A DNA stretch of 64,000 bases, from positions 62,001 through 126,000 of the forward strand of contig NZ_BKAG01000004.1 in assembly GCF_007992435.1 (NCBI RefSeq). Reading direction: 5' to 3'. The notes under the pieces were generated by a model. That model ran no database searches, had not been told where the DNA came from, and saw only the letters and a list, made by a program, of their open reading frames with translations. Below are positions 1 through 64,000 of this stretch, in pieces (the first letter of the stretch is position 1; each line of letters opens with the position of its first letter). The stretch comes from Prosthecobacter gellanilyticus. Lineage in GTDB: Bacteria; Verrucomicrobiota; Verrucomicrobiia; Verrucomicrobiales; Verrucomicrobiaceae. Position numbers and translations under genes: made by a program.

Positions 1-2
1 CG

Positions 3-1133
3 GAGAAGGGGGCGTGGACGGGCTACCTGGCGAAATCCCGGGAGTTTGCGGTGACTGAGCGGCGCATCCTGGCGGAGGAGAGCCAGAAGGCGGGGCTGGA
101 GAAGCCGAAGCCAGCACCGGGAAACAGCGGCGAGTTCGAGCCGGACATGGACGCAGCGGTGGAGACCTTTGCGGATGCGGCTAACCAAAAGATCGCCGAG
201 GTGGTGATCAGCTACCAGACACCGACGGGTGGATGGTCGAAGGCGGTGGACTATGCCGCCGGGACACGCCAGCCAGGCACGCAATGGACCTCGCAGACCG
301 GCAATGCCTGGCACTACTGCGGAACGTTTGATAATCGCACCACCACGGAGCAGCTCAAGTTTCTGGCGGCGGTCTTCACGGCGACGAAGCGTGAGGATGT
401 GAAGGCGGCGCTGATGAAAGGGCTGGAGTATGTTTTTGCTGCGCAGTATCCGAATGGCGGCTGGCCGCAGAATTATCCAGTGGAGACCGGCTATCATGAA
501 GCCATCACGCTGAATGATGATGCGATGACGCATGTGCTGGAGTTGCTGCATGATCTGGCGGAAGGGGACAATCATTTCGCCTTTGCCGATGCGGCGCTGA
601 AGGAAAGAGCGAAGGCAGCCTTTGATCGCGGCATTGCTTGTTATGCCGCCATGCAGGTGAAGATCAATGGGCAGCCCACCGTGTGGTGCGCGCAGCATCA
701 TCCGCTGACGCTGGAACCAGTGAAGGCACGGGCGAAGGAGCCGCCGTCACTCAGCGGCGCGGAGTCGGCGAACCTGGTGAAGTTTCTCATGCGCAGCGGT
801 CCGACCACGCCGGAGACCGTGGCGATGATCGAGGCGGCGCTGAAGTGGTTTGATGCGCATCGCATCACGAACCTGCGCAAGATCAAGAATGACGCCGGCA
901 AGACCGATTATGTTACCGATGAAGCTTCCACCGAGGTGATCTGGGCGCGCTTCTACGATCTGACAACGGGCAAGCCCATCTTCGCCGGGGCGCAGGACGG
1001 CATCGTCTACAATAGCTTTGGGGAGATGGCCGCGAAGAACAAGGTGGCCTATGATTTCTTCACCACGCGTCCGAAGGAAGTGCTGGAGAAGGAAGAGCCG
1101 AGGTGGCGGAAGAGGCTGGAGAAGGAGAAGTGA
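3..1133 (+). CDS. Pectate lyase, PL10 family (5' end outside window)
   Basis: Probable secreted pectate lyase that cleaves polygalacturonate by beta-elimination. The reading frame is open back to base 3 with no stop, and the GTG at 51 has no ribosome site, so the gene almost certainly begins before the window; 376 residues are visible. Family marks are GGWPQNYP (about residues 150-157), TLNDDAM with the acidic pair expected in the calcium site, WCAQHH, and the RAKEPPSLSGAES segment that carries the conserved arginine of the PL10 fold. The C-terminus is a basic Glu/Lys helix. It fits the polysaccharide-degrading character of the neighbourhood. Family assignment is by recognised motifs; substrate is inferred. 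Confidence 0.88.
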   Translation, partial: EKGAWTGYLAKSREFAVTERRILAEESQKAGLEKPKPAPGNSGEFEPDMDAAVETFADAANQKIAEVVISYQTPTGGWSKAVDYAAGTRQPGTQWTSQTGNAWHYCGTFDNRTTTEQLKFLAAVFTATKREDVKAALMKGLEYVFAAQYPNGGWPQNYPVETGYHEAITLNDDAMTHVLELLHDLAEGDNHFAFADAALKERAKAAFDRGIACYAAMQVKINGQPTVWCAQHHPLTLEPVKARAKEPPSLSGAESANLVKFLMRSGPTTPETVAMIEAALKWFDAHRITNLRKIKNDAGKTDYVTDEASTEVIWARFYDLTTGKPIFAGAQDGIVYNSFGEMAAKNKVAYDFFTTRPKEVLEKEEPRWRKRLEKEK

Positions 1134-1158
1134 TTATTCGAATCTCAGTCATCTCATC

Positions 1159-1611
1159 ATGATTGATCGCTTCAATGACCTGCCGCTGGAAGTCCGGAAA
1201 CAGATTCAACTGTGGCTTTGTACTGAGGCTATCAGAGTCTGGGAACGTCATTGTGAGAAGAATCCAGCCATGGCCTATGTGGAAACAGTTTGTGGCACTC
1301 GACAGGTCGTTGACGTTTCACTACCTGCAGCGGCACTGCGCTGTGTTATCGAAGGCAAAGACGTCGAAAAAGTGAAATCACGCTATGGCGAGCCCATCGC
1401 CGCGATGCAGGACGAAGGTTTGGTTTTCCCGGATGAGGTGACGTTTGCCTATTATGCCATCTACAACCTCTTCGGGAGGCATGTGCTAGGTCGTGCTATC
1501 GACGACTGGTTGATTGCGAACCAGGCTCTGTCGGCGCAGGGAACTCAAGCAAACTTCAGGGTCATGCTGGGCGCTGCGTTTGCCGCCGCTGGAGTTGACT
1601 CTGACGATTGA
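1159..1611 (+). CDS. Hypothetical protein, 150 aa
   Basis: A small soluble-looking protein without signal peptide or membrane segment. I do not recognise a family. I chose the ATG at 1159, which gives the natural start MIDRFNDLPLEVRKQ; the same frame is open upstream but that part is an arginine-rich shadow of the pectate lyase. The protein is mixed alpha in character, with one internal Cys-containing segment (ETVCGTRQVV) and an acidic C-terminus. It lies 25 bases after the pectate lyase and 49 bases before the next secreted-protein gene, and its base composition is somewhat less G+C-rich than its neighbours. Confidence 0.6.
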   Translation: MIDRFNDLPLEVRKQIQLWLCTEAIRVWERHCEKNPAMAYVETVCGTRQVVDVSLPAAALRCVIEGKDVEKVKSRYGEPIAAMQDEGLVFPDEVTFAYYAIYNLFGRHVLGRAIDDWLIANQALSAQGTQANFRVMLGAAFAAAGVDSDD

Positions 1612-1660
1612 TTATCACACTGCGCTTGGCCTGTGTGTTTCAATGCGTATGAGATAGCGC

Positions 1661-2404
1661 ATGCGCATCTTTCTGCTTTCCGCCCTCCTCACCGTTTCCG
1701 CCCTCGCCCAGGATTCCACGGCCTGGCTGGAGAAGAATGCCACTCTGATCTTCCATGAAACTTTCGAGCGGGAGGAGGATGGGAATCTGGCGGGGGCGAT
1801 CGGCAATGGGTGGAACAGCGCGACGGCGAATCGTGCGCCCAAGATCAAGCAGGCAGATCTGGACGAGGGCATCCTGAAGGTGAGCAGCGCGACGGTGGAG
1901 GCGAAACATGCGGCGCATATTCATCACGAGGCTGGCTTTACCGATGGCGGTGCGGCGGTTCGCTTTAGGTTTCCTGGGCTGAGCAAGGACGAGACCCTGC
2001 AGCTCGGCTTTGTGGATCGTGAGCTGAAGGGCGTGCATGCCGGACATCTCTGCTACGGCGTGGTGAGGCAGTCGTCCGTGACCTTGATCGATCACAAAAC
2101 GGGCATCATGAATCTGGAGAACAAGAAGCGTCGTGACGAGGCGCTGGCGAAGAAGGAGAAGGTGCCTGCGGACCTGGAAGCACTGTATAAGACCAAGACG
2201 ATCGTGGCGCCCTACAAGGCTGACACGGAGTGGCATGAACTGATCCTGATCACCGAGGGCGATGAGATGCGCCTAACCATGGATGGCAAGCTGATCGCTA
2301 AGCATCGTTCGGAAGGCTATGCGCATCCGATGAAGCGCTGGTTCAGCTTTCTGATTCCAGCGACGGTGTGGATCGATGATGTGAAGATCTGGAAGGTGAA
2401 GTGA
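1661..2404 (+). CDS. Secreted laminin-G/DUF1080-like protein
   Basis: A 247-residue exported protein with a clear signal peptide (MRIFLLSALLTVSALAQ). The mature part looks like a concanavalin/laminin-G beta sandwich of the kind seen in DUF1080 (3-keto-disaccharide hydrolase-like) proteins: a FHETFER start strand, HAGHLCYGV in the middle, and the late WHELILITEGDEMRLTMDG segment followed by WIDDVKIWK. It is a clear paralogue of the product of 17691-18380 (shared HAGH-C, GDE-R--DG and C-terminal DDv/DDf strands). It probably binds or acts on a carbohydrate, but no catalytic residues can be assigned. The stop is only 6 bases from the convergent zincin gene. Confidence 0.7.
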   Translation: MRIFLLSALLTVSALAQDSTAWLEKNATLIFHETFEREEDGNLAGAIGNGWNSATANRAPKIKQADLDEGILKVSSATVEAKHAAHIHHEAGFTDGGAAVRFRFPGLSKDETLQLGFVDRELKGVHAGHLCYGVVRQSSVTLIDHKTGIMNLENKKRRDEALAKKEKVPADLEALYKTKTIVAPYKADTEWHELILITEGDEMRLTMDGKLIAKHRSEGYAHPMKRWFSFLIPATVWIDDVKIWKVK

Positions 2405-2410
2405 TGAAGA

Positions 2411-4243
2411 TTACTTCGCTCTTTCCAAAGTGGGCTCGGCCCAAGCGCCCCAGGCACCGGAGATGCCGTCTTTTCCCTGGATGCGGAGGGTGAGTTTCTG
2501 CATGCCTTGCACGTCGATCTTGAAGGACTGAGTATCGCCGGACTTGAGGGTAGGAGATTTCCAGAGCTCGCGGCCATCACCGAGGATGGTGGCTTCGACG
2601 GGGCCGTAGCCTTTTTCGAGCAGGCAGGCGCTGCCGGTGAGGGTCTGCCACTGGCCGCCGAGATCATACTCATAGGTGGAGTCGGCATGAGCGTAGAGGC
2701 CGTGATTGATCAAACCTTCAGGGCCGATGAGCGGGCCGCCTTCCGGAGTGCGATCATAGTGCACGCCGCTCCAGCCGGTGGAGGCCTTTAAGGGCGCCGC
2801 ATCGGAGAGGACGAGCGTGTGAATCGTGGTAGGAGTAGCCGCGGGAGATGGTTTGTCGTTCGCGGTATCGGGTGCTCGGAGGCGGCGGATGAGCGCCTGC
2901 ACATCGGGGTGGAGCTTGGAAAGCTGTTCTTCGTTGATATGACCACTCTTGAAGTTAGGCCACTGCTTGTCGAACTCGAGCTTCTGCACGGCTCTGGACA
3001 CATCATAGGCACCCCCTTCGGTGATGCGGGCATTCATCGTGAGACCTTGAGATGACCAGACTCCGGCGGTGGCAGCACCATTCACGGCGACAGCCACAAA
3101 ATGCAGGGCGGTGGTGGTCTTCTTGTGTTCGGGAATGGGTAGAGTGAGGCTGATGCTGCCTTTGTCATCCGGGATGGCGGCGGCGATCTCGCTATCGTAG
3201 TCGCCGCCACCGGCGGGGTCGGCATAAGCGAGCACGGTATGCACGGGGAGATCAGATTTCAGAGAGGCGGTGACATGGAGGCCATCGGAGGCGGGTTTGA
3301 GCTGCCAGTCATCAAAGGCGGCCTTTAACGGTGCGGCAATCTGCTTCACGCTGCCGGAGAACTGCGGATGCGCGGCGAGCTTCAAGGCATGCGGGAGGGA
3401 GAGGAAGGAGCCTTTGTCTTCACCACGCAGTTCATTGCCATAGGTGCGGTTGCCGGAGCCCATGAGGGCGGTGCCGCGGAGACGGCGGGCTGGCGCGCAC
3501 TCTTTGCAGTGTGGGAGGCCCAATGCATGACCGAGCTCATGGCAGACGCCGCCAACAAAGATGCTGTTATACTTGCCGAGAGAGATGCGGCCATATTGGC
3601 GATCCTGCAGATGCTGATCGCGGACCGGGAGCAGGGCTGAGTCGAGCAGTGGTGAGTCCACCTGCCAGGCGGTGCCGCCCTGGCTGTTGCCACTGGCATA
3701 GTAAGGGCTGTGGTGGCTCATGATGCGGTTCGTCGCGTCCCAATCGGCAAGGTTGCAGAAGATGACGAGGGTCTCTTTTTCGCCATCGATACCGGCTTCG
3801 CTGAGTGCCTTGAGGCAGTCCTTGCGGATCTCCCGGCCGTCCTTGCCATCGGCCTCGCTGCACTCCTCAGACTTGAGTGTACCTTTGACCATGTGGAGAT
3901 GCAGGAGGCCATCTTCTTCGAGATCGAGCTGGATGCTGCGGCCGGGGAAGCCCCAGGCAGTCATCTCGCGCAAATAGAAAGCCTGGATGTGCTGCATGAC
4001 GCGGGTCAGGCGGGCGCGGTAGTCGGGCTGCGGCTCGCGGTCCTGCGGAGACCAGTAGCAGATGCGCATGAGCCGTTTGGTTTTCTGCGGAGCGTCTTTT
4101 TCCCAGCTCTCCAGCATGGCGCGGGCACGGTCGAGATCCTGAAGGGTGGGCTCGCCGGGAAACATCTCGCGGCGTGGTGAGTCCGCGAGCAATGAGCTGG
4201 TGAGGAGAGTGAGAGCTAGGAGTTGGGAGAAGAGGCTGGTCAT
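2411..4243 (-). CDS. Secreted zinc metallopeptidase-like protein with NPCBM-like C-terminal domain
   Basis: Exported 610-residue protein (signal peptide about residues 1-20, ending LLADS). The zinc-binding motif HELGHALGLPH at residues 235-245 is a complete HExxHxxGxxH metzincin-type signature with His235, His239 and His245 as ligands and Glu236 as base. A beta-rich middle follows (about 290-440). The last about 130 residues (from TLVLSDAAPLKASTGW to the end) resemble an NPCBM/NEW2 carbohydrate-binding module: GLYAHADSTYEYDLGG, then paired strands ending in WAEPTLERAK. The combination suggests a peptidase tethered to glycan or glycoprotein. Zincin class is certain from the motif; the substrate is unknown. 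Confidence 0.8.
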   Translation of the reverse strand: MTSLFSQLLALTLLTSSLLADSPRREMFPGEPTLQDLDRARAMLESWEKDAPQKTKRLMRICYWSPQDREPQPDYRARLTRVMQHIQAFYLREMTAWGFPGRSIQLDLEEDGLLHLHMVKGTLKSEECSEADGKDGREIRKDCLKALSEAGIDGEKETLVIFCNLADWDATNRIMSHHSPYYASGNSQGGTAWQVDSPLLDSALLPVRDQHLQDRQYGRISLGKYNSIFVGGVCHELGHALGLPHCKECAPARRLRGTALMGSGNRTYGNELRGEDKGSFLSLPHALKLAAHPQFSGSVKQIAAPLKAAFDDWQLKPASDGLHVTASLKSDLPVHTVLAYADPAGGGDYDSEIAAAIPDDKGSISLTLPIPEHKKTTTALHFVAVAVNGAATAGVWSSQGLTMNARITEGGAYDVSRAVQKLEFDKQWPNFKSGHINEEQLSKLHPDVQALIRRLRAPDTANDKPSPAATPTTIHTLVLSDAAPLKASTGWSGVHYDRTPEGGPLIGPEGLINHGLYAHADSTYEYDLGGQWQTLTGSACLLEKGYGPVEATILGDGRELWKSPTLKSGDTQSFKIDVQGMQKLTLRIQGKDGISGAWGAWAEPTLERAK

Positions 4244-4483
4244 CTAGATGAGCGGAGCTTGAAGGAGGATGATACGGACGGCTTGTCTGAATTCGCAGTG
4301 GTGGGTGTGGATTTGGGAAAATGGACCTCAGCCATGGAGGAATGGAGAATGGAAAACTGAGAATGGAGGAATGGCTCAGGAGGGAGACTTCGGGAGAGGC
4401 GCTGGAGTAGCGTTTGTCTGAAATCTCAGCGGGCAGACGGTGATTGTGCAAGACGAGTGAGGAGGATTGCGCATGCTCCGGGC

Positions 4484-5725
4484 ATGCCTTCGCAAGTCAC
4501 CATTCTCGGCGCAGGGGTCATCGGCCTCTGCACGGCGCTTTATTGCGCACGGAGAGGCATGACGGTCTCAGTCATTGAAAGGAAGACGCGGCAGCGTGAT
4601 GGCTGCTCCTTTGGCAATGCGGGGATGGTGGTGCCGAGTCACTTCATTCCACTGGCGGCGCCAGGCATGGTGGCTCTCGGGCTGAAATGGATGTGGAATC
4701 CAGAGTCGCCCTTTTACATCAAGCCGAGGCTGGACGCGGACCTCATGAACTGGGGCATGCATTTCTGGAAGGCAGCCTCTCAATCACGCGTGAATGCGAC
4801 TGCGCCGGTGCTGCGAGATCTCAGCCTGCTGAGCCGTGAGTGCTTTGCGGAGATGGGGCTGGACTTTGGCCTGGTGCAGAAGGGGCTGCTGATGCTGTGC
4901 AAGAAGCAGGAGACTCTGGATGACGAGGCGCACATGGCGGAAAAGGCCCGTGCACTGGGCATTCCTGCGGAGGTGCTGGATGCGAAGGCCACGGCGGCAC
5001 TAGATCCTAACGTGACCATGGACGTGTGCGGCAGTGTGTATTTCCCCAAAGACTGCCATCTGTCTCCGGCGCGGTTCATCGCGGCGCTTGAAGCAGAATT
5101 GGTTCGGCTGGGGGTGAGCTTTTTGTGGGAGACAGAGATTCAGGGCTTTGAGATGGAGGGAGATGCTCTGCGCATGCTCAAGACATCTCGTGGCCGGATC
5201 AAGCTTCAGGAGGTGGTCCTGTGCGGCGGCGTGTGGTCAGCGGAGATGGCGAAGGAACTAGGCCTAAAAATCCCGATGCAGGCGGGCAAGGGCTACAGCC
5301 TGACGCTGACGAACCCCAAGCAGCTTCCGGACCTGTGCAGCATCTGCACGGAGGCGCGGCTGGCGGTGACACCGATGGACGGCACACTGCGCGTGGGCGG
5401 CACCATGGAGATGGCCGGCATGGATGAAAGCGTCACCCAGCGGCGTGTGCGCGGCATCACACGGGCCTTTCCACAGTATTTCCCGGCCTTTGATGAACGT
5501 GACTTTGCCGAGGTGACGCCGTGGAGCGGGCTGCGTCCGGTCTCGCCGGACGGCATGCCTTACATCGGTAGAACACAACGCTGGAAGAATCTCACCGTGG
5601 CCACGGGTCACGCGATGATGGGACTGAGCCTGGCGCCCGCGACGGGGAAGATCGTGGCCGGTTTGATCGAAGGCGAGGCATCGCCGGTGGCGCTGGATTT
5701 GGTTTCGCCGGATCGCTTTGCATGA
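4484..5725 (+). CDS. FAD-dependent D-amino-acid dehydrogenase (DadA-like)
   Basis: A 413-residue DAO/DadA-family oxidoreductase that would oxidise D-amino acids (or a related amine) and pass electrons from FAD to a membrane acceptor. The N-terminal Rossmann motif GAGVIGLCTALYCARRG binds FAD, followed by CSFGNAGMVVPSH, the usual DadA segment. The C-terminal PWSGLRPVSPDGMPYIG and TGHAMMGLSLAPATGK close the FAD site. I chose the ATG at 4484 because it starts just before the Rossmann strand; a GAGGAGG lies at 4459-4465, 18 bases upstream. The TGA overlaps the ATG of the following broken gene (ATGA at 5722), so the two were translationally coupled. Confidence 0.87.
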   Translation: MPSQVTILGAGVIGLCTALYCARRGMTVSVIERKTRQRDGCSFGNAGMVVPSHFIPLAAPGMVALGLKWMWNPESPFYIKPRLDADLMNWGMHFWKAASQSRVNATAPVLRDLSLLSRECFAEMGLDFGLVQKGLLMLCKKQETLDDEAHMAEKARALGIPAEVLDAKATAALDPNVTMDVCGSVYFPKDCHLSPARFIAALEAELVRLGVSFLWETEIQGFEMEGDALRMLKTSRGRIKLQEVVLCGGVWSAEMAKELGLKIPMQAGKGYSLTLTNPKQLPDLCSICTEARLAVTPMDGTLRVGGTMEMAGMDESVTQRRVRGITRAFPQYFPAFDERDFAEVTPWSGLRPVSPDGMPYIGRTQRWKNLTVATGHAMMGLSLAPATGKIVAGLIEGEASPVALDLVSPDRFA

Positions 5726-6842
5726 AAATGATATCCCTCGCTTTGCTGCTCCTTGGAATGCCAGCTTTCGGGCTGGACCGGCCGCAGTTGCAGATCCTGA
5801 ATGCGGGGCCGAAGGCGGTGGAGATCTATTGGGAGATGGAGGACGGGCATCGGGTGCCGAACGGCAAGATCGAGGCTGGCGAAGACCGCATCATTGGGAC
5901 GACGATTGGGCATCGCTTTGTGATCGTGGACGGGAAGAGGGAAACAGGCGTGGTGTGCCAGGTGAAGGTGCAGGGATTTCGCTATGATCCTGAGGCGGCG
6001 GATGGCGTGCCGCGCTTTTACACGCAGCGGGCGGACGCGGGTGGTTATCCCATCGTTGGTTCGGCGAGGCTGAATCCCTATGCGCTGAAGGAGGCGGTGT
6101 ATCTGGCGGACCTGATGCTCACCTAGAGGCCAGATGTGCGCGCGGCAATGATCGCCAGCGGATCACGTCTGTGCATTCTGGCGCATGATGAGTTCACCAC
6201 GGACCAGCCGGAGTTTGCATGGCTGGGGAAGCAGCCGGTGCCCGAGTTTGATGAGGTCCGGCGAAGGATTATCGTGATGCGCGGGCGCGTGGCATGGGCG
6301 GCAGCGCCACGGATCCTTTCTGCTCCTGCGCGGAAGAAAATCTGCTGGGGTATGAAGGCGATCCTTACCCGACCGAATGCATCTTCATCCATGAGTTCGC
6401 GCACAACATTCATCTGCGTGGCATGGCGAATGTGGATGCGACCTTTGACACGCGTGTAAAGGCTGCTTATAAAGCGGCGATGAAGGCGGGCTTGTGGAAG
6501 GGCAAGTATGCAAGCGTGAATCATCACGAGTATTTCGCCGAGGGCGTGCAGTCGTGGTTCGATAACAACCGCGAGAATGATCACGATCACAACCAGGTGA
6601 ACACGCGCGCGGAGCTGCTGGAGTATGATCCTGGGCTGGCGGCGCTGTGCCGTGAGGTGTTTGGTGACACGCAGCTCAAGTACACGAAGCCTGTGACAAG
6701 GCTCACGGGACATCTGGAAGGGTATGATCCGGCGAAGGCACCGCGCTTTGTGTGGCCGGAGAGGCTCAAGAAGGCGAAGGAACTGATCCACGAAGCAGCG
6801 CAGAAGCGGGACAGGGAGGCAAATGCGCAAAGTGCGAAGTAA
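5722..6842 (+). pseudogene. Broken secreted metallopeptidase-like gene (one nonsense codon, one frameshift)
   Basis: Reconstruction gives one exported protein of about 373 residues. It starts with the signal peptide MKMISLALLLLGMPAFG and is read in frame until a TAG at 6124-6126. Reading through the TAG, the same frame continues with RPDVRAAMIASGSRLCILAH until about 6257, where one base (probably a C of CCC) is missing. The following frame then gives AKDYRDARARGMGGSATDPF, followed by the zinc-binding-like HEFAHNIHLRG and NHHEYFAEGVQSWF. One substitution (for example AAG to TAG) and one deletion explain everything. Two independent lesions argue for a decayed gene rather than one sequencing error, though errors cannot be excluded. 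The start still overlaps the upstream oxidoreductase stop. Confidence 0.85.
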
Positions 6843-6914
6843 AGGTGTGGGATGCTCGCGGCAGGTATTGCGATTTCGGTGAAGTATTCGGGGTGCCTGG
6901 GCCGTTGAGAGCGC

Positions 6915-8453
6915 ATGTGTTTCTTCCGACCTGTTTTGACTCTCCTGGCTGTGTTTGGAGTCTTGATGCTTTCCGCACCCTCGGGCCTCGCGGCGCGGCC
7001 GAACATTCTTTTCATCCTGGTGGATGACCAGTCGGCGTTTGATCTGAAGATGTATAACCCGAAGTCGACGCTGGAGACGCCGAACCTGGACAAGCTGGCG
7101 AAGGAGGGGATGGTCTTCGATGGGGCGTATCACATGGGATCTTCGATGGGCGCGGTGTGCACGCCTTCGCGGCACATGATCATGTGCGGGCGCACGGTGT
7201 GGCATCTGCCGGTCTCGCCGTGGGGGGCGAAGACGAGCCCGCCGAACCTGGAGCAGAACACAATGCCAGCCGTGTTTAACCGTGCTGGCTATGCGACGAT
7301 GCGCACGTGCAAGATGGGCAACAGCTACGAGGCGGCTAACAAACTATTCACCGTGCGCCGTGATGCGACGAAGCGCGGCGGCGACAACGAGAGTGGCAGC
7401 ACCTGGCATGGTGACCAGGTGATGAACTACCTGAATGAGCGCGCGGCCACGAAGGACACGGAGCGGAAGCCTTTCCTCATCGACTTCGGGTTCTCACATC
7501 CGCATGACACGCGTGATGGAAGGCCGGAACTGCTGGCGAAATATGGCGCGACGAACCACACGGATCCGAACACGCCGCCTTCAGAGCATTCAAAACAGCC
7601 GCCGCTGCCGGACAACTATCTGGCGAAGCACCCTTTTGATAACACGCATATCGATGTGCGTGACGAGGTGGAGGTGAGCGGGGTGTGGAAGCATCGTGAT
7701 GAGGCGAGCATCCGCAATGAGATCGGCCGCCAGTATGCGTGCAGCGAGAACATTGACATCCAGATCGGCCGCGTGCTGGAGAAGCTGAAGGAGATGGGCG
7801 AGCTGGAGAACACCTACATCATCTACACGGCGGACCACGGCATCTCGATCGGCCACCACGGGCTGATGGGGAAACAGAACCTGTATCAGCATGCGTGGCG
7901 CGTGCCCTTCATCGTGAAAGGCCCGGGCATCCAGGCCGGATCACGTGTGGAGGGAAACATTTACCTTTTGGATATCCTGGCCACGCTTTGTGATCTGGCG
8001 GGGATTCAAGCGCCAGAGAGCAATGAGGGCACAAGCTTCAAGCCGGTGCTGGAAGGGCAGAAGAAGGTGATCCGCGAGGTGCTTTATGGGGCCTATGCCG
8101 GTGGCAGCAAACCAGGCATGCGCACGGTGAAGCAGGGTGACTGGAAGCTGGTGCAGTATGAGGCCCCGGACCGTGGGGTGAAGGAGACGCAGCTTTTCAA
8201 TCTGGCGGTGAACCCGGAGGAGTATCTGAAGGAGCACGGCAGGAAGGAACCACTGCAGACGAATCTGGCCGCAGACCCCGCGCATGCGGAGAAGCTGAAG
8301 GAGATGCAGGCGCTGCTGCTGTCTGAGATGCGTCGACTGGAGGATCCGTGGCGGTTTGCGAATCAACCGGGAGATGATCTGCCTGCACCTCCACCGCCGG
8401 CGGCGAAGGGGGCTAACAAAAAGAAGGGTGAGAAGAAAAAGGCGGAGGAGTAG
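6915..8453 (+). CDS. Secreted formylglycine sulfatase
   Basis: A 512-residue arylsulfatase-family enzyme, exported by a signal peptide ending about GLAA. It should hydrolyse sulfate esters, probably on a polysaccharide. The RPNILFILVDDQS start places the metal-binding Asp37-Asp38. Cys82 in CTPSR is the residue converted to formylglycine; FSHPHDTRDG and TADHGISIGHHGLMGK supply the further metal and sulfate ligands. The C-terminal tail is Lys/Glu-rich (KKGEKKKAEE), a feature shared with the sulfatase at 24103-26043. No sulfatase-maturing enzyme is encoded in the window. It follows the broken metallopeptidase by 72 bases on the same strand. Confidence 0.93.
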   Translation: MCFFRPVLTLLAVFGVLMLSAPSGLAARPNILFILVDDQSAFDLKMYNPKSTLETPNLDKLAKEGMVFDGAYHMGSSMGAVCTPSRHMIMCGRTVWHLPVSPWGAKTSPPNLEQNTMPAVFNRAGYATMRTCKMGNSYEAANKLFTVRRDATKRGGDNESGSTWHGDQVMNYLNERAATKDTERKPFLIDFGFSHPHDTRDGRPELLAKYGATNHTDPNTPPSEHSKQPPLPDNYLAKHPFDNTHIDVRDEVEVSGVWKHRDEASIRNEIGRQYACSENIDIQIGRVLEKLKEMGELENTYIIYTADHGISIGHHGLMGKQNLYQHAWRVPFIVKGPGIQAGSRVEGNIYLLDILATLCDLAGIQAPESNEGTSFKPVLEGQKKVIREVLYGAYAGGSKPGMRTVKQGDWKLVQYEAPDRGVKETQLFNLAVNPEEYLKEHGRKEPLQTNLAADPAHAEKLKEMQALLLSEMRRLEDPWRFANQPGDDLPAPPPPAAKGANKKKGEKKKAEE

Positions 8454-8631
8454 TCCGGAAGGCTGAAGTCGGAGTCCGGAGTTGGGCGTTCGGCCTTGCG
8501 GGGCGGATGAAAGGTCTGGAGTGGGGGCACTCGCGCTCCAAAGGTGCTGGGGGGCTCGTTGCTCCAGTGCACCCTGACCGCCTAAAGGCGGGGCTCCCAA
8601 CGTGAGCGGGCGCGGGCGTCACTCTGATCAT
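8454..8631. other. Spacer with small GC-rich hairpins between convergent genes
   Basis: A 178-base spacer between the ends of the sulfatase and the SGNH-like gene. It contains GAGTG-GGGG-CACTC (8519-8532) and CCGCC-TAAA-GGCGG (8578-8591) hairpins, neither followed by a run of T. They may help end transcription from both sides or be a remnant of a dispersed palindromic element. No open frame of note is present. Confidence 0.35.
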
Positions 8632-9894
8632 TTACTTTTCGGCGAACCAACTTTTTGACAACGGACTCGTGGCGAAGAACTCGAGCAGTTGCTTGGCCAC
8701 TTTCTGGCGGCCTGGGTCACTGGGATGGGTGCCATCGCCGCCGAAGTCGTCTTTGACATATTTGAGGTCGTCGGTCTTGCGGCCTTTCTCGCCTTCGGAC
8801 CAGAGGTAGGGGCCCCAGAGGAGCAGGGGTGATTTGGCGGTGGCCAGGGCCTCGTCTCCGCTGATCTGCTGCTGGATGAGGTGGCGCACGGCAAAGGCGC
8901 CCTCATAGGCGTAGGGCTCGGGGTTCAAGCCGGTGGTGGCATAGCCGCCGTAGATGCGGCTGCCGAGGTAGGCGATGCGCAGGTTCGGGAAGCGGTCTCT
9001 AAGGTTATGCAGGACCTTGATGGTGTCTGCCTCCAGGATTTTGAGATGGTCGGTCTTGGCACCGGAGGGGCCGGCATTGGCCAGCTTCACCCAGGCCACC
9101 TGCACCTGTTGCGGTGTGACGCCGGACGTCTCCAGCCGCCGCATGGCTTCCGGCCAGGGGCGGCCGTCTGGAGGTGCCCAGGCGGCCATGGTCTGGCCAC
9201 CTTGGGCACAGTCCACGATGGTGAGCTTGCCTGACTTGCGCGGGTCCCCGTCCGCAATGCGCTTGAAGACGGAGAACTCCTGGGTGGCGTTTGACATGCT
9301 GATGGAGACAAAGACGACCTTGCCGTCCGCCGCCGGCTTGCCCTCGGCATTCAGGGGCTGGATCTGGGCCAGGGCTGCCTCGGCGGACTTTTGCAGCTCC
9401 GCAGGAGGTTCGTTGCTGCCCTTGCCATAGAGGCCGCCGTCCTCGCCCTCGTAGCGGGCCTCGGCGGTCATGTCCGTCAGCGGGGTCATGGACTCCGGGG
9501 CCTTGCGCTGGTTCGCCTGGCCGCCACGGCCACCACCACCTGGACTGCCACCACCACCTCCAGCCCGGCGGCGCATCTCCTTGGCGCGGTCGAGGTATTT
9601 CTGGTCCTCGGGGCTGAGCTTTTCACCGCCCTGCTCCCGGCGGATGAGATCCTGCGCACGGGGCCAGTCGATGGCTTCGCCGGGCTGCTGGCCTCCTTTG
9701 CCCTCGCTCTCACGGGTCGCCATGGCCTTGCGGACATAGGCGGTTTCCTCCTCGCTGAGGGTGCCGCCACCCTGGCGCTTTTCAAAAAGCTGCCTGGCCT
9801 TGTCAAAGTCGATCGGTGCATCTGCGGACTGGCTGAGAAGGCAGATCGGGCTGGCCAGGGTGAGGGCGAGCAGGAGAAGGGGTGGAAGCTTCAT
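8632..9894 (-). CDS. Secreted SGNH-hydrolase-like protein with duplicated N-terminal motif
   Basis: A 420-residue exported protein. I chose the ATG at 9894 (MKLPPLLLLALTLASPICLLS) because it begins the signal peptide. After it come two copies of a short motif: IDFDKARQLFEKRQGG-LSEEE--YVRKAM and IDWPRAQDLIRREQGG-LSPED-KYLDRA. A Gly-rich linker (GGGGGSPGGGGRGG) and then an alpha/beta domain with SGNH-type marks follow: VSISMSN as possible nucleophile block, DCAQGGQTMAAW, and a late GDGTHPSDPGRQKV that supplies the Asp-xx-His pair. An esterase or deacetylase acting on decorated glycans is likely but not proven. Confidence 0.65.
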   Translation of the reverse strand: MKLPPLLLLALTLASPICLLSQSADAPIDFDKARQLFEKRQGGGTLSEEETAYVRKAMATRESEGKGGQQPGEAIDWPRAQDLIRREQGGEKLSPEDQKYLDRAKEMRRRAGGGGGSPGGGGRGGQANQRKAPESMTPLTDMTAEARYEGEDGGLYGKGSNEPPAELQKSAEAALAQIQPLNAEGKPAADGKVVFVSISMSNATQEFSVFKRIADGDPRKSGKLTIVDCAQGGQTMAAWAPPDGRPWPEAMRRLETSGVTPQQVQVAWVKLANAGPSGAKTDHLKILEADTIKVLHNLRDRFPNLRIAYLGSRIYGGYATTGLNPEPYAYEGAFAVRHLIQQQISGDEALATAKSPLLLWGPYLWSEGEKGRKTDDLKYVKDDFGGDGTHPSDPGRQKVAKQLLEFFATSPLSKSWFAEK

Positions 9895-9939
9895 GGCGGG
9901 AATCTTCAACACCAGACGGGCGGGTTGGGTGCGGTCCGT

Positions 9940-10031
9940 GCCTGCCCAGGGGCGGATTTCCGGCAGGCCCGCCCCGTCCTTGCATTCCTGGAGATCGACC
10001 CTAGTTTGCGCGCCCTTTTTCGGGGTCTTTT
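9940..10031 (+). promoter_or_regulatory. Structured leader upstream of asd
   Basis: Three GC-rich stems lie 55-146 bases before the asd start. GCCTGCC (9940-9946) pairs with GGCAGGC (9962-9968), and GGGGCGG (9949-9955) pairs with CCGCCCC (9969-9975); the two are interleaved and cannot easily coexist. A third stem, GACCC (9997-10001) with GGGTC (10023-10027), is followed directly by TTTT. The arrangement resembles an attenuator but matches no riboswitch I know. Chance pairing in G+C-rich sequence is possible. Confidence 0.3.
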
Positions 10032-10085
10032 AGCCAAAACGCCCCTTCCCAAACCCAAGCAACAAACACACATCAGACAAAGACC

Positions 10086-11111
<1,026 letters not shown>

Positions 11112-11247
11112 GGCTTCGTTTCGACATTCCTCTGGGGGCATCTGTCCCGGTCCATTTCCGACCGGTCAGGTGCCCCTTCACTTTAGTATTCCCTTTTGCC
11201 CGGTTTTTGGCTTCAATCCCGGCAAATCCCCCCCGATTCCCCCCGCC

Positions 11248-12117
11248 ATGCGTTTTTTTGTCTTTCTGACCCTCTGCCTCTGCGCCGTCCAGGCCCGTGG
11301 CCAGTATGAAATCTCCCTGAAGCTGCCGCGCTCCAATTTCATGGCGCTGGAGGGGATCACCGCGACCGTGCAGATCACGAACCGCAGCGGCACCACGGCC
11401 GTGCTCGGTGGCCCGGGACGCGCAGACTGGCTCTCCTTTGAAATTCTGAGCGGCGCTGGCAACTCCCTGGCGCAGATGGATGTGGACGGCTCTGACCTGC
11501 TGCAGGTGCCCGCCGGTGGCACGGTGCAGCAGAAGGTGGTGGTCACGAATGCGTACGCCCCCGCCGACATGGGCAACTATGCGATCAAGGCGCGCATCCT
11601 GGATTCCAAGAGCGGCACCCACTATGAAAGCGACCGCACGCGCTTCAGCATCATCGACAACAAGCCCATGTGGGAGCGCAGCTTCGGCGTGCCCGAGGGC
11701 ATGAAGGACGCGGGCGCCGCTCGCCGCTATGCACTCCATATCTTCCGCGACTTTGACAGCACGTCCCTCTATGTGCGGCTGATCGATGACCGCACGGAGA
11801 CGAGGCTGAATACGTATCGCCTGGGCCCGCTGAGCATGATCCATGATCCGCAGATCACCCTGGACTCACAGAACCAGCTTAACGTCCTCTTCATGGCACA
11901 GGCGCATGTCTTTGCCTATGCCGTGGTGGCCCCGGACGGCAAGCTGGCGAAGCTGGCCTACTACTCGGACGAGAAGAACGGCCGCCCGATGATGCAGCAG
12001 ACGGACAAGGGCCTGATCCAGATCGCCGGTGGTGAGTATTTTGACCCGAACAAGCCCGAGGGGAACGCCAAGAAGGTGGGCGGCAAGCCAGTGTCCAAGC
12101 GGCCGCCGGGCCTGTGA
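11248..12117 (+). CDS. Hypothetical secreted protein, 289 aa
   Basis: The ATG at 11248 begins a signal peptide (MRFFVFLTLCLCAVQARGQ). The mature part starts with a beta-rich domain of about 120 residues (SLKLPRSNFMALEGITATV, QITNRSG, YAIKARILDS) that looks like an immunoglobulin-type or CARDB-like fold for protein-protein contact. A second half with FRDFDSTSLYVRLIDD and SMIHDPQITLDSQNQLNVLF resembles one or two propeller blades. The tail is basic. I do not recognise a named family and assign no activity. It follows asd by 136 bases and converges on tex. Confidence 0.6.
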   Translation: MRFFVFLTLCLCAVQARGQYEISLKLPRSNFMALEGITATVQITNRSGTTAVLGGPGRADWLSFEILSGAGNSLAQMDVDGSDLLQVPAGGTVQQKVVVTNAYAPADMGNYAIKARILDSKSGTHYESDRTRFSIIDNKPMWERSFGVPEGMKDAGAARRYALHIFRDFDSTSLYVRLIDDRTETRLNTYRLGPLSMIHDPQITLDSQNQLNVLFMAQAHVFAYAVVAPDGKLAKLAYYSDEKNGRPMMQQTDKGLIQIAGGEYFDPNKPEGNAKKVGGKPVSKRPPGL

Positions 12118-12258
12118 AGAGGTGACCTTTCCGTTGAGTTAGATCGGAAGGCCTTTCTGAAATTCGAAGACCTGGCAGCGCCGTCGAGAGGGATTGAGCG
12201 CGGCGCATCTGTGTGCGCACTGAATGACTTGTGAATGAAAAGTCAGCGCATGCGCGCC

Positions 12259-12287
12259 GGAGAGGCACGGCTGCTCCATGCCTCTCC
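12259..12287. terminator. Hairpin between convergent genes
   Basis: GGAGAGGCA (12259-12267) pairs perfectly with TGCCTCTCC (12279-12287) around an 11-base loop. It sits between the ends of the unknown secreted-protein gene and tex, where a two-way terminator would be expected. No T run follows, so the terminator role is uncertain. Confidence 0.4.
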
Positions 12288-12316
12288 TCGCCCTTGATAA
12301 AGAGCCTAACAAACGA

Positions 12317-14734
12317 TCATTTCTTGCCTTTGGCTGAGGCGGCGCTGAACCAGTCGCCACCACCTCCACCGCTGCTGCCGCCGCCGCCGAGATTGCCGAA
12401 GGGGTTGTTGTTAAAGCCGCCACCGCCGGAGCGATTGCCGCCGCCCTGACCACCACCGCCGCCGGGACGACCCTGGCCGCCACCAGCACCCTGGCCTGCG
12501 GGACGTGGTCCGCCGCCACCTCCGCCACCCTGTTTGCGCTCGAAGTCAGGCTTCGATTTCAGGCTGAGGGCGATGCGCTTGCGCTGGATATCGACTTCCA
12601 TGACCGTGGCCATGACTCGCTGGCCGACCTTCACGGCTTCCGCAGCATCACGCACGAAGCTGTCGCTGAGCTGGCTGACGTGGGCCAGGCCGTCCTGGTG
12701 CACGCCAACGTCGATGAAGGCACCGAAGGCGGTGACGTTCGTGACCACGCCGGGGAGCTTCATGCCCACCTGCAGGTCCTTCATCTCGTTCACACCTTCC
12801 TGGAACTTGAAGACTTCAAACTGCTTACGCGGGTCGCGACCAGGCTTGGCGAGCTCGTTCATGATGTCCTGCAGCGTCGGGAGACCGACGTCCGTGCTGA
12901 CATACTTTTTCAAGTCGAGCTTCTGGCGAAGGTCCGCCTTGCCCATGAGTTCGGCGACGGTGCAGCCGAGGTCAGCGGCCATCTTTTCCACCAGCGGATA
13001 GCGCTCTGGATGCACGGCGCTGGAGTCCAGCGGATGACCGGCATCACGGATGCGCAGGAAGCCCGCGGCCTGCTCAAAGGCTTTGTCACCGAGGCGCGGG
13101 ACCTTCATGAGGTCTTTGCGGGACTTGAACGGGCCGTTCTCATTGCGGAAGGCCACGATGTTTGCCGCATGCGTGCTGTTCAGGCCGGACACATAGCTGA
13201 GGAGCTGCTTCGAGGCGGTGTTCACCTCCACGCCGACATTGTTCACGCAACTGATGACGATGTTGTCCAGACCGTCTTTGAGCTGCTTCTGATCCACATC
13301 GTGCTGATACTGGCCCACGCCGATAGACTTTGGATCCAGCTTCACAAGCTCCGCGAGAGGATCCATGAGACGACGGCCAATGGAGACGGCGCCACGCACG
13401 GTGACGTCATGGTTCGGGAACTCCTCACGAGCGACCTCGCTGGCGCTGTAGATGGAGGCGCCGCTTTCATTCACCATGATGACGGGGATGTGTTTTGGCA
13501 CACCGATCTTGTTGATGAAGCCTTCGGTCTCGCGGCTGGCGGTGCCATTGCCGATGGCGATGGCTTCGATCTTGAAGCGCTCGACCAAGTTCAGCACGAG
13601 AGTCTTCGCGTGCATGAGGCTGTTGCCTTCACCGAGCAGATAAATGACGTCATTGAAGAGAAGCTGGCCCTGCGCATCGAGCACCACGGTTTTGCAGCCG
13701 GTGCGGAAGCCTGGGTCAATGCCGAGCAGACGCTTCTGACCGAGAGGTGCGGCCATGAGGAGCTCGCGCAGGTTGTCGGCGAAGACCTTCACGGCATCCG
13801 CGTCCGCCTTCTTCTTGGAGTCGAGACGGAACTCGGTCTCCATGCTGGAGCTGAGCAGGCGCTTGTAGCTGTCGGCGCTGGCTAGCTTCATCTGCTCGGT
13901 GCAGGCATTGCCGCCCTTCGTGAACATCATGGTGACGATCTGCACAGCGGTCTCTTCCGGCGGCTGAATGCGCATGAGCAGGTAGCCTTCTTTCTCACCA
14001 CGGCGGATGGCCAGCATTCGGTGGCTGGGGATGGACTTGAGCGGCTCGGTCCAGTCGAAGTAGTCGCGGAACTTCTGTGCTTCCTCGTCCTTGTCTTTGC
14101 CATACATGACCTTGGAAACCACGGTGCCTTGATCGGCGAAGAGCTTACGCAGAGCCGCACGAGCCTCGGCATTGTCGCTGATGCGCTCGGCGATGATATC
14201 GCGAGCACCGGCAAGAGCATCGTTCGCATCTTTCACGCGCAGCTCTTCATTCTCATGATCTGGATTCACCAGCTTCGCAGCTTCGGAAGCGAGGTCCGCA
14301 CCGGCGGTGAGCATGTTCGCCTCGATGAAGTCGGCGAGAGGCTCCAGACCTTTCTCTTTGGCGATCGTGGCACGCGTGCGGCGCTTTGGACGGAAGGGGG
14401 CAAAGATGTCTTCCAGGACGTTGATCGTCTCGGCCTTCTCGATCTTCGCGCGAAGCACGTCCGTCATGAGCTTGCGCTCCTCCAGGGACTTCACGATGGC
14501 GGCGCGGCGGTCATCCAGGACCACCAGCTGCTCCATGCGGTCCTTCACGTTCTGGATCTGCACCTCGTCCAGCATGCCGGTGGCTTCCTTACGATAGCGG
14601 GAGATGAAGGGCACCGTGGCACCATCGGCGAGCAGCTTGGCGGTGGCACCGACCTGGATGGCCTTGATGTTCAGTTCCTTCGCCACGCGTTCGACGTGGG
14701 CGACATTGATGTTCAGTTCAGCAGCGGCAGACAT
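12317..14734 (-). CDS. tex: Tex-family RNA-binding protein with glycine-rich tail
   Basis: An 805-residue Tex protein, a nucleic-acid-binding factor linked to transcription and RNA turnover. Domain order is as in the family: N-terminal helical region (VPFISRYRKEATG about residues 42-54), a YqgF/RNase-H-like domain beginning LLGIDPGFRTGCK, helix-hairpin-helix segments (QLLSYVSGLNSTHAANIV and FKSRKDLMKVPRLG), and an S1 domain (VVTNVTAFGAFIDVGVHQDG). After the S1 domain comes a tail of about 70 residues dominated by Gly with scattered Pro, Arg and Asn, ending DWFSAASAKGKK. Such a tail is not part of the well-studied E. coli or Pseudomonas proteins and may add RNA binding. Confidence 0.95.
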   Translation of the reverse strand: MSAAAELNINVAHVERVAKELNIKAIQVGATAKLLADGATVPFISRYRKEATGMLDEVQIQNVKDRMEQLVVLDDRRAAIVKSLEERKLMTDVLRAKIEKAETINVLEDIFAPFRPKRRTRATIAKEKGLEPLADFIEANMLTAGADLASEAAKLVNPDHENEELRVKDANDALAGARDIIAERISDNAEARAALRKLFADQGTVVSKVMYGKDKDEEAQKFRDYFDWTEPLKSIPSHRMLAIRRGEKEGYLLMRIQPPEETAVQIVTMMFTKGGNACTEQMKLASADSYKRLLSSSMETEFRLDSKKKADADAVKVFADNLRELLMAAPLGQKRLLGIDPGFRTGCKTVVLDAQGQLLFNDVIYLLGEGNSLMHAKTLVLNLVERFKIEAIAIGNGTASRETEGFINKIGVPKHIPVIMVNESGASIYSASEVAREEFPNHDVTVRGAVSIGRRLMDPLAELVKLDPKSIGVGQYQHDVDQKQLKDGLDNIVISCVNNVGVEVNTASKQLLSYVSGLNSTHAANIVAFRNENGPFKSRKDLMKVPRLGDKAFEQAAGFLRIRDAGHPLDSSAVHPERYPLVEKMAADLGCTVAELMGKADLRQKLDLKKYVSTDVGLPTLQDIMNELAKPGRDPRKQFEVFKFQEGVNEMKDLQVGMKLPGVVTNVTAFGAFIDVGVHQDGLAHVSQLSDSFVRDAAEAVKVGQRVMATVMEVDIQRKRIALSLKSKPDFERKQGGGGGGGPRPAGQGAGGGQGRPGGGGGQGGGNRSGGGGFNNNPFGNLGGGGSSGGGGGDWFSAASAKGKK

Positions 14735-14918
14735 TTGGAGGAAAGGGGTTGTGGCGCGGCGCGCCGGGTTGGAAACGCTGAGTTAGCGAGACGTGACGAC
14801 CGCAGCAAGATGAAGAGTTTTGAGGGGAGAAATTAAGTCCCTTGACGGGCCTCGGAAACGGCGGTGCCAGAGCCAGGGAGAGCTTGTCAATACACGGAAT
14901 TTTTGGTGTGAATCAGAG

Positions 14919-15443
14919 ATGGCGGCGAAAAAGACCTTGGAAATACCCATTATCACTGTGCGCGGGCAGCGTGTGCTGCTGGATTCTGACCTGGCGGCTC
15001 TGTATGAAGTGCCCACCAAGGCGTTCAATCAGGCGGTAAAGAGAAACCTCTCCAGGTTCCCTGATGATTTCTCCTTCGTGCTCTCAGGGGAGGAATGGCT
15101 TCACTTGAGGTCACAATCTGTGACCTCAAGTTCAGAGCATGGCGGCAGGCGATATCCACCTCGAGTCTTCACCGAGCATGGAGCCCTCATGGCGGCCTCG
15201 ATTTTGAACAGTGACCGAGCGGTGGCGATGAGTGTGTATGTCATCCGGGCGTTCGTTGAGATCCGGGAAAAGCTGGCAGCCAACCAGACGATCCTCAAGC
15301 GGCTGGCGGAGATCGACCATACCCTGCTCATTCATGATGCTTCACTGCGGGACATTTACCAGAAGCTACGTCCGCTGCTTACGCTGCCACCAGAACCGCC
15401 CGGCAAACCCAAGCGAGAGATTGGCTTTCATACCAAATCTTAA
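14919..15443 (+). CDS. ORF6N-domain protein
   Basis: A 174-residue protein whose first about 90 residues form an ORF6N domain: IPIITVRGQRVLLDSDLAAL, YEVPTKAFNQAVKRN and the RFPDDFSFVLSGEEW stretch, then FTEHGALMAASIL. ORF6N is common in phage antirepressor-type and chromosomal DNA-binding proteins. The rest is a helical region (VIRAFVEIREKLAAN, KRLAEIDHTL). I chose the ATG at 14919; upstream frame has no sensible protein. No other phage gene is nearby, so this is an isolated domesticated or passenger gene. Confidence 0.85.
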   Translation: MAAKKTLEIPIITVRGQRVLLDSDLAALYEVPTKAFNQAVKRNLSRFPDDFSFVLSGEEWLHLRSQSVTSSSEHGGRRYPPRVFTEHGALMAASILNSDRAVAMSVYVIRAFVEIREKLAANQTILKRLAEIDHTLLIHDASLRDIYQKLRPLLTLPPEPPGKPKREIGFHTKS

Positions 15444-15509
15444 ATATTGACACTTTTTCCACTATATTGAACAACCTGGGGCCGTTCTTGCTCCTGCCCT
15501 AACAATCGC

Positions 15510-16862
15510 ATGTCCTACCGCACCAGCCCCGCCCCCCTGACCACGATGCCGCCCGGCATCCCTTACATCATCGGCAACGAGCTGGCGGAGCGGTTCAGCT
15601 TCTATGGGATGCGGACGATCCTGATGATCTTCATGACCCAGTCATTGATGACTCATGGTGGAGCCAAGGATATCATGAGTGAAGCCGAGGCTTCGACGTG
15701 GATGCATTACTACATGGCGGCCGTGTACTACACACCGCTCATTGGTGGATTGATCGCGGACTTATGGCTAGGGAAGTATCGAACGATCATTTCCCTCTCC
15801 ATGCTATACTGCCTGGGACATCTCATTCTGGCCATTGATCATACACGCACCGGCCTGTTTTGGGGTCTTGCGTGCGTGGCGCTCGGTGCTGGCGGAATCA
15901 AACCCTGTGTCGCGTCTCATGTTGGAGATCAATTTGGTTCCGGAAATTCACGTTTGTTGCCCAGGATCTATAACTGGTTTTATTTCTCCATTAACTTTGG
16001 CTCGTTCTTCTCCACCCTGCTGACTCCATGGTTGATGAAGCACTACGGGCCTCATGTAGCCTTCGGGGTGCCGGGGATCCTCATGTTCATTGCAACGGTC
16101 ATGTTTTGGATGGGAAGGAACAGCTTCGCCCACATTCCCCCTCAACCGAAAATGTTCATGGAAGAGCTCCTTCGGCCTGCGGTGCTGCGTTCTCTGGCAG
16201 GACTGGTGATGATCTTCCTCTTCATTGCCATGTTCTGGAGCCTCTTTGATCAAACTGCTTCTCGATGGGTGGCGCAAGCAACGAGAATGGACCTGCACAT
16301 GTTTGGAATCGAGGTGCTGCCTGACCAGATCCAGGCAGTGAACCCGCTGCTAGTGCTGGTGATGATCCCTCTTTTCTCCCTCGTAATCTATCCGTGGACC
16401 AACCGTGTCTATCAGCTCACTCCACTGCGGAAGATTTGCATCGGCTTTGCTGTGGCCGCAGTTTCCTTTGTAATCCCGGCCTTGGTGGAGAGCTGGATTG
16501 CCGCCGGCGAAAAACCGAGCATTTGGTGGCAGGTACTCGCCTATGTCTTGATCACAGGGGCGGAGATCATGATCTCCATTACCTCTCTTGAGTTCAGTTA
16601 CACACAGGCTCCTGCGCGGCTAAAGTCCTTCATCATGGCGCTGTATTACTTCGGTGTCGGCTTGGGCAACACCTTCACCTCGTTGGTCAACAAGTCGATT
16701 GAGAAAGCTGGTATCGCAAGCAGCCTAACAGGCGCTGGGTACTACTGGTTCTTTGTCAAGTGCATGGCCGTCACCACGGTGATATTCGTCTTCGTCGCCA
16801 TGTTTTACAAAGGCCGGACCTATCTACAGGATGACAAGGATGTGGTGTCACCGGGAGCTTGA
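15510..16862 (+). CDS. Proton-dependent oligopeptide transporter (POT/PTR2 family)
   Basis: A 450-residue inner-membrane symporter of the major facilitator superfamily that imports di- and tripeptides with protons. The first helix carries the family motif NELAERFSFYGMRTIL (ExxERFxYY-like), followed by TPLIGGLIADLWLGKYRT (MFS loop motif) and GAGGIKPCVASHVGDQF, the second PTR2 signature. About 12-14 hydrophobic segments follow. It is somewhat short for bacterial POTs (usually 480-500), with a short central linker. Its stop overlaps the end of the convergent gene at 16848 by 15 bases. Confidence 0.92.
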   Translation: MSYRTSPAPLTTMPPGIPYIIGNELAERFSFYGMRTILMIFMTQSLMTHGGAKDIMSEAEASTWMHYYMAAVYYTPLIGGLIADLWLGKYRTIISLSMLYCLGHLILAIDHTRTGLFWGLACVALGAGGIKPCVASHVGDQFGSGNSRLLPRIYNWFYFSINFGSFFSTLLTPWLMKHYGPHVAFGVPGILMFIATVMFWMGRNSFAHIPPQPKMFMEELLRPAVLRSLAGLVMIFLFIAMFWSLFDQTASRWVAQATRMDLHMFGIEVLPDQIQAVNPLLVLVMIPLFSLVIYPWTNRVYQLTPLRKICIGFAVAAVSFVIPALVESWIAAGEKPSIWWQVLAYVLITGAEIMISITSLEFSYTQAPARLKSFIMALYYFGVGLGNTFTSLVNKSIEKAGIASSLTGAGYYWFFVKCMAVTTVIFVFVAMFYKGRTYLQDDKDVVSPGA

Positions 16863-17684
16863 GGCTTCCCGCAGTTTGCCAAACACACTGCGAATCTGCT
16901 CCACATTGCCGATGGCGAGCACGACTTCGTATTCAAAAACGAGGCCAGGCTTCAGCGCGAAGGTCTGGAGTGGCGCGGCGTAGCTGACATCGCCCTTGTT
17001 CCCCTCGCGCACACGGTAGCAGGTGGCTTCGTGCGCATGCGGGCAGAGGATGCCGAGGCCGCTGTCCTTGGCATCCACCCAGGCCAGCCAGGGCTCGCTG
17101 AACTGGATCATCTCATTTGGAAAGCCGGGTTGCTTGCGGGTGAGCTGGCCGTCCTTGCTAATGTAGACCAGGGTATCGAGCGCAGGCTTCACAAAGAGCG
17201 CCGGAAGCTCCTGGTGATAGGGCTTGTGCTCTTTGTCCCCACTGTAGCTCATCTTGAACTTCAAACGAGCCAAGCCGCCCTCGAGACGCAGCCACTGCTC
17301 CAACGTGACTTCTTTGAGAAGAGCACCCGTGGCCCAATGGCGTGGATGCATTTTGGCGTAAATTTCGTTAGGTGATTCGCGAGAATTCAGCACGAGCGCC
17401 GGCTCGTTCTTCCAAGAGCCGCCCTGCACGGGATTGTAGCGCCAGGGTTTGCCGTTCCAGTCGCTGCCATCCGTGTCGCCATAGTAGGACTGCTGGAGAT
17501 AGCGGCCCACGTCATAGGCATTCAGCAAATTATCTTTGGAGCCGGAGTGGGAAAACCAGCCCACGCAGGCCCCGGCGCTCATGTTCACGCCGAGTCGGAC
17601 GTGATCGTTGTCCAGATAAACCCAGCGCTCCGCAGCGGGAGCGCTGAGGGTGATCAGGCAGAAGATGGCAGCAAGCAGACGCAT
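16848..17684 (-). CDS. Secreted protein, possible galactose-mutarotase-like fold
   Basis: Exported 278-residue protein (signal peptide MRLLAAIFCLITLSAPAAE). The mature chain is beta-rich with many aromatic residues (WVYLDNDHVRLGVN, YLQQSYYGDTDGSDW, PWLAWVDAKDSGLG) and a run CPHAHEATCYRVREG with two cysteines. The strand pattern resembles the super-sandwich of mutarotase and glycoside-hydrolase accessory domains, but this is an impression rather than a motif match. It follows the laminin-G-like gene by 6 bases, so the two form an operon and likely act on the same exported substrate. Confidence 0.6.
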   Translation of the reverse strand: MRLLAAIFCLITLSAPAAERWVYLDNDHVRLGVNMSAGACVGWFSHSGSKDNLLNAYDVGRYLQQSYYGDTDGSDWNGKPWRYNPVQGGSWKNEPALVLNSRESPNEIYAKMHPRHWATGALLKEVTLEQWLRLEGGLARLKFKMSYSGDKEHKPYHQELPALFVKPALDTLVYISKDGQLTRKQPGFPNEMIQFSEPWLAWVDAKDSGLGILCPHAHEATCYRVREGNKGDVSYAAPLQTFALKPGLVFEYEVVLAIGNVEQIRSVFGKLREASSSR

Positions 17685-17690
17685 GAGGCA

Positions 17691-18380
17691 TCAGGGCTTG
17701 GCCACACCCTTGAGACTGAAGTCGTCGTAATGCACGTCGATGGCGTTCGTGGTCAGGCTGACGAGGCTCTTGGTGTCATGATTGATGCCAGGAGACTTGA
17801 AGCTTCCCACGGCTTGTCCGTCGATGCTGACGCGGATCTCATCGCCCTCGGTCTGCACCACCAGTGTGTGCCAGTCTTGAAGCGTGAGCTTCGCCGGGAA
17901 GCGCTGCACCTTCGTGGCCAGCATCTTCTTTTCATCTTCGGTGAGCTGGTTGGCCTTCTTGCGGTCATAGAGACCATTGGCGAGATCAAAGCCGCCCGTC
18001 TTGGCATCTGCCACCTGCACGCCGGTGGGGCTGATGGTGGCCTGGCAGATGTGACCGGCGTGGGAACCTTTGTAGTTCTTGTCATCAAACCAGACATTGA
18101 AGCTCTTCGCCTTGTCGCTCACGAAGCGGAACTTCACCGTCACTTCCAGGTCGCGCTCGCCCTCGAGGCGGATGTTATCCACCGCGCTGTGATCGGAGGT
18201 CGGAGCCGTGATGCCCACAAGCATGCCGTCCTTCACCACGCTGGAGCTTTTGTAGTGGCCCCAGGCCTTGCCAAAACCCTCGCCGGAGAAATCATCGGCA
18301 AAAATGACGCGGGAGTAGTCGGCGGCGAGGGCTGCCGAGGAGAGAAGACTGAGAGAAAGGAGCAGTTGGAGAGGTTTCAT
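17691..18380 (-). CDS. Secreted laminin-G/DUF1080-like protein (paralogue of 1661-2404)
   Basis: A 229-residue exported protein; I chose the ATG at 18380 because it begins the signal peptide MKPLQLLLSLSLLSSAALAA. The mature part is a laminin-G/DUF1080-like sandwich: VIFADDFSGEGFGKAWG at the start, GSHAGHICQATISPTG centrally, WHTLVVQTEGDEIRVSIDG late and VHYDDFSLKG at the end. It is paralogous to the product of 1661-2404, including a Lys-rich insert between the central and late strands. It is first in an operon with 16848-17684. Its start lies 67 bases from the divergent gene at 18448. Confidence 0.7.
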   Translation of the reverse strand: MKPLQLLLSLSLLSSAALAADYSRVIFADDFSGEGFGKAWGHYKSSSVVKDGMLVGITAPTSDHSAVDNIRLEGERDLEVTVKFRFVSDKAKSFNVWFDDKNYKGSHAGHICQATISPTGVQVADAKTGGFDLANGLYDRKKANQLTEDEKKMLATKVQRFPAKLTLQDWHTLVVQTEGDEIRVSIDGQAVGSFKSPGINHDTKSLVSLTTNAIDVHYDDFSLKGVAKP

Positions 18381-18447
18381 GGGGCGGAAGAGAACGCCGG
18401 TGAATCCGCTCTTTTGCGTCTTCATTACTTCTGCTGTCATTTGTTTC

Positions 18448-19200
18448 ATGCTCACTGCCCCCAGTCCCCATCTTTCAGCGCCTTACCGCTGCGGCTGGCT
18501 GCTATGGGCCTTCGTCATTCTTGCTTCGTCATTCGTCATTCCTACGGCGCGGGCGCATCCCTCGGACATCAGCTATCTGAAGGTGAAGGTGGAGCGGCAG
18601 AGGGTGGAGATGCGCTTCACCTTCAACCTGCTGAGCCTCACACGCTTCGCGCCTGGCATGGATGCGAACAACGACCGGCAGATCGACCAGGTTGAGATCG
18701 AGTCTTCGAGGACTGCTTTGCTCGACTACCTCAACAAGCACATCCAGGTGCAAGTGAATGAGAAAGAGGCCACGCTGGGCACGGCAAGCCCCTTTGAGTG
18801 CGTCTGGCCTGCGGTAGAGGGAAAACACATCGCAGCGGAGGCAGACTATCCTGTGCGCTATGTGGACATTGTCTTCACGCAGGAGGCCAAGCCTGTGCTG
18901 GCGGATGTGTGGCTCGGCTTTGACATCTGGCGGCAGACGGGTCCGCTGGGGAGCATCGAAGCCACCTATGCGCAGGATGATCTGATGACGCAGGTTCCTT
19001 TTTCGATGAGCGAACCCGACTACCTCTATGACACGGGGTATGCTGTGGAAGATATTTTCAAGGCCGAGGAGCCGAAGCCCGCATCCAAAGAGTCAGATGC
19101 CGTCAAGCAACCCTACTGGATGAGCCACCCCCTTGAGCTCATCATTCTGCTGATGTGCTTTTTGCTATTCGTTGGCTACGTCATCCGCCGTCACAAGTGA
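18448..19200 (+). CDS. Membrane-anchored exported protein with EF-hand-like loop
   Basis: A 250-residue protein with an N-terminal signal (CGWLLWAFVILASSFVIPTA) followed by the mature start HPSDISYLKVKVE, and a C-terminal membrane helix (LELIILLMCFLLFVGYVI). The soluble part resembles the periplasmic N-terminal domain found before HupE/UreJ-type membrane domains. It contains DANNDRQIDQVEIE (about residues 71-84), a DxNxDxxIxxxE calcium-binding EF-hand-like loop. I chose the ATG at 18448; an earlier in-frame start at 18379 would overlap the divergent gene. The hydrophobic core of the signal is encoded by a dispersed repeat (18511-18541). The gene ends 2 bases from the convergent kinase gene. 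Confidence 0.68.
   Translation: MLTAPSPHLSAPYRCGWLLWAFVILASSFVIPTARAHPSDISYLKVKVERQRVEMRFTFNLLSLTRFAPGMDANNDRQIDQVEIESSRTALLDYLNKHIQVQVNEKEATLGTASPFECVWPAVEGKHIAAEADYPVRYVDIVFTQEAKPVLADVWLGFDIWRQTGPLGSIEATYAQDDLMTQVPFSMSEPDYLYDTGYAVEDIFKAEEPKPASKESDAVKQPYWMSHPLELIILLMCFLLFVGYVIRRHK
18511..18541. repeat. Copy of the GAATGACGAA dispersed repeat inside a signal-peptide coding region
   Basis: Three TTCGTCATTC-type units, the reverse complement of the GAATGACGAA unit that fills the spacer at 55505-55630. Here they are read in frame as residues 22-32 of the membrane protein at 18448 and form the hydrophobic core of its export signal. Confidence 0.6.
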
Positions 19201-19202
19201 CA

Positions 19203-22200
19203 TCACTGCGGCCATTCACTGCGCTCTGCGGGACGTTTCCTGAGCCAGCGTGCCAGTCGTGCGAGCGGGCTCATCTCTGACTCAGGCAGGGCTTTGACAA
19301 TGTCCGCCTGCTTTTCGCGTGGGATGGACGTGGCTGTGCCATCCGCATGCAGCCGCTTGCTGCAGCGCGCTTCGGCGAAGTCGATGAACCACGCGGGCGC
19401 TTCTGGGATGCGCGCGGGCAGTGGAAGCTGCATCCACGTGCCGTTTTCACGACGGTACAGATAACCGCTGCCACCCGCCAGAGGTTGAACAGCGGTCGCG
19501 CGTTCGTTGCGCTTGAGAGTTGGGGTGAGAGGGTCTCCGGTCAGGGTATCCCACACGCGATGCGCGCCCTCCGTGGTGATGGTGATGAGCGACCTGCCAT
19601 CCGGCGTGAGGGCGAGATGCTGCACGGGCGCGTCATGACGGAGATTTTCACACACCTGTCGTCCGCTGACCGTCTCCGTGACATGCACCTGGTGGTCGGG
19701 GTCACAGGTGAAGGTGCGCTGCGCACTCTTCAGCATGAGCTCGGATTCTCCAGCCTGCCCGGCCGAGGCTGTCAGAGCGCCGGCGGCCTCCGGCACGGGA
19801 TCCTTCCATACGCGCGGCTGGAGCATGCTCGCGTGCAGCTCCCAGACCTCCAGCGCGGCTTCTCGTGCTTGCACATCGATGGTTAAGCTGCCGTCGTGGC
19901 TCGCGGCGCAGAGATCCACCAGTTGCTGGCTTTGATGAGCGCTCACCGTCTGGCCGTCCTGCTGCCAGAGGCGCAGATCACCGCGCTCGCTGATGGCCAG
20001 GGTCATGGGCTGTGGCCCGCCGGTCATGCGGCAGAGGCGGATGCCGCCGTTCAGTTTCTCCCCGGCATCCAGCGGGCGCATCTCACGGGCGTTCCAGGTC
20101 ATCACGACACCATTTGAATCTCCCGTGAGCAGCACCTCGCCATCCGCATTGAAACCCGTGTCGGTGATCGGAGCCGTGGAGACCAGCGGCGCGCCGAGGG
20201 GCAGGAGATGATTCGATGTCTCGTAGACTTGAATGAGCCCGTTCCACAGGCCCACGGCCACCAGCGTGCCCTGCGGATTCACGGAGAGGGTAGAAATAAA
20301 GCCATCTGAGACACCACGCGGGGCGTGGATGTCCCCAGTGCCACGCGGATCCAGCAGTGACAGCGCACGTCCATGGGCCACGACCACATTCTTAGCCTTC
20401 TCATCGATGACCATCTTCTGCACTGGCTCGATGAGAGGTCGCACAGCAGCGGCAGGCTTGCCTTGGGCGATGTCCCAGAGTCTCGTCTCCGCTCCGCCTG
20501 CTTTCGGGTTGGCTGCGGCCATGACAAATTCTCCATGACCGCTGATGGCCAGCGCGGCCACACTCTCCGTGAGCTTGTCCTCAAATTGCAGAAAGGCTGC
20601 CGCGCCGATGTCATAACGCGCTAGTGACCCATCCGTGAATCCCAGGATGAGGAAGCCATCATCTGAGCTGGTCTGCACGGCGCTGATTTTCAGTCCTGCC
20701 GGCAGTCCGAGCTCGGTGGCAGCATTCTCGGTGCCCTGGCTGACATCGAGGCTCCAGCGCATGATGAGGTCAGGCTTTTCCTTGTCACCACTGCACACGG
20801 CCACGGCCACCCGGTGCTGTGCATTCACGGCCACATGCATGATGTGCTCCCAGCCGGGCTTCACGCTCAGAGTCATGGATGAGCGATGCCCGAGGTGCGA
20901 CTGCATGAGCAGCGCCGAGAGGTAGGTGGCGGCGGTGCCATTCTGTGGATCTTCACGCAAGGCGAAGGCCAGATGTGCGATGGCATCGCTGTTGCGACCG
21001 CGCTCGCTGAGCAGGCGCGCATCATGGAAATATTTCCGGCTGCTGTTATGGAGGCGCGCAGAGCGCTGCTGCACCTCCAGCGCATGCTCTTGCTGTTGCT
21101 GGCGGTATTGCTGTAGAAAGTGCCAGCCCTTGGGGGCCGCCGCGGCCAGCGCCACGGTGCCCGCTGCCACCGCCCAGCGATAGCGGCGCATCCACTTGCC
21201 CAGGAGATAAAGCATCCCGCGTGCGCGGGCACTCACTGGCCAGTCATTCAGATGACGCTGCACGTCCGAGGCCAGTGCCTCGGCGCTGGCGTAACGTTGG
21301 TTGGGATCGATCGCGAGCGCCTTCAGCACGATGGCATCCAGGTCACCACGCAGGTTCCGGTCCCGGGCCGAAGGCGGAACGAGAGGCTGCTCTATCGCCG
21401 CGCGCAGCGCCACCTCCATGGGTTTCCCGATGAGTGATTTCTGATCCACCGCGGCGGTGCCGGTGAGCATCTCGTAAAGCAGGGCGCCGAGAGCATACAC
21501 ATCTCCGCGCACATCTGCGGCAGCGCCGCCATGCTCCGCCTGCTCAGGGCTGATGTAGCCGGGCGTGCCAATAATCTGGTCATGCAGGGTGAAGATGACA
21601 TGTTTCCCCAGCGCGCGGGCTTCCAGAGCCCGGGCGAGACCGAAGTCGACCACCTTCGGTTTCGGGATGCCGTTTTCGACTGTGACGAGAATGTTCGCCG
21701 GCTTCAGGTCACGATGAATGACGCCTTTTTGATGCGCATGATGCACCGCCTCACAGACGGCGATGAAAAGCCGCAGCCTGTCCCGCAACACCGGCGAGGT
21801 CTGCCGAACATAGCTGGTGATGGAGGTGCCGTCCGCACGCTCCATGGCAAAGAAGAGACGGCCATCCACCGTCTCGCCCGCATCCAGCACGCGGGCGATG
21901 CCAGGATGGTCCATCATGGCCAGGGCTTGGCGCTCCATTTCGAAGCGGGCGATGATGGGCGTGGTATTCACCTGGCCGCGCAGCACTTTGATCACCACCT
22001 CACGCTGCACCGGCAGGCTCTGGCGGGCTTTGAAGACCACTCCGGAGCCACCGCCGCCGAGTTTCGAGCCGAGCTTGTACCGTCCCATGAGGGAGGTTTC
22101 CAGGTTCTCCTCCCTCAGGTCGTGGGACGTGTCCAGGACATCAAAGGTGGGCGTGTCCATCTCTTCCGCGTCCAAACCACCGCGCAGCATGCAGTAGGGG

Positions 22201-22307
22201 CAGAAACCGGCTGACCCTGAGGGCAGCGGGCGGGAGCAGTCTGGGCAGAGCGAGGGGGGCAAAGCACCTAAAATGGAGCGCAAACCTGGCGCGGTGGCAA
22301 GTGGCAT
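19203..22307 (-). CDS. Zinc-ribbon / Ser-Thr protein kinase / beta-propeller sensor
   Basis: A 1034-residue eukaryotic-type kinase fused to a propeller. The N-terminus has a zinc ribbon (Cys21, Cys24, Cys36, Cys39). The kinase domain spans about 77-345: Gly loop KLGGGGSGVVFKA, Lys107 in VVIKVL, HRDLKPANIL with Asp200, DFGLA at 221-225 and GTPGYISPEQ. All catalytic residues are present, so it should be active. A single membrane helix (about residues 375-395) separates it from an outer region of about 600 residues with a short helical (TPR-like) part and WD40-type repeats. It probably senses an external cue and signals to the cytoplasm. A GAGGTG lies close before the ATG. It is divergent from the S41 protease, 41 bases away. 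Confidence 0.9.
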   Translation of the reverse strand: MPLATAPGLRSILGALPPSLCPDCSRPLPSGSAGFCPYCMLRGGLDAEEMDTPTFDVLDTSHDLREENLETSLMGRYKLGSKLGGGGSGVVFKARQSLPVQREVVIKVLRGQVNTTPIIARFEMERQALAMMDHPGIARVLDAGETVDGRLFFAMERADGTSITSYVRQTSPVLRDRLRLFIAVCEAVHHAHQKGVIHRDLKPANILVTVENGIPKPKVVDFGLARALEARALGKHVIFTLHDQIIGTPGYISPEQAEHGGAAADVRGDVYALGALLYEMLTGTAAVDQKSLIGKPMEVALRAAIEQPLVPPSARDRNLRGDLDAIVLKALAIDPNQRYASAEALASDVQRHLNDWPVSARARGMLYLLGKWMRRYRWAVAAGTVALAAAAPKGWHFLQQYRQQQQEHALEVQQRSARLHNSSRKYFHDARLLSERGRNSDAIAHLAFALREDPQNGTAATYLSALLMQSHLGHRSSMTLSVKPGWEHIMHVAVNAQHRVAVAVCSGDKEKPDLIMRWSLDVSQGTENAATELGLPAGLKISAVQTSSDDGFLILGFTDGSLARYDIGAAAFLQFEDKLTESVAALAISGHGEFVMAAANPKAGGAETRLWDIAQGKPAAAVRPLIEPVQKMVIDEKAKNVVVAHGRALSLLDPRGTGDIHAPRGVSDGFISTLSVNPQGTLVAVGLWNGLIQVYETSNHLLPLGAPLVSTAPITDTGFNADGEVLLTGDSNGVVMTWNAREMRPLDAGEKLNGGIRLCRMTGGPQPMTLAISERGDLRLWQQDGQTVSAHQSQQLVDLCAASHDGSLTIDVQAREAALEVWELHASMLQPRVWKDPVPEAAGALTASAGQAGESELMLKSAQRTFTCDPDHQVHVTETVSGRQVCENLRHDAPVQHLALTPDGRSLITITTEGAHRVWDTLTGDPLTPTLKRNERATAVQPLAGGSGYLYRRENGTWMQLPLPARIPEAPAWFIDFAEARCSKRLHADGTATSIPREKQADIVKALPESEMSPLARLARWLRKRPAERSEWPQ

Positions 22308-22348
22308 GCACCTCGCACGATTTTTGCTCTGTCCCTCGTTTCAGAATC

Positions 22349-23872
22349 ATGCAAACTCCGCGCATGCGCAGTTTTTTGGCCCTCAGTCTCTGTCTCCTTG
22401 CGGGATCACCTCTCCGCGCGGTGACTTCTGCCGTCACGCCTCCGGCTCCTGCGCCCGGCACACCGCCTCCCGCTGCTCCTGTTCCTGCGAAGCCTCCGGC
22501 CCAAGTGAAGGACGATCCTGCTCCGCCAAAACCAGCCGCGGAGAAGCCGAAGGATGCGCCGGTGAAACCGCCGCCGAATGATGCCTATCGTCAGATGGAG
22601 CTGCTCACGCGGGCGATGGAAACGATCCGCCAGAGTTACGTGAACGAATCGCAGATCACCTATGAGGCGCTGGTGGAAGGTGCGCTCGAAGGCATGCTGC
22701 GAAAGCTCGACCCGCACTGCGAATACATGGGCAAGAGTCTCTTTGAGGACATGCGTCGCGAGCAGGCGGATGAGTCTGAAGGCGTGGGCATCAGCGTGGC
22801 GCTGCGTGAAGGCACGCTCACCATCGTCAGCGTGCGTGAAGACGGGCCCGCCGCTCATGCGGGGGTGCTGGCCGGAGACCAGATGGTGCGCATCAATGAC
22901 GTGCTCACAGACAGCGTGGGCGTGGCAGAGGCCATCCAGCTGCTCAGCGGCAAGGCGGGCGAGTCCCTGAAGCTCACCATCCGCCGTCCGGGCACGAAGC
23001 AGTTCCTGGAATTCAACATGGTGCGTGAGACATTGAGCGAGACCTCCGTGCATGATGCCATGCTCTTCACCCCGAAGCTGGCAGGTGAGTATAAAATTGG
23101 TTATGCCCGTGTCTCCGAGTTCACCCAGGCCACGGCGGATGATCTGAGTGATGCGCTGGACAACCTGGAGAAGCAGGGCATGCAGGCCTTTGTGCTGGAC
23201 ATGCGCAACAACCCTGGCGGCCTGCTGGATAGCGCGGTGGCGGTTTGCGGCGAGTTCCTTCCCGAGGGAACAGTGGTGGTGACCACTGAAGGGCGCATCG
23301 CCTCGCAGAATCCGCCTCCTTATCGCACGCCGTCTCGTGAGGGGAAGAAGCCGCGCCGCTATCCCATGGCTGTGCTGATCAATCATGCCAGTGCGAGCGC
23401 GGCGGAGATCACCGCAGGTGCGCTGCAGGATTTGAAGCGCGCCATCGTCGTGGGCACCACGAGCTTTGGCAAAGGCAGCGTGCAGAGCATCATCCCGATG
23501 AAGAACGGTGCTGCCATGCGCCTCACCATCGCCAAATACTACACGCCGAGCCACCGCACCATTCATGAGCACGGTGTGGAGCCTAACATTGTGTCTGTTT
23601 TAAGCACTGAGGAGGAGATCCGCGTGGCCAAGTGGCGTGTGAACCACAGCACGGGTGAGGCTGCGGCCATCGAGATCGCGAATCTAGGCGACAAGCAGAT
23701 CGAGCGCGCCGTGGATGCCCTCAAGGGCGCGCTTGTGTTCGAGTCGTTCAAACCGAAGGAAGAGGCTCCGAAGCCTGCCCCTGTCAAAACACCGCCGCCG
23801 AACGTGCCGAAAGCTTTGCCGATGCCTCCCGCGAGCGCGCCCGCACCTACTGCGGCACCGAAGTCCGAGTAG
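22349..23872 (+). CDS. C-terminal processing peptidase (S41, CtpA-like)
   Basis: A 507-residue exported serine peptidase that trims or degrades periplasmic proteins. A signal peptide (RSFLALSLCLLAGSPLRA) is followed by a Pro-rich linker, the N-terminal helical region (VEGALEGMLRKLDPHCEY), a PDZ domain (ISVALREGTLTIVSV to SLKLTIRRPG) and the S41 core (ARVSEFTQATADDL, LDMRNNPGGLLDSAV). Ser350 in HASASAAE is the nucleophile by alignment with known family members, and the Lys of TTSFGKGSV (about 375) is its partner. The C-terminus is another Pro/Ala/Lys-rich tail. It shares a 41-base divergent promoter region with the kinase. Confidence 0.93.
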   Translation: MQTPRMRSFLALSLCLLAGSPLRAVTSAVTPPAPAPGTPPPAAPVPAKPPAQVKDDPAPPKPAAEKPKDAPVKPPPNDAYRQMELLTRAMETIRQSYVNESQITYEALVEGALEGMLRKLDPHCEYMGKSLFEDMRREQADESEGVGISVALREGTLTIVSVREDGPAAHAGVLAGDQMVRINDVLTDSVGVAEAIQLLSGKAGESLKLTIRRPGTKQFLEFNMVRETLSETSVHDAMLFTPKLAGEYKIGYARVSEFTQATADDLSDALDNLEKQGMQAFVLDMRNNPGGLLDSAVAVCGEFLPEGTVVVTTEGRIASQNPPPYRTPSREGKKPRRYPMAVLINHASASAAEITAGALQDLKRAIVVGTTSFGKGSVQSIIPMKNGAAMRLTIAKYYTPSHRTIHEHGVEPNIVSVLSTEEEIRVAKWRVNHSTGEAAAIEIANLGDKQIERAVDALKGALVFESFKPKEEAPKPAPVKTPPPNVPKALPMPPASAPAPTAAPKSE

Positions 23873-23909
23873 GTGGCGAGAGCTTGGTGTGACGTGGAAG
23901 TCGCGGTAG

Positions 23910-24066
23910 CGTCCTGGAGTGCGCCAGTCCTCTGGCGCTTTTGCCGGAGCGAGTGATTTGCGAGTTTCAAAACATGGAATGACCTCAATAGGCCTTCGCA
24001 TCAAGTCTGCGCGAAGTTGCTCGTCAGGACTTCGAGAGCGCCGGAGGACCGGCGCACTCCAGGACG
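23910..24066. repeat. REPIN-like inverted repeat
   Basis: Two 30-base arms (23910-23939 and 24037-24066) are inverted copies with 28 of 30 positions matching, about 97 bases apart. Each arm is itself a hairpin with a perfect 7-base stem: GCGCCAG-TCCT-CTGGCGC and GCGCCGG-AGGA-CCGGCGC. Similarity extends a few bases beyond the arms (TCGCG..AGCGTCC). This is the structure of a paired REP element. It fills the spacer between two convergent genes and may also stop transcription. Confidence 0.75.
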
Positions 24067-24102
24067 CTTCGCGAAGATCAAGACTCCGTGACCTAACGAA
24101 AG

Positions 24103-26043
24103 TTACTCGACTTTCTTCTTCCCCTTGCCCTTCTTCTTTTTGCCTTGGGGCATCTCTGCTTTCGGTGTGGCATCCGGCTCGAACTCGGGAGTGCTGCCGG
24201 TGAGGTCAGCGAGGAGCCGGGACACGTAGCTGTTGAAGCGTGGATCAGGGGATTCACCCTTGGTGGGCAGCTTCTTCAGGTCCTCGACCGCAGGCTTGGC
24301 GGCATCTCCAAGATCACCGATGGCGCACAGCGCGCTCATGCAGGTGAAGACGTTGTGCTTGCTCCAGTCCGCGAGGCTGACGAGAGCGGTGAGGGCGGCG
24401 GTGCGCTCGGCATCGCTGCCGTGTTTCGCCAGCGCCCAGTTCGCGGGGATCTGCACATAGGTGGAGCTGTCCTTGGCGGCGTTTAGCAACTCGGCGTGCA
24501 GTTGCTCCACACCGACTTTGCCACGCATCAGCGCGCCCATGGCGGCCCAGTGGCGGATGGCGCTGTCTTTGTCCGTGAAAGCGGTCTTCAGCTCGGCATT
24601 CAACTCTGGCTTCATGGATGAAGCCGCACCTGCGACGCTGAGCACACGCTGCATGGGGTAGAGCTCGTCATCATGCGCCATGTCATAGGGCGTGGTGCCT
24701 TCGGCACGCTGATGCATCTCTCCTTCGGGGAGCAGACCGACGTCACGGATTTTTACGGCGAGGGATTCCTGGGCCTGGCGCATCTTGGCGAGCACCTCCG
24801 CATGCTCGGGCTTGTCCGCGAGGTTGTGCACTTCATCGCGGTCAGATTGCAGATCGTAGAGCTCCTCGGCGGCCTTGGGCTGAGTCCAGAAGATGGACTG
24901 CTCGGGCGTGGTCTTGCCCTCATCGTAGAGCTTGCGCCAGACCTGCGTGGTGGGTGTCTGGAACTGATAACTCACGTGCTGGGCTTGCGAGAGATGCGGC
25001 ATGAAATTCCGCACATAGACATAGCGGCCATCGGTGACGCTGCGCACGGCGTCGTAGCGCTCATCCATGCGACCGCGGAAGCCATAGATAAAGGGTTGCG
25101 GCTCGCTCTGGAATTTGCCGGCGAAGGCGTGTCCCTGCATCCACTCCGGCGGCTGCACGCCGATGATGCTGAGCAGGGTAGGGGCGAGATCCACGAAGCT
25201 GACGAGGCGGTCTGATTTGCCACCGGTCTTGTATTCTTTCGGCGCGAGATGCTGCCACTTCGGCGGGAAGTAGACGACCAAGGGCACATGCAGGCCGCTG
25301 TTGCAGGGCCAGCGCTTGCTGCGCGGCATGCCACTGCCGTGGTCCGCATAGTAGAAGATGATGGTGTCCTCGGCGAGGCCTGCGGCTTCCAGTTCCTTCA
25401 GACGTTTGCCAGCGCTGGCATCTGCCAGGGTGACCTGGTCATAGTATTGCGCCCAGTCCTGCCTGACTTCAGGTGTGTCTGGATGGTAGGCGGGCACACG
25501 CACGCCTTTCGGATCATGCACCTGCTCATGCGGCCGGGTGCGGATCTGGCTCTCGTGGCTGCAGGTCTCGTTGAAGATGGCAAAGAAGGGCTGGCCGTCC
25601 TTGCGCTTCTTCCAGTGTGCGTTGCCAGAGGACTCGTCCCAGGTTTCCTTGGTCTTCGCGAGATTGTAGTCCTCCTTGCTGTTGTTCGTGCAGAAGTAGC
25701 CGGCCTCGCGCAGCAGCTGCGGATACATCTTTGTGCCCTTGGGCATCTGCGTCATGCTGCGCATGTGCTCGCCACCGGTGGAGGGCGGATACATGCCCAT
25801 GATGATGGTGGTGCGGGCTGCGGCGCAGACAGGTCCGTTGGACCAGCACTTGTTGAAGAGCATGCCCTTCGCGGCCAGCGCGTCCACATTCGGTGTGGTG
25901 GCATAGGTATCACCATAGCAGCCCATCTGCGGGCCGTGGTCCTCACTGGTGAGCCAAAGAATGTTAGGCCTGTCAGCCGAAAACGCAGCGTGGTGAAGGC
26001 TGGAGGAAAAAAGGAGGCACGCGAGGAGGAGCAGTCGCTTCAT
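24103..26043 (-). CDS. Secreted sulfatase (N-sulfoglucosamine sulfohydrolase-like) with helical-repeat tail
   Basis: A 646-residue exported sulfatase. I chose the ATG at 26043, which opens the signal peptide MKRLLLLACLLFSSSLHHAA. The core begins RPNILWLTSEDHGPQMGCYG; Cys73 in CAAAR is the formylglycine site (the Ala variant of CxPxR), and FYYADHGSGMPRSKRWP gives the later metal ligands. Sequence character is closest to the heparan N-sulfatase branch. After about residue 470 come helical, HEAT-like repeats (IRHWAAMGALMRG, YVQIPANWALAKHG, LSALCAIGDLGDAA), then a Lys-rich end (GKKKKGKGKKKVE). It is second in an operon after the ThuA gene, 63 bases downstream. Confidence 0.9.
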   Translation of the reverse strand: MKRLLLLACLLFSSSLHHAAFSADRPNILWLTSEDHGPQMGCYGDTYATTPNVDALAAKGMLFNKCWSNGPVCAAARTTIIMGMYPPSTGGEHMRSMTQMPKGTKMYPQLLREAGYFCTNNSKEDYNLAKTKETWDESSGNAHWKKRKDGQPFFAIFNETCSHESQIRTRPHEQVHDPKGVRVPAYHPDTPEVRQDWAQYYDQVTLADASAGKRLKELEAAGLAEDTIIFYYADHGSGMPRSKRWPCNSGLHVPLVVYFPPKWQHLAPKEYKTGGKSDRLVSFVDLAPTLLSIIGVQPPEWMQGHAFAGKFQSEPQPFIYGFRGRMDERYDAVRSVTDGRYVYVRNFMPHLSQAQHVSYQFQTPTTQVWRKLYDEGKTTPEQSIFWTQPKAAEELYDLQSDRDEVHNLADKPEHAEVLAKMRQAQESLAVKIRDVGLLPEGEMHQRAEGTTPYDMAHDDELYPMQRVLSVAGAASSMKPELNAELKTAFTDKDSAIRHWAAMGALMRGKVGVEQLHAELLNAAKDSSTYVQIPANWALAKHGSDAERTAALTALVSLADWSKHNVFTCMSALCAIGDLGDAAKPAVEDLKKLPTKGESPDPRFNSYVSRLLADLTGSTPEFEPDATPKAEMPQGKKKKGKGKKKVE

Positions 26044-26106
26044 GGTAGGTTGGCGGCTGCAAACGCAGCCGCCACATGCCATCCTTCATTCAAGTTTGGA
26101 ACCGTC

Positions 26107-26970
26107 TTATTTCGCGTAACCGTCCGCAGCCTTGCCATCGGCGCTGAGCTTGCCGGTGGTCCAGAGGAGGGCGCGGGTGATGAGCTTCACATAGCGCTCG
26201 TCCTTCACCGTGTCCGTGTTGTGGCCGATGGTGGTGCTGAAGATGCGGGTCTTGTTCGGGCCGTATTCATTGGTCCAGACCACCACAGCGTTGGCTTCCG
26301 TGGACTTGGCATCGGGCGGAGGAGTTTCGCCCTTCTTCACCTTCGGTGGCACGATTTGCTTGCCGCTGGCGAGCGGGGTGCCGGTGAGGACCTGGATGTT
26401 GTTGTATAGCTCTTCATTGATGGTGGTCCAGTTTTCCAGACCCTGGGTGATTGGGTGATCCTTCGCCGTGAAGCTGATCTCGATCGGTTGCTGCGGGCCG
26501 TGACCAGTGGACTGCAGGCCGAGCATTTCATACCAGCCTGCATTGTCCGCGCCTGCCTTCACCGGCTCGCGGAAATTGCCCCAGCGATAGCTGTGCATGG
26601 CGCAGTGCAGGTTCAGCGCGGGCACGCCAGCCTTGTGCGCGTTCAGGATGTTCGCCACATAAGCGGGATCTGTGACATCAGCGGAGCATTCGTCATGGAT
26701 GATGACATCAAAGTCCTTGGCCCAGTCCTTGGACTTGTAGATCTCGAAGGTGGCCTTCGTGCTCTTATCCGGATTGTAAGCCACATCGACGACCGCGTTC
26801 AGCTTGCCCTCAATGCTCTCCTTCAGCGCCGTGGTCTGCTTGTCATACTCATGGCAGCAACCACCCGCGACGAGCAGCACGCGCAGCGGCTTCGGGGCAT
26901 TGTCCGCAGCTTTGACAAAATACGCTGCCGCCGTGGCGAGCAGGATCAGGGGAAGAATGGCTTTTTTCAT
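26107..26970 (-). CDS. ThuA-domain secreted protein
   Basis: A 287-residue exported protein with a ThuA (trehalose-utilisation-like, class I glutamine-amidotransferase-related) domain. The ATG at 26970 gives the signal MKKAILPLILLATAAAYFVKA. Family marks are RVLLVAGGCCHEYDKQT, DVIIHDECSADVTD, VPALNLHCAMHSYRW, KDHPITQGL and FSTTIGHNTDTVKDERY. ThuA proteins are common in sugar-degradation loci of this phylum and have been linked to 3-keto-glycoside metabolism, but no reaction can be read from the sequence. It leads an operon with the sulfatase at 24103-26043. Confidence 0.87.
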   Translation of the reverse strand: MKKAILPLILLATAAAYFVKAADNAPKPLRVLLVAGGCCHEYDKQTTALKESIEGKLNAVVDVAYNPDKSTKATFEIYKSKDWAKDFDVIIHDECSADVTDPAYVANILNAHKAGVPALNLHCAMHSYRWGNFREPVKAGADNAGWYEMLGLQSTGHGPQQPIEISFTAKDHPITQGLENWTTINEELYNNIQVLTGTPLASGKQIVPPKVKKGETPPPDAKSTEANAVVVWTNEYGPNKTRIFSTTIGHNTDTVKDERYVKLITRALLWTTGKLSADGKAADGYAK

Positions 26971-27098
26971 GGGGTTGGGCTGGATTAGCCGGAGTGAAAC
27001 GCGCCGTCGAGGGCAAACTTCCAATGTCTCCAGGCGCTCGGCCTTGAAAAGCGCGTCTCCAAGCCTCGCGATATGCATTCAACCCACGTTCAATTCGA

Positions 27099-27126
27099 TT
27101 GACCTTGTATCGCTCGGCGATACATT
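27099..27126 (+). promoter_or_regulatory. HigBA promoter with palindromic operator
   Basis: A perfect inverted repeat TGTATCGC-TCG-GCGATACA lies at 27106-27124. It sits between a -35-like TTGACC (27099-27104) and a -10-like TACATT (27121-27126), spaced 16 bases. A repressor bound there would cover the promoter core, as expected for autoregulation by the HigA antitoxin. The predicted transcription start (about 27133) is almost at the GTG of higB, so the message may be nearly leaderless. Confidence 0.65.
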
Positions 27127-27134
27127 TGCTGGGA

Positions 27135-27413
27135 GTGATCGATTCCTTCCTCTGCAAAGACACCGCCCAGCTTTGGCTGACTGGACGCAATAAGCGATTT
27201 GCCATGATCGCTTCGGTAGCCTTGCGAAAGCTGGCGATGCTGGATGCGGCTGAGGAGATCGATGACTTGCGCGTTCCTCCCGGCAATCGTCTGGAGGCAT
27301 TGAAAGGAAATCGTTCAGGACAGCACAGCATTCGAATCAACGGCCAGTGGAGACTTTGCTTCAACTGGCGGGACGGCAAGGCGCTCAATGTCGAAATCAC
27401 AGATTATCATTAA
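27135..27413 (+). CDS. higB: HigB/RelE-type toxin
   Basis: A 92-residue mRNA-interferase toxin of the RelE/HigB family, which cuts mRNA on the ribosome. Marks are the central basic helix (NKRFAMIASVALRKLAMLDA), RVPPGNRLEALKGNRSGQHS, then INGQWRLCFNW and the C-terminal VEITDYH with the catalytic-region Tyr-His. I chose GTG at 27135, which gives family length and the usual start (VIDSF like MIKSF); TTG at 27099 or 27126 would extend it across the operator. It is followed 7 bases later by its antitoxin, the toxin-first order typical of HigBA. Confidence 0.92.
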   Translation: MIDSFLCKDTAQLWLTGRNKRFAMIASVALRKLAMLDAAEEIDDLRVPPGNRLEALKGNRSGQHSIRINGQWRLCFNWRDGKALNVEITDYH

Positions 27414-27420
27414 TCATCTT

Positions 27421-27726
27421 ATGAAAACGAAGCACATCATTCCCTTGGGTCCTGCATCCGTTTTGCCTGGTGTGATCCTCCTGGAAGAATTTATGGCTCC
27501 TCTCGGGCTCTCCCAGGCGGCTCTTGCGGCCAAAATGCGGGTCGGACGCATGCGTATCAATGAAATCATCCGAGGCCAGCGCGCCATCACGGCGGAAACG
27601 GCGATCCTTCTTGGCGAGGCGCTCGGAACCAGCGCCCGGTTCTGGCTCAACTTGCAGAGCAGTCACGAGCTGGCCAAGGCGGCCATCAAAAGAAAGAACG
27701 CTGCCAAGCATAAGGCGGCAGCTTGA
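27421..27726 (+). CDS. higA: HigA-type XRE antitoxin
   Basis: A 101-residue antitoxin with an XRE helix-turn-helix: PGVILLEEFMAPLGLSQ, AALAAKMRVGRMRINEII and RGQRAITAETAILLGEAL, then the family end GTSARFWLNLQSSHEL. It neutralises HigB and should repress the promoter through the palindrome at 27106-27124. The ATG at 27421 is taken as start; an in-frame codon upstream would overlap higB. The C-terminus is Lys/Ala-rich. Confidence 0.93.
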   Translation: MKTKHIIPLGPASVLPGVILLEEFMAPLGLSQAALAAKMRVGRMRINEIIRGQRAITAETAILLGEALGTSARFWLNLQSSHELAKAAIKRKNAAKHKAAA

Positions 27727-27746
27727 CCGGAACTGTGAGCTAGTCC

Positions 27747-28673
27747 TCACGCCGCATGAGCAGGAAACAAGCTCTTCCATTTCGCTAGCGCTTCGAGGAT
27801 CTGCTCGCGTTTCTGGCTGGGGGCGAGTTCCCAGATGAGGGGGACTTCGGGGCGCACCATCGGCAGCAATTTTTCAAAGGCCACACCACCAGCCGTCAGC
27901 GGCGTGCGGTGATCGCGGATGGGCCACTGTACATCATGCACGTGGCAGCCGATGAGATGCGGGACGATCTCGCTGAGGTAGATCTCATGGTCCAGGAGGG
28001 CGAGGTTGGCCTGGCGCTGCACGTGACCAAAATCATGCCAGGAGCCGATCCAGGGGCAGTCGTGGTATTCCTGCATGAGGATGGCCATCTCACGCTGGTT
28101 CGGGATCTGCTCGTAGTGGCTGCGGGTCTCGATGCCGAGACGGACGCGATACTTTTCGCACTCAGGCAGGAGTTCAGCCAGCGCGGCGCGGATGCGGTCC
28201 ATGTGCTCCTTGCTGGCCTTGTCCCTGGCGGCGACGAGCTGCAGTTTCAGCTCGGTGAACTCCTTGGAGTAGAGACCGCCGTCCTGGACGATCTTTTCCA
28301 ACTGCATCGTGATGGACTTCATGGGCACGCTGCCGACATGCACGACCACGAGATCCGTGCGGAAGCGCGTGGCCATCTCGATCGTCTTTTTGGTTAGGTT
28401 GATGGCTCGTTCCCTTTCCCAGGCCTTGGGCGAGGTGAACTCAAAGGCGTCCGGAGCGTCCATCATGACCTCCACGGGCGCGGGGCAGAAATTGTGCAGG
28501 CTGCTGATCTTGATCTCGCCCGCCTTCACGGCATCCAGCAGGCCGGGGAGCTGGGAGATCTTCGTGCCATGGCTCACCTCGATCCATTCAAAACCCATCT
28601 CACGGGCTTCGCGGGCGATGTCACGCCCTTCCATATGACGAGGGCTGAGCCAGGAAGTGGAAAGTGAGAGCAT
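27747..28673 (-). CDS. Sugar phosphate isomerase/epimerase-like TIM-barrel protein
   Basis: A 308-residue cytoplasmic protein of the xylose-isomerase-like (AP endonuclease 2) TIM-barrel superfamily. Visible marks are MGFEWIEVSHG (early strand), ISSLHNFCPAP, DLVVVHVGSVP, VRLGIETRSHYEQIP, IGSWHDFGHVQ and IGCHVHDVQWP. The Glu/Asp/His set in the strand ends is the usual divalent-metal site. It probably interconverts or cleaves a sugar or sugar acid, in line with the ThuA and sulfatase genes nearby. It is the second gene of an operon, 23 bases after 28697-29608. Confidence 0.83.
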   Translation of the reverse strand: MLSLSTSWLSPRHMEGRDIAREAREMGFEWIEVSHGTKISQLPGLLDAVKAGEIKISSLHNFCPAPVEVMMDAPDAFEFTSPKAWERERAINLTKKTIEMATRFRTDLVVVHVGSVPMKSITMQLEKIVQDGGLYSKEFTELKLQLVAARDKASKEHMDRIRAALAELLPECEKYRVRLGIETRSHYEQIPNQREMAILMQEYHDCPWIGSWHDFGHVQRQANLALLDHEIYLSEIVPHLIGCHVHDVQWPIRDHRTPLTAGGVAFEKLLPMVRPEVPLIWELAPSQKREQILEALAKWKSLFPAHAA

Positions 28674-28696
28674 GGCCTAACGAAAAATGTCTCCAA

Positions 28697-29608
28697 TCAC
28701 TTCTTGCCCGTGTCCTTCACGCTCATTTCCTGCGCCGCAGGCATGGGGAGTGTCCAGGTCGAGGTCTTTGTGGACTTGCCCTCATGGTTCGCCAGTTCGT
28801 AGTGAAACACGCGCTGCCCCTGCTCTCCAGCGCTCCTCGGCTTGGTGAAGAAATCGATCTCCAAGGATCTCGTGACATCCTTTGGCACGTCCAGCGGGGT
28901 CGCGGAGACGGTCACCTGATTGCTGCCATTGCGCAGGCCGCCGAGGATGAAGAATTTTAGCACACCATCTGCGGCAAAGTGGTCGTAGCCGTTCACCTTG
29001 ATCTCCACGTCATAGCCTACTGCCTGCACGGTGCAGCCGGTGATATGGTCTGGCACCGGGCAGATCTCCGGCGTGGCCGGAGGCGTGCCGGGCGGGGTGA
29101 ACTCTGGCAGATCCAGGAAATCGGCAGGCTCATTGCGCAGCAGCTTGGACCGCAGTTCTGGCTGGCTGGCGAGCTGGATCAGCTTGTTGCTGTCAAACTT
29201 CCACACGCCGTTCTGGCGGAAAAATTTTAGCATCAGCAGGTTATGCGGGATCTGCTCCGGCGCCCCGCCCATGTTCACCTGGCCGAAATACAGCAAATGG
29301 GCGGTGTCACCCACGCCCTGGGCCTCCAGCAGGCGAAGGTTCCGCGTGTCAGCAGGGGCCATCATCGTCTCAAAGACTGTCTTCGGGAAGGCCAGCCCCT
29401 GGCTGACGACCGTGTTCCGGGTGATGATCTGCCGGTGCATGGTGATCGCCGAGGCCCAGGCCTTCGCGTCTCGCGCCTCCACGGCAGCCCGCCACTGGGC
29501 GTAGGCCCGCTCCAGCTTCAGGCGGAGGTCCGGCTCCTGGGCAGAGACCAGGGAAGGGGAGAGCACGGAGAGGGCGAGCAGCAGGGAAAAGAGAAGTCTG
29601 GCAGGCAT
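28697..29608 (-). CDS. Hypothetical secreted protein, 303 aa
   Basis: Exported protein with signal peptide MPARLLFSLLLALSVLSPSLVSA. The first half of the mature protein (LKLERAYAQWRAAVEARDAKAW to KFFRQNGVWKFDSNKL) has the helix-then-curved-sheet pattern of an NTF2/SnoaL-like domain, suggesting ligand binding. The second half, after a Pro-rich linker (TPPGTPPATPEICPVP), is a beta domain with two Cys residues that may form a disulfide. I do not recognise a named family. It precedes the TIM-barrel gene in a two-gene operon. Confidence 0.6.
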   Translation of the reverse strand: MPARLLFSLLLALSVLSPSLVSAQEPDLRLKLERAYAQWRAAVEARDAKAWASAITMHRQIITRNTVVSQGLAFPKTVFETMMAPADTRNLRLLEAQGVGDTAHLLYFGQVNMGGAPEQIPHNLLMLKFFRQNGVWKFDSNKLIQLASQPELRSKLLRNEPADFLDLPEFTPPGTPPATPEICPVPDHITGCTVQAVGYDVEIKVNGYDHFAADGVLKFFILGGLRNGSNQVTVSATPLDVPKDVTRSLEIDFFTKPRSAGEQGQRVFHYELANHEGKSTKTSTWTLPMPAAQEMSVKDTGKK

Positions 29609-29673
29609 GGCGGGGAAGCGGATTGTATACGGATTATTTAGGCGGACCGAAGTAAAATATTTGGAGAGTCCCC

Positions 29674-29759
29674 GGTTCTCCGTTCGCGGTTCCCAGTTTT
29701 CAGTGCATAACTACAGGCCTCTCCTCTCAACCGTGAACTCAGAACCCTGAACTGGGAAC
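29674..29759. repeat. Inverted repeat of GGTTCCCAGTT type
   Basis: GTTCCCAGTTTTCAG (29689-29703) is inverted as CTGAACTGGGAAC (29747-29759). A second pair, GGTTCTCCGTTCGCGGTT (29674-29691) against AACCGTGAACTCAGAAC (29729-29745), is a looser inversion, so the block looks like permuted tandem units. It fills most of the spacer before rpmB. Part of a dispersed family by type; other full copies were not seen here. Confidence 0.55.
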
Positions 29760-29856
29760 GTTACTTGTGAACAACCCAAATCCCCGGTTGACGAAGTCTG
29801 AGCGTCGGTTAATCTCGCGACCCTTTTCCCCCCGAACACCCAGCCCCAAGCACCTT

Positions 29857-30120
29857 ATGGCCAAAGTTTGTCAAGTTACCGGAGTCACCGTCACGCGCGG
29901 CCACCACATTCATCGCAGCGGTAAAGCCAAGAAAGAAGGCGGTATCGGTAAGCATATCACGAAGCGCGTGAAGCGCATCATCCTGCCGAACCTTCGCACG
30001 AAGCGTATTTGGGTGCCAGAACTGGCCAAGTTCGTGACCGTGAAGCTCAGCGCACGCGCCCTGAAGACCGTGAACAAGAACGGTGCCTTCAAAGTGCTCA
30101 AGGAAGCCGGCCTGATCTAA
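29857..30120 (+). CDS. rpmB: 50S ribosomal protein L28
   Basis: An 87-residue large-subunit ribosomal protein. The start MAKVCQVTGVTVTRGHHIHR and the central NLRTKRIWVPE are clear L28 features, with the usual basic composition. I chose the ATG at 29857; the in-frame extension upstream is not protein-like. The two-Cys zinc form is not present (only one Cys, in KVCQVTG). It is not next to rpmG, its usual partner in many bacteria. A strong hairpin terminator follows at 30154. Confidence 0.97.
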   Translation: MAKVCQVTGVTVTRGHHIHRSGKAKKEGGIGKHITKRVKRIILPNLRTKRIWVPELAKFVTVKLSARALKTVNKNGAFKVLKEAGLI

Positions 30121-30153
30121 TCAGCCGTCCATTTCATTTTCCCCCAATACCTG

Positions 30154-30178
30154 AAGGCAGGCCGAAAGGCCTGCCTTT
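30154..30178 (+). terminator. Hairpin terminator after rpmB
   Basis: A perfect 10-base stem AAGGCAGGCC-GAAA-GGCCTGCCTT (30154-30177) closed by a stable GNRA tetraloop, 33 bases after the L28 stop. Only three T follow, so ending may rely on stem strength. Confidence 0.8.
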
Positions 30179-30310
30179 GGCGTTTCTTGGCATCCTGGAC
30201 GCGCGAGTTGTTCAGGCAGCAGCCGCCACTTGCCACCCGTTTTCCTCCACCTAAACTGAGTCACCGCTAACAGCCTGCCGGCCAACTCTTCCCCCCAACC
30301 TGATCCGACG

Positions 30311-31429
30311 ATGAACCTGACCCGAACCGCCTACGGCACCTGGAGTGGTGGCCGCTTCATGCATTATGGAGAGCAGCTTTCCGAGGAGCACTACAAGCAG
30401 CTCATGCGCCTCTCTTTTGAGAAAGGCGTGCGCACCTTCGTCACTGCGGACGTCTACGGCGTCGGCCGCGCAGATTCCCTCCTGGGCGAGGCGCTGAAAG
30501 GCATCCCGCGTGAGGAATACAGCCTCGTCGGCATCATCGGCCATGACATCTATGAGGGCATCCGCCAGGGTTCCCGCGGCTATCCTCGTTTTACCGATCC
30601 TGCCCTGCGCGGCCCGGACCAGTATTACGACTACCTCAAGATGGCCGCTGAAAAGAGCCTGGAGCGCTGCCAGACCTCCAAGTTCGACCTCCTCATGCTG
30701 CACAATCCGGACAGCATCGCCTACACCAGCGAGAAGGTGTGGGATGCCTTCACCGCTCTCAAGGATCAGGGCCTCACCGACCGCCTCGGCATCGCCCCCG
30801 GCCCGGCGAACGGTTTCACCCTCGACATGATCGAATGCTTCGAGCGCTTCGGCGACCGCATGGACTGGGCGATGATCATCCTGAACCCTTTCGAGCCCTG
30901 GCCCGGCCAGCACGTGCTCGCCGCTGCCGAGAAAAACAAGGTCGATATCATGGCCCGCGTCGTCGACTACGGCGGCCTCTTCCATGACGACGTGAAACCC
31001 GGCCACAAGTTCCGTGACGGCGACCACCGCACCCACCGCCCCGCCGGCTGGATCGACCATGCCGTGGAGAAGCTCGAGAAGGTGCGCCCCATCGCTGAAA
31101 AGCACGGCCTTACCATGCTGCAGTTCGCCTGCCTCTGGACCCTCGGAAACACCGCCGTGAAGAGCGTCGTCCCGACCCTGATCCAGGAGCACGGTGAAGA
31201 CTCCCGCAGCATCGAGAGCAAGCTGGACGAGCTCGCCGCGCTGCCCGAGCAATGCCTAACCAAGGATGAGATCGAAACCATCCGCCAGATCGGTGACAAC
31301 ACCGGCTGCATGACCCTGAAAGGCGCCAGCGCCCGCCACGCCGGCCAGGAACCCCGCCCCGACGAATGGCCCATGCGCGACGACCTCCTCGACCTGGCCA
31401 AGCGCTGGGATCTGGCGCTGTCTTGGTAA
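30311..31429 (+). CDS. Aldo/keto reductase family protein
   Basis: A 372-residue TIM-barrel NAD(P)H oxidoreductase. The order of AKR elements is seen: LSFEKGVRTFVTADVYGVGRADSLLG (Asp and catalytic-type Tyr in TADVYG), KFDLLMLHNPDS (the LHxPD strand), LKDQGLTDRLGIAPG, DWAMIILNPFEPW, and late LQFACLWTLGNTAVKSVVP. It reduces or oxidises a sugar, aldehyde or keto compound; the substrate cannot be read. It resembles the AKR proteins frequent in sugar loci of planctomycetes and verrucomicrobia. Single gene with its own terminator at 31461. Confidence 0.85.
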   Translation: MNLTRTAYGTWSGGRFMHYGEQLSEEHYKQLMRLSFEKGVRTFVTADVYGVGRADSLLGEALKGIPREEYSLVGIIGHDIYEGIRQGSRGYPRFTDPALRGPDQYYDYLKMAAEKSLERCQTSKFDLLMLHNPDSIAYTSEKVWDAFTALKDQGLTDRLGIAPGPANGFTLDMIECFERFGDRMDWAMIILNPFEPWPGQHVLAAAEKNKVDIMARVVDYGGLFHDDVKPGHKFRDGDHRTHRPAGWIDHAVEKLEKVRPIAEKHGLTMLQFACLWTLGNTAVKSVVPTLIQEHGEDSRSIESKLDELAALPEQCLTKDEIETIRQIGDNTGCMTLKGASARHAGQEPRPDEWPMRDDLLDLAKRWDLALSW

Positions 31430-31460
31430 GTTCAGGCTCTTGATTCAAACATCCATCTCG

Positions 31461-31490
31461 AAGCGGCAGGCATCAGCCTGCCGCTTTTTT
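31461..31490 (+). terminator. Intrinsic terminator after the aldo/keto reductase
   Basis: A perfect 11-base stem AAGCGGCAGGC-ATCA-GCCTGCCGCTT followed by TTTT and ATT. It also lies just past the end of the convergent giant gene, and its left side carries AA, so it probably works mainly on the plus strand. Confidence 0.92.
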
Positions 31491-31508
31491 ATTCTCATCT
31501 CCGGAGAT

Positions 31509-34500
31509 TTACGGATCAAACCGAACCGCGCCGGAGATCGTTTCATTGGTTAGGTCAGTCGGCAGGGCTGGCACGAGGGCATGTCCTGCACCCAGCCTGC
31601 CGCCAGTTCCGTGTGGCTGGCGCAGCACGCCAGTGAAGGGCACCGTCCGTTTCTTACCGGCATCCAGCAGTTCAAAGCTGCCGGCGAAAGCTCCCGTGGC
31701 AGGAGTGATGGTAGCTGTCCATTTCGTGCTGTTCGTGGCCTGTGTCACCACCAGTTTGTTGGCTGCGTTGAGCGTCACTTCCACCGGCAGGTTGCCGACC
31801 GCAGCGCTGCCAAAGCCGCCGTGAGAAACGTCCAAGGTTGGGGTTCCAGAGAGTCCCAGCAACGAGGCGAGAGTCTCTGTCTTGGTGGGCGGAATCCATG
31901 GATCCACCGTCATTCGTGTGAGCACGGGGCCGAAGTCATCGCGGTAAGATTTGTCCGTGGCGCGGCCTGTCTTGGCCCAGGCGAAATCACAACCTGCGGA
32001 AGCCGGGATGTAGCGCTGCGAGAGCGGCCCCGGATGATTTTCAAAATCCAGCCAGCCTGCGAGGTAACTGCCTGCCCGCGCATAGGGCTGGGCAAAGAGC
32101 TGGTATCCAAGCTCCACATACCCGTTCGGTTGAAGAGATGCCGTGAGCGTGGTGCCGTCCGCCAGACGACCAGCGACTTTCAGGACCAGTTTGCTGTCAA
32201 TGGTGACCGTGGCGTGGCCGGAGCCTGCGGGAACGTCTGAGCCTGCAGGCAATGCCGTAGCCAGGATCATCGTGTAGGCACCGATGTCGTAGAGCGTCCT
32301 TCCGGCAGGTGGAGTGTAGATCTTTTTGCCATCATGCGTCTCCGCTGTCAGCACATCGTTGATGCGCATTTGAGACTGGAAATCCATGCCGAAGGGCAGG
32401 TCAAAGGTGACTGCATAAGTCTTGCCGTTTTTGGTGACGGGCTTGATGGCACCGGTCGCCTTCTCCTCTCCGCTGTTCACCATCAGCGTGCCGTTGAAGG
32501 ACATGGGGGCGGCCTCTCCGGGCACCGTGAGCTTGCCGCTCAGCGCAGTGCTGCTGGCTGTCACGGTGAACTCCACTTTAGCCGCAGGGAGAGTGTCCGT
32601 GCCCGTCAGCAGGGCCTCATAGGCACCTGCAAAGGTTTCCACCAGCATCTGACCATTGGCATACACCGGCACATAGTTGAGCATCACCGCCCCTGAAGCT
32701 GTGATGGGATACAAACCGCCTGCGCTGGCGGGAGTGGCCGTGGTTTTCAGGATCGGACGCTTCGCACCGGTCGCAGCGAACACCGAGCTCTCGGTGTCAT
32801 TGCCTGCAAAGCCAGAATAGTTGACGGTCAGCGCAGGATTCGCCTGGCCGATGAAGCGGCGATGACTGTCTGTGGCCACTAGCAGCGGCGCCTTGGCGAT
32901 TACCAGACTGCCGGCGAGCGTTTTGCCATCAACCACGACTTTGACCGGGTAGCTGCCTGCATTCACCGGCGGCGAGTTTGTGGCTGCCTTGTTGATCGTA
33001 TAGGTGATGACTGGCGCACTGCTCGCACCGATCACGCTCACGCTCCGTGGCAAGCCATTGTAGGTCTGGTTGAGATCCACGAGCATAGGCGCAGTAGGAA
33101 CTGGCTTGATGACGATCGCCTTCGTGAGGGTTGGAGCTTCCCTGTAGCCGCTGTTCCCGGTCTGGCTTGCACTGATCTTGACAGAGCCAGTCCCCGTCAG
33201 CGTCAGCACGTTGCCGCTTTGAAGCGTGGCCGGGCCGGAGACGATGGAGAACGTCACAGGCAGTCCTGAGCTCGCGCTCGCGGAGAGGGACAGCGGTCCC
33301 TGGTTAACAAAAAGCGTGGCAGGCGGGTTGAAGGTCACCGTCTGGGCTGAGCGTGTCCCCATGTAGCCTGAACCCCAGACTTCAAAGCTGTAGCTCTGTT
33401 CATCGGGATCATTGGTGGTGAAACTCACCGTGGCGCGTTGCACGCCAACGTCAGGAAGATACCAAATTTCAAAGGTGGTGCCGGATCCGGGCATCACGGT
33501 GGAGGACGGGTCCTTGTGAAGCCTGAAATGCGCCGCCTGAGAACCGGTGATGGTCAGATTGCTGATTTCAAGGTTGCTCGACCCCACGTTGCTGATGACA
33601 AAGGTGTGCTCCACCGGCCCGGCTCCCCAAACCGCTCTGCCAAAGTCAGTGCCATTCGCCAGTGAAGGAGTGGCATCACCGTTGGAAATGAAAACGGAGT
33701 TTCCTCTCACTTCGACGTCCGCCTCCACACCGTTGCCTTGGAGGTTGAAATTGAAAGCGCCTTCGTCTGCGTCGTTGGAAGTAAATCTCAGTGTCGCATT
33801 TCGCAGCCCAATTCCGCTGGGGCTGAAAGTCACCCTCAGCAGCGTGATGTCCCCGCCAGCCAGCGATGTGGCAGGCAGCTGAGACAGCGTGAAATCACCC
33901 GCATGGACTCCGGAGACCACGAAGTCGTTGAGGGTGAGCGAAACTGTGCCCATGTTTTGCAGCACAAACGTGCGGGTCAGGCTGCCAAACACCGTCGAGA
34001 CATCGCCAAACTGAGTATGGTCCGCCAGTGACGGCGTGGTGTCACCATCGGTGATTTGGACATCATTGCCAGAGAGGGCCAGTTCGAGTGACAAAGGGGT
34101 GTTGTATGCATAGGCGGCGCCTGCGTCGGCGGCCAGTTCATCGGGCATGCCATTGATGCTGGTCGTGCTGCTGTCTTCGGACTGAGCGCCAATCAGGACG
34201 TGCTCCCCGGACACAGCAACCGAGCCTACGGGCTGTGTCTCCGCACCGCCGAAGTAGTCGCCAGCTCCCGTATTATGAGATTTAACATAGGCTTGCTGGG
34301 CCCAGGTGGTTCCCGTGCGTTTGAAGATGTAGGCCGCTCCAGAGTTTGCCGCGCCTTCGTAGTTTTCAAAGCCATTCACCCCGATGTTGATGTTGTCTTC
34401 ACCTCCTGCCCCGACCACGGCGGTGTCTCCGGAAACAGCCACTCTGCCAAACTTGTCATCATATCCGGTGTTGCTGGCTTTGAGATAGGCCTGCTGGCTC

Positions 34501-37031
34501 CAAAGGCCAGCCTGCCGGGTGAAAATGTAGGCCGCTCCGGCACCCGGGGTATTGTCGTTTGGCGTGCTGTTTACGCCTTTGGTGCTGCTTCCCTCATTGG
34601 GAGCTCCCACGATCAAGGTGCTTCCAGACATGGCCACCGAGGAACCGAATCCATCTACGGACTCCCGGTTGCTCGCTTTGATATAGGCCTCCTGGGACCA
34701 CGTTCCTGAGGTTCCTCGCTTGAAAACATAGACGGCACCAGAATCACCCTCTGAAGCATACATCGCCACACCATTCACTCCGGTCGCATCGCTGTCGTCA
34801 TAAGGCACTCCCATGACCGCAGTGTCACCGGAAATGGCCACGCTGCTGCCCGCGAAGTCATTCGTGCGCGGGAAACTGGCTTTCAGGTAGGCTTCCTGAA
34901 TCCATGTTCCACCGCTACGCGTGAAAATATAGGCCGCGCCTGAGGAGGCCGCTCCCTCATTGGGAGCACTGTTTACACCGGAAGTGCTGCTGTCCTCCCC
35001 ATAGGCTCCCACGATCACAGAGTCTCCGGAGATGGCCACATCACTGCCGAAGCGATCAGTAGTGCCGCTATTGCTGGCCTTGAGGTACGCCTGCTGAGTC
35101 CATATCCCGTCTTGGCGTGCGAAGATATAGGCCGCTCCGGCACCTGGGGCATTGTCGTTAGGCAAACTGTTCACACCTGTGCTGCTGCTTCGCTCATCAG
35201 GGGCACCGATGATGATCGTATTTCCAGAGATGGCCACGGAGGCACCGAACCAATCATGAACCCCAGGGTTGCTGGCCTTCAGGTAAGCCTGTTGTGTCCA
35301 GACGCCATCGGCGCGCACAAACACATAGGCAGCCCCTGCAGCGGTAGCTCCTTCATCCGGCGTGCTGTTCACACCTGCGCTGCTGCTGTCTTCAAGTTTT
35401 GCTCCCACCACCACGGTATCTCCGGACACTGATACGGAGCCGCCGAACCAGTCTCCAGCCTCTGTGTTACTGCCCTTGAAGAAGGCCTTTTGGGCGATTG
35501 CGAGCGCCGCCTCGTTTACATCTGTGACGGTAATCGTGAACTTCTTCTCAAACGCGAGGGGAGGATTGGCATTGTCCTCCACACGCATGCGGATGCTGTA
35601 GCTGTTCTGGGTTTCAAAGTCTGTTGCCACTCTTGCCAGCAGACGGTTGCCGGAAATGGCAAAGGCGGAATTACCCTCGTCGCCAGCCCCCGCGACCAGG
35701 CTGAAGACATGGCTTTGTCCGGCGTCGGGATCCGTAGCCGCGAATTGGCCCACAAGGGTGCCTGGGAAGTTGGCCTCTGCGATGCTGCTGTTGCCTAGCG
35801 TGATGTTCGTGGGAGCCAGATTGGTGCCCGTGCCCTGAATGCTGAAGGTGAAAGGGTTCTCATCATAGTCATTGTTGCCAATGGTCACGATCGCGCTGCG
35901 TGTGCCAACGATCGTAGGTTTGAACTGGATTCCAAGCCCGTAGATGACTGTATCGAGGGAGGAAATCGGGCTGCTAGGCATTTGGGTGATGCTGAAATCA
36001 CCCGCGTGAGCCCCTGTTATAGTGATGTCGCTTAGCGTGAGCGGTTGACTGCCATAGTTGCGAATTAAATACCCGCGGACAGAAGAACCTGTGATGACCA
36101 CGTTCCCAAAGTCTGTGTTGTCGAACGTATATGGAGTGCTGTCTCCGTTCACGATATCCCGCAAATCACCGGTGACGCCAATCTCGGCACCCGAGGCGAT
36201 GGCTTGGATATTGAACATGTAGCCGGGGGTGTTGACGCCGTTCGTCGTGATCGTGACGGTGGCTGAAGCAACCATGGATCTGGTGGACGTGAACGTCAGG
36301 TCGAACGTGGTGCTTCCTCCAGGCGGCACCAAGCTGGCTGGAGCCCGGGATAGGGAGAAGACGCTGGCGTTTCCCGAAGTGAAAAGCACGCTGGCGACCG
36401 TGAGATCCGACTCACCGATGTTCTGGAGAGTGAAGGTGCGGGTGATGCTGCCTACCCCCACAGCAGTGCTGCCAAAATTTGTATGGTCTTCAGGCCTTGG
36501 AGTATAATCCCAGTGGATGATGTTCTGTCCGTTACCTGAAAGCAAAGGCTCAGGGCCGGTGCTCCGTGCTCTGATGGCAAAGCTGAAGGCAGCCTCATCG
36601 ACGTCATTGCTGCTGAAGCTTACCGTGGCAGTGCGCAAACCTAGCAGGCCAGGCTGGCAGGAGATCTGAAATATGGTGCTCTCCCCGGGCAGCACGGAAG
36701 GCGCTGGCTGCTGGGACACGGTGAATTCACTCGCTGGCACGCCTCCGGTCACTTTCACCGACCCTGGCTGTAGTGTGGCCGTGCCATCGTTATGAATGGT
36801 GAAGGTTCGGATCACGCTTGCTGCCTCGGCCGGGACGTCCCCAAAGTCTGTGTGATCGTCCACCGTCGGGACCATGTCACCGTTCACAATGCTGATGCCA
36901 TTTCCGGTCACAGAGATTTCGGGCTCCAGCGCCACTGCTTCCGCAATGCCTGACATACAGAGAAGACCCACTAGAAGCCGGCGGAGCGCAACTGAGGCGA
37001 GGGAATAAACACAATAACGGAAGTGAGGCAT
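31509..37031 (-). CDS. Giant secreted choice-of-anchor-D / cadherin-like / FG-GAP / MBG protein
   Basis: A 1840-residue exported protein; I chose the ATG at 37031 (MPHFRYCVYSLASVALRR), giving a signal that ends about GIAEAVA. Order of parts: three choice-of-anchor-D Ig-like repeats (each about 115 residues, with DHTDFGDV-type motif); a cadherin-like repeat (about 400-505, FAATDPDAG, ITVTDVNEA); seven FG-GAP blades (about 510-1005, each with VSGDTVVVGA and GAAYVF), enough for one closed integrin-like propeller; two more anchor-D repeats; an Ig-like segment; MBG/YDG-type repeats (about 1325-1470); and a conserved about 365-residue C-terminal beta region ending ETISGAVRFDP. No enzymatic motif is seen. 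Probably a surface or adhesion protein. Paralogue of 39494-44293. Confidence 0.87.
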   Translation of the reverse strand: MPHFRYCVYSLASVALRRLLVGLLCMSGIAEAVALEPEISVTGNGISIVNGDMVPTVDDHTDFGDVPAEAASVIRTFTIHNDGTATLQPGSVKVTGGVPASEFTVSQQPAPSVLPGESTIFQISCQPGLLGLRTATVSFSSNDVDEAAFSFAIRARSTGPEPLLSGNGQNIIHWDYTPRPEDHTNFGSTAVGVGSITRTFTLQNIGESDLTVASVLFTSGNASVFSLSRAPASLVPPGGSTTFDLTFTSTRSMVASATVTITTNGVNTPGYMFNIQAIASGAEIGVTGDLRDIVNGDSTPYTFDNTDFGNVVITGSSVRGYLIRNYGSQPLTLSDITITGAHAGDFSITQMPSSPISSLDTVIYGLGIQFKPTIVGTRSAIVTIGNNDYDENPFTFSIQGTGTNLAPTNITLGNSSIAEANFPGTLVGQFAATDPDAGQSHVFSLVAGAGDEGNSAFAISGNRLLARVATDFETQNSYSIRMRVEDNANPPLAFEKKFTITVTDVNEAALAIAQKAFFKGSNTEAGDWFGGSVSVSGDTVVVGAKLEDSSSAGVNSTPDEGATAAGAAYVFVRADGVWTQQAYLKASNPGVHDWFGASVAISGNTIIIGAPDERSSSTGVNSLPNDNAPGAGAAYIFARQDGIWTQQAYLKASNSGTTDRFGSDVAISGDSVIVGAYGEDSSTSGVNSAPNEGAASSGAAYIFTRSGGTWIQEAYLKASFPRTNDFAGSSVAISGDTAVMGVPYDDSDATGVNGVAMYASEGDSGAVYVFKRGTSGTWSQEAYIKASNRESVDGFGSSVAMSGSTLIVGAPNEGSSTKGVNSTPNDNTPGAGAAYIFTRQAGLWSQQAYLKASNTGYDDKFGRVAVSGDTAVVGAGGEDNINIGVNGFENYEGAANSGAAYIFKRTGTTWAQQAYVKSHNTGAGDYFGGAETQPVGSVAVSGEHVLIGAQSEDSSTTSINGMPDELAADAGAAYAYNTPLSLELALSGNDVQITDGDTTPSLADHTQFGDVSTVFGSLTRTFVLQNMGTVSLTLNDFVVSGVHAGDFTLSQLPATSLAGGDITLLRVTFSPSGIGLRNATLRFTSNDADEGAFNFNLQGNGVEADVEVRGNSVFISNGDATPSLANGTDFGRAVWGAGPVEHTFVISNVGSSNLEISNLTITGSQAAHFRLHKDPSSTVMPGSGTTFEIWYLPDVGVQRATVSFTTNDPDEQSYSFEVWGSGYMGTRSAQTVTFNPPATLFVNQGPLSLSASASSGLPVTFSIVSGPATLQSGNVLTLTGTGSVKISASQTGNSGYREAPTLTKAIVIKPVPTAPMLVDLNQTYNGLPRSVSVIGASSAPVITYTINKAATNSPPVNAGSYPVKVVVDGKTLAGSLVIAKAPLLVATDSHRRFIGQANPALTVNYSGFAGNDTESSVFAATGAKRPILKTTATPASAGGLYPITASGAVMLNYVPVYANGQMLVETFAGAYEALLTGTDTLPAAKVEFTVTASSTALSGKLTVPGEAAPMSFNGTLMVNSGEEKATGAIKPVTKNGKTYAVTFDLPFGMDFQSQMRINDVLTAETHDGKKIYTPPAGRTLYDIGAYTMILATALPAGSDVPAGSGHATVTIDSKLVLKVAGRLADGTTLTASLQPNGYVELGYQLFAQPYARAGSYLAGWLDFENHPGPLSQRYIPASAGCDFAWAKTGRATDKSYRDDFGPVLTRMTVDPWIPPTKTETLASLLGLSGTPTLDVSHGGFGSAAVGNLPVEVTLNAANKLVVTQATNSTKWTATITPATGAFAGSFELLDAGKKRTVPFTGVLRQPHGTGGRLGAGHALVPALPTDLTNETISGAVRFDP

Positions 37032-37228
37032 GAAAGTCTTTTGATGTCTGTCGATGAGGGCTCCACTGGCAAAAGCCAAGGAACCTGTTTCCTAGGTTCG
37101 GACAGCATAATGATGCAACACGGGCGTGCCCTTGGCGATCGGATTGCAATACATAGTCCATACCAGATCTGGCAACAAGGTCAAACCTCGACCCAAGGCG
37201 CTGCCGACTCGCACGTTGAAGCTCCTGA

Positions 37229-38251
37229 ATGCCTTCCACCCTTCGAACCCTGCTCACCACTGCCTTATGCGCCATGCTGGGAGCGGTGATGGGAAGCTGG
37301 AAGCAGCCTGCGCAAAATCCAGAGTCTGCTAAATCATCTGAGGCCTCTCCTGCGCCCGCTGCCGTCACCTCAGTCAAGGAGTTGCCATCCAAACCACCGC
37401 CTTTTGTCAGTGTCACGGCCTCCATGGAGTGGGTGAAGCGGCAGATGGAGAAGGGGGATTTTGAGGCGGCGGAGCTGCTTTTTCGTCAGGAGGCGGGGCT
37501 GACGCTGGAGCAGCGGCTGGACATGGCGGAGCAACTGCTGCGGAACTACCGGCGCATGGAGCCGCGAGTGCTGGCGCGCCTTCTTCTCAGTCTGCCGGAG
37601 GGCGATGCCAGATCGAGGATGCTTAACCAATTATTCTTCCAATGGGCCTCCGATGATGCGGATGATGCGATGCGCTGTCTGGAGGGGATGCCTGCGGAGC
37701 AGTTGAAGAAATTCCCCCTGCACAACACGGGCCTGGGTCTCTCGCGTCTGCCGGCGGAACGGGTGCTGGCCTTTGCAGCCAAGCTGGATGACCGGGGGCG
37801 TGCTTTCCTTGCCGAGGGACTGGCCGGCTCTGTGGATGAGCTTGGCTCGTGGTCAAACACCTCGGCCATGCTGGCCGGACTCAATCTAAAGCCTGACGGA
37901 GAGGCTGTCTCGACCGAGTGGGTGCTCGCCGTGAACATGACCCGCCTTGCACCCGCGGAGGCCGAAGCGTACATCGCGGCGGAATCAGATCCCGCCAGGC
38001 GCGCTGAATTGCTCGGCGGCTATGCCTGGATCGCTGGCGTCGACGACCCAGTTCGAGGGATTCTGCTCGATGCGCAGATCGAATCTGGAAAGATGCGCGA
38101 AGGACATTTCCGGCGGCATGTGAACGCGTGGCTTTCCACGGATCGCGCTGCTGCGCTGGCCTGGCTGCGAGGTGATGAAGCAGCGCAGATCCTGAGTCCG
38201 GAGCAGCGTGCCGCGTTTTTCAGGAGCAACGGACTGGAGGTGGTGCGATGA
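37229..38251 (+). CDS. Secreted helical-repeat protein A
   Basis: A 340-residue protein with an N-terminal signal or anchor (LLTTALCAMLGAVMGSW) followed by a Pro/Ser/Ala-rich linker and then an all-helical region. Units of about 30-40 residues repeat loosely around Ala-Trp and Leu-Pro pairs (FFQWASDDADDAMRCLEGMP, VNAWLSTDRAAALAWLRGD), the pattern of an alpha-solenoid. Proteins of this kind are frequent in verrucomicrobia but uncharacterised. Its stop overlaps the ATG of protein B (ATGA at 38248), so the pair is translationally coupled. It is divergent from the giant gene ending at 37031, with about 197 bases between. Confidence 0.7.
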   Translation: MPSTLRTLLTTALCAMLGAVMGSWKQPAQNPESAKSSEASPAPAAVTSVKELPSKPPPFVSVTASMEWVKRQMEKGDFEAAELLFRQEAGLTLEQRLDMAEQLLRNYRRMEPRVLARLLLSLPEGDARSRMLNQLFFQWASDDADDAMRCLEGMPAEQLKKFPLHNTGLGLSRLPAERVLAFAAKLDDRGRAFLAEGLAGSVDELGSWSNTSAMLAGLNLKPDGEAVSTEWVLAVNMTRLAPAEAEAYIAAESDPARRAELLGGYAWIAGVDDPVRGILLDAQIESGKMREGHFRRHVNAWLSTDRAAALAWLRGDEAAQILSPEQRAAFFRSNGLEVVR

Positions 38252-39381
38252 AGCTTGTCTTCCAAGTGCTTCTGCATGGCCTGGCGGTCTGCGCGGGCTA
38301 CTGGCTGGTCTCTGGCGAAGCTGCCCAGGCACCGGCCAGGGTGAAAGACACTGCGACCCATGCGAAGACTCTGGCAGTGACAGGCACGCAGGCTGCCAAA
38401 GCCTCTCCGGGCAAGCCGTCTGGAATAGAGTTGAACCCGCTGAGTCCGGAGACATGGCCGAATGAGATCGCCCTGATCCAGAAAATGTCCCAGTCAGAGC
38501 TTCCCGCCGCACTGCGGCGCTACTTGGGCTGTCGTTTCCCGGATGTCCGCTTGCGTCTGATGAGGTATCTGTTTGAGCGCTGGGCACTGCTGGATCGTGC
38601 GGGCGCCCTGGCGGCTCTGGAAGGCATTCCCTCACCGCAGATGAAGGACCGTGCGCTGCGCGCCATTCTGACCGAATGGGTGAAGGTGGATGAGGCGGCC
38701 GCCTGGCAGCATGTGGTCTCGATGAGCAAAGACACGGTGCTACAGGAGGCGGGCATCCAGTCGCTGCTCAGTCTATGCGCCGACAAAAGCCCAACCAACT
38801 ATGTGGCATGGACGAAGGGGCTTGAGGATCCATTCCTGCGGGGAAAGGCGCTCGAATCCATCGCCGAGGCGTGGGCACGGAAGGATCCGAAGAGGGCGCT
38901 GGAGGCGGCCTTCATGGAGGAGAACCCTTATCTGCGAGAACAGCTTTTCGAGCTCGTCTCCCGCCACGGCAAGGCCGGGATTGACCCCGCCCAGGCGCTG
39001 GACCGGATTCTGCAACTGCCAGATCAGGCCGAGCGTGTGCGGGTGATGGAAGGCTGGGTGACCGTCTTCGCCAACACGCAGCCGGCGAACGCCTTGCACT
39101 GGCTCCAGCAGCATGCGAACCGCGCCGATCTCCAGGCTGCCAGCGGGATCATTGGCAAGGCGATGAGCGGGCAGACCAAGCTCGTCGCAGACATTCGCAA
39201 TGCGGCCCTCAGCCTGCCGGAAGGACCGCTGCGGGATTCGTTTGCCGCGAGTGCTGCGGGTGCCTGGGCTTCGCGTGGGCACCACACTCCCGAGGCCGAG
39301 CAGATCCTGGCGCTCTCGGGACCTTGCATCGAGCGTGAGCATGCTGTTGTCGCCATTGAGACACATCGGAAGCCTCGGTGA
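38248..39381 (+). CDS. Secreted helical-repeat protein B
   Basis: A 377-residue distant relative of the preceding protein, with a short hydrophobic N-terminus (VLLHGLAVCAGYWLVSG), a linker rich in Ala, Lys and Pro, and then helical repeats. Units carry the same signature (RWALLDRAGALAALEGIPSP, EAWARKDPKRALEAAFMEE, VFANTQPANALHWLQQHA), consistent with an alpha-solenoid for protein binding. It overlaps protein A by 4 bases. It ends 112 bases before the end of the second giant gene, with a REPIN-like element in between. No catalytic motif is visible. Confidence 0.7.
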   Translation: MKLVFQVLLHGLAVCAGYWLVSGEAAQAPARVKDTATHAKTLAVTGTQAAKASPGKPSGIELNPLSPETWPNEIALIQKMSQSELPAALRRYLGCRFPDVRLRLMRYLFERWALLDRAGALAALEGIPSPQMKDRALRAILTEWVKVDEAAAWQHVVSMSKDTVLQEAGIQSLLSLCADKSPTNYVAWTKGLEDPFLRGKALESIAEAWARKDPKRALEAAFMEENPYLREQLFELVSRHGKAGIDPAQALDRILQLPDQAERVRVMEGWVTVFANTQPANALHWLQQHANRADLQAASGIIGKAMSGQTKLVADIRNAALSLPEGPLRDSFAASAAGAWASRGHHTPEAEQILALSGPCIEREHAVVAIETHRKPR

Positions 39382-39392
39382 AGGTCGTGCCA

Positions 39393-39465
39393 CAAGTGCG
39401 TTGTTCACGCTTCAGCGTGGGATTGGAAGTTCATTGAACACGCTAAAGCGCGAACAACGTACGTT
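39393..39465. repeat. REPIN-like inverted repeat of the GTTGTTCACGC family
   Basis: Two inverted units: 39393-39419 (containing TTGTTCACGCTTCAGCGTG) and 39439-39465 (CACGCTAAAGCGCGAACAA onward). Each has a small CACGC/GCGTG-type hairpin. A single unit with 26 of 27 bases identical to the left arm occurs at 52215-52241. The element lies between two convergent genes and may end transcription from both. Confidence 0.78.
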
Positions 39466-39493
39466 AGGCTCGCAGCTTGTCCCTCCTGAATCC

Positions 39494-42400
39494 TCAAGGG
39501 GTAAACTGGATGGCTCCGGAAATGGTTTCGTTGGAAGATGCGGTCGGGAGTGCGGGCACCAAAGTGTGTCCGGCTCCGATAGCGCCGCCGGTGCCGTGCG
39601 CCTGGCGCAGCACGCCGGAAATGGGGACCGTGCGCTTTTTGCCGGCATCCACGAGTTCAAAGCTGCCGCTGAAAACACCCGTGGCGGCGGTGATAGTGGC
39701 CGTCCATTTGGTTAGGTTGGCGGGCACCGTGACGGGTGAAGTGATGGTGACCTTGTTCGCGGCATTGAGCTTTGCCTCCAGGGGAAGATTGAGCAGGGAT
39801 GCGCTGGCAAAGCCGCTGTGAGCCACGCCGAAGGTTCCGTCACCGGGCAGTCCGAGCAGGGAGGCGAGCGTCGCTGTCTTGCCCGGCACGATCCACGGAT
39901 CCACCGTCACCCGCGTGAGCACCGGGCCGAAGTCATCGCGATAGGATTTATCCGCGGCACGGCCATCCTTGGCCCAGCACAGATCACAACCTGCGGACGC
40001 AGGAACATAAACACGGTTGGTTAGCTGGGGATGCTCCTCGAAGTCCAGCCAGCCTGCGAGGTAGCTGCCAGCACGCGCATAGGGCTGGGCGAAGAGCCGG
40101 TAACCCACATGCTCGTCCGGCAGAAGCGAGGCCGTGAGCGTGGTGCCGTCTGCCAGCTTCCCGGCAATCTTCAGCACCGCCTTGCTGTCAATCTTGGCCG
40201 TCGCGTGACCAGAGCCTGCGGGCACATCCGGCCCTGCAGGCAATGCTGGGGCCAGGATCATGGTATGCTCGCCCGCGAACAAAGTTTGCTGAGACGTTGC
40301 CGGCACCCATAGCCTCCGGCCTTCCGCCGTCTGCGCGGTGAGTGTGGAGTTGATGCGCAGTTCTGATTCGAAATCAGCTTTCAATGGCAGTTCAAAGGTC
40401 ACCGCATAGGTGTTGCTGCCCTTGACGACAGGCTTGATGGAACCCGTGGCCTTTTCGTTTTCGGCATCCACCGTCAGCGTGCCGGTGAAGCTCAAGGGAG
40501 CGGGCTCTCCGGGCACAGTCAGCTTGCCGCTCAGCGTGGCGCTGCTGGCTGCGACAGCGAATTCCACCTTGGCCCCAGGCAGATGGTTGGTGCTCTCCAG
40601 CAGGGCTTCATACGGGCCTGCAAAGGTTTCCACGAAGAGGCTGCCATTCACATAGACAGGAAGGTAGTTGGTCAGAGCGGCACCAGTGGCCTTGATAGGA
40701 TACACGCCGCCGGGGCTGGCGGTTTTCGCACTCGTGCTGAGCACAGGGCGCTTCGCGCCGGGCAGTGCAAAGGCGGAGTTCTCGGTGTCCTCACCGACAA
40801 AGCCCGCATATCTCACGGTGAGTGGTGGATTATCCTGGCCGATGAAGCGGCGATGACTGTCAGGGATCACCTGCAGCGGCACTTTGGCGATCACCAGGCT
40901 TCCCGTGAGCGTCTTGCCTCCGACGATGGCTTTCACGGCATACGTTCCGGCGTTCACGGGCGCTGTGGTCGTGGCGACTTTGTTCACCGTGTAGTGGAGC
41001 ACGATCTCACCCGTGCCACCCAGCACTCGTGCCGCATGAGGCTCGCCATCATAGACATGCAGCAGATCCACCAGCCGGGCGGTGGAAGGTGCCAGCTCTA
41101 CACGAAGGGTTTTGCTCACGACGGGCGCAGCCTTGTAGTTGTCATCACCCGGCTGGGTGGCGTTGATCTTCACGGTGCCCACGTCATTCAGAGTCAGCAT
41201 ATCACCATCGATGGTGGCTGGTCCGGAGGCGATGCTGAAGATGACTGGCAAACCTGAGCTGGCCTGAGCCGAAAGCACCACAGGTCCTTGGTTGGCATAG
41301 ATGGCGGCCGGCAGGTTGAACGTGATCGTTTGAGCCATCTGGGCAGTCACGATGCCATGCCCCCGGATGGAAAAAGTGAACGGAGCGTGATCTCCCGCAT
41401 CATTGCCGATGCTCACGGTCGCCTCATGCGCCCCCGCGGACTGCGGGTTGAAGGTGATCTGGAAGGTGGTGCTACTTCCGGCGGCGACAGAGGCGGAAGG
41501 CTGCGCCGTGATGCTGAAAGCTCCGGCACTATTGTCTGAAAGCACGATGGAACCCAAGGTCAGCGGTGTGGTGCCGAGACACTGCACGGTGAAGGTCCGG
41601 ACACGGCTTTCCATCCCCACGGCCACCACACCGTGATCCGTGTGGTCATTCAATGAGGGAGTGGTGTCACTGCGGGCGATGTTGACACTGTTTCCTGAGA
41701 CAGCGATTTGATGGTCAGTCCCGCTGCCCTGGATGTTGAAGACAAACGGGCTCTCATTCGCGTCACCGTTTGCCAGGCTTAGAGTGGCACTGCGGAGGCC
41801 GGTGGCACCCGGATCAAACATCACCTGGAAGGTCACACTATCTGCGGCGGGGACGCTCGAAGGAAGGGGGACGGAAACACTGAAATCATCGGCCTGAGGC
41901 CCGCTGAGGATAGGCTCTCCGAGTGTCAGCGGTGCGGTGCCGGTGTTTCGCACGGTGAAGGTGTGGAGGCTCTGCGCCCCAGCTACTGGGACGGCTCCAT
42001 AGTCCGTGTGATCGGCGAGCGCCGGACTTATATCACCATTCGTGATGTAAGTGCCGTTTCCAGAGACAGCGATCTCGGTCGTGTGAGGCACTCGATAGAT
42101 GTAGCCAGCGCCTGAGAGCGCGGCTTCCAGATTGGGAAAGGTGTTCATGCCCGTACCACTGTTGTCTTCTTCCGGAGCCGTCATGATAACCGTGTCCCCT
42201 GACACAGCGACTGCAGCGCCAAACCTGTCATCCTTATGACAGTTGTTGGCTTTCACATAGTTCTGCCAGCCCCAGGTGCCATTCGTCCGTTTAAAGACGC
42301 GGGCCGCGCCGCTGGCTGTTTGTCCGGGCGTGACGTAAGACCCACTGACCACAACCCCTTTGGCCTCGAAAGAGTCTCTTGGGATGCCCATGACTGCGGT

Positions 42401-44293
42401 GTCTCCAGACAGGCCGACGGAGTAGCCGCCCTGCACGTTCACTCCAGTGTAACCCGTCTTCAAAAATGCCTCCTGAGTCCATTGTGCGGAGTTCCGCACA
42501 AAGACATAGGCCGCGCCATTGCTGGGCGCGAGCTCATTCGTCGCGCCGTTGATCACGCCATTGCCCGTGTTCTCGTTAGGAGCGCCGACAATCAGCGAGT
42601 CTCCTGAAGCCGCCACTGCCCAACCAAATGCATCGGAGGCCCCGGCATTGCCAGCCTTGAGATAGGCCTGTTGTCCCCATGTTCCGCCAGAGCGTGTGAA
42701 GACGTAGGCAGCGCCGGCGTTGGCAGCATTCTCGTTGAAGGCAGCATTCACACCTGTGAGGCTGCTGTCCTCCTTGGGCGCGCCGATGACCACAGTGTCC
42801 TCGGACACCGCGACCGACCAGCCAAACTGATCTCCAGCACCTGTGTTGCCAGCTTTGAGATAGGCCTGCTGTATCCATGCACCATTGGCTTCGGCACGGC
42901 TGAAGATGTAAGCCGCTCCGGCGTCGGTCGCGTTGTTGTCGGGAGTGCCATTGACTCCCGTGGCGCTGCCGTCCTCGCCCCAGGCGCCCACCACCACCGT
43001 TTTTCCTGCCGCACCCACTGCGCTGCCAAACCGGTCATCGGCGCCAGGATGACTGGCTTTGAGGTAAGCTGCCTGGCTCCAGGCACCGGCGCTGCGGGTG
43101 AAGACATAGGCTGCTCCCGCATTCTCCGCGCTCTCATCTGGTGTGCCGGAAGCGCTGTCCTCAAAAGGTGCTCCAACAACAAGTGTGTCTCCTGAGATCG
43201 CCACCGCGTAGCCAAACTGGTCGTTAGCACCAGCATTGCCCGCTTTGAGATAGGCCTGCTGGGTCCATGCCCCCTGATCATAGACAAAGACGTAGGCCGC
43301 GCCTGAATCTGTGGCAGCCTCATCGGACGTGCTGTTCACGCCGGTGGAACTGCTGTCCTCAGCAGGGGCACCGACAACGACCGTGTTTCCCGAGACAGCG
43401 ACGGAGTACCCCAATTTGTCTCCTGCTCCGGTGTTGTGAGCTTTGAAATAAGCCTGCTGAGCCACCTGGAAAGCTGTTTCATCAACCACATCCTCGATTG
43501 GAATCTCGAAGCTTCTCTCGAGGAAATTCTCAGGCTGCCCAGTCGGGCTGGCGCGGATACGCACAAAGTATCTGTTCTTCTGCTCATAGTCAGCCACGCC
43601 CTTCAGGCACAATCGGTTGCCTGAGATAACAAAAGCGGCGTTGTCAGTGTCCTGATACCCCGGCACGAGGGTGTAGGTGTAGAGCTCTCGGGAATACAGT
43701 GTGTAAGCTTCGCTCACAACCGTTCCAGGAAAATTGCCCTCGGTGAACCCGTGCTGGCCGGAGAGATAAAGGTTCTGGGGGGCAGGAGGTGGCACGACGC
43801 CGCGAATGCTGAATGAATAGGGATTCTCGTCCGAGTCATCATTACTGAAGTTAACACTGGCATTGTAAGGCCCGTTGCCCGGGGGAGTGATGCGGATCTC
43901 AAAGCTCGTGCTGCCGTTCGGAGGCACTGGAGAAACCGGCTGCTGGCTGATGCTGAAGAGTCCTGCATCAGGGCCCGCGAGGGTGACATTTCCCACCGTC
44001 AGTGGAGCTGTGCCGGTGTTATGTACGGTGAAGACGCGCCAGGACAGATCGTTGACGGTCATGAAAATCTCCGTGTTATCGTAGGGATTGGGAGTCGAGT
44101 CTCCGTTGACGATTTCCAGGCCGTTGTACGAGACCCTGATCTCGGGCGCGTCTGGCGCTTGAGAGTAAGAGGCTCCGGTCTGGAAAGTCATCGCGAGGCA
44201 TGCCCACGCCAAAGCCTTCCGGAAATGAGAAGCGCAGTTGCGGCGGACTGCTGAAAGAACGGCGGGGAGGCGAGAATAAGCCGGAAGATGCAT
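39494..44293 (-). CDS. Giant secreted choice-of-anchor-D / FG-GAP / MBG protein (second paralogue)
   Basis: A 1599-residue exported paralogue of 31509-37031. I chose the ATG at 44293; the signal core is KALAWACLAMTFQTGASYSQA. It has one anchor-D repeat at the start, a cadherin-like segment (LSGQHGFTEGNFPGTVVSEA), seven FG-GAP blades (VSGNTVVVGAPAEDSSSTGV and relatives, ending GAAYVF), two anchor-D repeats (DHTDYGAVPVAG, DHTDHGVVAVG), an Ig-like segment, MBG repeats (LVDLLHVYDGEPHAA, RRFIGQDNPPLTVRYAGF) and the same C-terminal region as its paralogue, ending NETISGAIQFTP. Compared with the paralogue it lacks two N-terminal anchor-D repeats. The C-terminal regions are far more alike than the N-terminal ones. 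Confidence 0.87.
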   Translation of the reverse strand: MHLPAYSRLPAVLSAVRRNCASHFRKALAWACLAMTFQTGASYSQAPDAPEIRVSYNGLEIVNGDSTPNPYDNTEIFMTVNDLSWRVFTVHNTGTAPLTVGNVTLAGPDAGLFSISQQPVSPVPPNGSTSFEIRITPPGNGPYNASVNFSNDDSDENPYSFSIRGVVPPPAPQNLYLSGQHGFTEGNFPGTVVSEAYTLYSRELYTYTLVPGYQDTDNAAFVISGNRLCLKGVADYEQKNRYFVRIRASPTGQPENFLERSFEIPIEDVVDETAFQVAQQAYFKAHNTGAGDKLGYSVAVSGNTVVVGAPAEDSSSTGVNSTSDEAATDSGAAYVFVYDQGAWTQQAYLKAGNAGANDQFGYAVAISGDTLVVGAPFEDSASGTPDESAENAGAAYVFTRSAGAWSQAAYLKASHPGADDRFGSAVGAAGKTVVVGAWGEDGSATGVNGTPDNNATDAGAAYIFSRAEANGAWIQQAYLKAGNTGAGDQFGWSVAVSEDTVVIGAPKEDSSLTGVNAAFNENAANAGAAYVFTRSGGTWGQQAYLKAGNAGASDAFGWAVAASGDSLIVGAPNENTGNGVINGATNELAPSNGAAYVFVRNSAQWTQEAFLKTGYTGVNVQGGYSVGLSGDTAVMGIPRDSFEAKGVVVSGSYVTPGQTASGAARVFKRTNGTWGWQNYVKANNCHKDDRFGAAVAVSGDTVIMTAPEEDNSGTGMNTFPNLEAALSGAGYIYRVPHTTEIAVSGNGTYITNGDISPALADHTDYGAVPVAGAQSLHTFTVRNTGTAPLTLGEPILSGPQADDFSVSVPLPSSVPAADSVTFQVMFDPGATGLRSATLSLANGDANESPFVFNIQGSGTDHQIAVSGNSVNIARSDTTPSLNDHTDHGVVAVGMESRVRTFTVQCLGTTPLTLGSIVLSDNSAGAFSITAQPSASVAAGSSTTFQITFNPQSAGAHEATVSIGNDAGDHAPFTFSIRGHGIVTAQMAQTITFNLPAAIYANQGPVVLSAQASSGLPVIFSIASGPATIDGDMLTLNDVGTVKINATQPGDDNYKAAPVVSKTLRVELAPSTARLVDLLHVYDGEPHAARVLGGTGEIVLHYTVNKVATTTAPVNAGTYAVKAIVGGKTLTGSLVIAKVPLQVIPDSHRRFIGQDNPPLTVRYAGFVGEDTENSAFALPGAKRPVLSTSAKTASPGGVYPIKATGAALTNYLPVYVNGSLFVETFAGPYEALLESTNHLPGAKVEFAVAASSATLSGKLTVPGEPAPLSFTGTLTVDAENEKATGSIKPVVKGSNTYAVTFELPLKADFESELRINSTLTAQTAEGRRLWVPATSQQTLFAGEHTMILAPALPAGPDVPAGSGHATAKIDSKAVLKIAGKLADGTTLTASLLPDEHVGYRLFAQPYARAGSYLAGWLDFEEHPQLTNRVYVPASAGCDLCWAKDGRAADKSYRDDFGPVLTRVTVDPWIVPGKTATLASLLGLPGDGTFGVAHSGFASASLLNLPLEAKLNAANKVTITSPVTVPANLTKWTATITAATGVFSGSFELVDAGKKRTVPISGVLRQAHGTGGAIGAGHTLVPALPTASSNETISGAIQFTP

Positions 44294-44370
44294 ATACAAT
44301 GTATTGCGGAGACTGCCCGGATTCTCTTTCGGGAGCAAGCCTAAAAGAAGTTAGGCCCCCAAAGCTCTGC

Positions 44371-46554
44371 CTAGTGGTTAAACACAAACTCGGCGGAGTT
44401 GATCAGGGCCCAGGCGAGGTCTTCGGTGGCGGTCTGGCGGGTGGCGCCGGGGGTGCTGAAGAACTTGAGCGCGGTCTGCAGCTCGGGGGCGCTGGGGAGA
44501 CGGTTGTAGGTGGCGAGGTAGACTTCGTTCACCAACTTTGGTTCGGGCAGGTCGCTCTTCACCAGTTTGGAGATCTGGCCTTCCTTGCTGGCCAGCTTGG
44601 TTTGCAGGCTGTTGCTGTTCATGAGGTGCAGGGCCTGCACCACGCTGGGTTTGCGCTCGCGCTCGCAGGGGCACTCCTGGCTGGCATTGGGACGGCCGAA
44701 GGCATCGAGGAAATCACTGTCCAGCTTGTGGTTCCACGTCTGCACGGCGCGTGAGTTCGGCGGCAGGCCGCTGAAGCTGTCCCGCAGGCCGGTGACATCA
44801 CTCACGGCATCCAGCAGCACCTCGGCGGCGAGACGCCGTTTGAGACCCCGGGAGTAGTTCTTCGTGTCCGTGACATTGGTTTCGTTAGGCTGCGTGCTGA
44901 GCTGGTAGGTGCGCGAGCTCACGATGGTGCGCATGAGATGCTTCAAGTCGTAACCATGCGCGGTGAAATCCGAGGCCAGCCACTCCAGCAGGGCTTCGTT
45001 CGTGGGCGGGTTCGAGACGCGGAAGTCATCCACGGGGTCCACGATGCCGCGGCCAAGGAAGTCTGACCAGATGCGGTTGACGATGGCCTTGGCAAAGAAG
45101 GGATTGCTGCTGGCCGCCATCCAGTCGGTGAGTGCCACACGCGGATCCTGACCTTCCACATAGGGCATCTCAGGGCCATCCGGTGGCTTCGGTGTCATGA
45201 CCACATCCGTGATGGGATGGGTGACCTCGCCCTTGCCGCCATACCACCAGTATTCAGGCTCGCCGGAGATGGGGGCGGAGATGCCCTGGCCCTTGCGCTT
45301 CATCTGGCCAAAGAAGGCGGCGAGCTGGTAATAGTCCTCCTGCGTCCATTTTTCGCTCGGGTGATGGTGGCACTTCGCGCAGTCCAGGCGCACACCAAGG
45401 AAGATCTGGCTCACGAAGCCGCTGGTGTCCACGGGGTCGCGCTTGTCACGGAAAACGGCCACGGGTCCGTATTCATGGCTGCTGCCCTCGGCGGTGAGCA
45501 GCTCCTTGATCATCTGGTGATAGGGCTTGTTCTGGCGGAAGCTGTCGCGCAGCCAGGTGTCCAAAAGATACACGGGCTTCACACCGACGCGGGATGGATT
45601 CGGGCGGATGAGATCTCCCCACTTCACGGCCCAGTGATCGGCGTAATTGGAATCGTTCAGCAACTCGTCGACGATGCGCTCGCGCTTGTCACTGCGGGTG
45701 TCGGCGATGAAACGCTTTGCCATCTCGGCGGAGGGCAGTTTGCCGATCAAGTCCAGCGAGGCCCGACGCAGGAACTCCTCGTCCGCGCAGGTGGCGGAAG
45801 GCAGCAGGCCTAACTTTTGATGCTTTTCATGGACGAGGCGGTCGATCTCATTGTTCACCGGCAGCCTGGCATAGCGTTCGGCGGGGTAGCTTTTCTCCGC
45901 AGGCACGGTGATGCGCGCCACATCCACCAGACCCATGTAGCGCACCACGATCACGCCTTCGCCGCTGAGCGTGCCGACTTTGACATGGCCGTGCTCGTCC
46001 ACGGCGGCCATCTCCTTGTCCTGGGAAAGATATTCGGTCATGTCCGTGACATCCCGTGTGCTGCCATCGGAATACTTGGCGGTGACCTTCAGGGCCTGCT
46101 CGGCGCTCTTCTTGTAGCTCTGCTCACGCGGTTCCACGGTCACGCTATCCAGCTTCGCCTCGTTTTCCAGCGCATAGGGAGCGCCCTGTTGAATCCATTG
46201 AAGCACTGTTTGGTAGGCCGCATCCTTCGGGTTCATGCGCGCGCCACCTTCATGCGGCACGGCACCGGTGGCCTTCTTCAGCAGCAGGCTTTCCTCCGGC
46301 GCGGAGAAAAGCACGCGCCGTCCGCGGTCATCGCGGATGATCTCGTAGTAGTCCAGTTTCGGGTCATAGCCGAACACGGAGAGCTTGAAGTTGTTTTGAC
46401 CCTCGGGCTTTGCGTGGCAGTTGCCGGAAGCACAGCCTGCCTTCGTCAGCAGCGGCATCACATCATGCGCAAAACTCACCGGCCTGTCCGCAGCCGAAAG
46501 CGCCCCGGCGAAAACGCAGGAGGTCAGAAAGGCAATGGGCAGGCATCGTTGCAC
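44371..46554 (-). CDS. DUF1549/DUF1553 (PSD1-type) cytochrome-domain protein
   Basis: A 727-residue exported protein starting at GTG 46554 (signal QRCLPIAFLTSCVFAGALSAA). The N-terminal cytochrome-like segment has a CASGNCH motif (Cys41, Cys46, His47). A Big2-like domain follows (VTAKYSDGSTRDVTD to ITVPA), then DUF1549 (PVNNEIDRLVHEKHQKLGLLP) with the haem-type DCAKCHHHPSEKW, and DUF1553 at the end (NRIWSDFLGRGIVDPVDDFR, LATYNRLPSAPE). Family members are abundant in planctomycetes and verrucomicrobia and are usually followed by a DUF1501 gene; none is present here. Function unknown; haem binding is inferred from the CxxCH. Confidence 0.9.
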   Translation of the reverse strand: MQRCLPIAFLTSCVFAGALSAADRPVSFAHDVMPLLTKAGCASGNCHAKPEGQNNFKLSVFGYDPKLDYYEIIRDDRGRRVLFSAPEESLLLKKATGAVPHEGGARMNPKDAAYQTVLQWIQQGAPYALENEAKLDSVTVEPREQSYKKSAEQALKVTAKYSDGSTRDVTDMTEYLSQDKEMAAVDEHGHVKVGTLSGEGVIVVRYMGLVDVARITVPAEKSYPAERYARLPVNNEIDRLVHEKHQKLGLLPSATCADEEFLRRASLDLIGKLPSAEMAKRFIADTRSDKRERIVDELLNDSNYADHWAVKWGDLIRPNPSRVGVKPVYLLDTWLRDSFRQNKPYHQMIKELLTAEGSSHEYGPVAVFRDKRDPVDTSGFVSQIFLGVRLDCAKCHHHPSEKWTQEDYYQLAAFFGQMKRKGQGISAPISGEPEYWWYGGKGEVTHPITDVVMTPKPPDGPEMPYVEGQDPRVALTDWMAASSNPFFAKAIVNRIWSDFLGRGIVDPVDDFRVSNPPTNEALLEWLASDFTAHGYDLKHLMRTIVSSRTYQLSTQPNETNVTDTKNYSRGLKRRLAAEVLLDAVSDVTGLRDSFSGLPPNSRAVQTWNHKLDSDFLDAFGRPNASQECPCERERKPSVVQALHLMNSNSLQTKLASKEGQISKLVKSDLPEPKLVNEVYLATYNRLPSAPELQTALKFFSTPGATRQTATEDLAWALINSAEFVFNH

Positions 46555-46693
46555 TGCAAACCTACGGCGTAGATGGGCTGATCTTGCCGATCCGGCCGCG
46601 TGATCTCCCCCAGGATGACTTTAGTATGTCATGTGCGCAGATATGCGATGGCGAGGATTGACAAAGGGCCGCGAAACACCTTTGACAGCCTCC

Positions 46694-47479
46694 ATGCCCG
46701 AACAACGCGACTGGTATGACACGCCGCTCTACTACGACATCATCTTTGATGCCGACACGCCGCGTGAAGGCCGCTTTCTCGAAGGGGTTTATGATCTTCA
46801 CGGCCCCGGCGGCAAGTCACGCCAGCTTCTCGAACCCGCCTGCGGCAGCGGCCGTTTGGTGCTGGAGATGGCGAAGCGTGGTTGGAAGGTCAGTGGCTTC
46901 GATGGCAATGCGCGCATGCTGGATTTTGCCCGCGAGCGTCTGAAGCGCGAAGGTCTGAAAGCTCGCATGTGGGAGGATTGGATGCAGAGCTTCACACTGC
47001 CGAAAGCCCAGGCCTTTGACTTCGCGCACTGCCTCGTCAGCAGCTTCAAATATCTGCATACGGAGCGTGATGCCGCCGCGTGCATCCAGCGTGTGGCGGA
47101 CTGTCTGAAGCCTGGGGGACTCTTTGTGCTCGGCATTCATCTGACCGACTATGAAAGGAGTGAGGAAGAGCACGAGCGCTGGGCTGCGGAACGCGATGGC
47201 ATTCGCGTCGTCTGCAACACGCACACCTGGGTCGCGGATCGCAAGACACGTCTCGAAAACCTGCGCACACGTCTGCAGATCACTCATGCAGGCCGCACGC
47301 ATACCCAGGAGACGAAGTGGCAGTTCCGCACCTACAATGCTGCGCAGGTCCGTGCGCTGTTGAGGAAGGTGCCTTCTCTCAAGTTGGTGGAGTGCTACGA
47401 TTTTACCTATGACATCTCGGAGCCGCGCAAGCTGGATGACAGCTACGCGGACATCGTGCTGGTGTTGAAGAAGGTCTGA
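46694..47479 (+). CDS. Class I SAM-dependent methyltransferase
   Basis: A 261-residue cytoplasmic methyltransferase. I chose the ATG at 46694 (MPEQRDWYDTPLYYDIIFD), the typical start of this subgroup. The SAM site is shown by LLEPACGSGRLVLEMAKRG (motif I), FDGNARMLDFARERL (motif II acidic end) and the FDFAHCLVSSFKYL and LKPGGLFVLGIHL segments (motifs IV-VI). The substrate is not apparent. It is a single gene divergent from the PSD1 gene and convergent with the YHYH gene, with a shared terminator at 47514. Confidence 0.88.
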   Translation: MPEQRDWYDTPLYYDIIFDADTPREGRFLEGVYDLHGPGGKSRQLLEPACGSGRLVLEMAKRGWKVSGFDGNARMLDFARERLKREGLKARMWEDWMQSFTLPKAQAFDFAHCLVSSFKYLHTERDAAACIQRVADCLKPGGLFVLGIHLTDYERSEEEHERWAAERDGIRVVCNTHTWVADRKTRLENLRTRLQITHAGRTHTQETKWQFRTYNAAQVRALLRKVPSLKLVECYDFTYDISEPRKLDDSYADIVLVLKKV

Positions 47480-47513
47480 AGGTTTTGTAGAAAGATTAGG
47501 GTGGAAAAATGAA

Positions 47514-47538
47514 AAGCCAGCTCACTCAGAGCTGGCTT
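47514..47538 (-). terminator. Bidirectional terminator between methyltransferase and YHYH genes
   Basis: A perfect 10-base stem AAGCCAGCTC-ACTCA-GAGCTGGCTT. On the minus strand it is followed by TTTTCATTTTTCC, a good T tract, so it best serves the YHYH gene; it may also end the methyltransferase transcript. Confidence 0.85.
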
Positions 47539-47557
47539 CAAATGACTAGCTTTTTAG

Positions 47558-48490
47558 TTAGGCTCCGGGAGGAGGTCCGAACCCGGGAGGACCAAATCCA
47601 GGTGGGGGAGGTCCGAAGCCTGGAGGTGGCGGGCCCCCGGGGCCACCACGACGTCCGCGCCTTGGCGGACCGCCTCCCGGAGGTCCACCACGACCACCGC
47701 CGGGAGGGCCACCCTGTTTCATGAAGCTGCTGTCAGGCTCCCCACGCCACTGCCGGCCCATGTAGGGGAACTCCGCGGTGACCACGTAGTGATAAATGCC
47801 TTCCGGGTGATCGGGTGTCGGGCCCACGTGACCATTGCATTCGTCCAGATCTCCTGAGCGTGGCACATACTCATAGTCAGCGGTGAAGGTGCCGTCATAG
47901 GTGCCACCGGGACCGCGATTGCCGCTGGGGCGGGTGCCTTTCTTCAATTGATAGCTGGAGCGCTGCGTTTTTGCATCGCCGCCGGCATAGATGGGAAATC
48001 CGTCCGCCGCCCAGCCAATGTGAACCATCAAGCTGCCGCCACCACCGAGTCTGGCGATGAGGCCTGTGGGCAGTCCGTGATAGTGATAGACACCGCCCGG
48101 CTGCACGTGCGCATCGTTTTGATCCAGGCCGAGATTGATCTTGCCGCTCTTGGCCTCGTAGTTCCACTCGCGCATGCCATTCCAAAACTCCGCCGTGCCG
48201 GCTTCAAAGGGCACGCCATTCACCGCCACGCCAAAGAAGGCGCCGCGGGCCTCCTGAGGCCGCGTGGAGGCACGGGGCGTGAGGGGCATGCGAAACTCAT
48301 GCTTCTGCGCCTCGATGGTGTGCGGATTGCCTGCATTAGGAAACTGGCCCGCCTCATGATCAGGAATGCCGTTGGACTGGATGATGCGCTTGCCATTGGC
48401 CTCGGTGATGCGCACTTGAGGGGCTTCCAGAGCCGTGGCGATGATGGCGAGACTGGACGCCAGAGTGGTGAGAACGGGACGCAGTTTCAT
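47558..48490 (-). CDS. YHYH-domain secreted protein with Gly/Pro-rich tail
   Basis: A 310-residue exported protein (signal MKLRPVLTTLASSLAIIATALEA). The YHYH domain is shown by VYHYHGLPTGLIA and the later GIYHYVVTAEFPYMGRQW, with IGWAADGFPIYAGG and DLDECNGHVGPTPDHPEG between them. The His-rich core suggests metal binding, but no reaction is established for the family. The last about 50 residues are almost only Gly, Pro and Arg (PPGFGPPPPGFG type) and probably disordered. It is divergent from the thioredoxin/PDZ gene by 140 bases. Confidence 0.88.
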   Translation of the reverse strand: MKLRPVLTTLASSLAIIATALEAPQVRITEANGKRIIQSNGIPDHEAGQFPNAGNPHTIEAQKHEFRMPLTPRASTRPQEARGAFFGVAVNGVPFEAGTAEFWNGMREWNYEAKSGKINLGLDQNDAHVQPGGVYHYHGLPTGLIARLGGGGSLMVHIGWAADGFPIYAGGDAKTQRSSYQLKKGTRPSGNRGPGGTYDGTFTADYEYVPRSGDLDECNGHVGPTPDHPEGIYHYVVTAEFPYMGRQWRGEPDSSFMKQGGPPGGGRGGPPGGGPPRRGRRGGPGGPPPPGFGPPPPGFGPPGFGPPPGA

Positions 48491-48630
48491 GGTGGTGTAG
48501 AGGTGGGCGTGACGCAGCCTAACAACTCACGAAATGAGACGATGTCGCGACAGTTTACCGAGTCTTAACAAATCTTACAAACAGGCGAAGAAGCTTGCTG
48601 AAAGAGGGGCGTTTTGTCAGTCTGACCACC

Positions 48631-49947
48631 ATGAAACGACTCCTCCTTTCCACCCTTGTTGCCTTCTCGTTGGCGCAGGCCGAATCCGTCAAAGATCGTG
48701 AAGGCGCTGTGCGTGCTGACAAGGCGCGGATGGAGCATGACAAACGCTGGGCGTATAACGATCTGGACAGCGCCTTCAAGCAGGCGCAGCTCACCGGAAA
48801 GCCGGTGCTGGTGGTTATGCGCTGCGTGCCCTGCCTGGCCTGCATGGGCCTGGACACGGCGGTGCTCATGGAGAGTGATTCTCTCTCTTCTTTGTTAGAC
48901 CAGTTTGTCTGTGTGCGGGTGATGAATGCCAACTCTCTGGACCTCACAAAGTTCCAGTTCGACTACGATCTGTCCTTCTCCACGCTCTTCTTCAATGGTG
49001 ATGGCACGGTATATGGCCGCTACGGCTCATGGACGCATCAGAAGAACTCGGCGGATCAAACTTTGGTAGGATACAAAAAGGCGCTGGAGGCCGCGTTGAG
49101 CGTCCACAAAGGTTATCCCGCGAACAAGGCTGAGCTCGCTCTCAAGCAACCGGCCCCCATTCCCTTTGTGAGTCCGACAGACATGCCGAAGCTGGCGGAG
49201 CGCTACAAGCGTGACCTGGACTGGAATGGCAAGGTGGTGGGCAGTTGCATCCACTGCCACATGGTGGGTGATGCCATGCGCACCTCGTATCGTGACAAGC
49301 GCAAGTCCGTGCCGGATGAGTGGGTTTTTCCCATGCCCGCGCCGGAGACCATCGGCATGAGTTTGGCCGGGGACCAGATCGCGCAGGTCAGCGCGGTCAC
49401 GGCGGACAGCATCGCGGACAAAGCTGGCTTCAAGGCCGGAGATGAGATCATCAAGATGGCGGGACAGCCGCTGGTATCCGTGGCGGATGTGGCCTGGGTG
49501 CTGCATCGCACCGGTGAAAGCGCCAGGCATGAGGTGCTGGTGAAGCGCGGCGGTGAGGAGACCAAGCTCACGCTGGATCTGCCTGCAGGCTGGCGGAAAA
49601 AGACGGACACCTCGGGCCGTGCCTCCGCGTGGTCCCTGCGCGCGATGGCCGCGGGTGGTTTGAACATGCTCGACCTCACCGACGAGGAGCGGAAGCAGCG
49701 CAACCTCGGCACGGATGGCATGGCGCTTTGGGTGAAAGGACTCGGCATGCATGGGCCACATGCCGTGGCGAAGAATGCCGGTTTCATGAAGGATGATGTG
49801 CTGATTGAAGTGGGTGGACGCAGGGAGCGCATGACGGAGAGCCGCCTGCACGGCCATCTCATGCAGGACCACTTTAAAGGCGATGAGGTGCCGGTGAAGG
49901 TGCTGCGCGAGGGCAAGACCCTCGATCTCAGGCTGCCGATGCAGTGA
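48631..49947 (+). CDS. Thioredoxin-fold / CxxCH / double-PDZ exported protein
   Basis: A 438-residue exported protein; the ATG at 48631 opens the signal MKRLLLSTLVAFSLAQAE. The first domain is thioredoxin-like (AYNDLDSAFKQAQLTGKPVL) with Cys65, Cys68 and Cys71 in RCVPCLACM. A haem-c-type CIHCH follows at 206-210. Two PDZ domains come next (VSAVTADSIADKAGFKAGDE about 265-345, and HAVAKNAGFMKDDVLIEVGG near the end). The mix of redox, haem and PDZ parts suggests an exported redox or quality-control factor rather than a classical enzyme; the exact job is unknown. The ABC transporter gene follows 50 bases downstream on the same strand. Confidence 0.8.
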   Translation: MKRLLLSTLVAFSLAQAESVKDREGAVRADKARMEHDKRWAYNDLDSAFKQAQLTGKPVLVVMRCVPCLACMGLDTAVLMESDSLSSLLDQFVCVRVMNANSLDLTKFQFDYDLSFSTLFFNGDGTVYGRYGSWTHQKNSADQTLVGYKKALEAALSVHKGYPANKAELALKQPAPIPFVSPTDMPKLAERYKRDLDWNGKVVGSCIHCHMVGDAMRTSYRDKRKSVPDEWVFPMPAPETIGMSLAGDQIAQVSAVTADSIADKAGFKAGDEIIKMAGQPLVSVADVAWVLHRTGESARHEVLVKRGGEETKLTLDLPAGWRKKTDTSGRASAWSLRAMAAGGLNMLDLTDEERKQRNLGTDGMALWVKGLGMHGPHAVAKNAGFMKDDVLIEVGGRRERMTESRLHGHLMQDHFKGDEVPVKVLREGKTLDLRLPMQ

Positions 49948-49997
49948 GAGTGAGTTGTCAGTTGAGCGGGCGGCACATCCTGTGCTTTGGTGGCTGC

Positions 49998-51767
49998 ATG
50001 CTTGATGTCCTGAATCTCTCCCATCTTCCTGCGAAGACGAAGTCATCCGCCGAGCCCGTGCTGCAAGGTGTGAGTCTTGCGGTGCCGCCGGGGCATGTGC
50101 TGGGCATCGTGGGAGCGGCAGGCAGCGGCAAGAGCACGCTCATCCGCCTGCTCGCAGGCCTGGAGCTGCCTGCCACGGGAACGATCCGCTTCCAGGGGCA
50201 TGACACGGCGGTGGTGCCGGTGCATCCGAACCAGATCGCGCTGGTGGCGTCGACGGATGAAGGGCTTTCAGAAGTGCTCACGGTGCGTGAATCTCTCATG
50301 AGCGCGCATTTCCTGCGGGTGGGCGGCCAAACCAATGATGCTCGCACGGACCGTGTGTCTCATTTGCTCGTCGGTGTGGGGCTTGAGATGGTGGCCGCCC
50401 ATCGTGTGAGCACGCTCAACCTGGCACAGCGGCGGCGTTTGAAGCTGGCTCTGGCCCTGGTGAGTGACGCGCCGCTGGTGCTCTGTGATGAGTTTGCGGA
50501 CGGGCTGGACGTGAAGTCTGCGCAGGAGCTGACGGCCCTGCTGAAGTGGGTGGTCTCGGATCTGCCGGGCCGCATCGTCATCCATGCCAGCCAGACGCTG
50601 GGAAATCTGGCCTCTTATGATTCGGTGGTGGTGCTGCATGAGGGGCATGTGTGCTTTCATGGGCCGGCCCGGGCCGTGCCGCATTATTTCAGCATCACCA
50701 CGGTGGAGGAGCTGTATCCACGCCTGGCCAAGCGGCCGGCGGACCGCTGGGGTGAGTCCTGGTCGCGCCACCGCGTGCAGTACTATGAAGCGTTCAAGCT
50801 GGGTGACTTGGGTGAGCCAGCGGAGGAAAAAGCCAGGGCCCAGCCGGGTGCGGAGGGCGATGATGATGGAACTGAGAATGTGGCCGCGCCTGAGCCTGAG
50901 GCACCCAAGCCTGCTTCCAAAGCCGAAGTCGATTATTCATCAGCCCTGCCTCTGCCGTCCTTCATGGCGCAGACCCTGCATCTGGTCCGCCGGCGCTGGA
51001 CCCTGTGGCGGCGCGCACAACGTGAATGGCTGGAATATCTAGCCATGCTTTTGGTTGGGCCTTTGGTGGCGATGCTGCTCATGGCGCCGAACACCGGCTA
51101 CATGTCAGAGATGCGGAACCAGAATCATCTCCCGGAGGTGCTCTGGCCGGCCGCCTACACCTGCGCCATGATCCTCTGGGTGCAGGTGCTGCTGTTCATG
51201 GTGGTGAGCCTGCGCCTCGCAGCGCGCGAGATCGCGGCTGAACGCGTGCTGTTTGAGCGCGAGCGCATTGCCGGACTGCGTGGTCTTGCGTATCTGGTGG
51301 CGAAGCTCGGCTTCCTCACGCCGCTGGTGATCGCCCAAGGTCTGGCGCTGGTGCTGCTGACAGATCTGATGGGCGGTCATCTGCCCGGGAATGATGGCAT
51401 TCGTGTGGTGCTCCTGGTGCTCAGCGGCGTGGCCTTCGGCAGCCTGTGCCTGGCCATCTCCGCGTGGAGCCGTCATGTGGATCGCGCGCAAGCGAGTGCC
51501 TGGAAGCTCTGGGCAGCGAACGTGCTGCTGGCAGGGGCCATTCTAGGGTTCCCGCGCCCGGCTGGGTTTGTACTCCAGCCTTTCATCACGGCCTACTATG
51601 GCTGGTCAGGCAGTGTGGACACGCTCTCAGGCTCCGCTGTTTTCGAGCCGATGACTCACTTCGTTCGCACGTGGTTCGCCACGCCTCTGACGGCGGTGAT
51701 CGCGCTGGTGGCGCATAGCGTCATTGGGATTGTGCTGGCGGGGTGGGGGCTGAAGAAGAGGAGGTAG
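49998..51767 (+). CDS. ABCG-like half transporter (ATPase plus permease)
   Basis: A 589-residue ABC transporter with the ATPase first and the ABC2-type permease second, the arrangement of ABCG half transporters; likely an exporter working as a dimer. Walker A is GAAGSGKST at 39-47. Walker B and the catalytic Glu are LVLCDEFADGLD (about 155-166). The signature loop is degenerate (STLNLAQRRRLKLALAL in place of LSGGQ). A Glu/Ala/Pro-rich linker (about 275-310) leads to six hydrophobic segments starting YLAMLLVGPLVAMLLMAP. I chose the ATG at 49998. It follows the thioredoxin/PDZ gene by 50 bases and may share its transcript. Confidence 0.87.
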   Translation: MLDVLNLSHLPAKTKSSAEPVLQGVSLAVPPGHVLGIVGAAGSGKSTLIRLLAGLELPATGTIRFQGHDTAVVPVHPNQIALVASTDEGLSEVLTVRESLMSAHFLRVGGQTNDARTDRVSHLLVGVGLEMVAAHRVSTLNLAQRRRLKLALALVSDAPLVLCDEFADGLDVKSAQELTALLKWVVSDLPGRIVIHASQTLGNLASYDSVVVLHEGHVCFHGPARAVPHYFSITTVEELYPRLAKRPADRWGESWSRHRVQYYEAFKLGDLGEPAEEKARAQPGAEGDDDGTENVAAPEPEAPKPASKAEVDYSSALPLPSFMAQTLHLVRRRWTLWRRAQREWLEYLAMLLVGPLVAMLLMAPNTGYMSEMRNQNHLPEVLWPAAYTCAMILWVQVLLFMVVSLRLAAREIAAERVLFERERIAGLRGLAYLVAKLGFLTPLVIAQGLALVLLTDLMGGHLPGNDGIRVVLLVLSGVAFGSLCLAISAWSRHVDRAQASAWKLWAANVLLAGAILGFPRPAGFVLQPFITAYYGWSGSVDTLSGSAVFEPMTHFVRTWFATPLTAVIALVAHSVIGIVLAGWGLKKRR

Positions 51768-51818
51768 TTCGGGAGGAGACAGCCAAGATCTCGCAAATCG
51801 CCTGAGTGAACTGCAGCC

Positions 51819-52190
51819 ATGCCACCCAAACGCCGAGCTACAATCTATGTCGCTGCTGCATCACTTCTGCTGGCGGCTGGAATGGCATACTATGGACAAG
51901 AGAAGACAATCCTGGACATGGATCAGTGGAGATCGGGCTGGGAGCAAAGCTCCGCGCAGGAACGGTACAAGTTATCTAAAGCTCTGATTGTTCACTTGAA
52001 TGCGCACCAGCCGTCCAGGGATGACGTGTTGCGTCTGCTCGGTTCACCCGACCGAGAGATCGGGGATTCATTTCTTCAGTATGATCTAGGTCGGCATTCG
52101 TCCGTGCCGCTTTTTTCGAGAGATAAATGGTGGCTTTCCATCAGTTTCGAGGACGGAAATGTTTCCGAGGCGAAAAGAAACCCGGATTAG
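51819..52190 (+). CDS. Small exported protein, possible BamE/SmpA-like fold
   Basis: A 123-residue protein with an N-terminal membrane or signal segment (IYVAAASLLLAAGMAYYG). The remainder, QPSRDDVLRLLGSPDREI then FLQYDLG and WWLSISFEDGNVSEAKR, has the helix-turn-three-strand layout of the BamE/SmpA family, in which the segment DVLRLLGSP starts the fold. It has no lipobox Cys. Its A+T content is higher than its neighbours. Function is inferred only from the fold pattern. Confidence 0.5.
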   Translation: MPPKRRATIYVAAASLLLAAGMAYYGQEKTILDMDQWRSGWEQSSAQERYKLSKALIVHLNAHQPSRDDVLRLLGSPDREIGDSFLQYDLGRHSSVPLFSRDKWWLSISFEDGNVSEAKRNPD

Positions 52191-52214
52191 ATAGTGATCA
52201 AGAAAACCCAAGCA

Positions 52215-52241
52215 CACGCTGAAGCGTGAACAACGTACTTG
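52215..52241. repeat. Single unit of the GTTGTTCACGC repeat family
   Basis: CACGCTGAAGCGTGAACAAC and the bases after it match the left arm of the element at 39393-39465 in 26 of 27 positions (inverted orientation). It forms a small hairpin and lies between the ends of two convergent genes. Confidence 0.72.
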
Positions 52242-52265
52242 AGGAGCGCGGTTTGATTGGCCTAA

Positions 52266-53684
52266 CTAACTACGCAGCCAATCAAAGAAGGATTTTTTGA
52301 CCTGGGCCTCGCGTGGGATGTCGACGGGTTCAGCGGGGGGATGGCTGCCCTCAGTGGCGGGCACATGTCCCTCGCTGGTGGGAGGCGCATGCGGCACAAT
52401 CGCTGGTGGTGCGAAGGCGTGCACGAACTGCGGTGTGACAGGTTCCGCGGCGACTTCAGGATCCGTCACCAGGAAGCCGGACTCGGCCATGGCGGCGGCG
52501 GTTTCCTCGTCGGTCATGCCGGGCAGGTGCACCTCGTCCGGAATCTCACCCACGGGCTCGTGGGTGGGCTGGGGGATGTAGTGCAGAGAGTCGTAGGCCG
52601 GCGCGGGTGGATGATGTGGTTGAGGGGCCGGGGTGTCTTCGCCCGGGGCCTCGGCATCAATCAGAGGGGAGGAGGCAGGAAACACATTCAGGTCCGGCAT
52701 GGCCGGCATCTGTGCATAGGTGAACGGAGCGGTGGGTGCTTCGGCGGAGGCGTCAGCGAAGGTGGGCAGCGGCTCGTCCTCATCCAGCGTGTCGAGCAGG
52801 GGGGAGGAGGGCGGAAAAATGTACATCTCTGGCATCTCCGGGGCCTGGATGCGCGGCAGCGGTGTTGCGGGCGCGTTTGCCAGAGGTTCATCCGGGCTGG
52901 GGAAGGCGGGCAGCGGCTCGCTCTTCGGACTTTTTCCAGCGAGTGAGGGATTCAGGGCGGCACGCAGATCGTTCCAGGCATCTGCCAGCGGGGCCTCGGT
53001 CCGCACCGGGGCGATGGGGAAGGCGAGCGGTGGTGCGGGATCAAGATCTGCGGCGGGTGCTTCTGGTTCCGCGAAGGGAGACGTGGGCACAAATGAGGCA
53101 GCCAGCGATTCCAGGGTTGGAATGGGAGGCGCCTCGTAAGTGGCGGCGACCGGATCAGGCGGAGGCGGCTCAAAGGCCGTCGAGAAAGGCGAGGGGGTGA
53201 AAGGTGAAGGTGCGAACGTGGGCGCTGTTTCCGGTTCAGGTGGAGGCGCGAAGGCGAATTCATTCACCACTGGCTCGGCGGGCAGTGGCGGGGTGGACTC
53301 AAAAAAAGCCACCGGCTCGGGCAGGGATGCGGGCTCGAAGGCAAACATCGGCGCGGGTGCGGGTGCCGATTCCATCACCACAGGCTCTGCGGGTGGCGTA
53401 AGGAGGGTTGGTGGCAGTTCCGGGGAGGTCGGAGGTAGCTCCTGGGTCACCGGAGCCGGCATCATGACCGGGGCTGGTTCGCGAGAGATGGGGGCCTGAG
53501 GTGCTGCGGGCCGGTGCGCGGGCACCTGCTGGCGCTTCTTCCACCAGGCCAGGGCCAGACCAGCGGCCAGCGCCAGGGCCGGGCGGCCCATGCGCGAGGC
53601 GACGATCACCCCTGCGGCAGAGGCGAGCGCAATGGTGGCAAAGCCTGCCGGACGTGAAGCCGAAGATGGAGGGGGGTTATCCAT
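52266..53684 (-). CDS. Pro/Ala/Glu-rich membrane-anchored protein
   Basis: A 472-residue low-complexity protein. The N-terminus has hydrophobic segments (FATIALASAAGVIVASRM and ALALAAGLALAWWKKR), so it is anchored with the long Pro/Ala/Glu-rich part on one side. About 340 residues of Pro-rich sequence follow. They include an internal duplicate of MPEMYIFPPSSPLLDTLDED as MPDLNVFPASSPLIDAEAPG. The protein ends in a conserved-looking basic amphipathic segment, VKKSFFDWLRS. I do not recognise a family. A structural or scaffold role is possible. The reverse frame is also open over long stretches, a side effect of the composition. Confidence 0.62.
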   Translation of the reverse strand: MDNPPPSSASRPAGFATIALASAAGVIVASRMGRPALALAAGLALAWWKKRQQVPAHRPAAPQAPISREPAPVMMPAPVTQELPPTSPELPPTLLTPPAEPVVMESAPAPAPMFAFEPASLPEPVAFFESTPPLPAEPVVNEFAFAPPPEPETAPTFAPSPFTPSPFSTAFEPPPPDPVAATYEAPPIPTLESLAASFVPTSPFAEPEAPAADLDPAPPLAFPIAPVRTEAPLADAWNDLRAALNPSLAGKSPKSEPLPAFPSPDEPLANAPATPLPRIQAPEMPEMYIFPPSSPLLDTLDEDEPLPTFADASAEAPTAPFTYAQMPAMPDLNVFPASSPLIDAEAPGEDTPAPQPHHPPAPAYDSLHYIPQPTHEPVGEIPDEVHLPGMTDEETAAAMAESGFLVTDPEVAAEPVTPQFVHAFAPPAIVPHAPPTSEGHVPATEGSHPPAEPVDIPREAQVKKSFFDWLRS

Positions 53685-53798
53685 GTGTTTCGAGGGTATC
53701 TCATAGCGTCATACGCGTGCAACACGAATGTCGGCTCCCTGCGGGAAGAGCATCTTCCTCTTGCACGGGAGGCGTGAAGTGCTTTCTGCTCACCCCCC

Positions 53799-54788
53799 AT
53801 GTCCCGTCCGGCCCACACCCTCTCAGAAATCGCCGCTGCCCTGCGCTCCGCGCAGCGCATCGCCATCGCCGCGCATGTGCGTCCGGATGGTGACGCGGTC
53901 GGCTCCGTGCTCGGCCTCGCGCTCAGCCTGCGTGCCATGGGCAAGACCGTCTATGCGCTGCTGGAGGATGGCGTGCCTTCCAATCTCACCTTCCTGCCAG
54001 AAACAGGCACGGTTTTGCAGCCGCCCTATGACACGCTGGACATCGACTGCGCTATCGCAGTGGACACGGCCACGCATGAGCGTGTGGGTGCAGCCACGAA
54101 GGCAGCCCTGGGTGTCGCGCCGCTGCTGGTGAACATCGACCATCACCCCACCAATCCCGGCTATGGTCATCTGAACCATGTGGATGGCTCCCAGCCTGCG
54201 GTGGGCCAGATTGTCTATGAGTTGATCAAAGAAGGCGGCTTTCCCATCACGGACTCCGTGCTGCAGCATCTCTTCACCGCTATCAGCACGGACACCGGTT
54301 CCTTTCAGTTCCCCAGCACCACGGCGCGCACGCATGAGATCGCCGCGGAGATGATGAAGGAGGGACTCGACACGGCCTATCTGGCGCAGATGCTTTACCA
54401 GACTTACCCGGCGCGCCGTCTGGCCCTCATGCGCTCCATGCTCAATGAGATGCAGTTCCGCGCTGACGGCCGCATCGTGAGCTGGAACCTCAAGCAAACG
54501 CTCATGGACGAGGTGAAGATGGAGTCCGGTGACACGGAAGGCATCATCGACACCCTGCGCATGATCGACAGCGTGATCAGCGCCGTTATTTTTGAGGAGC
54601 TGCCGGATGGCAAGATCCGCGTCTCCTCACGCTCCAAAGATTCCCGGCTGGATGTCTCCGCCGTGTGCGCCCAGTTCGGCGGCGGTGGACACCGCCTCGC
54701 GGCTGGTGCGCGGATGAAAGGCCCCATCGAAGCGGCCGCAGACACTTTTTTAAATGCCCTCGAACATGAAGTCCGACGACTCGCTTAA
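53799..54788 (+). CDS. nrnA: DHH-family oligoribonuclease/pAp phosphatase (NrnA-like)
   Basis: A 329-residue cytoplasmic DHH/DHHA1 phosphoesterase that degrades short RNA oligomers and dephosphorylates 3'-phosphoadenosine 5'-phosphate. Metal-site motifs are HVRPDGDAVGS, IAVDTATHER, LVNIDHHPTNPGYG (the DHH motif) and FTAISTDTGSFQFPST. The C-terminal DHHA1 domain ends in FGGGGHRLAAGARMKG, the substrate-binding glycine loop. It overlaps truB by 23 bases. The nrnA-truB order is conserved in many bacteria and supports the assignment. Confidence 0.93.
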   Translation: MSRPAHTLSEIAAALRSAQRIAIAAHVRPDGDAVGSVLGLALSLRAMGKTVYALLEDGVPSNLTFLPETGTVLQPPYDTLDIDCAIAVDTATHERVGAATKAALGVAPLLVNIDHHPTNPGYGHLNHVDGSQPAVGQIVYELIKEGGFPITDSVLQHLFTAISTDTGSFQFPSTTARTHEIAAEMMKEGLDTAYLAQMLYQTYPARRLALMRSMLNEMQFRADGRIVSWNLKQTLMDEVKMESGDTEGIIDTLRMIDSVISAVIFEELPDGKIRVSSRSKDSRLDVSAVCAQFGGGGHRLAAGARMKGPIEAAADTFLNALEHEVRRLA

Positions 54789-55494
54789 CGGCGTCCTCCT
54801 GGTGGATAAAGGTCCTGACATGACATCTCACGATGTCGTGGCCGTGGCCCGCCGCTGCCTCAACATGAAAAAAATCGGCCACTGCGGCACGCTGGACCCC
54901 ATGGCCACCGGCATGCTCATCCTGGTCATCGGCACGGGCACGAAGCTCTCCGACCTGCTCATGAGCGAGGACAAGGAATACACTGGCACGCTGAAACTGG
55001 GCCAGACCACGAACACCCAGGACCGCGAAGGCGAGGTGCTGGAGGAAAAGCCCGTGCCTGCCTTCAGCGATGAGGAGGTCAAGACGGCCTTTAAAGCTTT
55101 CCAGGGAGATTTCTATCAGATGCCGCCCATGGTCAGCGCCATCAAGATCAATGGCGTTCCTTTGCACAAGCTGGCCCGCAAAGGCCAGGAGGTCGTGCGC
55201 GAGCCGCGCTTCGTCCGTGTGTATGCGCACGAGATCAACCGCGTGGCCGTGCCTGAGGTGGACTTCCGCATCGTCTGCAGCAAGGGCTTCTATGTCCGCA
55301 CCTATGCGCATGACATCGGCCAGAAGCTCGGCTGCGGTGCGCATCTCACTGACCTGCGCCGCACGCGCAGCGGCCACTTCACCTTCAAGGAAGGCAACCA
55401 CACCACCTTCGATGCGCTCAAGCAGGGCCGTCGTGACGAGGTGCTCGCCTCCATGATGAGCCTTTACGATGTCTCCAAGCTCCGCGGAGCGTGA
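54766..55494 (+). CDS. truB: tRNA pseudouridine-55 synthase
   Basis: A 242-residue enzyme that makes pseudouridine 55 in the T loop of tRNA. GHCGTLDPMATGMLIL contains the catalytic Asp (in GTLDP); KEYTGTLKLGQTTNTQDREG and PPMVSAIKINGVPLHKLARK are family segments. It is shorter than the E. coli enzyme because it lacks most of the C-terminal PUA region. The start may be the ATG at 54766 (used here) or at 54754; both lie inside the end of nrnA. Confidence 0.95.
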   Translation: MKSDDSLNGVLLVDKGPDMTSHDVVAVARRCLNMKKIGHCGTLDPMATGMLILVIGTGTKLSDLLMSEDKEYTGTLKLGQTTNTQDREGEVLEEKPVPAFSDEEVKTAFKAFQGDFYQMPPMVSAIKINGVPLHKLARKGQEVVREPRFVRVYAHEINRVAVPEVDFRIVCSKGFYVRTYAHDIGQKLGCGAHLTDLRRTRSGHFTFKEGNHTTFDALKQGRRDEVLASMMSLYDVSKLRGA

Positions 55495-55504
55495 GTAGCA
55501 TGAC

Positions 55505-55630
55505 GAATGACTAAATCCGAATGACGAAGGAATGCCCAGTGACTAACTTCGGGAAGGTCTTGGGCTGGTCATCGCTCCTTTTCGGGCTTCGTCATTCTTT
55601 CGTCACTAGGCCATTCGGATTTCGTCATTC
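55505..55630. repeat. Inverted repeat of GAATGACGAA units
   Basis: GAATGACTAAATCCGAATG (55505-55523) is inverted at 55612-55630 with 18 of 19 bases matching, and GAATGACGAA-type units fill much of the space between. The same units occur at 18511-18541 inside a gene. The block makes up nearly the whole truB-rsmE spacer and can form a long hairpin. Confidence 0.72.
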
Positions 55631-55636
55631 TCTCCC

Positions 55637-56383
55637 ATGTCCTTGAGCCGCTTTCATCTCCCCGCCAGCCAATGGCAGCCGGATCAGCTCACGCTGACGG
55701 GAGATGAGGCTGCGCACTGCGCCCGCGTGTTGCGGAAAGACGTGGGGGATGTGATCGAGGTCTTTGATGGGCAGGGTCGTGTGGCCACCGCCACCATCAC
55801 CAGCCTATCCAAAAGTGCGGTCAAAGCGCGCGTCGACTCTCTGGTGCATCATGAGTCACGCAGGCAGGAGATCCATCTCCTGCCTGCCATGATTAAAGCC
55901 GAGCCTTTCGAGTGGCTGCTGGAAAAGGCCACCGAGCTCGGAGCCGCCAGTGTGCTGCCTGTGATCACTGCCCGCACCATCGTGCATCTCAGTGGCGACC
56001 ATCTGGAAAAGAAGCTGCACAAGTGGCAGCGCCACATGATCGAGTCTGCGAAGCAGTGCCACACCCCCTGGGTGCCTGTCCTGGAGCGGCCTCGGGCCTT
56101 CACGGATCTGCTTTCCAGGCTGCCCGCAGAAACCACACGTCTCATTCCTGCTTTGAGCGAGCACTCGCGCCGCCTGCATGAGATCACCTTCAGCGCTGCG
56201 CAGCCCATCTTCATCCTGATCGGCCCGGAAGGGGACTTCACGGCCGACGAGGAAGCTGCTGCACAAGAGGCCGCCTTTCAGCCGATCACGCTGGGCCCTC
56301 TCATCCTCCGCGCCGAGACCGCTGCCATCGCCACATTGGCCATGGTGGGTCATGAGGTGGCCAGGCAAAAAGTCTGCTGCTAA
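55637..56383 (+). CDS. rsmE: 16S rRNA (uracil-1498-N3)-methyltransferase
   Basis: A 248-residue SPOUT-family methyltransferase that methylates U1498 of 16S rRNA. The N-terminal PUA-like part (HLPASQWQPDQLTLTGDEAAHCARVLRKD) is followed by the SPOUT knot: EWLLEKATELGAASVLPVI, then LIGPEGDFTADEE (SAM loop) and LGPLILRAETAAIATLAMV, the family C-terminal signature. It is at family length. It is the third gene of the RNA-metabolism cluster, though a 142-base repeat-filled gap separates it from truB. Confidence 0.95.
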   Translation: MSLSRFHLPASQWQPDQLTLTGDEAAHCARVLRKDVGDVIEVFDGQGRVATATITSLSKSAVKARVDSLVHHESRRQEIHLLPAMIKAEPFEWLLEKATELGAASVLPVITARTIVHLSGDHLEKKLHKWQRHMIESAKQCHTPWVPVLERPRAFTDLLSRLPAETTRLIPALSEHSRRLHEITFSAAQPIFILIGPEGDFTADEEAAAQEAAFQPITLGPLILRAETAAIATLAMVGHEVARQKVCC

Positions 56384-56444
56384 AGCAGTAGTCCGGACTG
56401 AAGGAGAAGCTTGCCGGTCCAGGACTTAAGACCTACGGGTAAGC

Positions 56445-57248
56445 GTGAAAACGCTTTTGCTTCTTTCTGCTGTGCTGCTTGCTCCTGCCCTCAGCGTGAC
56501 CGCTGCGGAGCCTGCGATCTTTCTCGAGCTTCCCACTCTTTACGTCATTGGCGGTCATGCGGAGGGAAAGTGGCTGGGCACGCAGAAGGCCGGCAAGGCC
56601 ATGAAGCCGAATACGCCCTTTCGCATCTTCACCCTGAACGGTGAAAGCGGAAAGCTCACTGCTAAAAAGGCCGCTGCCATGGAGGACGTTTGCATGGATG
56701 TCTGGAGCGCCGAGGTGGAGCCTGAGATCGAAAAGGATGGCATCGCCATCGCGGCCAGCTGGGAGCCGATGCCACGGCCCGTGAAGGCATCTTCCAACAC
56801 GCTCGAAGTCTACATCAAGGCCGTGAGCGACATTCTCGTCAGCCAGGGAATCCGCAAACCCACGGTGAAGATCACGCAGCATCTGCGCACGGATCTGGAT
56901 GGAGATGGCAATGAGGAGGTGCTGCTCTCCGCCACGCATTACAAGACCAGCGAGGGACTCGGTGACGTGCCCACCTCCGCCAGCGCTGGCAATTACTCCT
57001 TCGTCGCCCTGCGCCGTGTCATCGATGGCAAGGTGCACACCCAGATCCTCGATGGTGAGTTCTACGAGAAGTCGAAGGAGTTCAACGCGCCGAACCTGCA
57101 TCAGGTGAGCGCCATCCTGGACCTGGATGGCGATGGAAAGATGGAGGTCATCCTGAGCTCCGAATACTACGAAGGCGGCGCTACCACCGTCTGGCAATTC
57201 GGTGCCAAGGAAGCCACGAAAGTGCTCGAGGTGGCTTGTGGAGTGTAA
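56445..57248 (+). CDS. Secreted protein with VCBS/FG-GAP-like calcium loops
   Basis: A 267-residue exported protein beginning at GTG 56445 (signal KTLLLLSAVLLAPALSVTA). Two aspartate-rich loops, DLDGDGNEEVLL and DLDGDGKMEVIL, about 75 residues apart, match the calcium-binding loop of FG-GAP/VCBS and dockerin-type repeats. The rest is beta-rich. A partial propeller or sandwich is likely. No enzymatic motif is visible. Confidence 0.65.
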   Translation: MKTLLLLSAVLLAPALSVTAAEPAIFLELPTLYVIGGHAEGKWLGTQKAGKAMKPNTPFRIFTLNGESGKLTAKKAAAMEDVCMDVWSAEVEPEIEKDGIAIAASWEPMPRPVKASSNTLEVYIKAVSDILVSQGIRKPTVKITQHLRTDLDGDGNEEVLLSATHYKTSEGLGDVPTSASAGNYSFVALRRVIDGKVHTQILDGEFYEKSKEFNAPNLHQVSAILDLDGDGKMEVILSSEYYEGGATTVWQFGAKEATKVLEVACGV

Positions 57249-57285
57249 AATAGTCAGTGGATGAAAATCCAATTCTTTGTTAGTC

Positions 57286-57711
57286 GTGAAGACTTTGCTG
57301 AACATACAGAAACTTGCTCCGATTTTGGTCGGCAAGGGTATCAAGCATGTCTCTTCAACGCCGCTGACGTGGAAAGGTGATGTAGGAACGCGGGACTGTC
57401 TGGTTCACTTTGGTGACGGCACTGCGGTTCTGTTGAACTCTGCCGATCTTGAGAGTGAGCTGGAGTATTATGCCGATGGTGTCGATGACAATGGCCTTGT
57501 GATCGACACCGAGCTCAGTCAGACCGTCTCTGGGCAGATGGTCCAGGCTGTGATCTCAAGCCAGAATGTCTTTTCCTTTGGGCTGCTGCTGACTGACGGC
57601 CCTGTGATCTGCGGGGACTTCCTGACGGGACAAGATGGTGTTTATCAAGCGGCCTGTGTCATGCTCATGAGCGAGTTCGAGGATGATAGACCTCAGTTGT
57701 TTGGGAAATGA
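57286..57711 (+). CDS. Hypothetical protein, 141 aa
   Basis: A small soluble protein with no signal peptide, without a recognised family. I took GTG at 57286 as start (VKTLLNIQKLAPILVGKGIK); TTG at 57277 is in frame and possible. The middle has HFGDGTAVLLNSADLESEL and a Gly/Asp-rich segment; the end is acidic. It follows the calcium-loop gene by 37 bases on the same strand. Confidence 0.5.
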   Translation: MKTLLNIQKLAPILVGKGIKHVSSTPLTWKGDVGTRDCLVHFGDGTAVLLNSADLESELEYYADGVDDNGLVIDTELSQTVSGQMVQAVISSQNVFSFGLLLTDGPVICGDFLTGQDGVYQAACVMLMSEFEDDRPQLFGK

Positions 57712-57779
57712 GCACAGTAGCTGTCGGGCGCTGTCTTTTCCATGTTGCGACCTTGGATGGCTGCCTTTGATTACCACTC

Positions 57780-58589
57780 ATGAAAGCTGCATATCGTCAG
57801 GCGAACCAGCACACCTTGATGTGGCTGACGGTTGTCCTTTTTGGCCTGGCGGGACAGTTGCCCGTGATGTGGCTTATGTACAGTCTTGGGTGGGAAAAGA
57901 AGTTGCAGGCCTGGGTGCTCGTGCCGGCTGCTGTGCCGCTTTGCCTCTCGATCATTTTTGGCCGGTGGCGTTTCGCGCGGTTGAATCGTCAACGGCTCCT
58001 GGGCGTGTCGGCCACGCTCGAATCTCTCGGATTTATGGCCTCCATGGAGCCGAAGCCAGAGACGAAAACTTCCTTTTGGCAATCCATGGAAAAGGTGATG
58101 AGCTACATGGAGATGGATCGTGGCTCCGAGGCTGTGCAGTGGCTGGCTCTTCGCGGTGAGGAAGGCAGCCGCATGGCCGCATGGGAATACCTATACACCA
58201 CCGGCGGCGGCAAAACCCACCAGGTCCATCAGTTCACGGGTCTCGCCTGGCCTGCCACGCATCCAGATTTGCCAGAGGGGCTCGGTCTACTGCCTGGCTG
58301 CCATCTCCGCAAGACAGGCCGGCTGCAACGCCGCGCTTGGCGGAAGCATGAGGCCACCGTGCCGGGCATGGAAGCCCTTCACAAGATCTGGGCGCTCTAC
58401 GGCAGTGTGGAAACCGCCACGCGTGTGCTGACACCAGAAATGCTGGCAGTGCTGGAGCGCTCGCCAAAGTTTGAATCCTGGTTCATCGGCGATGGCTGGG
58501 TCTGCTGCCGCTTTCGTAGCGACCTGGATGGAAAGAACCTGCAGCTCTTCTGGGACCACGCGCATGAGGTGCTGAAGCGCCTGCGCTAG
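57780..58589 (+). CDS. Hypothetical membrane protein, 269 aa
   Basis: A protein with two N-terminal membrane helices (LMWLTVVLFGLAGQLPVMWLM and LQAWVLVPAAVPLCLSIIFG) and a cytoplasmic-type remainder rich in Trp, Arg and Glu. I recognise no family. It has a short loop between the helices and a soluble region with WKPHE-like helices; no catalytic motif stands out. It sits between the unknown gene at 57286 and trmO. Confidence 0.55.
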   Translation: MKAAYRQANQHTLMWLTVVLFGLAGQLPVMWLMYSLGWEKKLQAWVLVPAAVPLCLSIIFGRWRFARLNRQRLLGVSATLESLGFMASMEPKPETKTSFWQSMEKVMSYMEMDRGSEAVQWLALRGEEGSRMAAWEYLYTTGGGKTHQVHQFTGLAWPATHPDLPEGLGLLPGCHLRKTGRLQRRAWRKHEATVPGMEALHKIWALYGSVETATRVLTPEMLAVLERSPKFESWFIGDGWVCCRFRSDLDGKNLQLFWDHAHEVLKRLR

Positions 58590-58638
58590 GCCTCGAGTTT
58601 CCTTCTTGCTGTGGCGAAGGCCACGCACTAGTTGGCGC

Positions 58639-59316
58639 ATGATCTCGCTGAATGTCATCGCCACGCTGCGGACCTGCTACACGGACAAGTTCGGGGTGCC
58701 GCGGCAGTCCGGACTCGCGCCGGATGCGTGGGGCATCATCGAGTTCGAGCCGGCGTATCGTCGTGTGGAAGCCGTGCGCGGCATCGAGGCCTTCAGCCAC
58801 CTGTGGTTGATCACGCAGTTTCATCTGGTGAAGGAAGAGCCGACGTCTCTCACCGTTCGGCCTCCGCGACTTGGCGGCAATGAACGGCGTGGTGTCTTCG
58901 CCACGCGCTCTCCCTTCCGGCCCAACAGGCTAACCTTAAGCGTGGTAAAACTGGACCGCGTGGAGCTTGAGGGTGACATGGCACCGCGTTTGTTCGTCTC
59001 AGGTGTGGACCTGGTGGATGGAACGCCCGTGTTCGACATCAAACCCTACGTGCGCTATGCAGACTCGATTCCGGACGCGCGCAGCGGCTTTGCGGATGCC
59101 GTGCCTGCCAGGGTGCCCGTCATCTGGGAGTGCGAGAGCCGCGTGCCTGATGAGGTGCGGGTCATCATTGATCAATCCCTGGCCTTGCAACCGCAGCCCG
59201 CCTATCACGAAGATGGCAACCGGGAGTATGCCACAGAGATCTCGGGCTGGCGGGTGCGCTGGGCATCCACCGAGGCAGGTATGCTGGTGAAGGCATGTGA
59301 CCAGCACAACCCGTGA
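58639..59316 (+). CDS. trmO: tRNA (N6-threonylcarbamoyladenosine37-N6)-methyltransferase
   Basis: A 225-residue TrmO (TsaA/YaeB) protein that methylates t6A37 in certain tRNAs. The start MISLNVIATLRTCYTDKFGV at ATG 58639 is the family N-terminus; GIEAFSHLWLITQFHL, RGVFATRSPFRPNRLTLSVV and DIKPYVRYADSIPDA are the strand and loop signatures of the SAM-binding beta-barrel. It continues the tRNA/rRNA-modification theme of the cluster upstream. The C-terminus carries the small extra domain of this family. Confidence 0.92.
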   Translation: MISLNVIATLRTCYTDKFGVPRQSGLAPDAWGIIEFEPAYRRVEAVRGIEAFSHLWLITQFHLVKEEPTSLTVRPPRLGGNERRGVFATRSPFRPNRLTLSVVKLDRVELEGDMAPRLFVSGVDLVDGTPVFDIKPYVRYADSIPDARSGFADAVPARVPVIWECESRVPDEVRVIIDQSLALQPQPAYHEDGNREYATEISGWRVRWASTEAGMLVKACDQHNP

Positions 59317-59351
59317 GTGAGATGGCCGGGCACCGGCGTTTTTCTTGACGC

Positions 59352-60449
59352 ATGCTCTCCGCCTCCACGCTCCGCCGCTGTCTTTTCATCTCTCTGCTCG
59401 CAGGCAGCGCCATTGCGGCAGATCCGCCGGTGCAGCACATCAAGTTTCCTGATCCACGCATCACGGTGAGCGGCCTCGGCTGGTGGAAGGAGCAGCCGAA
59501 ACTCCAGCGCTTTCCCGACCGCTTGAAAGCAGAGATGCCCTCGAAGGTATGGCAGCTCTCACAGGCTCCGGCAGGCGTGCGGCTGCGCTTCCGCACGGAC
59601 ACAATCGACCTCGGCATCTCCGCCACCACAGGGAACTACAAGCTCTCTTACTCACCGCCTGTCGCCCTGATCGGTGTGGATGTGTATTCGGATGGCCGCT
59701 ATCTCGGAAGTGCTCTTCCAGACGAACAAAAAGTGTTGGAAAAGAAATTCACCCTGGGTGTGGAAAGAGTGATGCGGGATGTAGAGATCTACCTGCCCAG
59801 CGGAGCACCGACCGTGGTAAAAGAGATCACGCTCGATGAAGGCGCGAAGCTGGAAGCGGCGCACGCTTATTCGAATGAGAAGCCTATCGTCTACTATGGC
59901 TCCAGCATCACTCAGGGCGCGCAGGCATCGAATCCAGGTGTGGCGTTTCCGTGCTTCGTCGGGCGCTGGTTGAACATGGATTTTGTGAACCTCGGTTTCT
60001 CAGGGAATGGTCTCGGCGAACCTGCCCTGGCACGTGCTGTGGCGGAGATCCCCGCCGCCGTGTATGTCGTCGACTACTGGGCCAATCCGCCGCCGGAAGT
60101 GTATGAGAAGACCTTCCCCGAGTTCATCGCCATCATCCGCGCGAAGCATCCTGAAACACCTATTGTAGTCACCGGACCCTATTACAATCCTTCCGAAGTC
60201 TTCGGCAGCCGCATGGGACATTATCAACTCGAAAAGCGGAAGCTCATCCCACGCCTCGTCGAGGAGAAGCAGAAGGCCGGTGACAAGAACATCCACTATG
60301 TCGATGGCCTCGATCTGATCTCCCCGGATCAAGCGGATGCACTCTCCGATGCACGCCATGCCAACAGCTACGGCATGTTCCTCTACGCACGCGGGCTTGA
60401 ACCCATGCTGCGCAAGGTCCTGAACCTTCCAGCAGCTCCCTTGCGGTAG
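59352..60449 (+). CDS. Secreted SGNH/GDSL-family hydrolase
   Basis: A 365-residue exported esterase-type enzyme (signal LRRCLFISLLAGSAIA). An N-terminal beta domain of about 150 residues (SGNH_hydro_N-like) is followed by the SGNH core: block I IVYYGSSITQGAQA with the nucleophile Ser, block II NLGFSGNGLG, the block III region VVDYWANPPPE, and block V DARHANSYG with the Asp-xx-His pair. It probably removes acyl groups from carbohydrates, in line with the sulfatases and pectate lyase elsewhere in the window. Confidence 0.88.
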   Translation: MLSASTLRRCLFISLLAGSAIAADPPVQHIKFPDPRITVSGLGWWKEQPKLQRFPDRLKAEMPSKVWQLSQAPAGVRLRFRTDTIDLGISATTGNYKLSYSPPVALIGVDVYSDGRYLGSALPDEQKVLEKKFTLGVERVMRDVEIYLPSGAPTVVKEITLDEGAKLEAAHAYSNEKPIVYYGSSITQGAQASNPGVAFPCFVGRWLNMDFVNLGFSGNGLGEPALARAVAEIPAAVYVVDYWANPPPEVYEKTFPEFIAIIRAKHPETPIVVTGPYYNPSEVFGSRMGHYQLEKRKLIPRLVEEKQKAGDKNIHYVDGLDLISPDQADALSDARHANSYGMFLYARGLEPMLRKVLNLPAAPLR

Positions 60450-60476
60450 TTCATCGTCGTGACGCCACCCATGACT

Positions 60477-60539
60477 ACCACAGAGGAACACAGAGGTTTT
60501 GATTCAAAGTCCTCTGTGCTCCTCCGTGTCCTCTGTGGT
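60477..60539. repeat. Inverted repeat of the ACCACAGAGG family
   Basis: ACCACAGAGGAACACAGAGG (60477-60496) is inverted as CCTCCGTGTCCTCTGTGGT (60521-60539), separated by 24 bases. Motifs of this type are widespread as dispersed repeats in many bacterial genomes. It sits in the spacer between the SGNH and golvesin-like genes. Confidence 0.7.
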
Positions 60540-60574
60540 GAAAGGTATTGGGATTCCTGCAGTTGAATCATCGC

Positions 60575-61171
60575 ATGAAACACAAGCTCGCCATCACCAT
60601 CGGCATGTCTGCACTCTGCGCAGCCTTGGCTGCCGATGTGACTTTGGTGCCTCATCCGAAGGCCTTGAAGAACATCCACCCTCCCGGAGAGGTGGATCGG
60701 CCGGAAATGGTGAAGTTCATCGTGGCGGATCCAGCTTCACTGCCCGGCATCGTGGTGGACGAAACGGCGGCAGAACTGGTGGGTGAGTGGCAGTATTCCA
60801 CGCACACGCCACCGTATGTCGGCCTCGGTTATCTGCATGACATGAAGGCAGGGAAGGGGAGCAAGTCCGTCACCTTCACTCCCACACTAGCCAAAGCAGG
60901 ATGGTATGAGGTGAGGTTCGCGCATTGTTACAATGTGCGCCGATCGGCGAATGCGCCGGTGACCATTCATCACGCGGAGGCTGACACCACGCTTCGGATC
61001 AATTTACAGGAAGAGCCTGAACATGACCGACTGTTTCGATCACTCGGCAAGTTCCGGTTTGAGGCAGGTCGCGCGGGCTGGGTGCGTGTGTCGAACGAAG
61101 GCACCGAGCCCAACAGAGTGGTCATCGCGGATGCGGTGCAGTTTCTGCCCTGTGAGGCACCTGCACGCTGA
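60575..61171 (+). CDS. Secreted golvesin-C-like domain protein
   Basis: A 198-residue exported protein; the ATG at 60575 gives the signal MKHKLAITIGMSALCAALAA. After a short linker the whole mature protein fits a golvesin C-terminal-type beta domain: GIVVDETAAELVGEWQYS, YVGLGYLHDMKAGKGSKSV, GWYEVRFAHCYNVRRSANAP, VTIHHAEADTTLRINL and a late VVIADAVQFLP. In relatives this domain is found beside FAD oxidoreductase or peptidase parts; here it stands alone. It may bind a carbohydrate or protein partner. Confidence 0.75.
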   Translation: MKHKLAITIGMSALCAALAADVTLVPHPKALKNIHPPGEVDRPEMVKFIVADPASLPGIVVDETAAELVGEWQYSTHTPPYVGLGYLHDMKAGKGSKSVTFTPTLAKAGWYEVRFAHCYNVRRSANAPVTIHHAEADTTLRINLQEEPEHDRLFRSLGKFRFEAGRAGWVRVSNEGTEPNRVVIADAVQFLPCEAPAR

Positions 61172-61214
61172 GGTGGCGAGTTTGTGATTGCACACGCATC
61201 TCCGCGCGCTCCTC

Positions 61215-62594
61215 ATGGCCCGCATGGCGGATTTCTTCAAGCTTCATGAGCGTGGCAGCTCCCTGCGCAGGGAGGTTCTGGGCGGCCTGACCACCTTTGT
61301 GACCATGGCCTACATCATCGTGGTGAACCCGGCCATCCTCAGCTTCGCGGGTATCCCCGTCGGGCCTGGCACGGTCGCCACCATCCTCACTGCGGTGGTG
61401 GGATGCGCACTGATGGGCTTGATTGCGAACCGACCTATCGCCGTGGCGCCTTACATGGGGGAGAATGCTTTTATTGCTTTTGGTTTGGCCACATTGGGCA
61501 TTGGCTGGGAGCAGCGGCTCGGTGCGGTGTTTGTCAGTGGCGTGCTGTTTTTGATCATCACCATCATCGGGCTGCGTGGATGGCTGGCGAATGCGGTGCC
61601 TGCGGGTTTGAAGCACAGCTTCGCGGTGGGGATCGGCCTGTTCCTGGCCTTCATCGGCCTGTATGAGACGGGTGTTGTCACCAGCTTTGTGGCGGGCATG
61701 CCAGCGCAGTCTTTGCAGACGACTGCGCAGGGTCTTTTCATCGCGCCGGCGGTGCCGGTGAAGCTCGGGCATCTGCATGATCCGCAGGTGCTGCTGGCTA
61801 TCGGTGGCTTCATCTTGATGATGGTGCTCATGATCCGCCGTGTGCGTGGGGCGCTGCTCCTCGGCATTGTGGTCACGGCCCTGGCCGGATGGCTGCTCGG
61901 CTTCGGAACAGCACCCAAGGCCATCGTCGCTCTGCCCTTCACCGGTGACTACAACCTCAGCGCCATCGCCTTCAAGCTGGACATCGCCAGCGTGCTGAAG
62001 CTTAGCTTTCTGCCGGTGCTGCTCACGCTGTTTTTGATGAGCTTTCTCGATACCCTCGCCACCTTGACCGGCCTCGGTGCAGCTGCGGATATGCTGGATG
62101 AAAAAGGCAACCTGCCCGAGGTGCAGAAGCCCATGCTGGTGGATGCGCTGACCTGCATGTTCAGCGGCCTGATTGGCACCTCGACCAGCGGTGCGTATAT
62201 CGAATCCGCCACAGGCATCAGTGAAGGCGCTCGTACAGGGCTGGCCGCCTTGGTCACGGCAGGTTTGTTTGCGCTCTCGCTGTTCTTTATCCCGCTCATC
62301 GAACCGTTGCAGCAGCTTCGCTTTGCTTATGGTCCTGCCTTGATCGCGGTCGGTGTGCTCATGGTCGGCTCGGTACGGCGCATCGACTTTGATGATCTCA
62401 CCGAATGGGCCCCTGCCTTCGTGACCATCGTGATGATGCTCTTCACCTACAACATCGCCAATGGTCTCACCGCAGGCTTTGTGGTGCATCCGCTGCTGAA
62501 GATCGCCACGGGCCGTGTGCGCGAGCTGAACGGAGGCATGATCGTGCTGGCGCTGCTGTGCACGGCCTACTTCCTTTTTGGACTGCCTCATTGA
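61215..62594 (+). CDS. AzgA-type purine permease (NCS2)
   Basis: A 459-residue inner-membrane transporter for guanine, hypoxanthine or adenine with proton. The N-terminal VLGGLTTFVTMAYIIVVNPA and the PYMGENAFIAFGL segment are the AzgA-branch marks, and SFLDTLATLTGLGAAADMLD with SGAYIESATGISEGARTGL is the NCS2 signature region. About 12-14 membrane segments. I chose the ATG at 61215; ATG at 61224 is possible. A hairpin spanning 62609-62643 follows 15 bases after the stop. Confidence 0.9.
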   Translation: MARMADFFKLHERGSSLRREVLGGLTTFVTMAYIIVVNPAILSFAGIPVGPGTVATILTAVVGCALMGLIANRPIAVAPYMGENAFIAFGLATLGIGWEQRLGAVFVSGVLFLIITIIGLRGWLANAVPAGLKHSFAVGIGLFLAFIGLYETGVVTSFVAGMPAQSLQTTAQGLFIAPAVPVKLGHLHDPQVLLAIGGFILMMVLMIRRVRGALLLGIVVTALAGWLLGFGTAPKAIVALPFTGDYNLSAIAFKLDIASVLKLSFLPVLLTLFLMSFLDTLATLTGLGAAADMLDEKGNLPEVQKPMLVDALTCMFSGLIGTSTSGAYIESATGISEGARTGLAALVTAGLFALSLFFIPLIEPLQQLRFAYGPALIAVGVLMVGSVRRIDFDDLTEWAPAFVTIVMMLFTYNIANGLTAGFVVHPLLKIATGRVRELNGGMIVLALLCTAYFLFGLPH

Positions 62595-62608
62595 GAAAAG
62601 CCGTGCGC

Positions 62609-62643
62609 GCATGGGCGAGCACGCTCCTGTGCGTCGCCCATGC
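62609..62643 (+). promoter_or_regulatory. Hairpin covering the start codon of the phosphotransferase gene
   Basis: GCATGGGCGA (62609-62618) pairs with TCGCCCATGC (62634-62643), continued by an inner GCAC/GTGC stem with a 6-base loop. The right arm contains the ATG at 62640. It could act as a terminator for the permease or hold the start codon closed. Confidence 0.55.
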
Positions 62644-63497
62644 CCGACCCTGAACTTCCGCTCCGTGCCGCCACGGAAACTGCCATTGCCCACGGCATCA
62701 CGCCGGATCGATGTGACATCCTGCAGAACAGCAGCACGCTCGTCGTGCGGCTGACAGAGACGCTGGTGGCACGTGTGGTGCAGGATCGTGATGGCCCGCG
62801 CCAGGGCACGGAATGGTTCGCTCGGGAAAATGCCATCGCGCATCATCTCACGGTGCATGGTGCGCCGGTTATCCCGCTGCATCCAGATCTGCCTCCAGGT
62901 CCGCATGAGCATCTGGGATATCCCATGAATTTTTGGGAATTCGTGACGCGGATCGAGGCCGAGCCAGAGCCGCAGGAGATCGGCCGCACGCTGCGTCAAT
63001 GCCATGAGATCATGAGCCGCTTCGCAGAGCCTCTGCCGGAGCTGGCCATCCTCACGGAAAGCATCGCCATCCTCGATGAGCGAGAGCTCTTTCCTGCGGC
63101 TACTCAGCAGCTGCTGCGTGATCATCTCACGAAGTCCATTGAGGTGCTGAGCGCCTATCCGCATCAGCCTCTGCATGGTGATGCGCACATGGGCAACCTC
63201 ATGAACACCACACGCGGTCTGCTTTGGACAGACTGGGAGGATACCTTCGCCGGTCCCGTGGAGTGGGACGTGGCCTCCATCATCTGGAATGCGAAGCTGC
63301 TCGATGAAGACCAGGCTACAGTGAATGCCATCCTTGAAGCTTATGGCCCCGTGGACGAACAAGCATTGCATCAAAGCCTCATCGGCCGAGCTGCGGTGAT
63401 GACGGCCTGGTATCCCATCCTGTATCCGACTCCGAATGAGGAGCGCCAGCGCCGCTTGCGCAGCCGCATTGAGTGGCTTGAAAGTGTGAAGAGTTAG
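62640..63497 (+). CDS. APH-family phosphotransferase (aminoglycoside/choline-kinase-like)
   Basis: A 285-residue kinase-fold phosphotransferase. The N-lobe includes TLVVRLTETLVARVV (the Lys position is replaced by Arg) and a helix with ARENAIAHHL. The catalytic loop is LHGDAHMGNLM (HxDxxxxN form), and TDWEDTFAGPVEWDVA supplies the metal-binding Asp. These are the marks of the APH/choline-kinase-like family, whose members phosphorylate antibiotics, sugars or other small molecules; the actual substrate is unknown. Its ATG lies inside a strong hairpin. Confidence 0.85.
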   Translation: MPDPELPLRAATETAIAHGITPDRCDILQNSSTLVVRLTETLVARVVQDRDGPRQGTEWFARENAIAHHLTVHGAPVIPLHPDLPPGPHEHLGYPMNFWEFVTRIEAEPEPQEIGRTLRQCHEIMSRFAEPLPELAILTESIAILDERELFPAATQQLLRDHLTKSIEVLSAYPHQPLHGDAHMGNLMNTTRGLLWTDWEDTFAGPVEWDVASIIWNAKLLDEDQATVNAILEAYGPVDEQALHQSLIGRAAVMTAWYPILYPTPNEERQRRLRSRIEWLESVKS

Positions 63498-63540
63498 GCC
63501 GATACCTCCTCCCCGGCGTTGACTGCGCCTGCCTGACTCT

Positions 63541-64000
63541 ATGAATCTCCAAGACGCATTTTCGCCAAGCTGGCGAGGCCTTCTAGGAAAAGGCTGCCTG
63601 CTGCTTCTGCTGGTGTGGGCGCTGCCTCTCCAGGCCAAGCCAGACTTCACCGCCTCCGAGATCACGGTGGCGAACCAGCCTGTGGTCGAGGGTGGGGTTG
63701 CCCAGTTCCAGCTGGTGCTGCGCAATCGCGGAGATCAGCCTTCTGAGGTGACTTATGTGCGCATTCAGTGGCCGCTCAGGGGTATCTGGTGGAGCTCAAG
63801 GGGCTCGATGATGCGCAGCTGGATCACGATGAGAGGACGATCACCGCCTCGATTTCGCTGGCTGCCGGCGCCGAACGAAAAGTAGAGATGAGGGTGCTGG
63901 CTCCTCGTGACTCAGCAGGAGATGCGCTTTCCGTCAGCATGCATCTGGCTCACTTCCACACGATGTCGGAAGCCTGGGTGCACCGGACGATCACGGTCGA
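63541..64000 (+). pseudogene. Frameshifted secreted CARDB-like protein gene (3' end outside window)
   Basis: The frame from ATG 63541 gives a signal peptide (GCLLLLLVWALPLQA) and a CARDB-like beta domain (PVVEGGVAQFQLVLRNRG) up to about 63779. The continuing frame then degenerates and stops near 63885. The frame beginning at about 63780 instead continues the domain sensibly (GYLVELKGLDDAQLDHDERT, then SLAAGAERKVEMRVLAP) to the window edge without a stop. One base is missing at AG-GGG (AGCGGG expected). It is either a real frameshift or a sequencing error; only one lesion is seen. Confidence 0.75.

Follow-up and report, generated by a model that had tools for sequence, protein, structure and literature searches.

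A pair of giant multidomain proteins in Prosthecobacter gellanilyticus carries a C-terminal domain that is abundant in the host genome and has no name in Pfam or NCBIfam

The locus lies within a 64,000-nucleotide stretch of the Prosthecobacter gellanilyticus genome (the window) and consists of two very long minus-strand genes, giant 1 and giant 2, with two shorter plus-strand genes, hel1 and hel2, between them (Table 1). The four reading frames, their strands and their coordinates, as described in an earlier note on this DNA, were confirmed in the sequence, as was a 4-base overlap (ATGA) of the hel2 start with the hel1 stop. For both giants the listed start is a TTG that probably lies too far upstream; judged by eye, ATG codons 16 codons further on in giant 1 and 15 in giant 2 are likelier, each followed by a likely signal peptide. 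No canonical lipobox was seen by eye in either giant. A promoter scan returned no match, and a terminator scan returned one terminator-like site versus 2.5 in shuffled sequences.

Table 1 Features of the locus, with positions counted from the first nucleotide of the window.
Feature	Position	Strand	Description
Giant 1	31509..37079	-	listed length 1,856 aa; 5 anchor-D repeats, cadherin domain, FG-GAP propeller with 7 blades, two MBG domains and the C-terminal domain
Giant 1 C-terminal domain	31512..32609	-	366 aa; unnamed; family of ~85 copies in the host genome
Giant 1 MBG_3 + MBG_2 domains	32649..33083	-	
Giant 1 FG-GAP_2 propeller	34080..35507	-	7 blades; borders approximate
Giant 1 N-terminal choice-of-anchor-D repeats	35805..36932	-	borders approximate
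hel1	37229..38251	+	340 aa; N-terminus hydrophobic as judged by eye; upstream gene of the conserved pair
hel2	38248..39381	+	377 aa; N-terminal helix, linker, predicted alpha-solenoid
Giant 2	39494..44338	-	paralogue of giant 1; listed length 1,614 aa; 3 anchor-D repeats, 7 FG-GAP motifs as counted by eye, two MBG domains and the C-terminal domain
Giant 2 C-terminal domain	39497..40597	-	68% identical to the giant 1 copy
Giant 2 MBG_3 + MBG_2 domains	40637..41077	-	
Giant 2 FG-GAP_2 propeller	42113..43450	-	borders by eye

Both giants match FG-GAP_2 (PF14312) at 211.6 and 212.8 bits against a Pfam cut-off of 23, and choice-of-anchor D (NF012200) at 257 and 186 bits against an NCBIfam cut-off of 45. 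Pfam delimits seven FG-GAP_2 stretches in giant 1 and six in giant 2, and by eye seven motifs can be made out in each, in agreement with the seven blades that the earlier note had assigned to both proteins. The anchor-D and MBG repeats it had described as common to the two are likewise recovered by Pfam and NCBIfam, with five choice_anch_D stretches in giant 1, three in giant 2, and MBG_2 and MBG_3 in both; giant 1 additionally contains a cadherin domain.

When the giants are aligned with each other, identity is highest over the C-terminal 364 aligned residues (68%), followed by the two MBG domains (55% and 63%) and the propeller (52%). It is lower in the later anchor-D part (42%), the cadherin-like part (37%) and the N-terminal anchor-D part (39%, with only 184 of 376 residues aligned). 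The claim that the C-terminal region is much better conserved than the rest is therefore correct in direction, but "much" applies only to the comparison with the anchor-D and cadherin parts and not to that with the propeller and the MBG domains. The two C-terminal regions are also closer to each other than to the best of the matches listed in 75 other genomes, which reaches 48% (E<=1e-45, with no more than 26 candidates scored per genome). This difference supports the proposal that the giants arose by local duplication of one giant gene. Same-strand neighbours that both carry the C-terminal domain are common in the host genome, with gaps of 22, 25 and 368 bases and one run of three, so that local duplication looks usual for these genes; no match to hel1 or hel2 lies in any of these regions. 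Of 34 proteins with the domain, 26 passed a crude hydrophobicity cut, versus 39% of 299 other frames; giant 2, read from its listed start, falls below this cut. The giants are probably exported.

A search of the host genome (7.65 Mb) with the C-terminal domain as a single sequence gave 30 matches. With a 34-row profile (A1) the number rose to 94 at E<=1e-5, of which 85, counted by hand, span at least 200 of the 362 model positions. Profile A1 was made from 34 of 35 listed copies, one shortened copy being left out, and one split copy is absent from it; two smaller sets are A2 (12 sequences, namely the two window copies and 10 from 28 loci) and A3 (19 rows out of a possible 20, without one cut copy). 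With about 85 copies in the host genome, the giants of the window are two among many, and the idea of a C-terminal region private to them was rejected.

The domain is strongly biased towards the ends of proteins. Both window copies are terminal, as are 16 of the 18 copies in loci of other genomes (one in a broken frame). Among 33 host copies outside the window, which are the long copies in regions chosen by likeness to the window copy, 29 end at most 25 residues from the protein C-terminus. The four that do not are of two kinds, as two sit close to the beginning of short proteins (570 and 611 aa) and two lie in long proteins that continue for 276 and 564 residues after the domain. Tandem copies also occur, with three in one 2,055-aa frame and about three in a 2,431-aa frame, where each is split into two matches. 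On contigs C8 and C35 of the host genome, the domain was additionally observed within open frames of 7,772 and 8,871 residues. The fronts of these proteins are varied: a scan of 35 of 36 of them, the largest being left out for size, found He_PIG in 15, I-set in 14, FG-GAP_2 in 7, NHL in 4 and Calx-beta in 4, and more rarely subtilase (3), RCC1 (2) and cyclophilin (2). The genes around them show no common partner at the level of simple frame calls, as no neighbour family recurred in three or more regions among 324 frames from 26 host regions and the window (BLAST, E<=1e-8).

Across 76 genomes, the domain is found at E<=1e-30 in 28, which are the host, 22 of 46 others of the same genus and 5 of 29 at the level of the order. 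The 22 same-genus carriers hold from 11 to at least 26 copies each, and two of the five order-level carriers have a single copy. The other 24 same-genus genomes have no copy at this threshold, and when these were searched again at E<=1e-3, 23 still gave zero; two carriers run alongside gave 36 and 69 matches. A lone remnant of 69 positions was observed in genome G032 (contig C100, L194; L192:1459-1719), within a 90-aa frame of an 8.3-kb contig in an otherwise empty clade, and could be due to contamination.

On an RpoB tree of 38 genus genomes and one distant outgroup, the 20 empty genomes sampled are set apart from all others by a single branch supported at 99/98. In the tree that includes a contaminant-like row, the 20 sampled empty genomes form a clade at 91/98; the rebuilt tree omits this second, contaminant-like RpoB of G043. 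Nine genus genomes are absent from these trees, eight with no match and one with a partial match. The all-or-none pattern is thus a single change within the genus, either one wholesale loss or one gain. As the carriers form one clade with support of only 71/76 in the rebuilt tree, the RpoB tree does not tell loss and gain apart. In a sample of the phylum, 22 of 288 genomes match at E<=1e-10, and these cover one further genus of the same family; two more genera of that family gave no match in this sample at the same threshold. Two observations, the occurrence of the domain in other families and the G032 remnant, incline us towards ancestral presence followed by wholesale loss.

No curated model in Pfam or NCBIfam covers the ~365-residue domain in the 34 copies scanned. 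The only NCBIfam match was to TIGR04294 (pre_pil_HX9DG, H-X9-DG-CTERM), in one copy at E 1.4e-6, and Pfam returned four families, each in one or two copies at E 0.008-0.05. Models of type IX C-terminal sorting domains in NCBIfam matched none of the 34 copies at E<=0.01. An AlphaFold2 model built from 19 rows (pLDDT 86.8, pTM 0.86) is almost all strands, of which there are about 25, many of them short. Foldseek with this model gave no match at E<=0.001 in the PDB or BFVD. A second structural aligner placed no chain at Z 8 or more; its best match was the TbpB C-lobe (Z 7.1, 110 residues, 3.8 A), a score that is ordinary for unrelated folds, and the partial resemblances to TbpB lobes, arabinanases and avidin all lie in that same range. 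Alignments to the TamA barrel were at 12-14 A rmsd, and a profile search of PDB sequences returned two rows at chance level. An internal repeat test aligned the first and last thirds of the domain over 35 columns with 42% probability; the other two comparisons reached 15% and less than 1%, which is no more than a hint of an internal duplication. The fold is therefore confidently predicted by the model and not confidently placed among known structures. The titles and abstract openings of the literature searched contained no description of the domain or of the helical pair.

Neither hel1 nor hel2 reaches any Pfam or NCBIfam cut-off. The two proteins align with each other in part, at 25% over 169 residues (E 1e-5). 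A single-sequence model of hel2 (pLDDT 77, pTM 0.61) shows one helix at the N-terminus and, after a linker of low confidence, about 19 more. Foldseek against the PDB lists importins, catenin and SF3B for this model, all at E above 0.001, with no match at or below that value. Of the 46 other genomes of the genus, 10 have an orthologue of hel2 that is 41-48% identical over nearly its full length. Weak partial matches link hel2 to further helical-repeat proteins of the order; unlike the same-genus orthologues, however, none of those in 29 order-level genomes is better than E 1.6e-12. One of these genomes (G061) has up to 18 such weak matches, and other families of the order carry many too. A 523-aa helical-repeat relative of hel2 also lies elsewhere in the host genome (G000:C23; L064:9748-11319).

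In all ten orthologous loci, hel1 lies directly upstream of hel2; a frame change interrupts hel1 in one locus and a contig end truncates it in another. In four of these loci (L094, L095, L101 and L102), a homologous gene begins at or inside the end of hel2; in L101, the only copy scanned, it encodes a PhoD-like phosphatase. In the window, no such plus-strand gene is found at the corresponding place. Separately, a frame at the end of L101, which by eye has the look of a Ser/Thr protein kinase, aligns at 31% over 215 residues to a 1,034-aa minus-strand frame of the window (19203-22307). We propose that hel1 and hel2 form a separate two-gene operon for alpha-solenoid proteins that may serve as scaffolds in the envelope.

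The earlier note had read the giants and the helical pair as one unit, in which a giant gene was duplicated around a helper pair. In its favor, the genes are physically adjacent in the host genome, both parts look exported or membrane-anchored, and in one genome (G044) a protein with the C-terminal domain lies ~5.5 kb from the helical pair, although this copy shares only 26% identity with the giant 1 domain. The solenoids would then aid export or assembly of the giants. The arrangement does not recur: while the pair is kept in 10 of 10 orthologous loci, a giant of the window kind adjoins it in none of them (L102 spans only 3.5 kb). Conversely, no match to hel1 or hel2 at E<=0.01 was found in 26 other host regions with the domain or in 16 loci of other genomes, a total of 42. 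Counting full-length hel2 and intact copies of the domain in the genus, host included and with some assemblies incomplete, three genomes have both, eight only the pair, 20 only the domain and 16 neither. Thus an intact copy of the domain is lacking in 8 of 11 pair-bearing genomes, and full-length hel2 is lacking in 20 of the 23 genomes that have the domain. There is no positive association between them; Fisher's test gives p = 0.17 in the direction of avoidance, a rough figure given confounding by descent and incomplete assemblies. On the RpoB tree, the helical pair requires six changes and the domain one. Independent occurrence of this kind is what the earlier note had itself taken to speak against the unit. 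With linkage conserved neither in the 10 orthologous loci nor in the 42 others, the four-gene unit was rejected, and a single system of giants and solenoids appears to us extremely improbable. We are confident that the giants and the helical pair are independent of each other, and the four-gene arrangement is most likely an accident of neighborhood in which the pair would sit next to the giants by chance. As the pair looks like an unrelated neighbor, the interest of the locus lies in the C-terminal domain.

Our preferred reading has two parts, a duplicate pair of giants that share a handle domain and a helical pair that is independent of them, and as a whole we consider it somewhat better than an even proposition. 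The giants would belong to a large set of apparently exported, multidomain proteins that combine a variable front with the shared, almost all-beta C-terminal domain. In the two giants, Ig-like anchor-D stalks would carry the FG-GAP propeller, and the MBG domains would join this front to the C-terminal domain. We infer that export would proceed first through Sec, and that the C-terminal domain may then be recognized by a putative component of the outer membrane or surface, which would display the protein on the outside of the cell. The variable front, whether propeller or Ig, would do the binding, with the C-terminal domain acting as a common handle. Terminal bias, varied fronts and an all-or-none pattern are marks of sorting handles in known systems, and we give an attachment or sorting role for the domain an even chance. 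In a stronger version, the domain would mark the substrates of an undescribed verrucomicrobial outer-membrane sorting or attachment system, and one clade would have lost the machinery together with nearly all of the domains at once, a fragment surviving in one species; we regard this as quite unlikely, and the all-or-none pattern is a single data point and not a repeated co-loss. To our knowledge, known sorting tags are all far smaller than a domain of ~365 residues. The non-terminal and tandem copies also argue against a handle, as a pure sorting tag would not need them. On the same side stand the neighborhood comparison, which yielded no recurring partner, and the searches for Slam and SprA_N, which brought out no candidate machinery, although their controls were silent too.

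These same copies, including the two in short proteins, are more easily accommodated by a serious rival, in which the domain is a binding or structural module that has been shuffled among exported proteins and is not a sorting signal. Such a module could bind, for example, a ligand or a polysaccharide of the cell's own coat. The faint likeness to TbpB lobes, arabinanases and avidin, although common for unrelated folds, points the same way, as do single weak matches to CBM_6 and Cthe_2159, each in 1 of 34 copies. However, a shuffled module does not readily explain the strong preference for protein ends (29 of 33) or the sharing of the domain by unrelated fronts, proteases included, and we judge this rival possible but doubtful. 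The number of strands in the model and the mostly C-terminal position could also suggest an outer-membrane beta-barrel, with the giants being autotransporter-like. Many of these strands are short, though, the TamA alignments are poor, Foldseek gave no match at E<=0.001 and copies stand in tandem within one chain, all of which makes a barrel highly unlikely.

Whichever role applies, the C-terminal domain is real, very abundant, without a name in Pfam and NCBIfam, and worth following. Should it serve in sorting or attachment, it would account for much of the surface proteome in Prosthecobacter-like bacteria and offer a way into how Verrucomicrobia put giant proteins outside the cell. Given the clean split between presence and absence inside the genus, a partner gene should be findable by comparison of gene content. 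Should it prove to be no more than a binding module shuffled among proteins, it would still be one of ~365 residues, with ~85 copies in one genome, that Pfam and NCBIfam leave unnamed.

Several known systems resemble the giants in part. Bacterial integrin-type propellers have been described (PMC3192720). The giants hold the same domains, by Pfam and NCBIfam, as multidomain proteins with choice-of-anchor-D, FG-GAP and MBG domains, but no named family covers their C-terminal domain. As for autotransporters, the model of the domain is almost all beta, and no close barrel match is listed for it. The top rank of the TbpB C-lobe among structural neighbors recalls the surface lipoproteins that depend on Slam, and a link to Slam was weighed and is not supported. 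The giants have no canonical lipobox by eye, Slam (PF04575) has no match in the host genome, and of 76 genomes only two gave weak matches, a carrier of the domain and a non-carrier, which does not follow the distribution of the domain; as this search was silent in all 14 controls, it does not establish an absence of Slam. A search for SprA_N was silent in all 76 genomes and also in all 14 controls, so an absence of SprA is not established by it. The C-terminal domains of type IX substrates in Bacteroidota are about 80-100 aa long with Ig-like folds, whereas the domain here is ~365 aa, is not always terminal and lacks an NCBIfam match to such domains in 34 copies. What the two have in common is the overall plan, in which one conserved C-terminal module is carried by diverse exported proteins, dozens to a genome.
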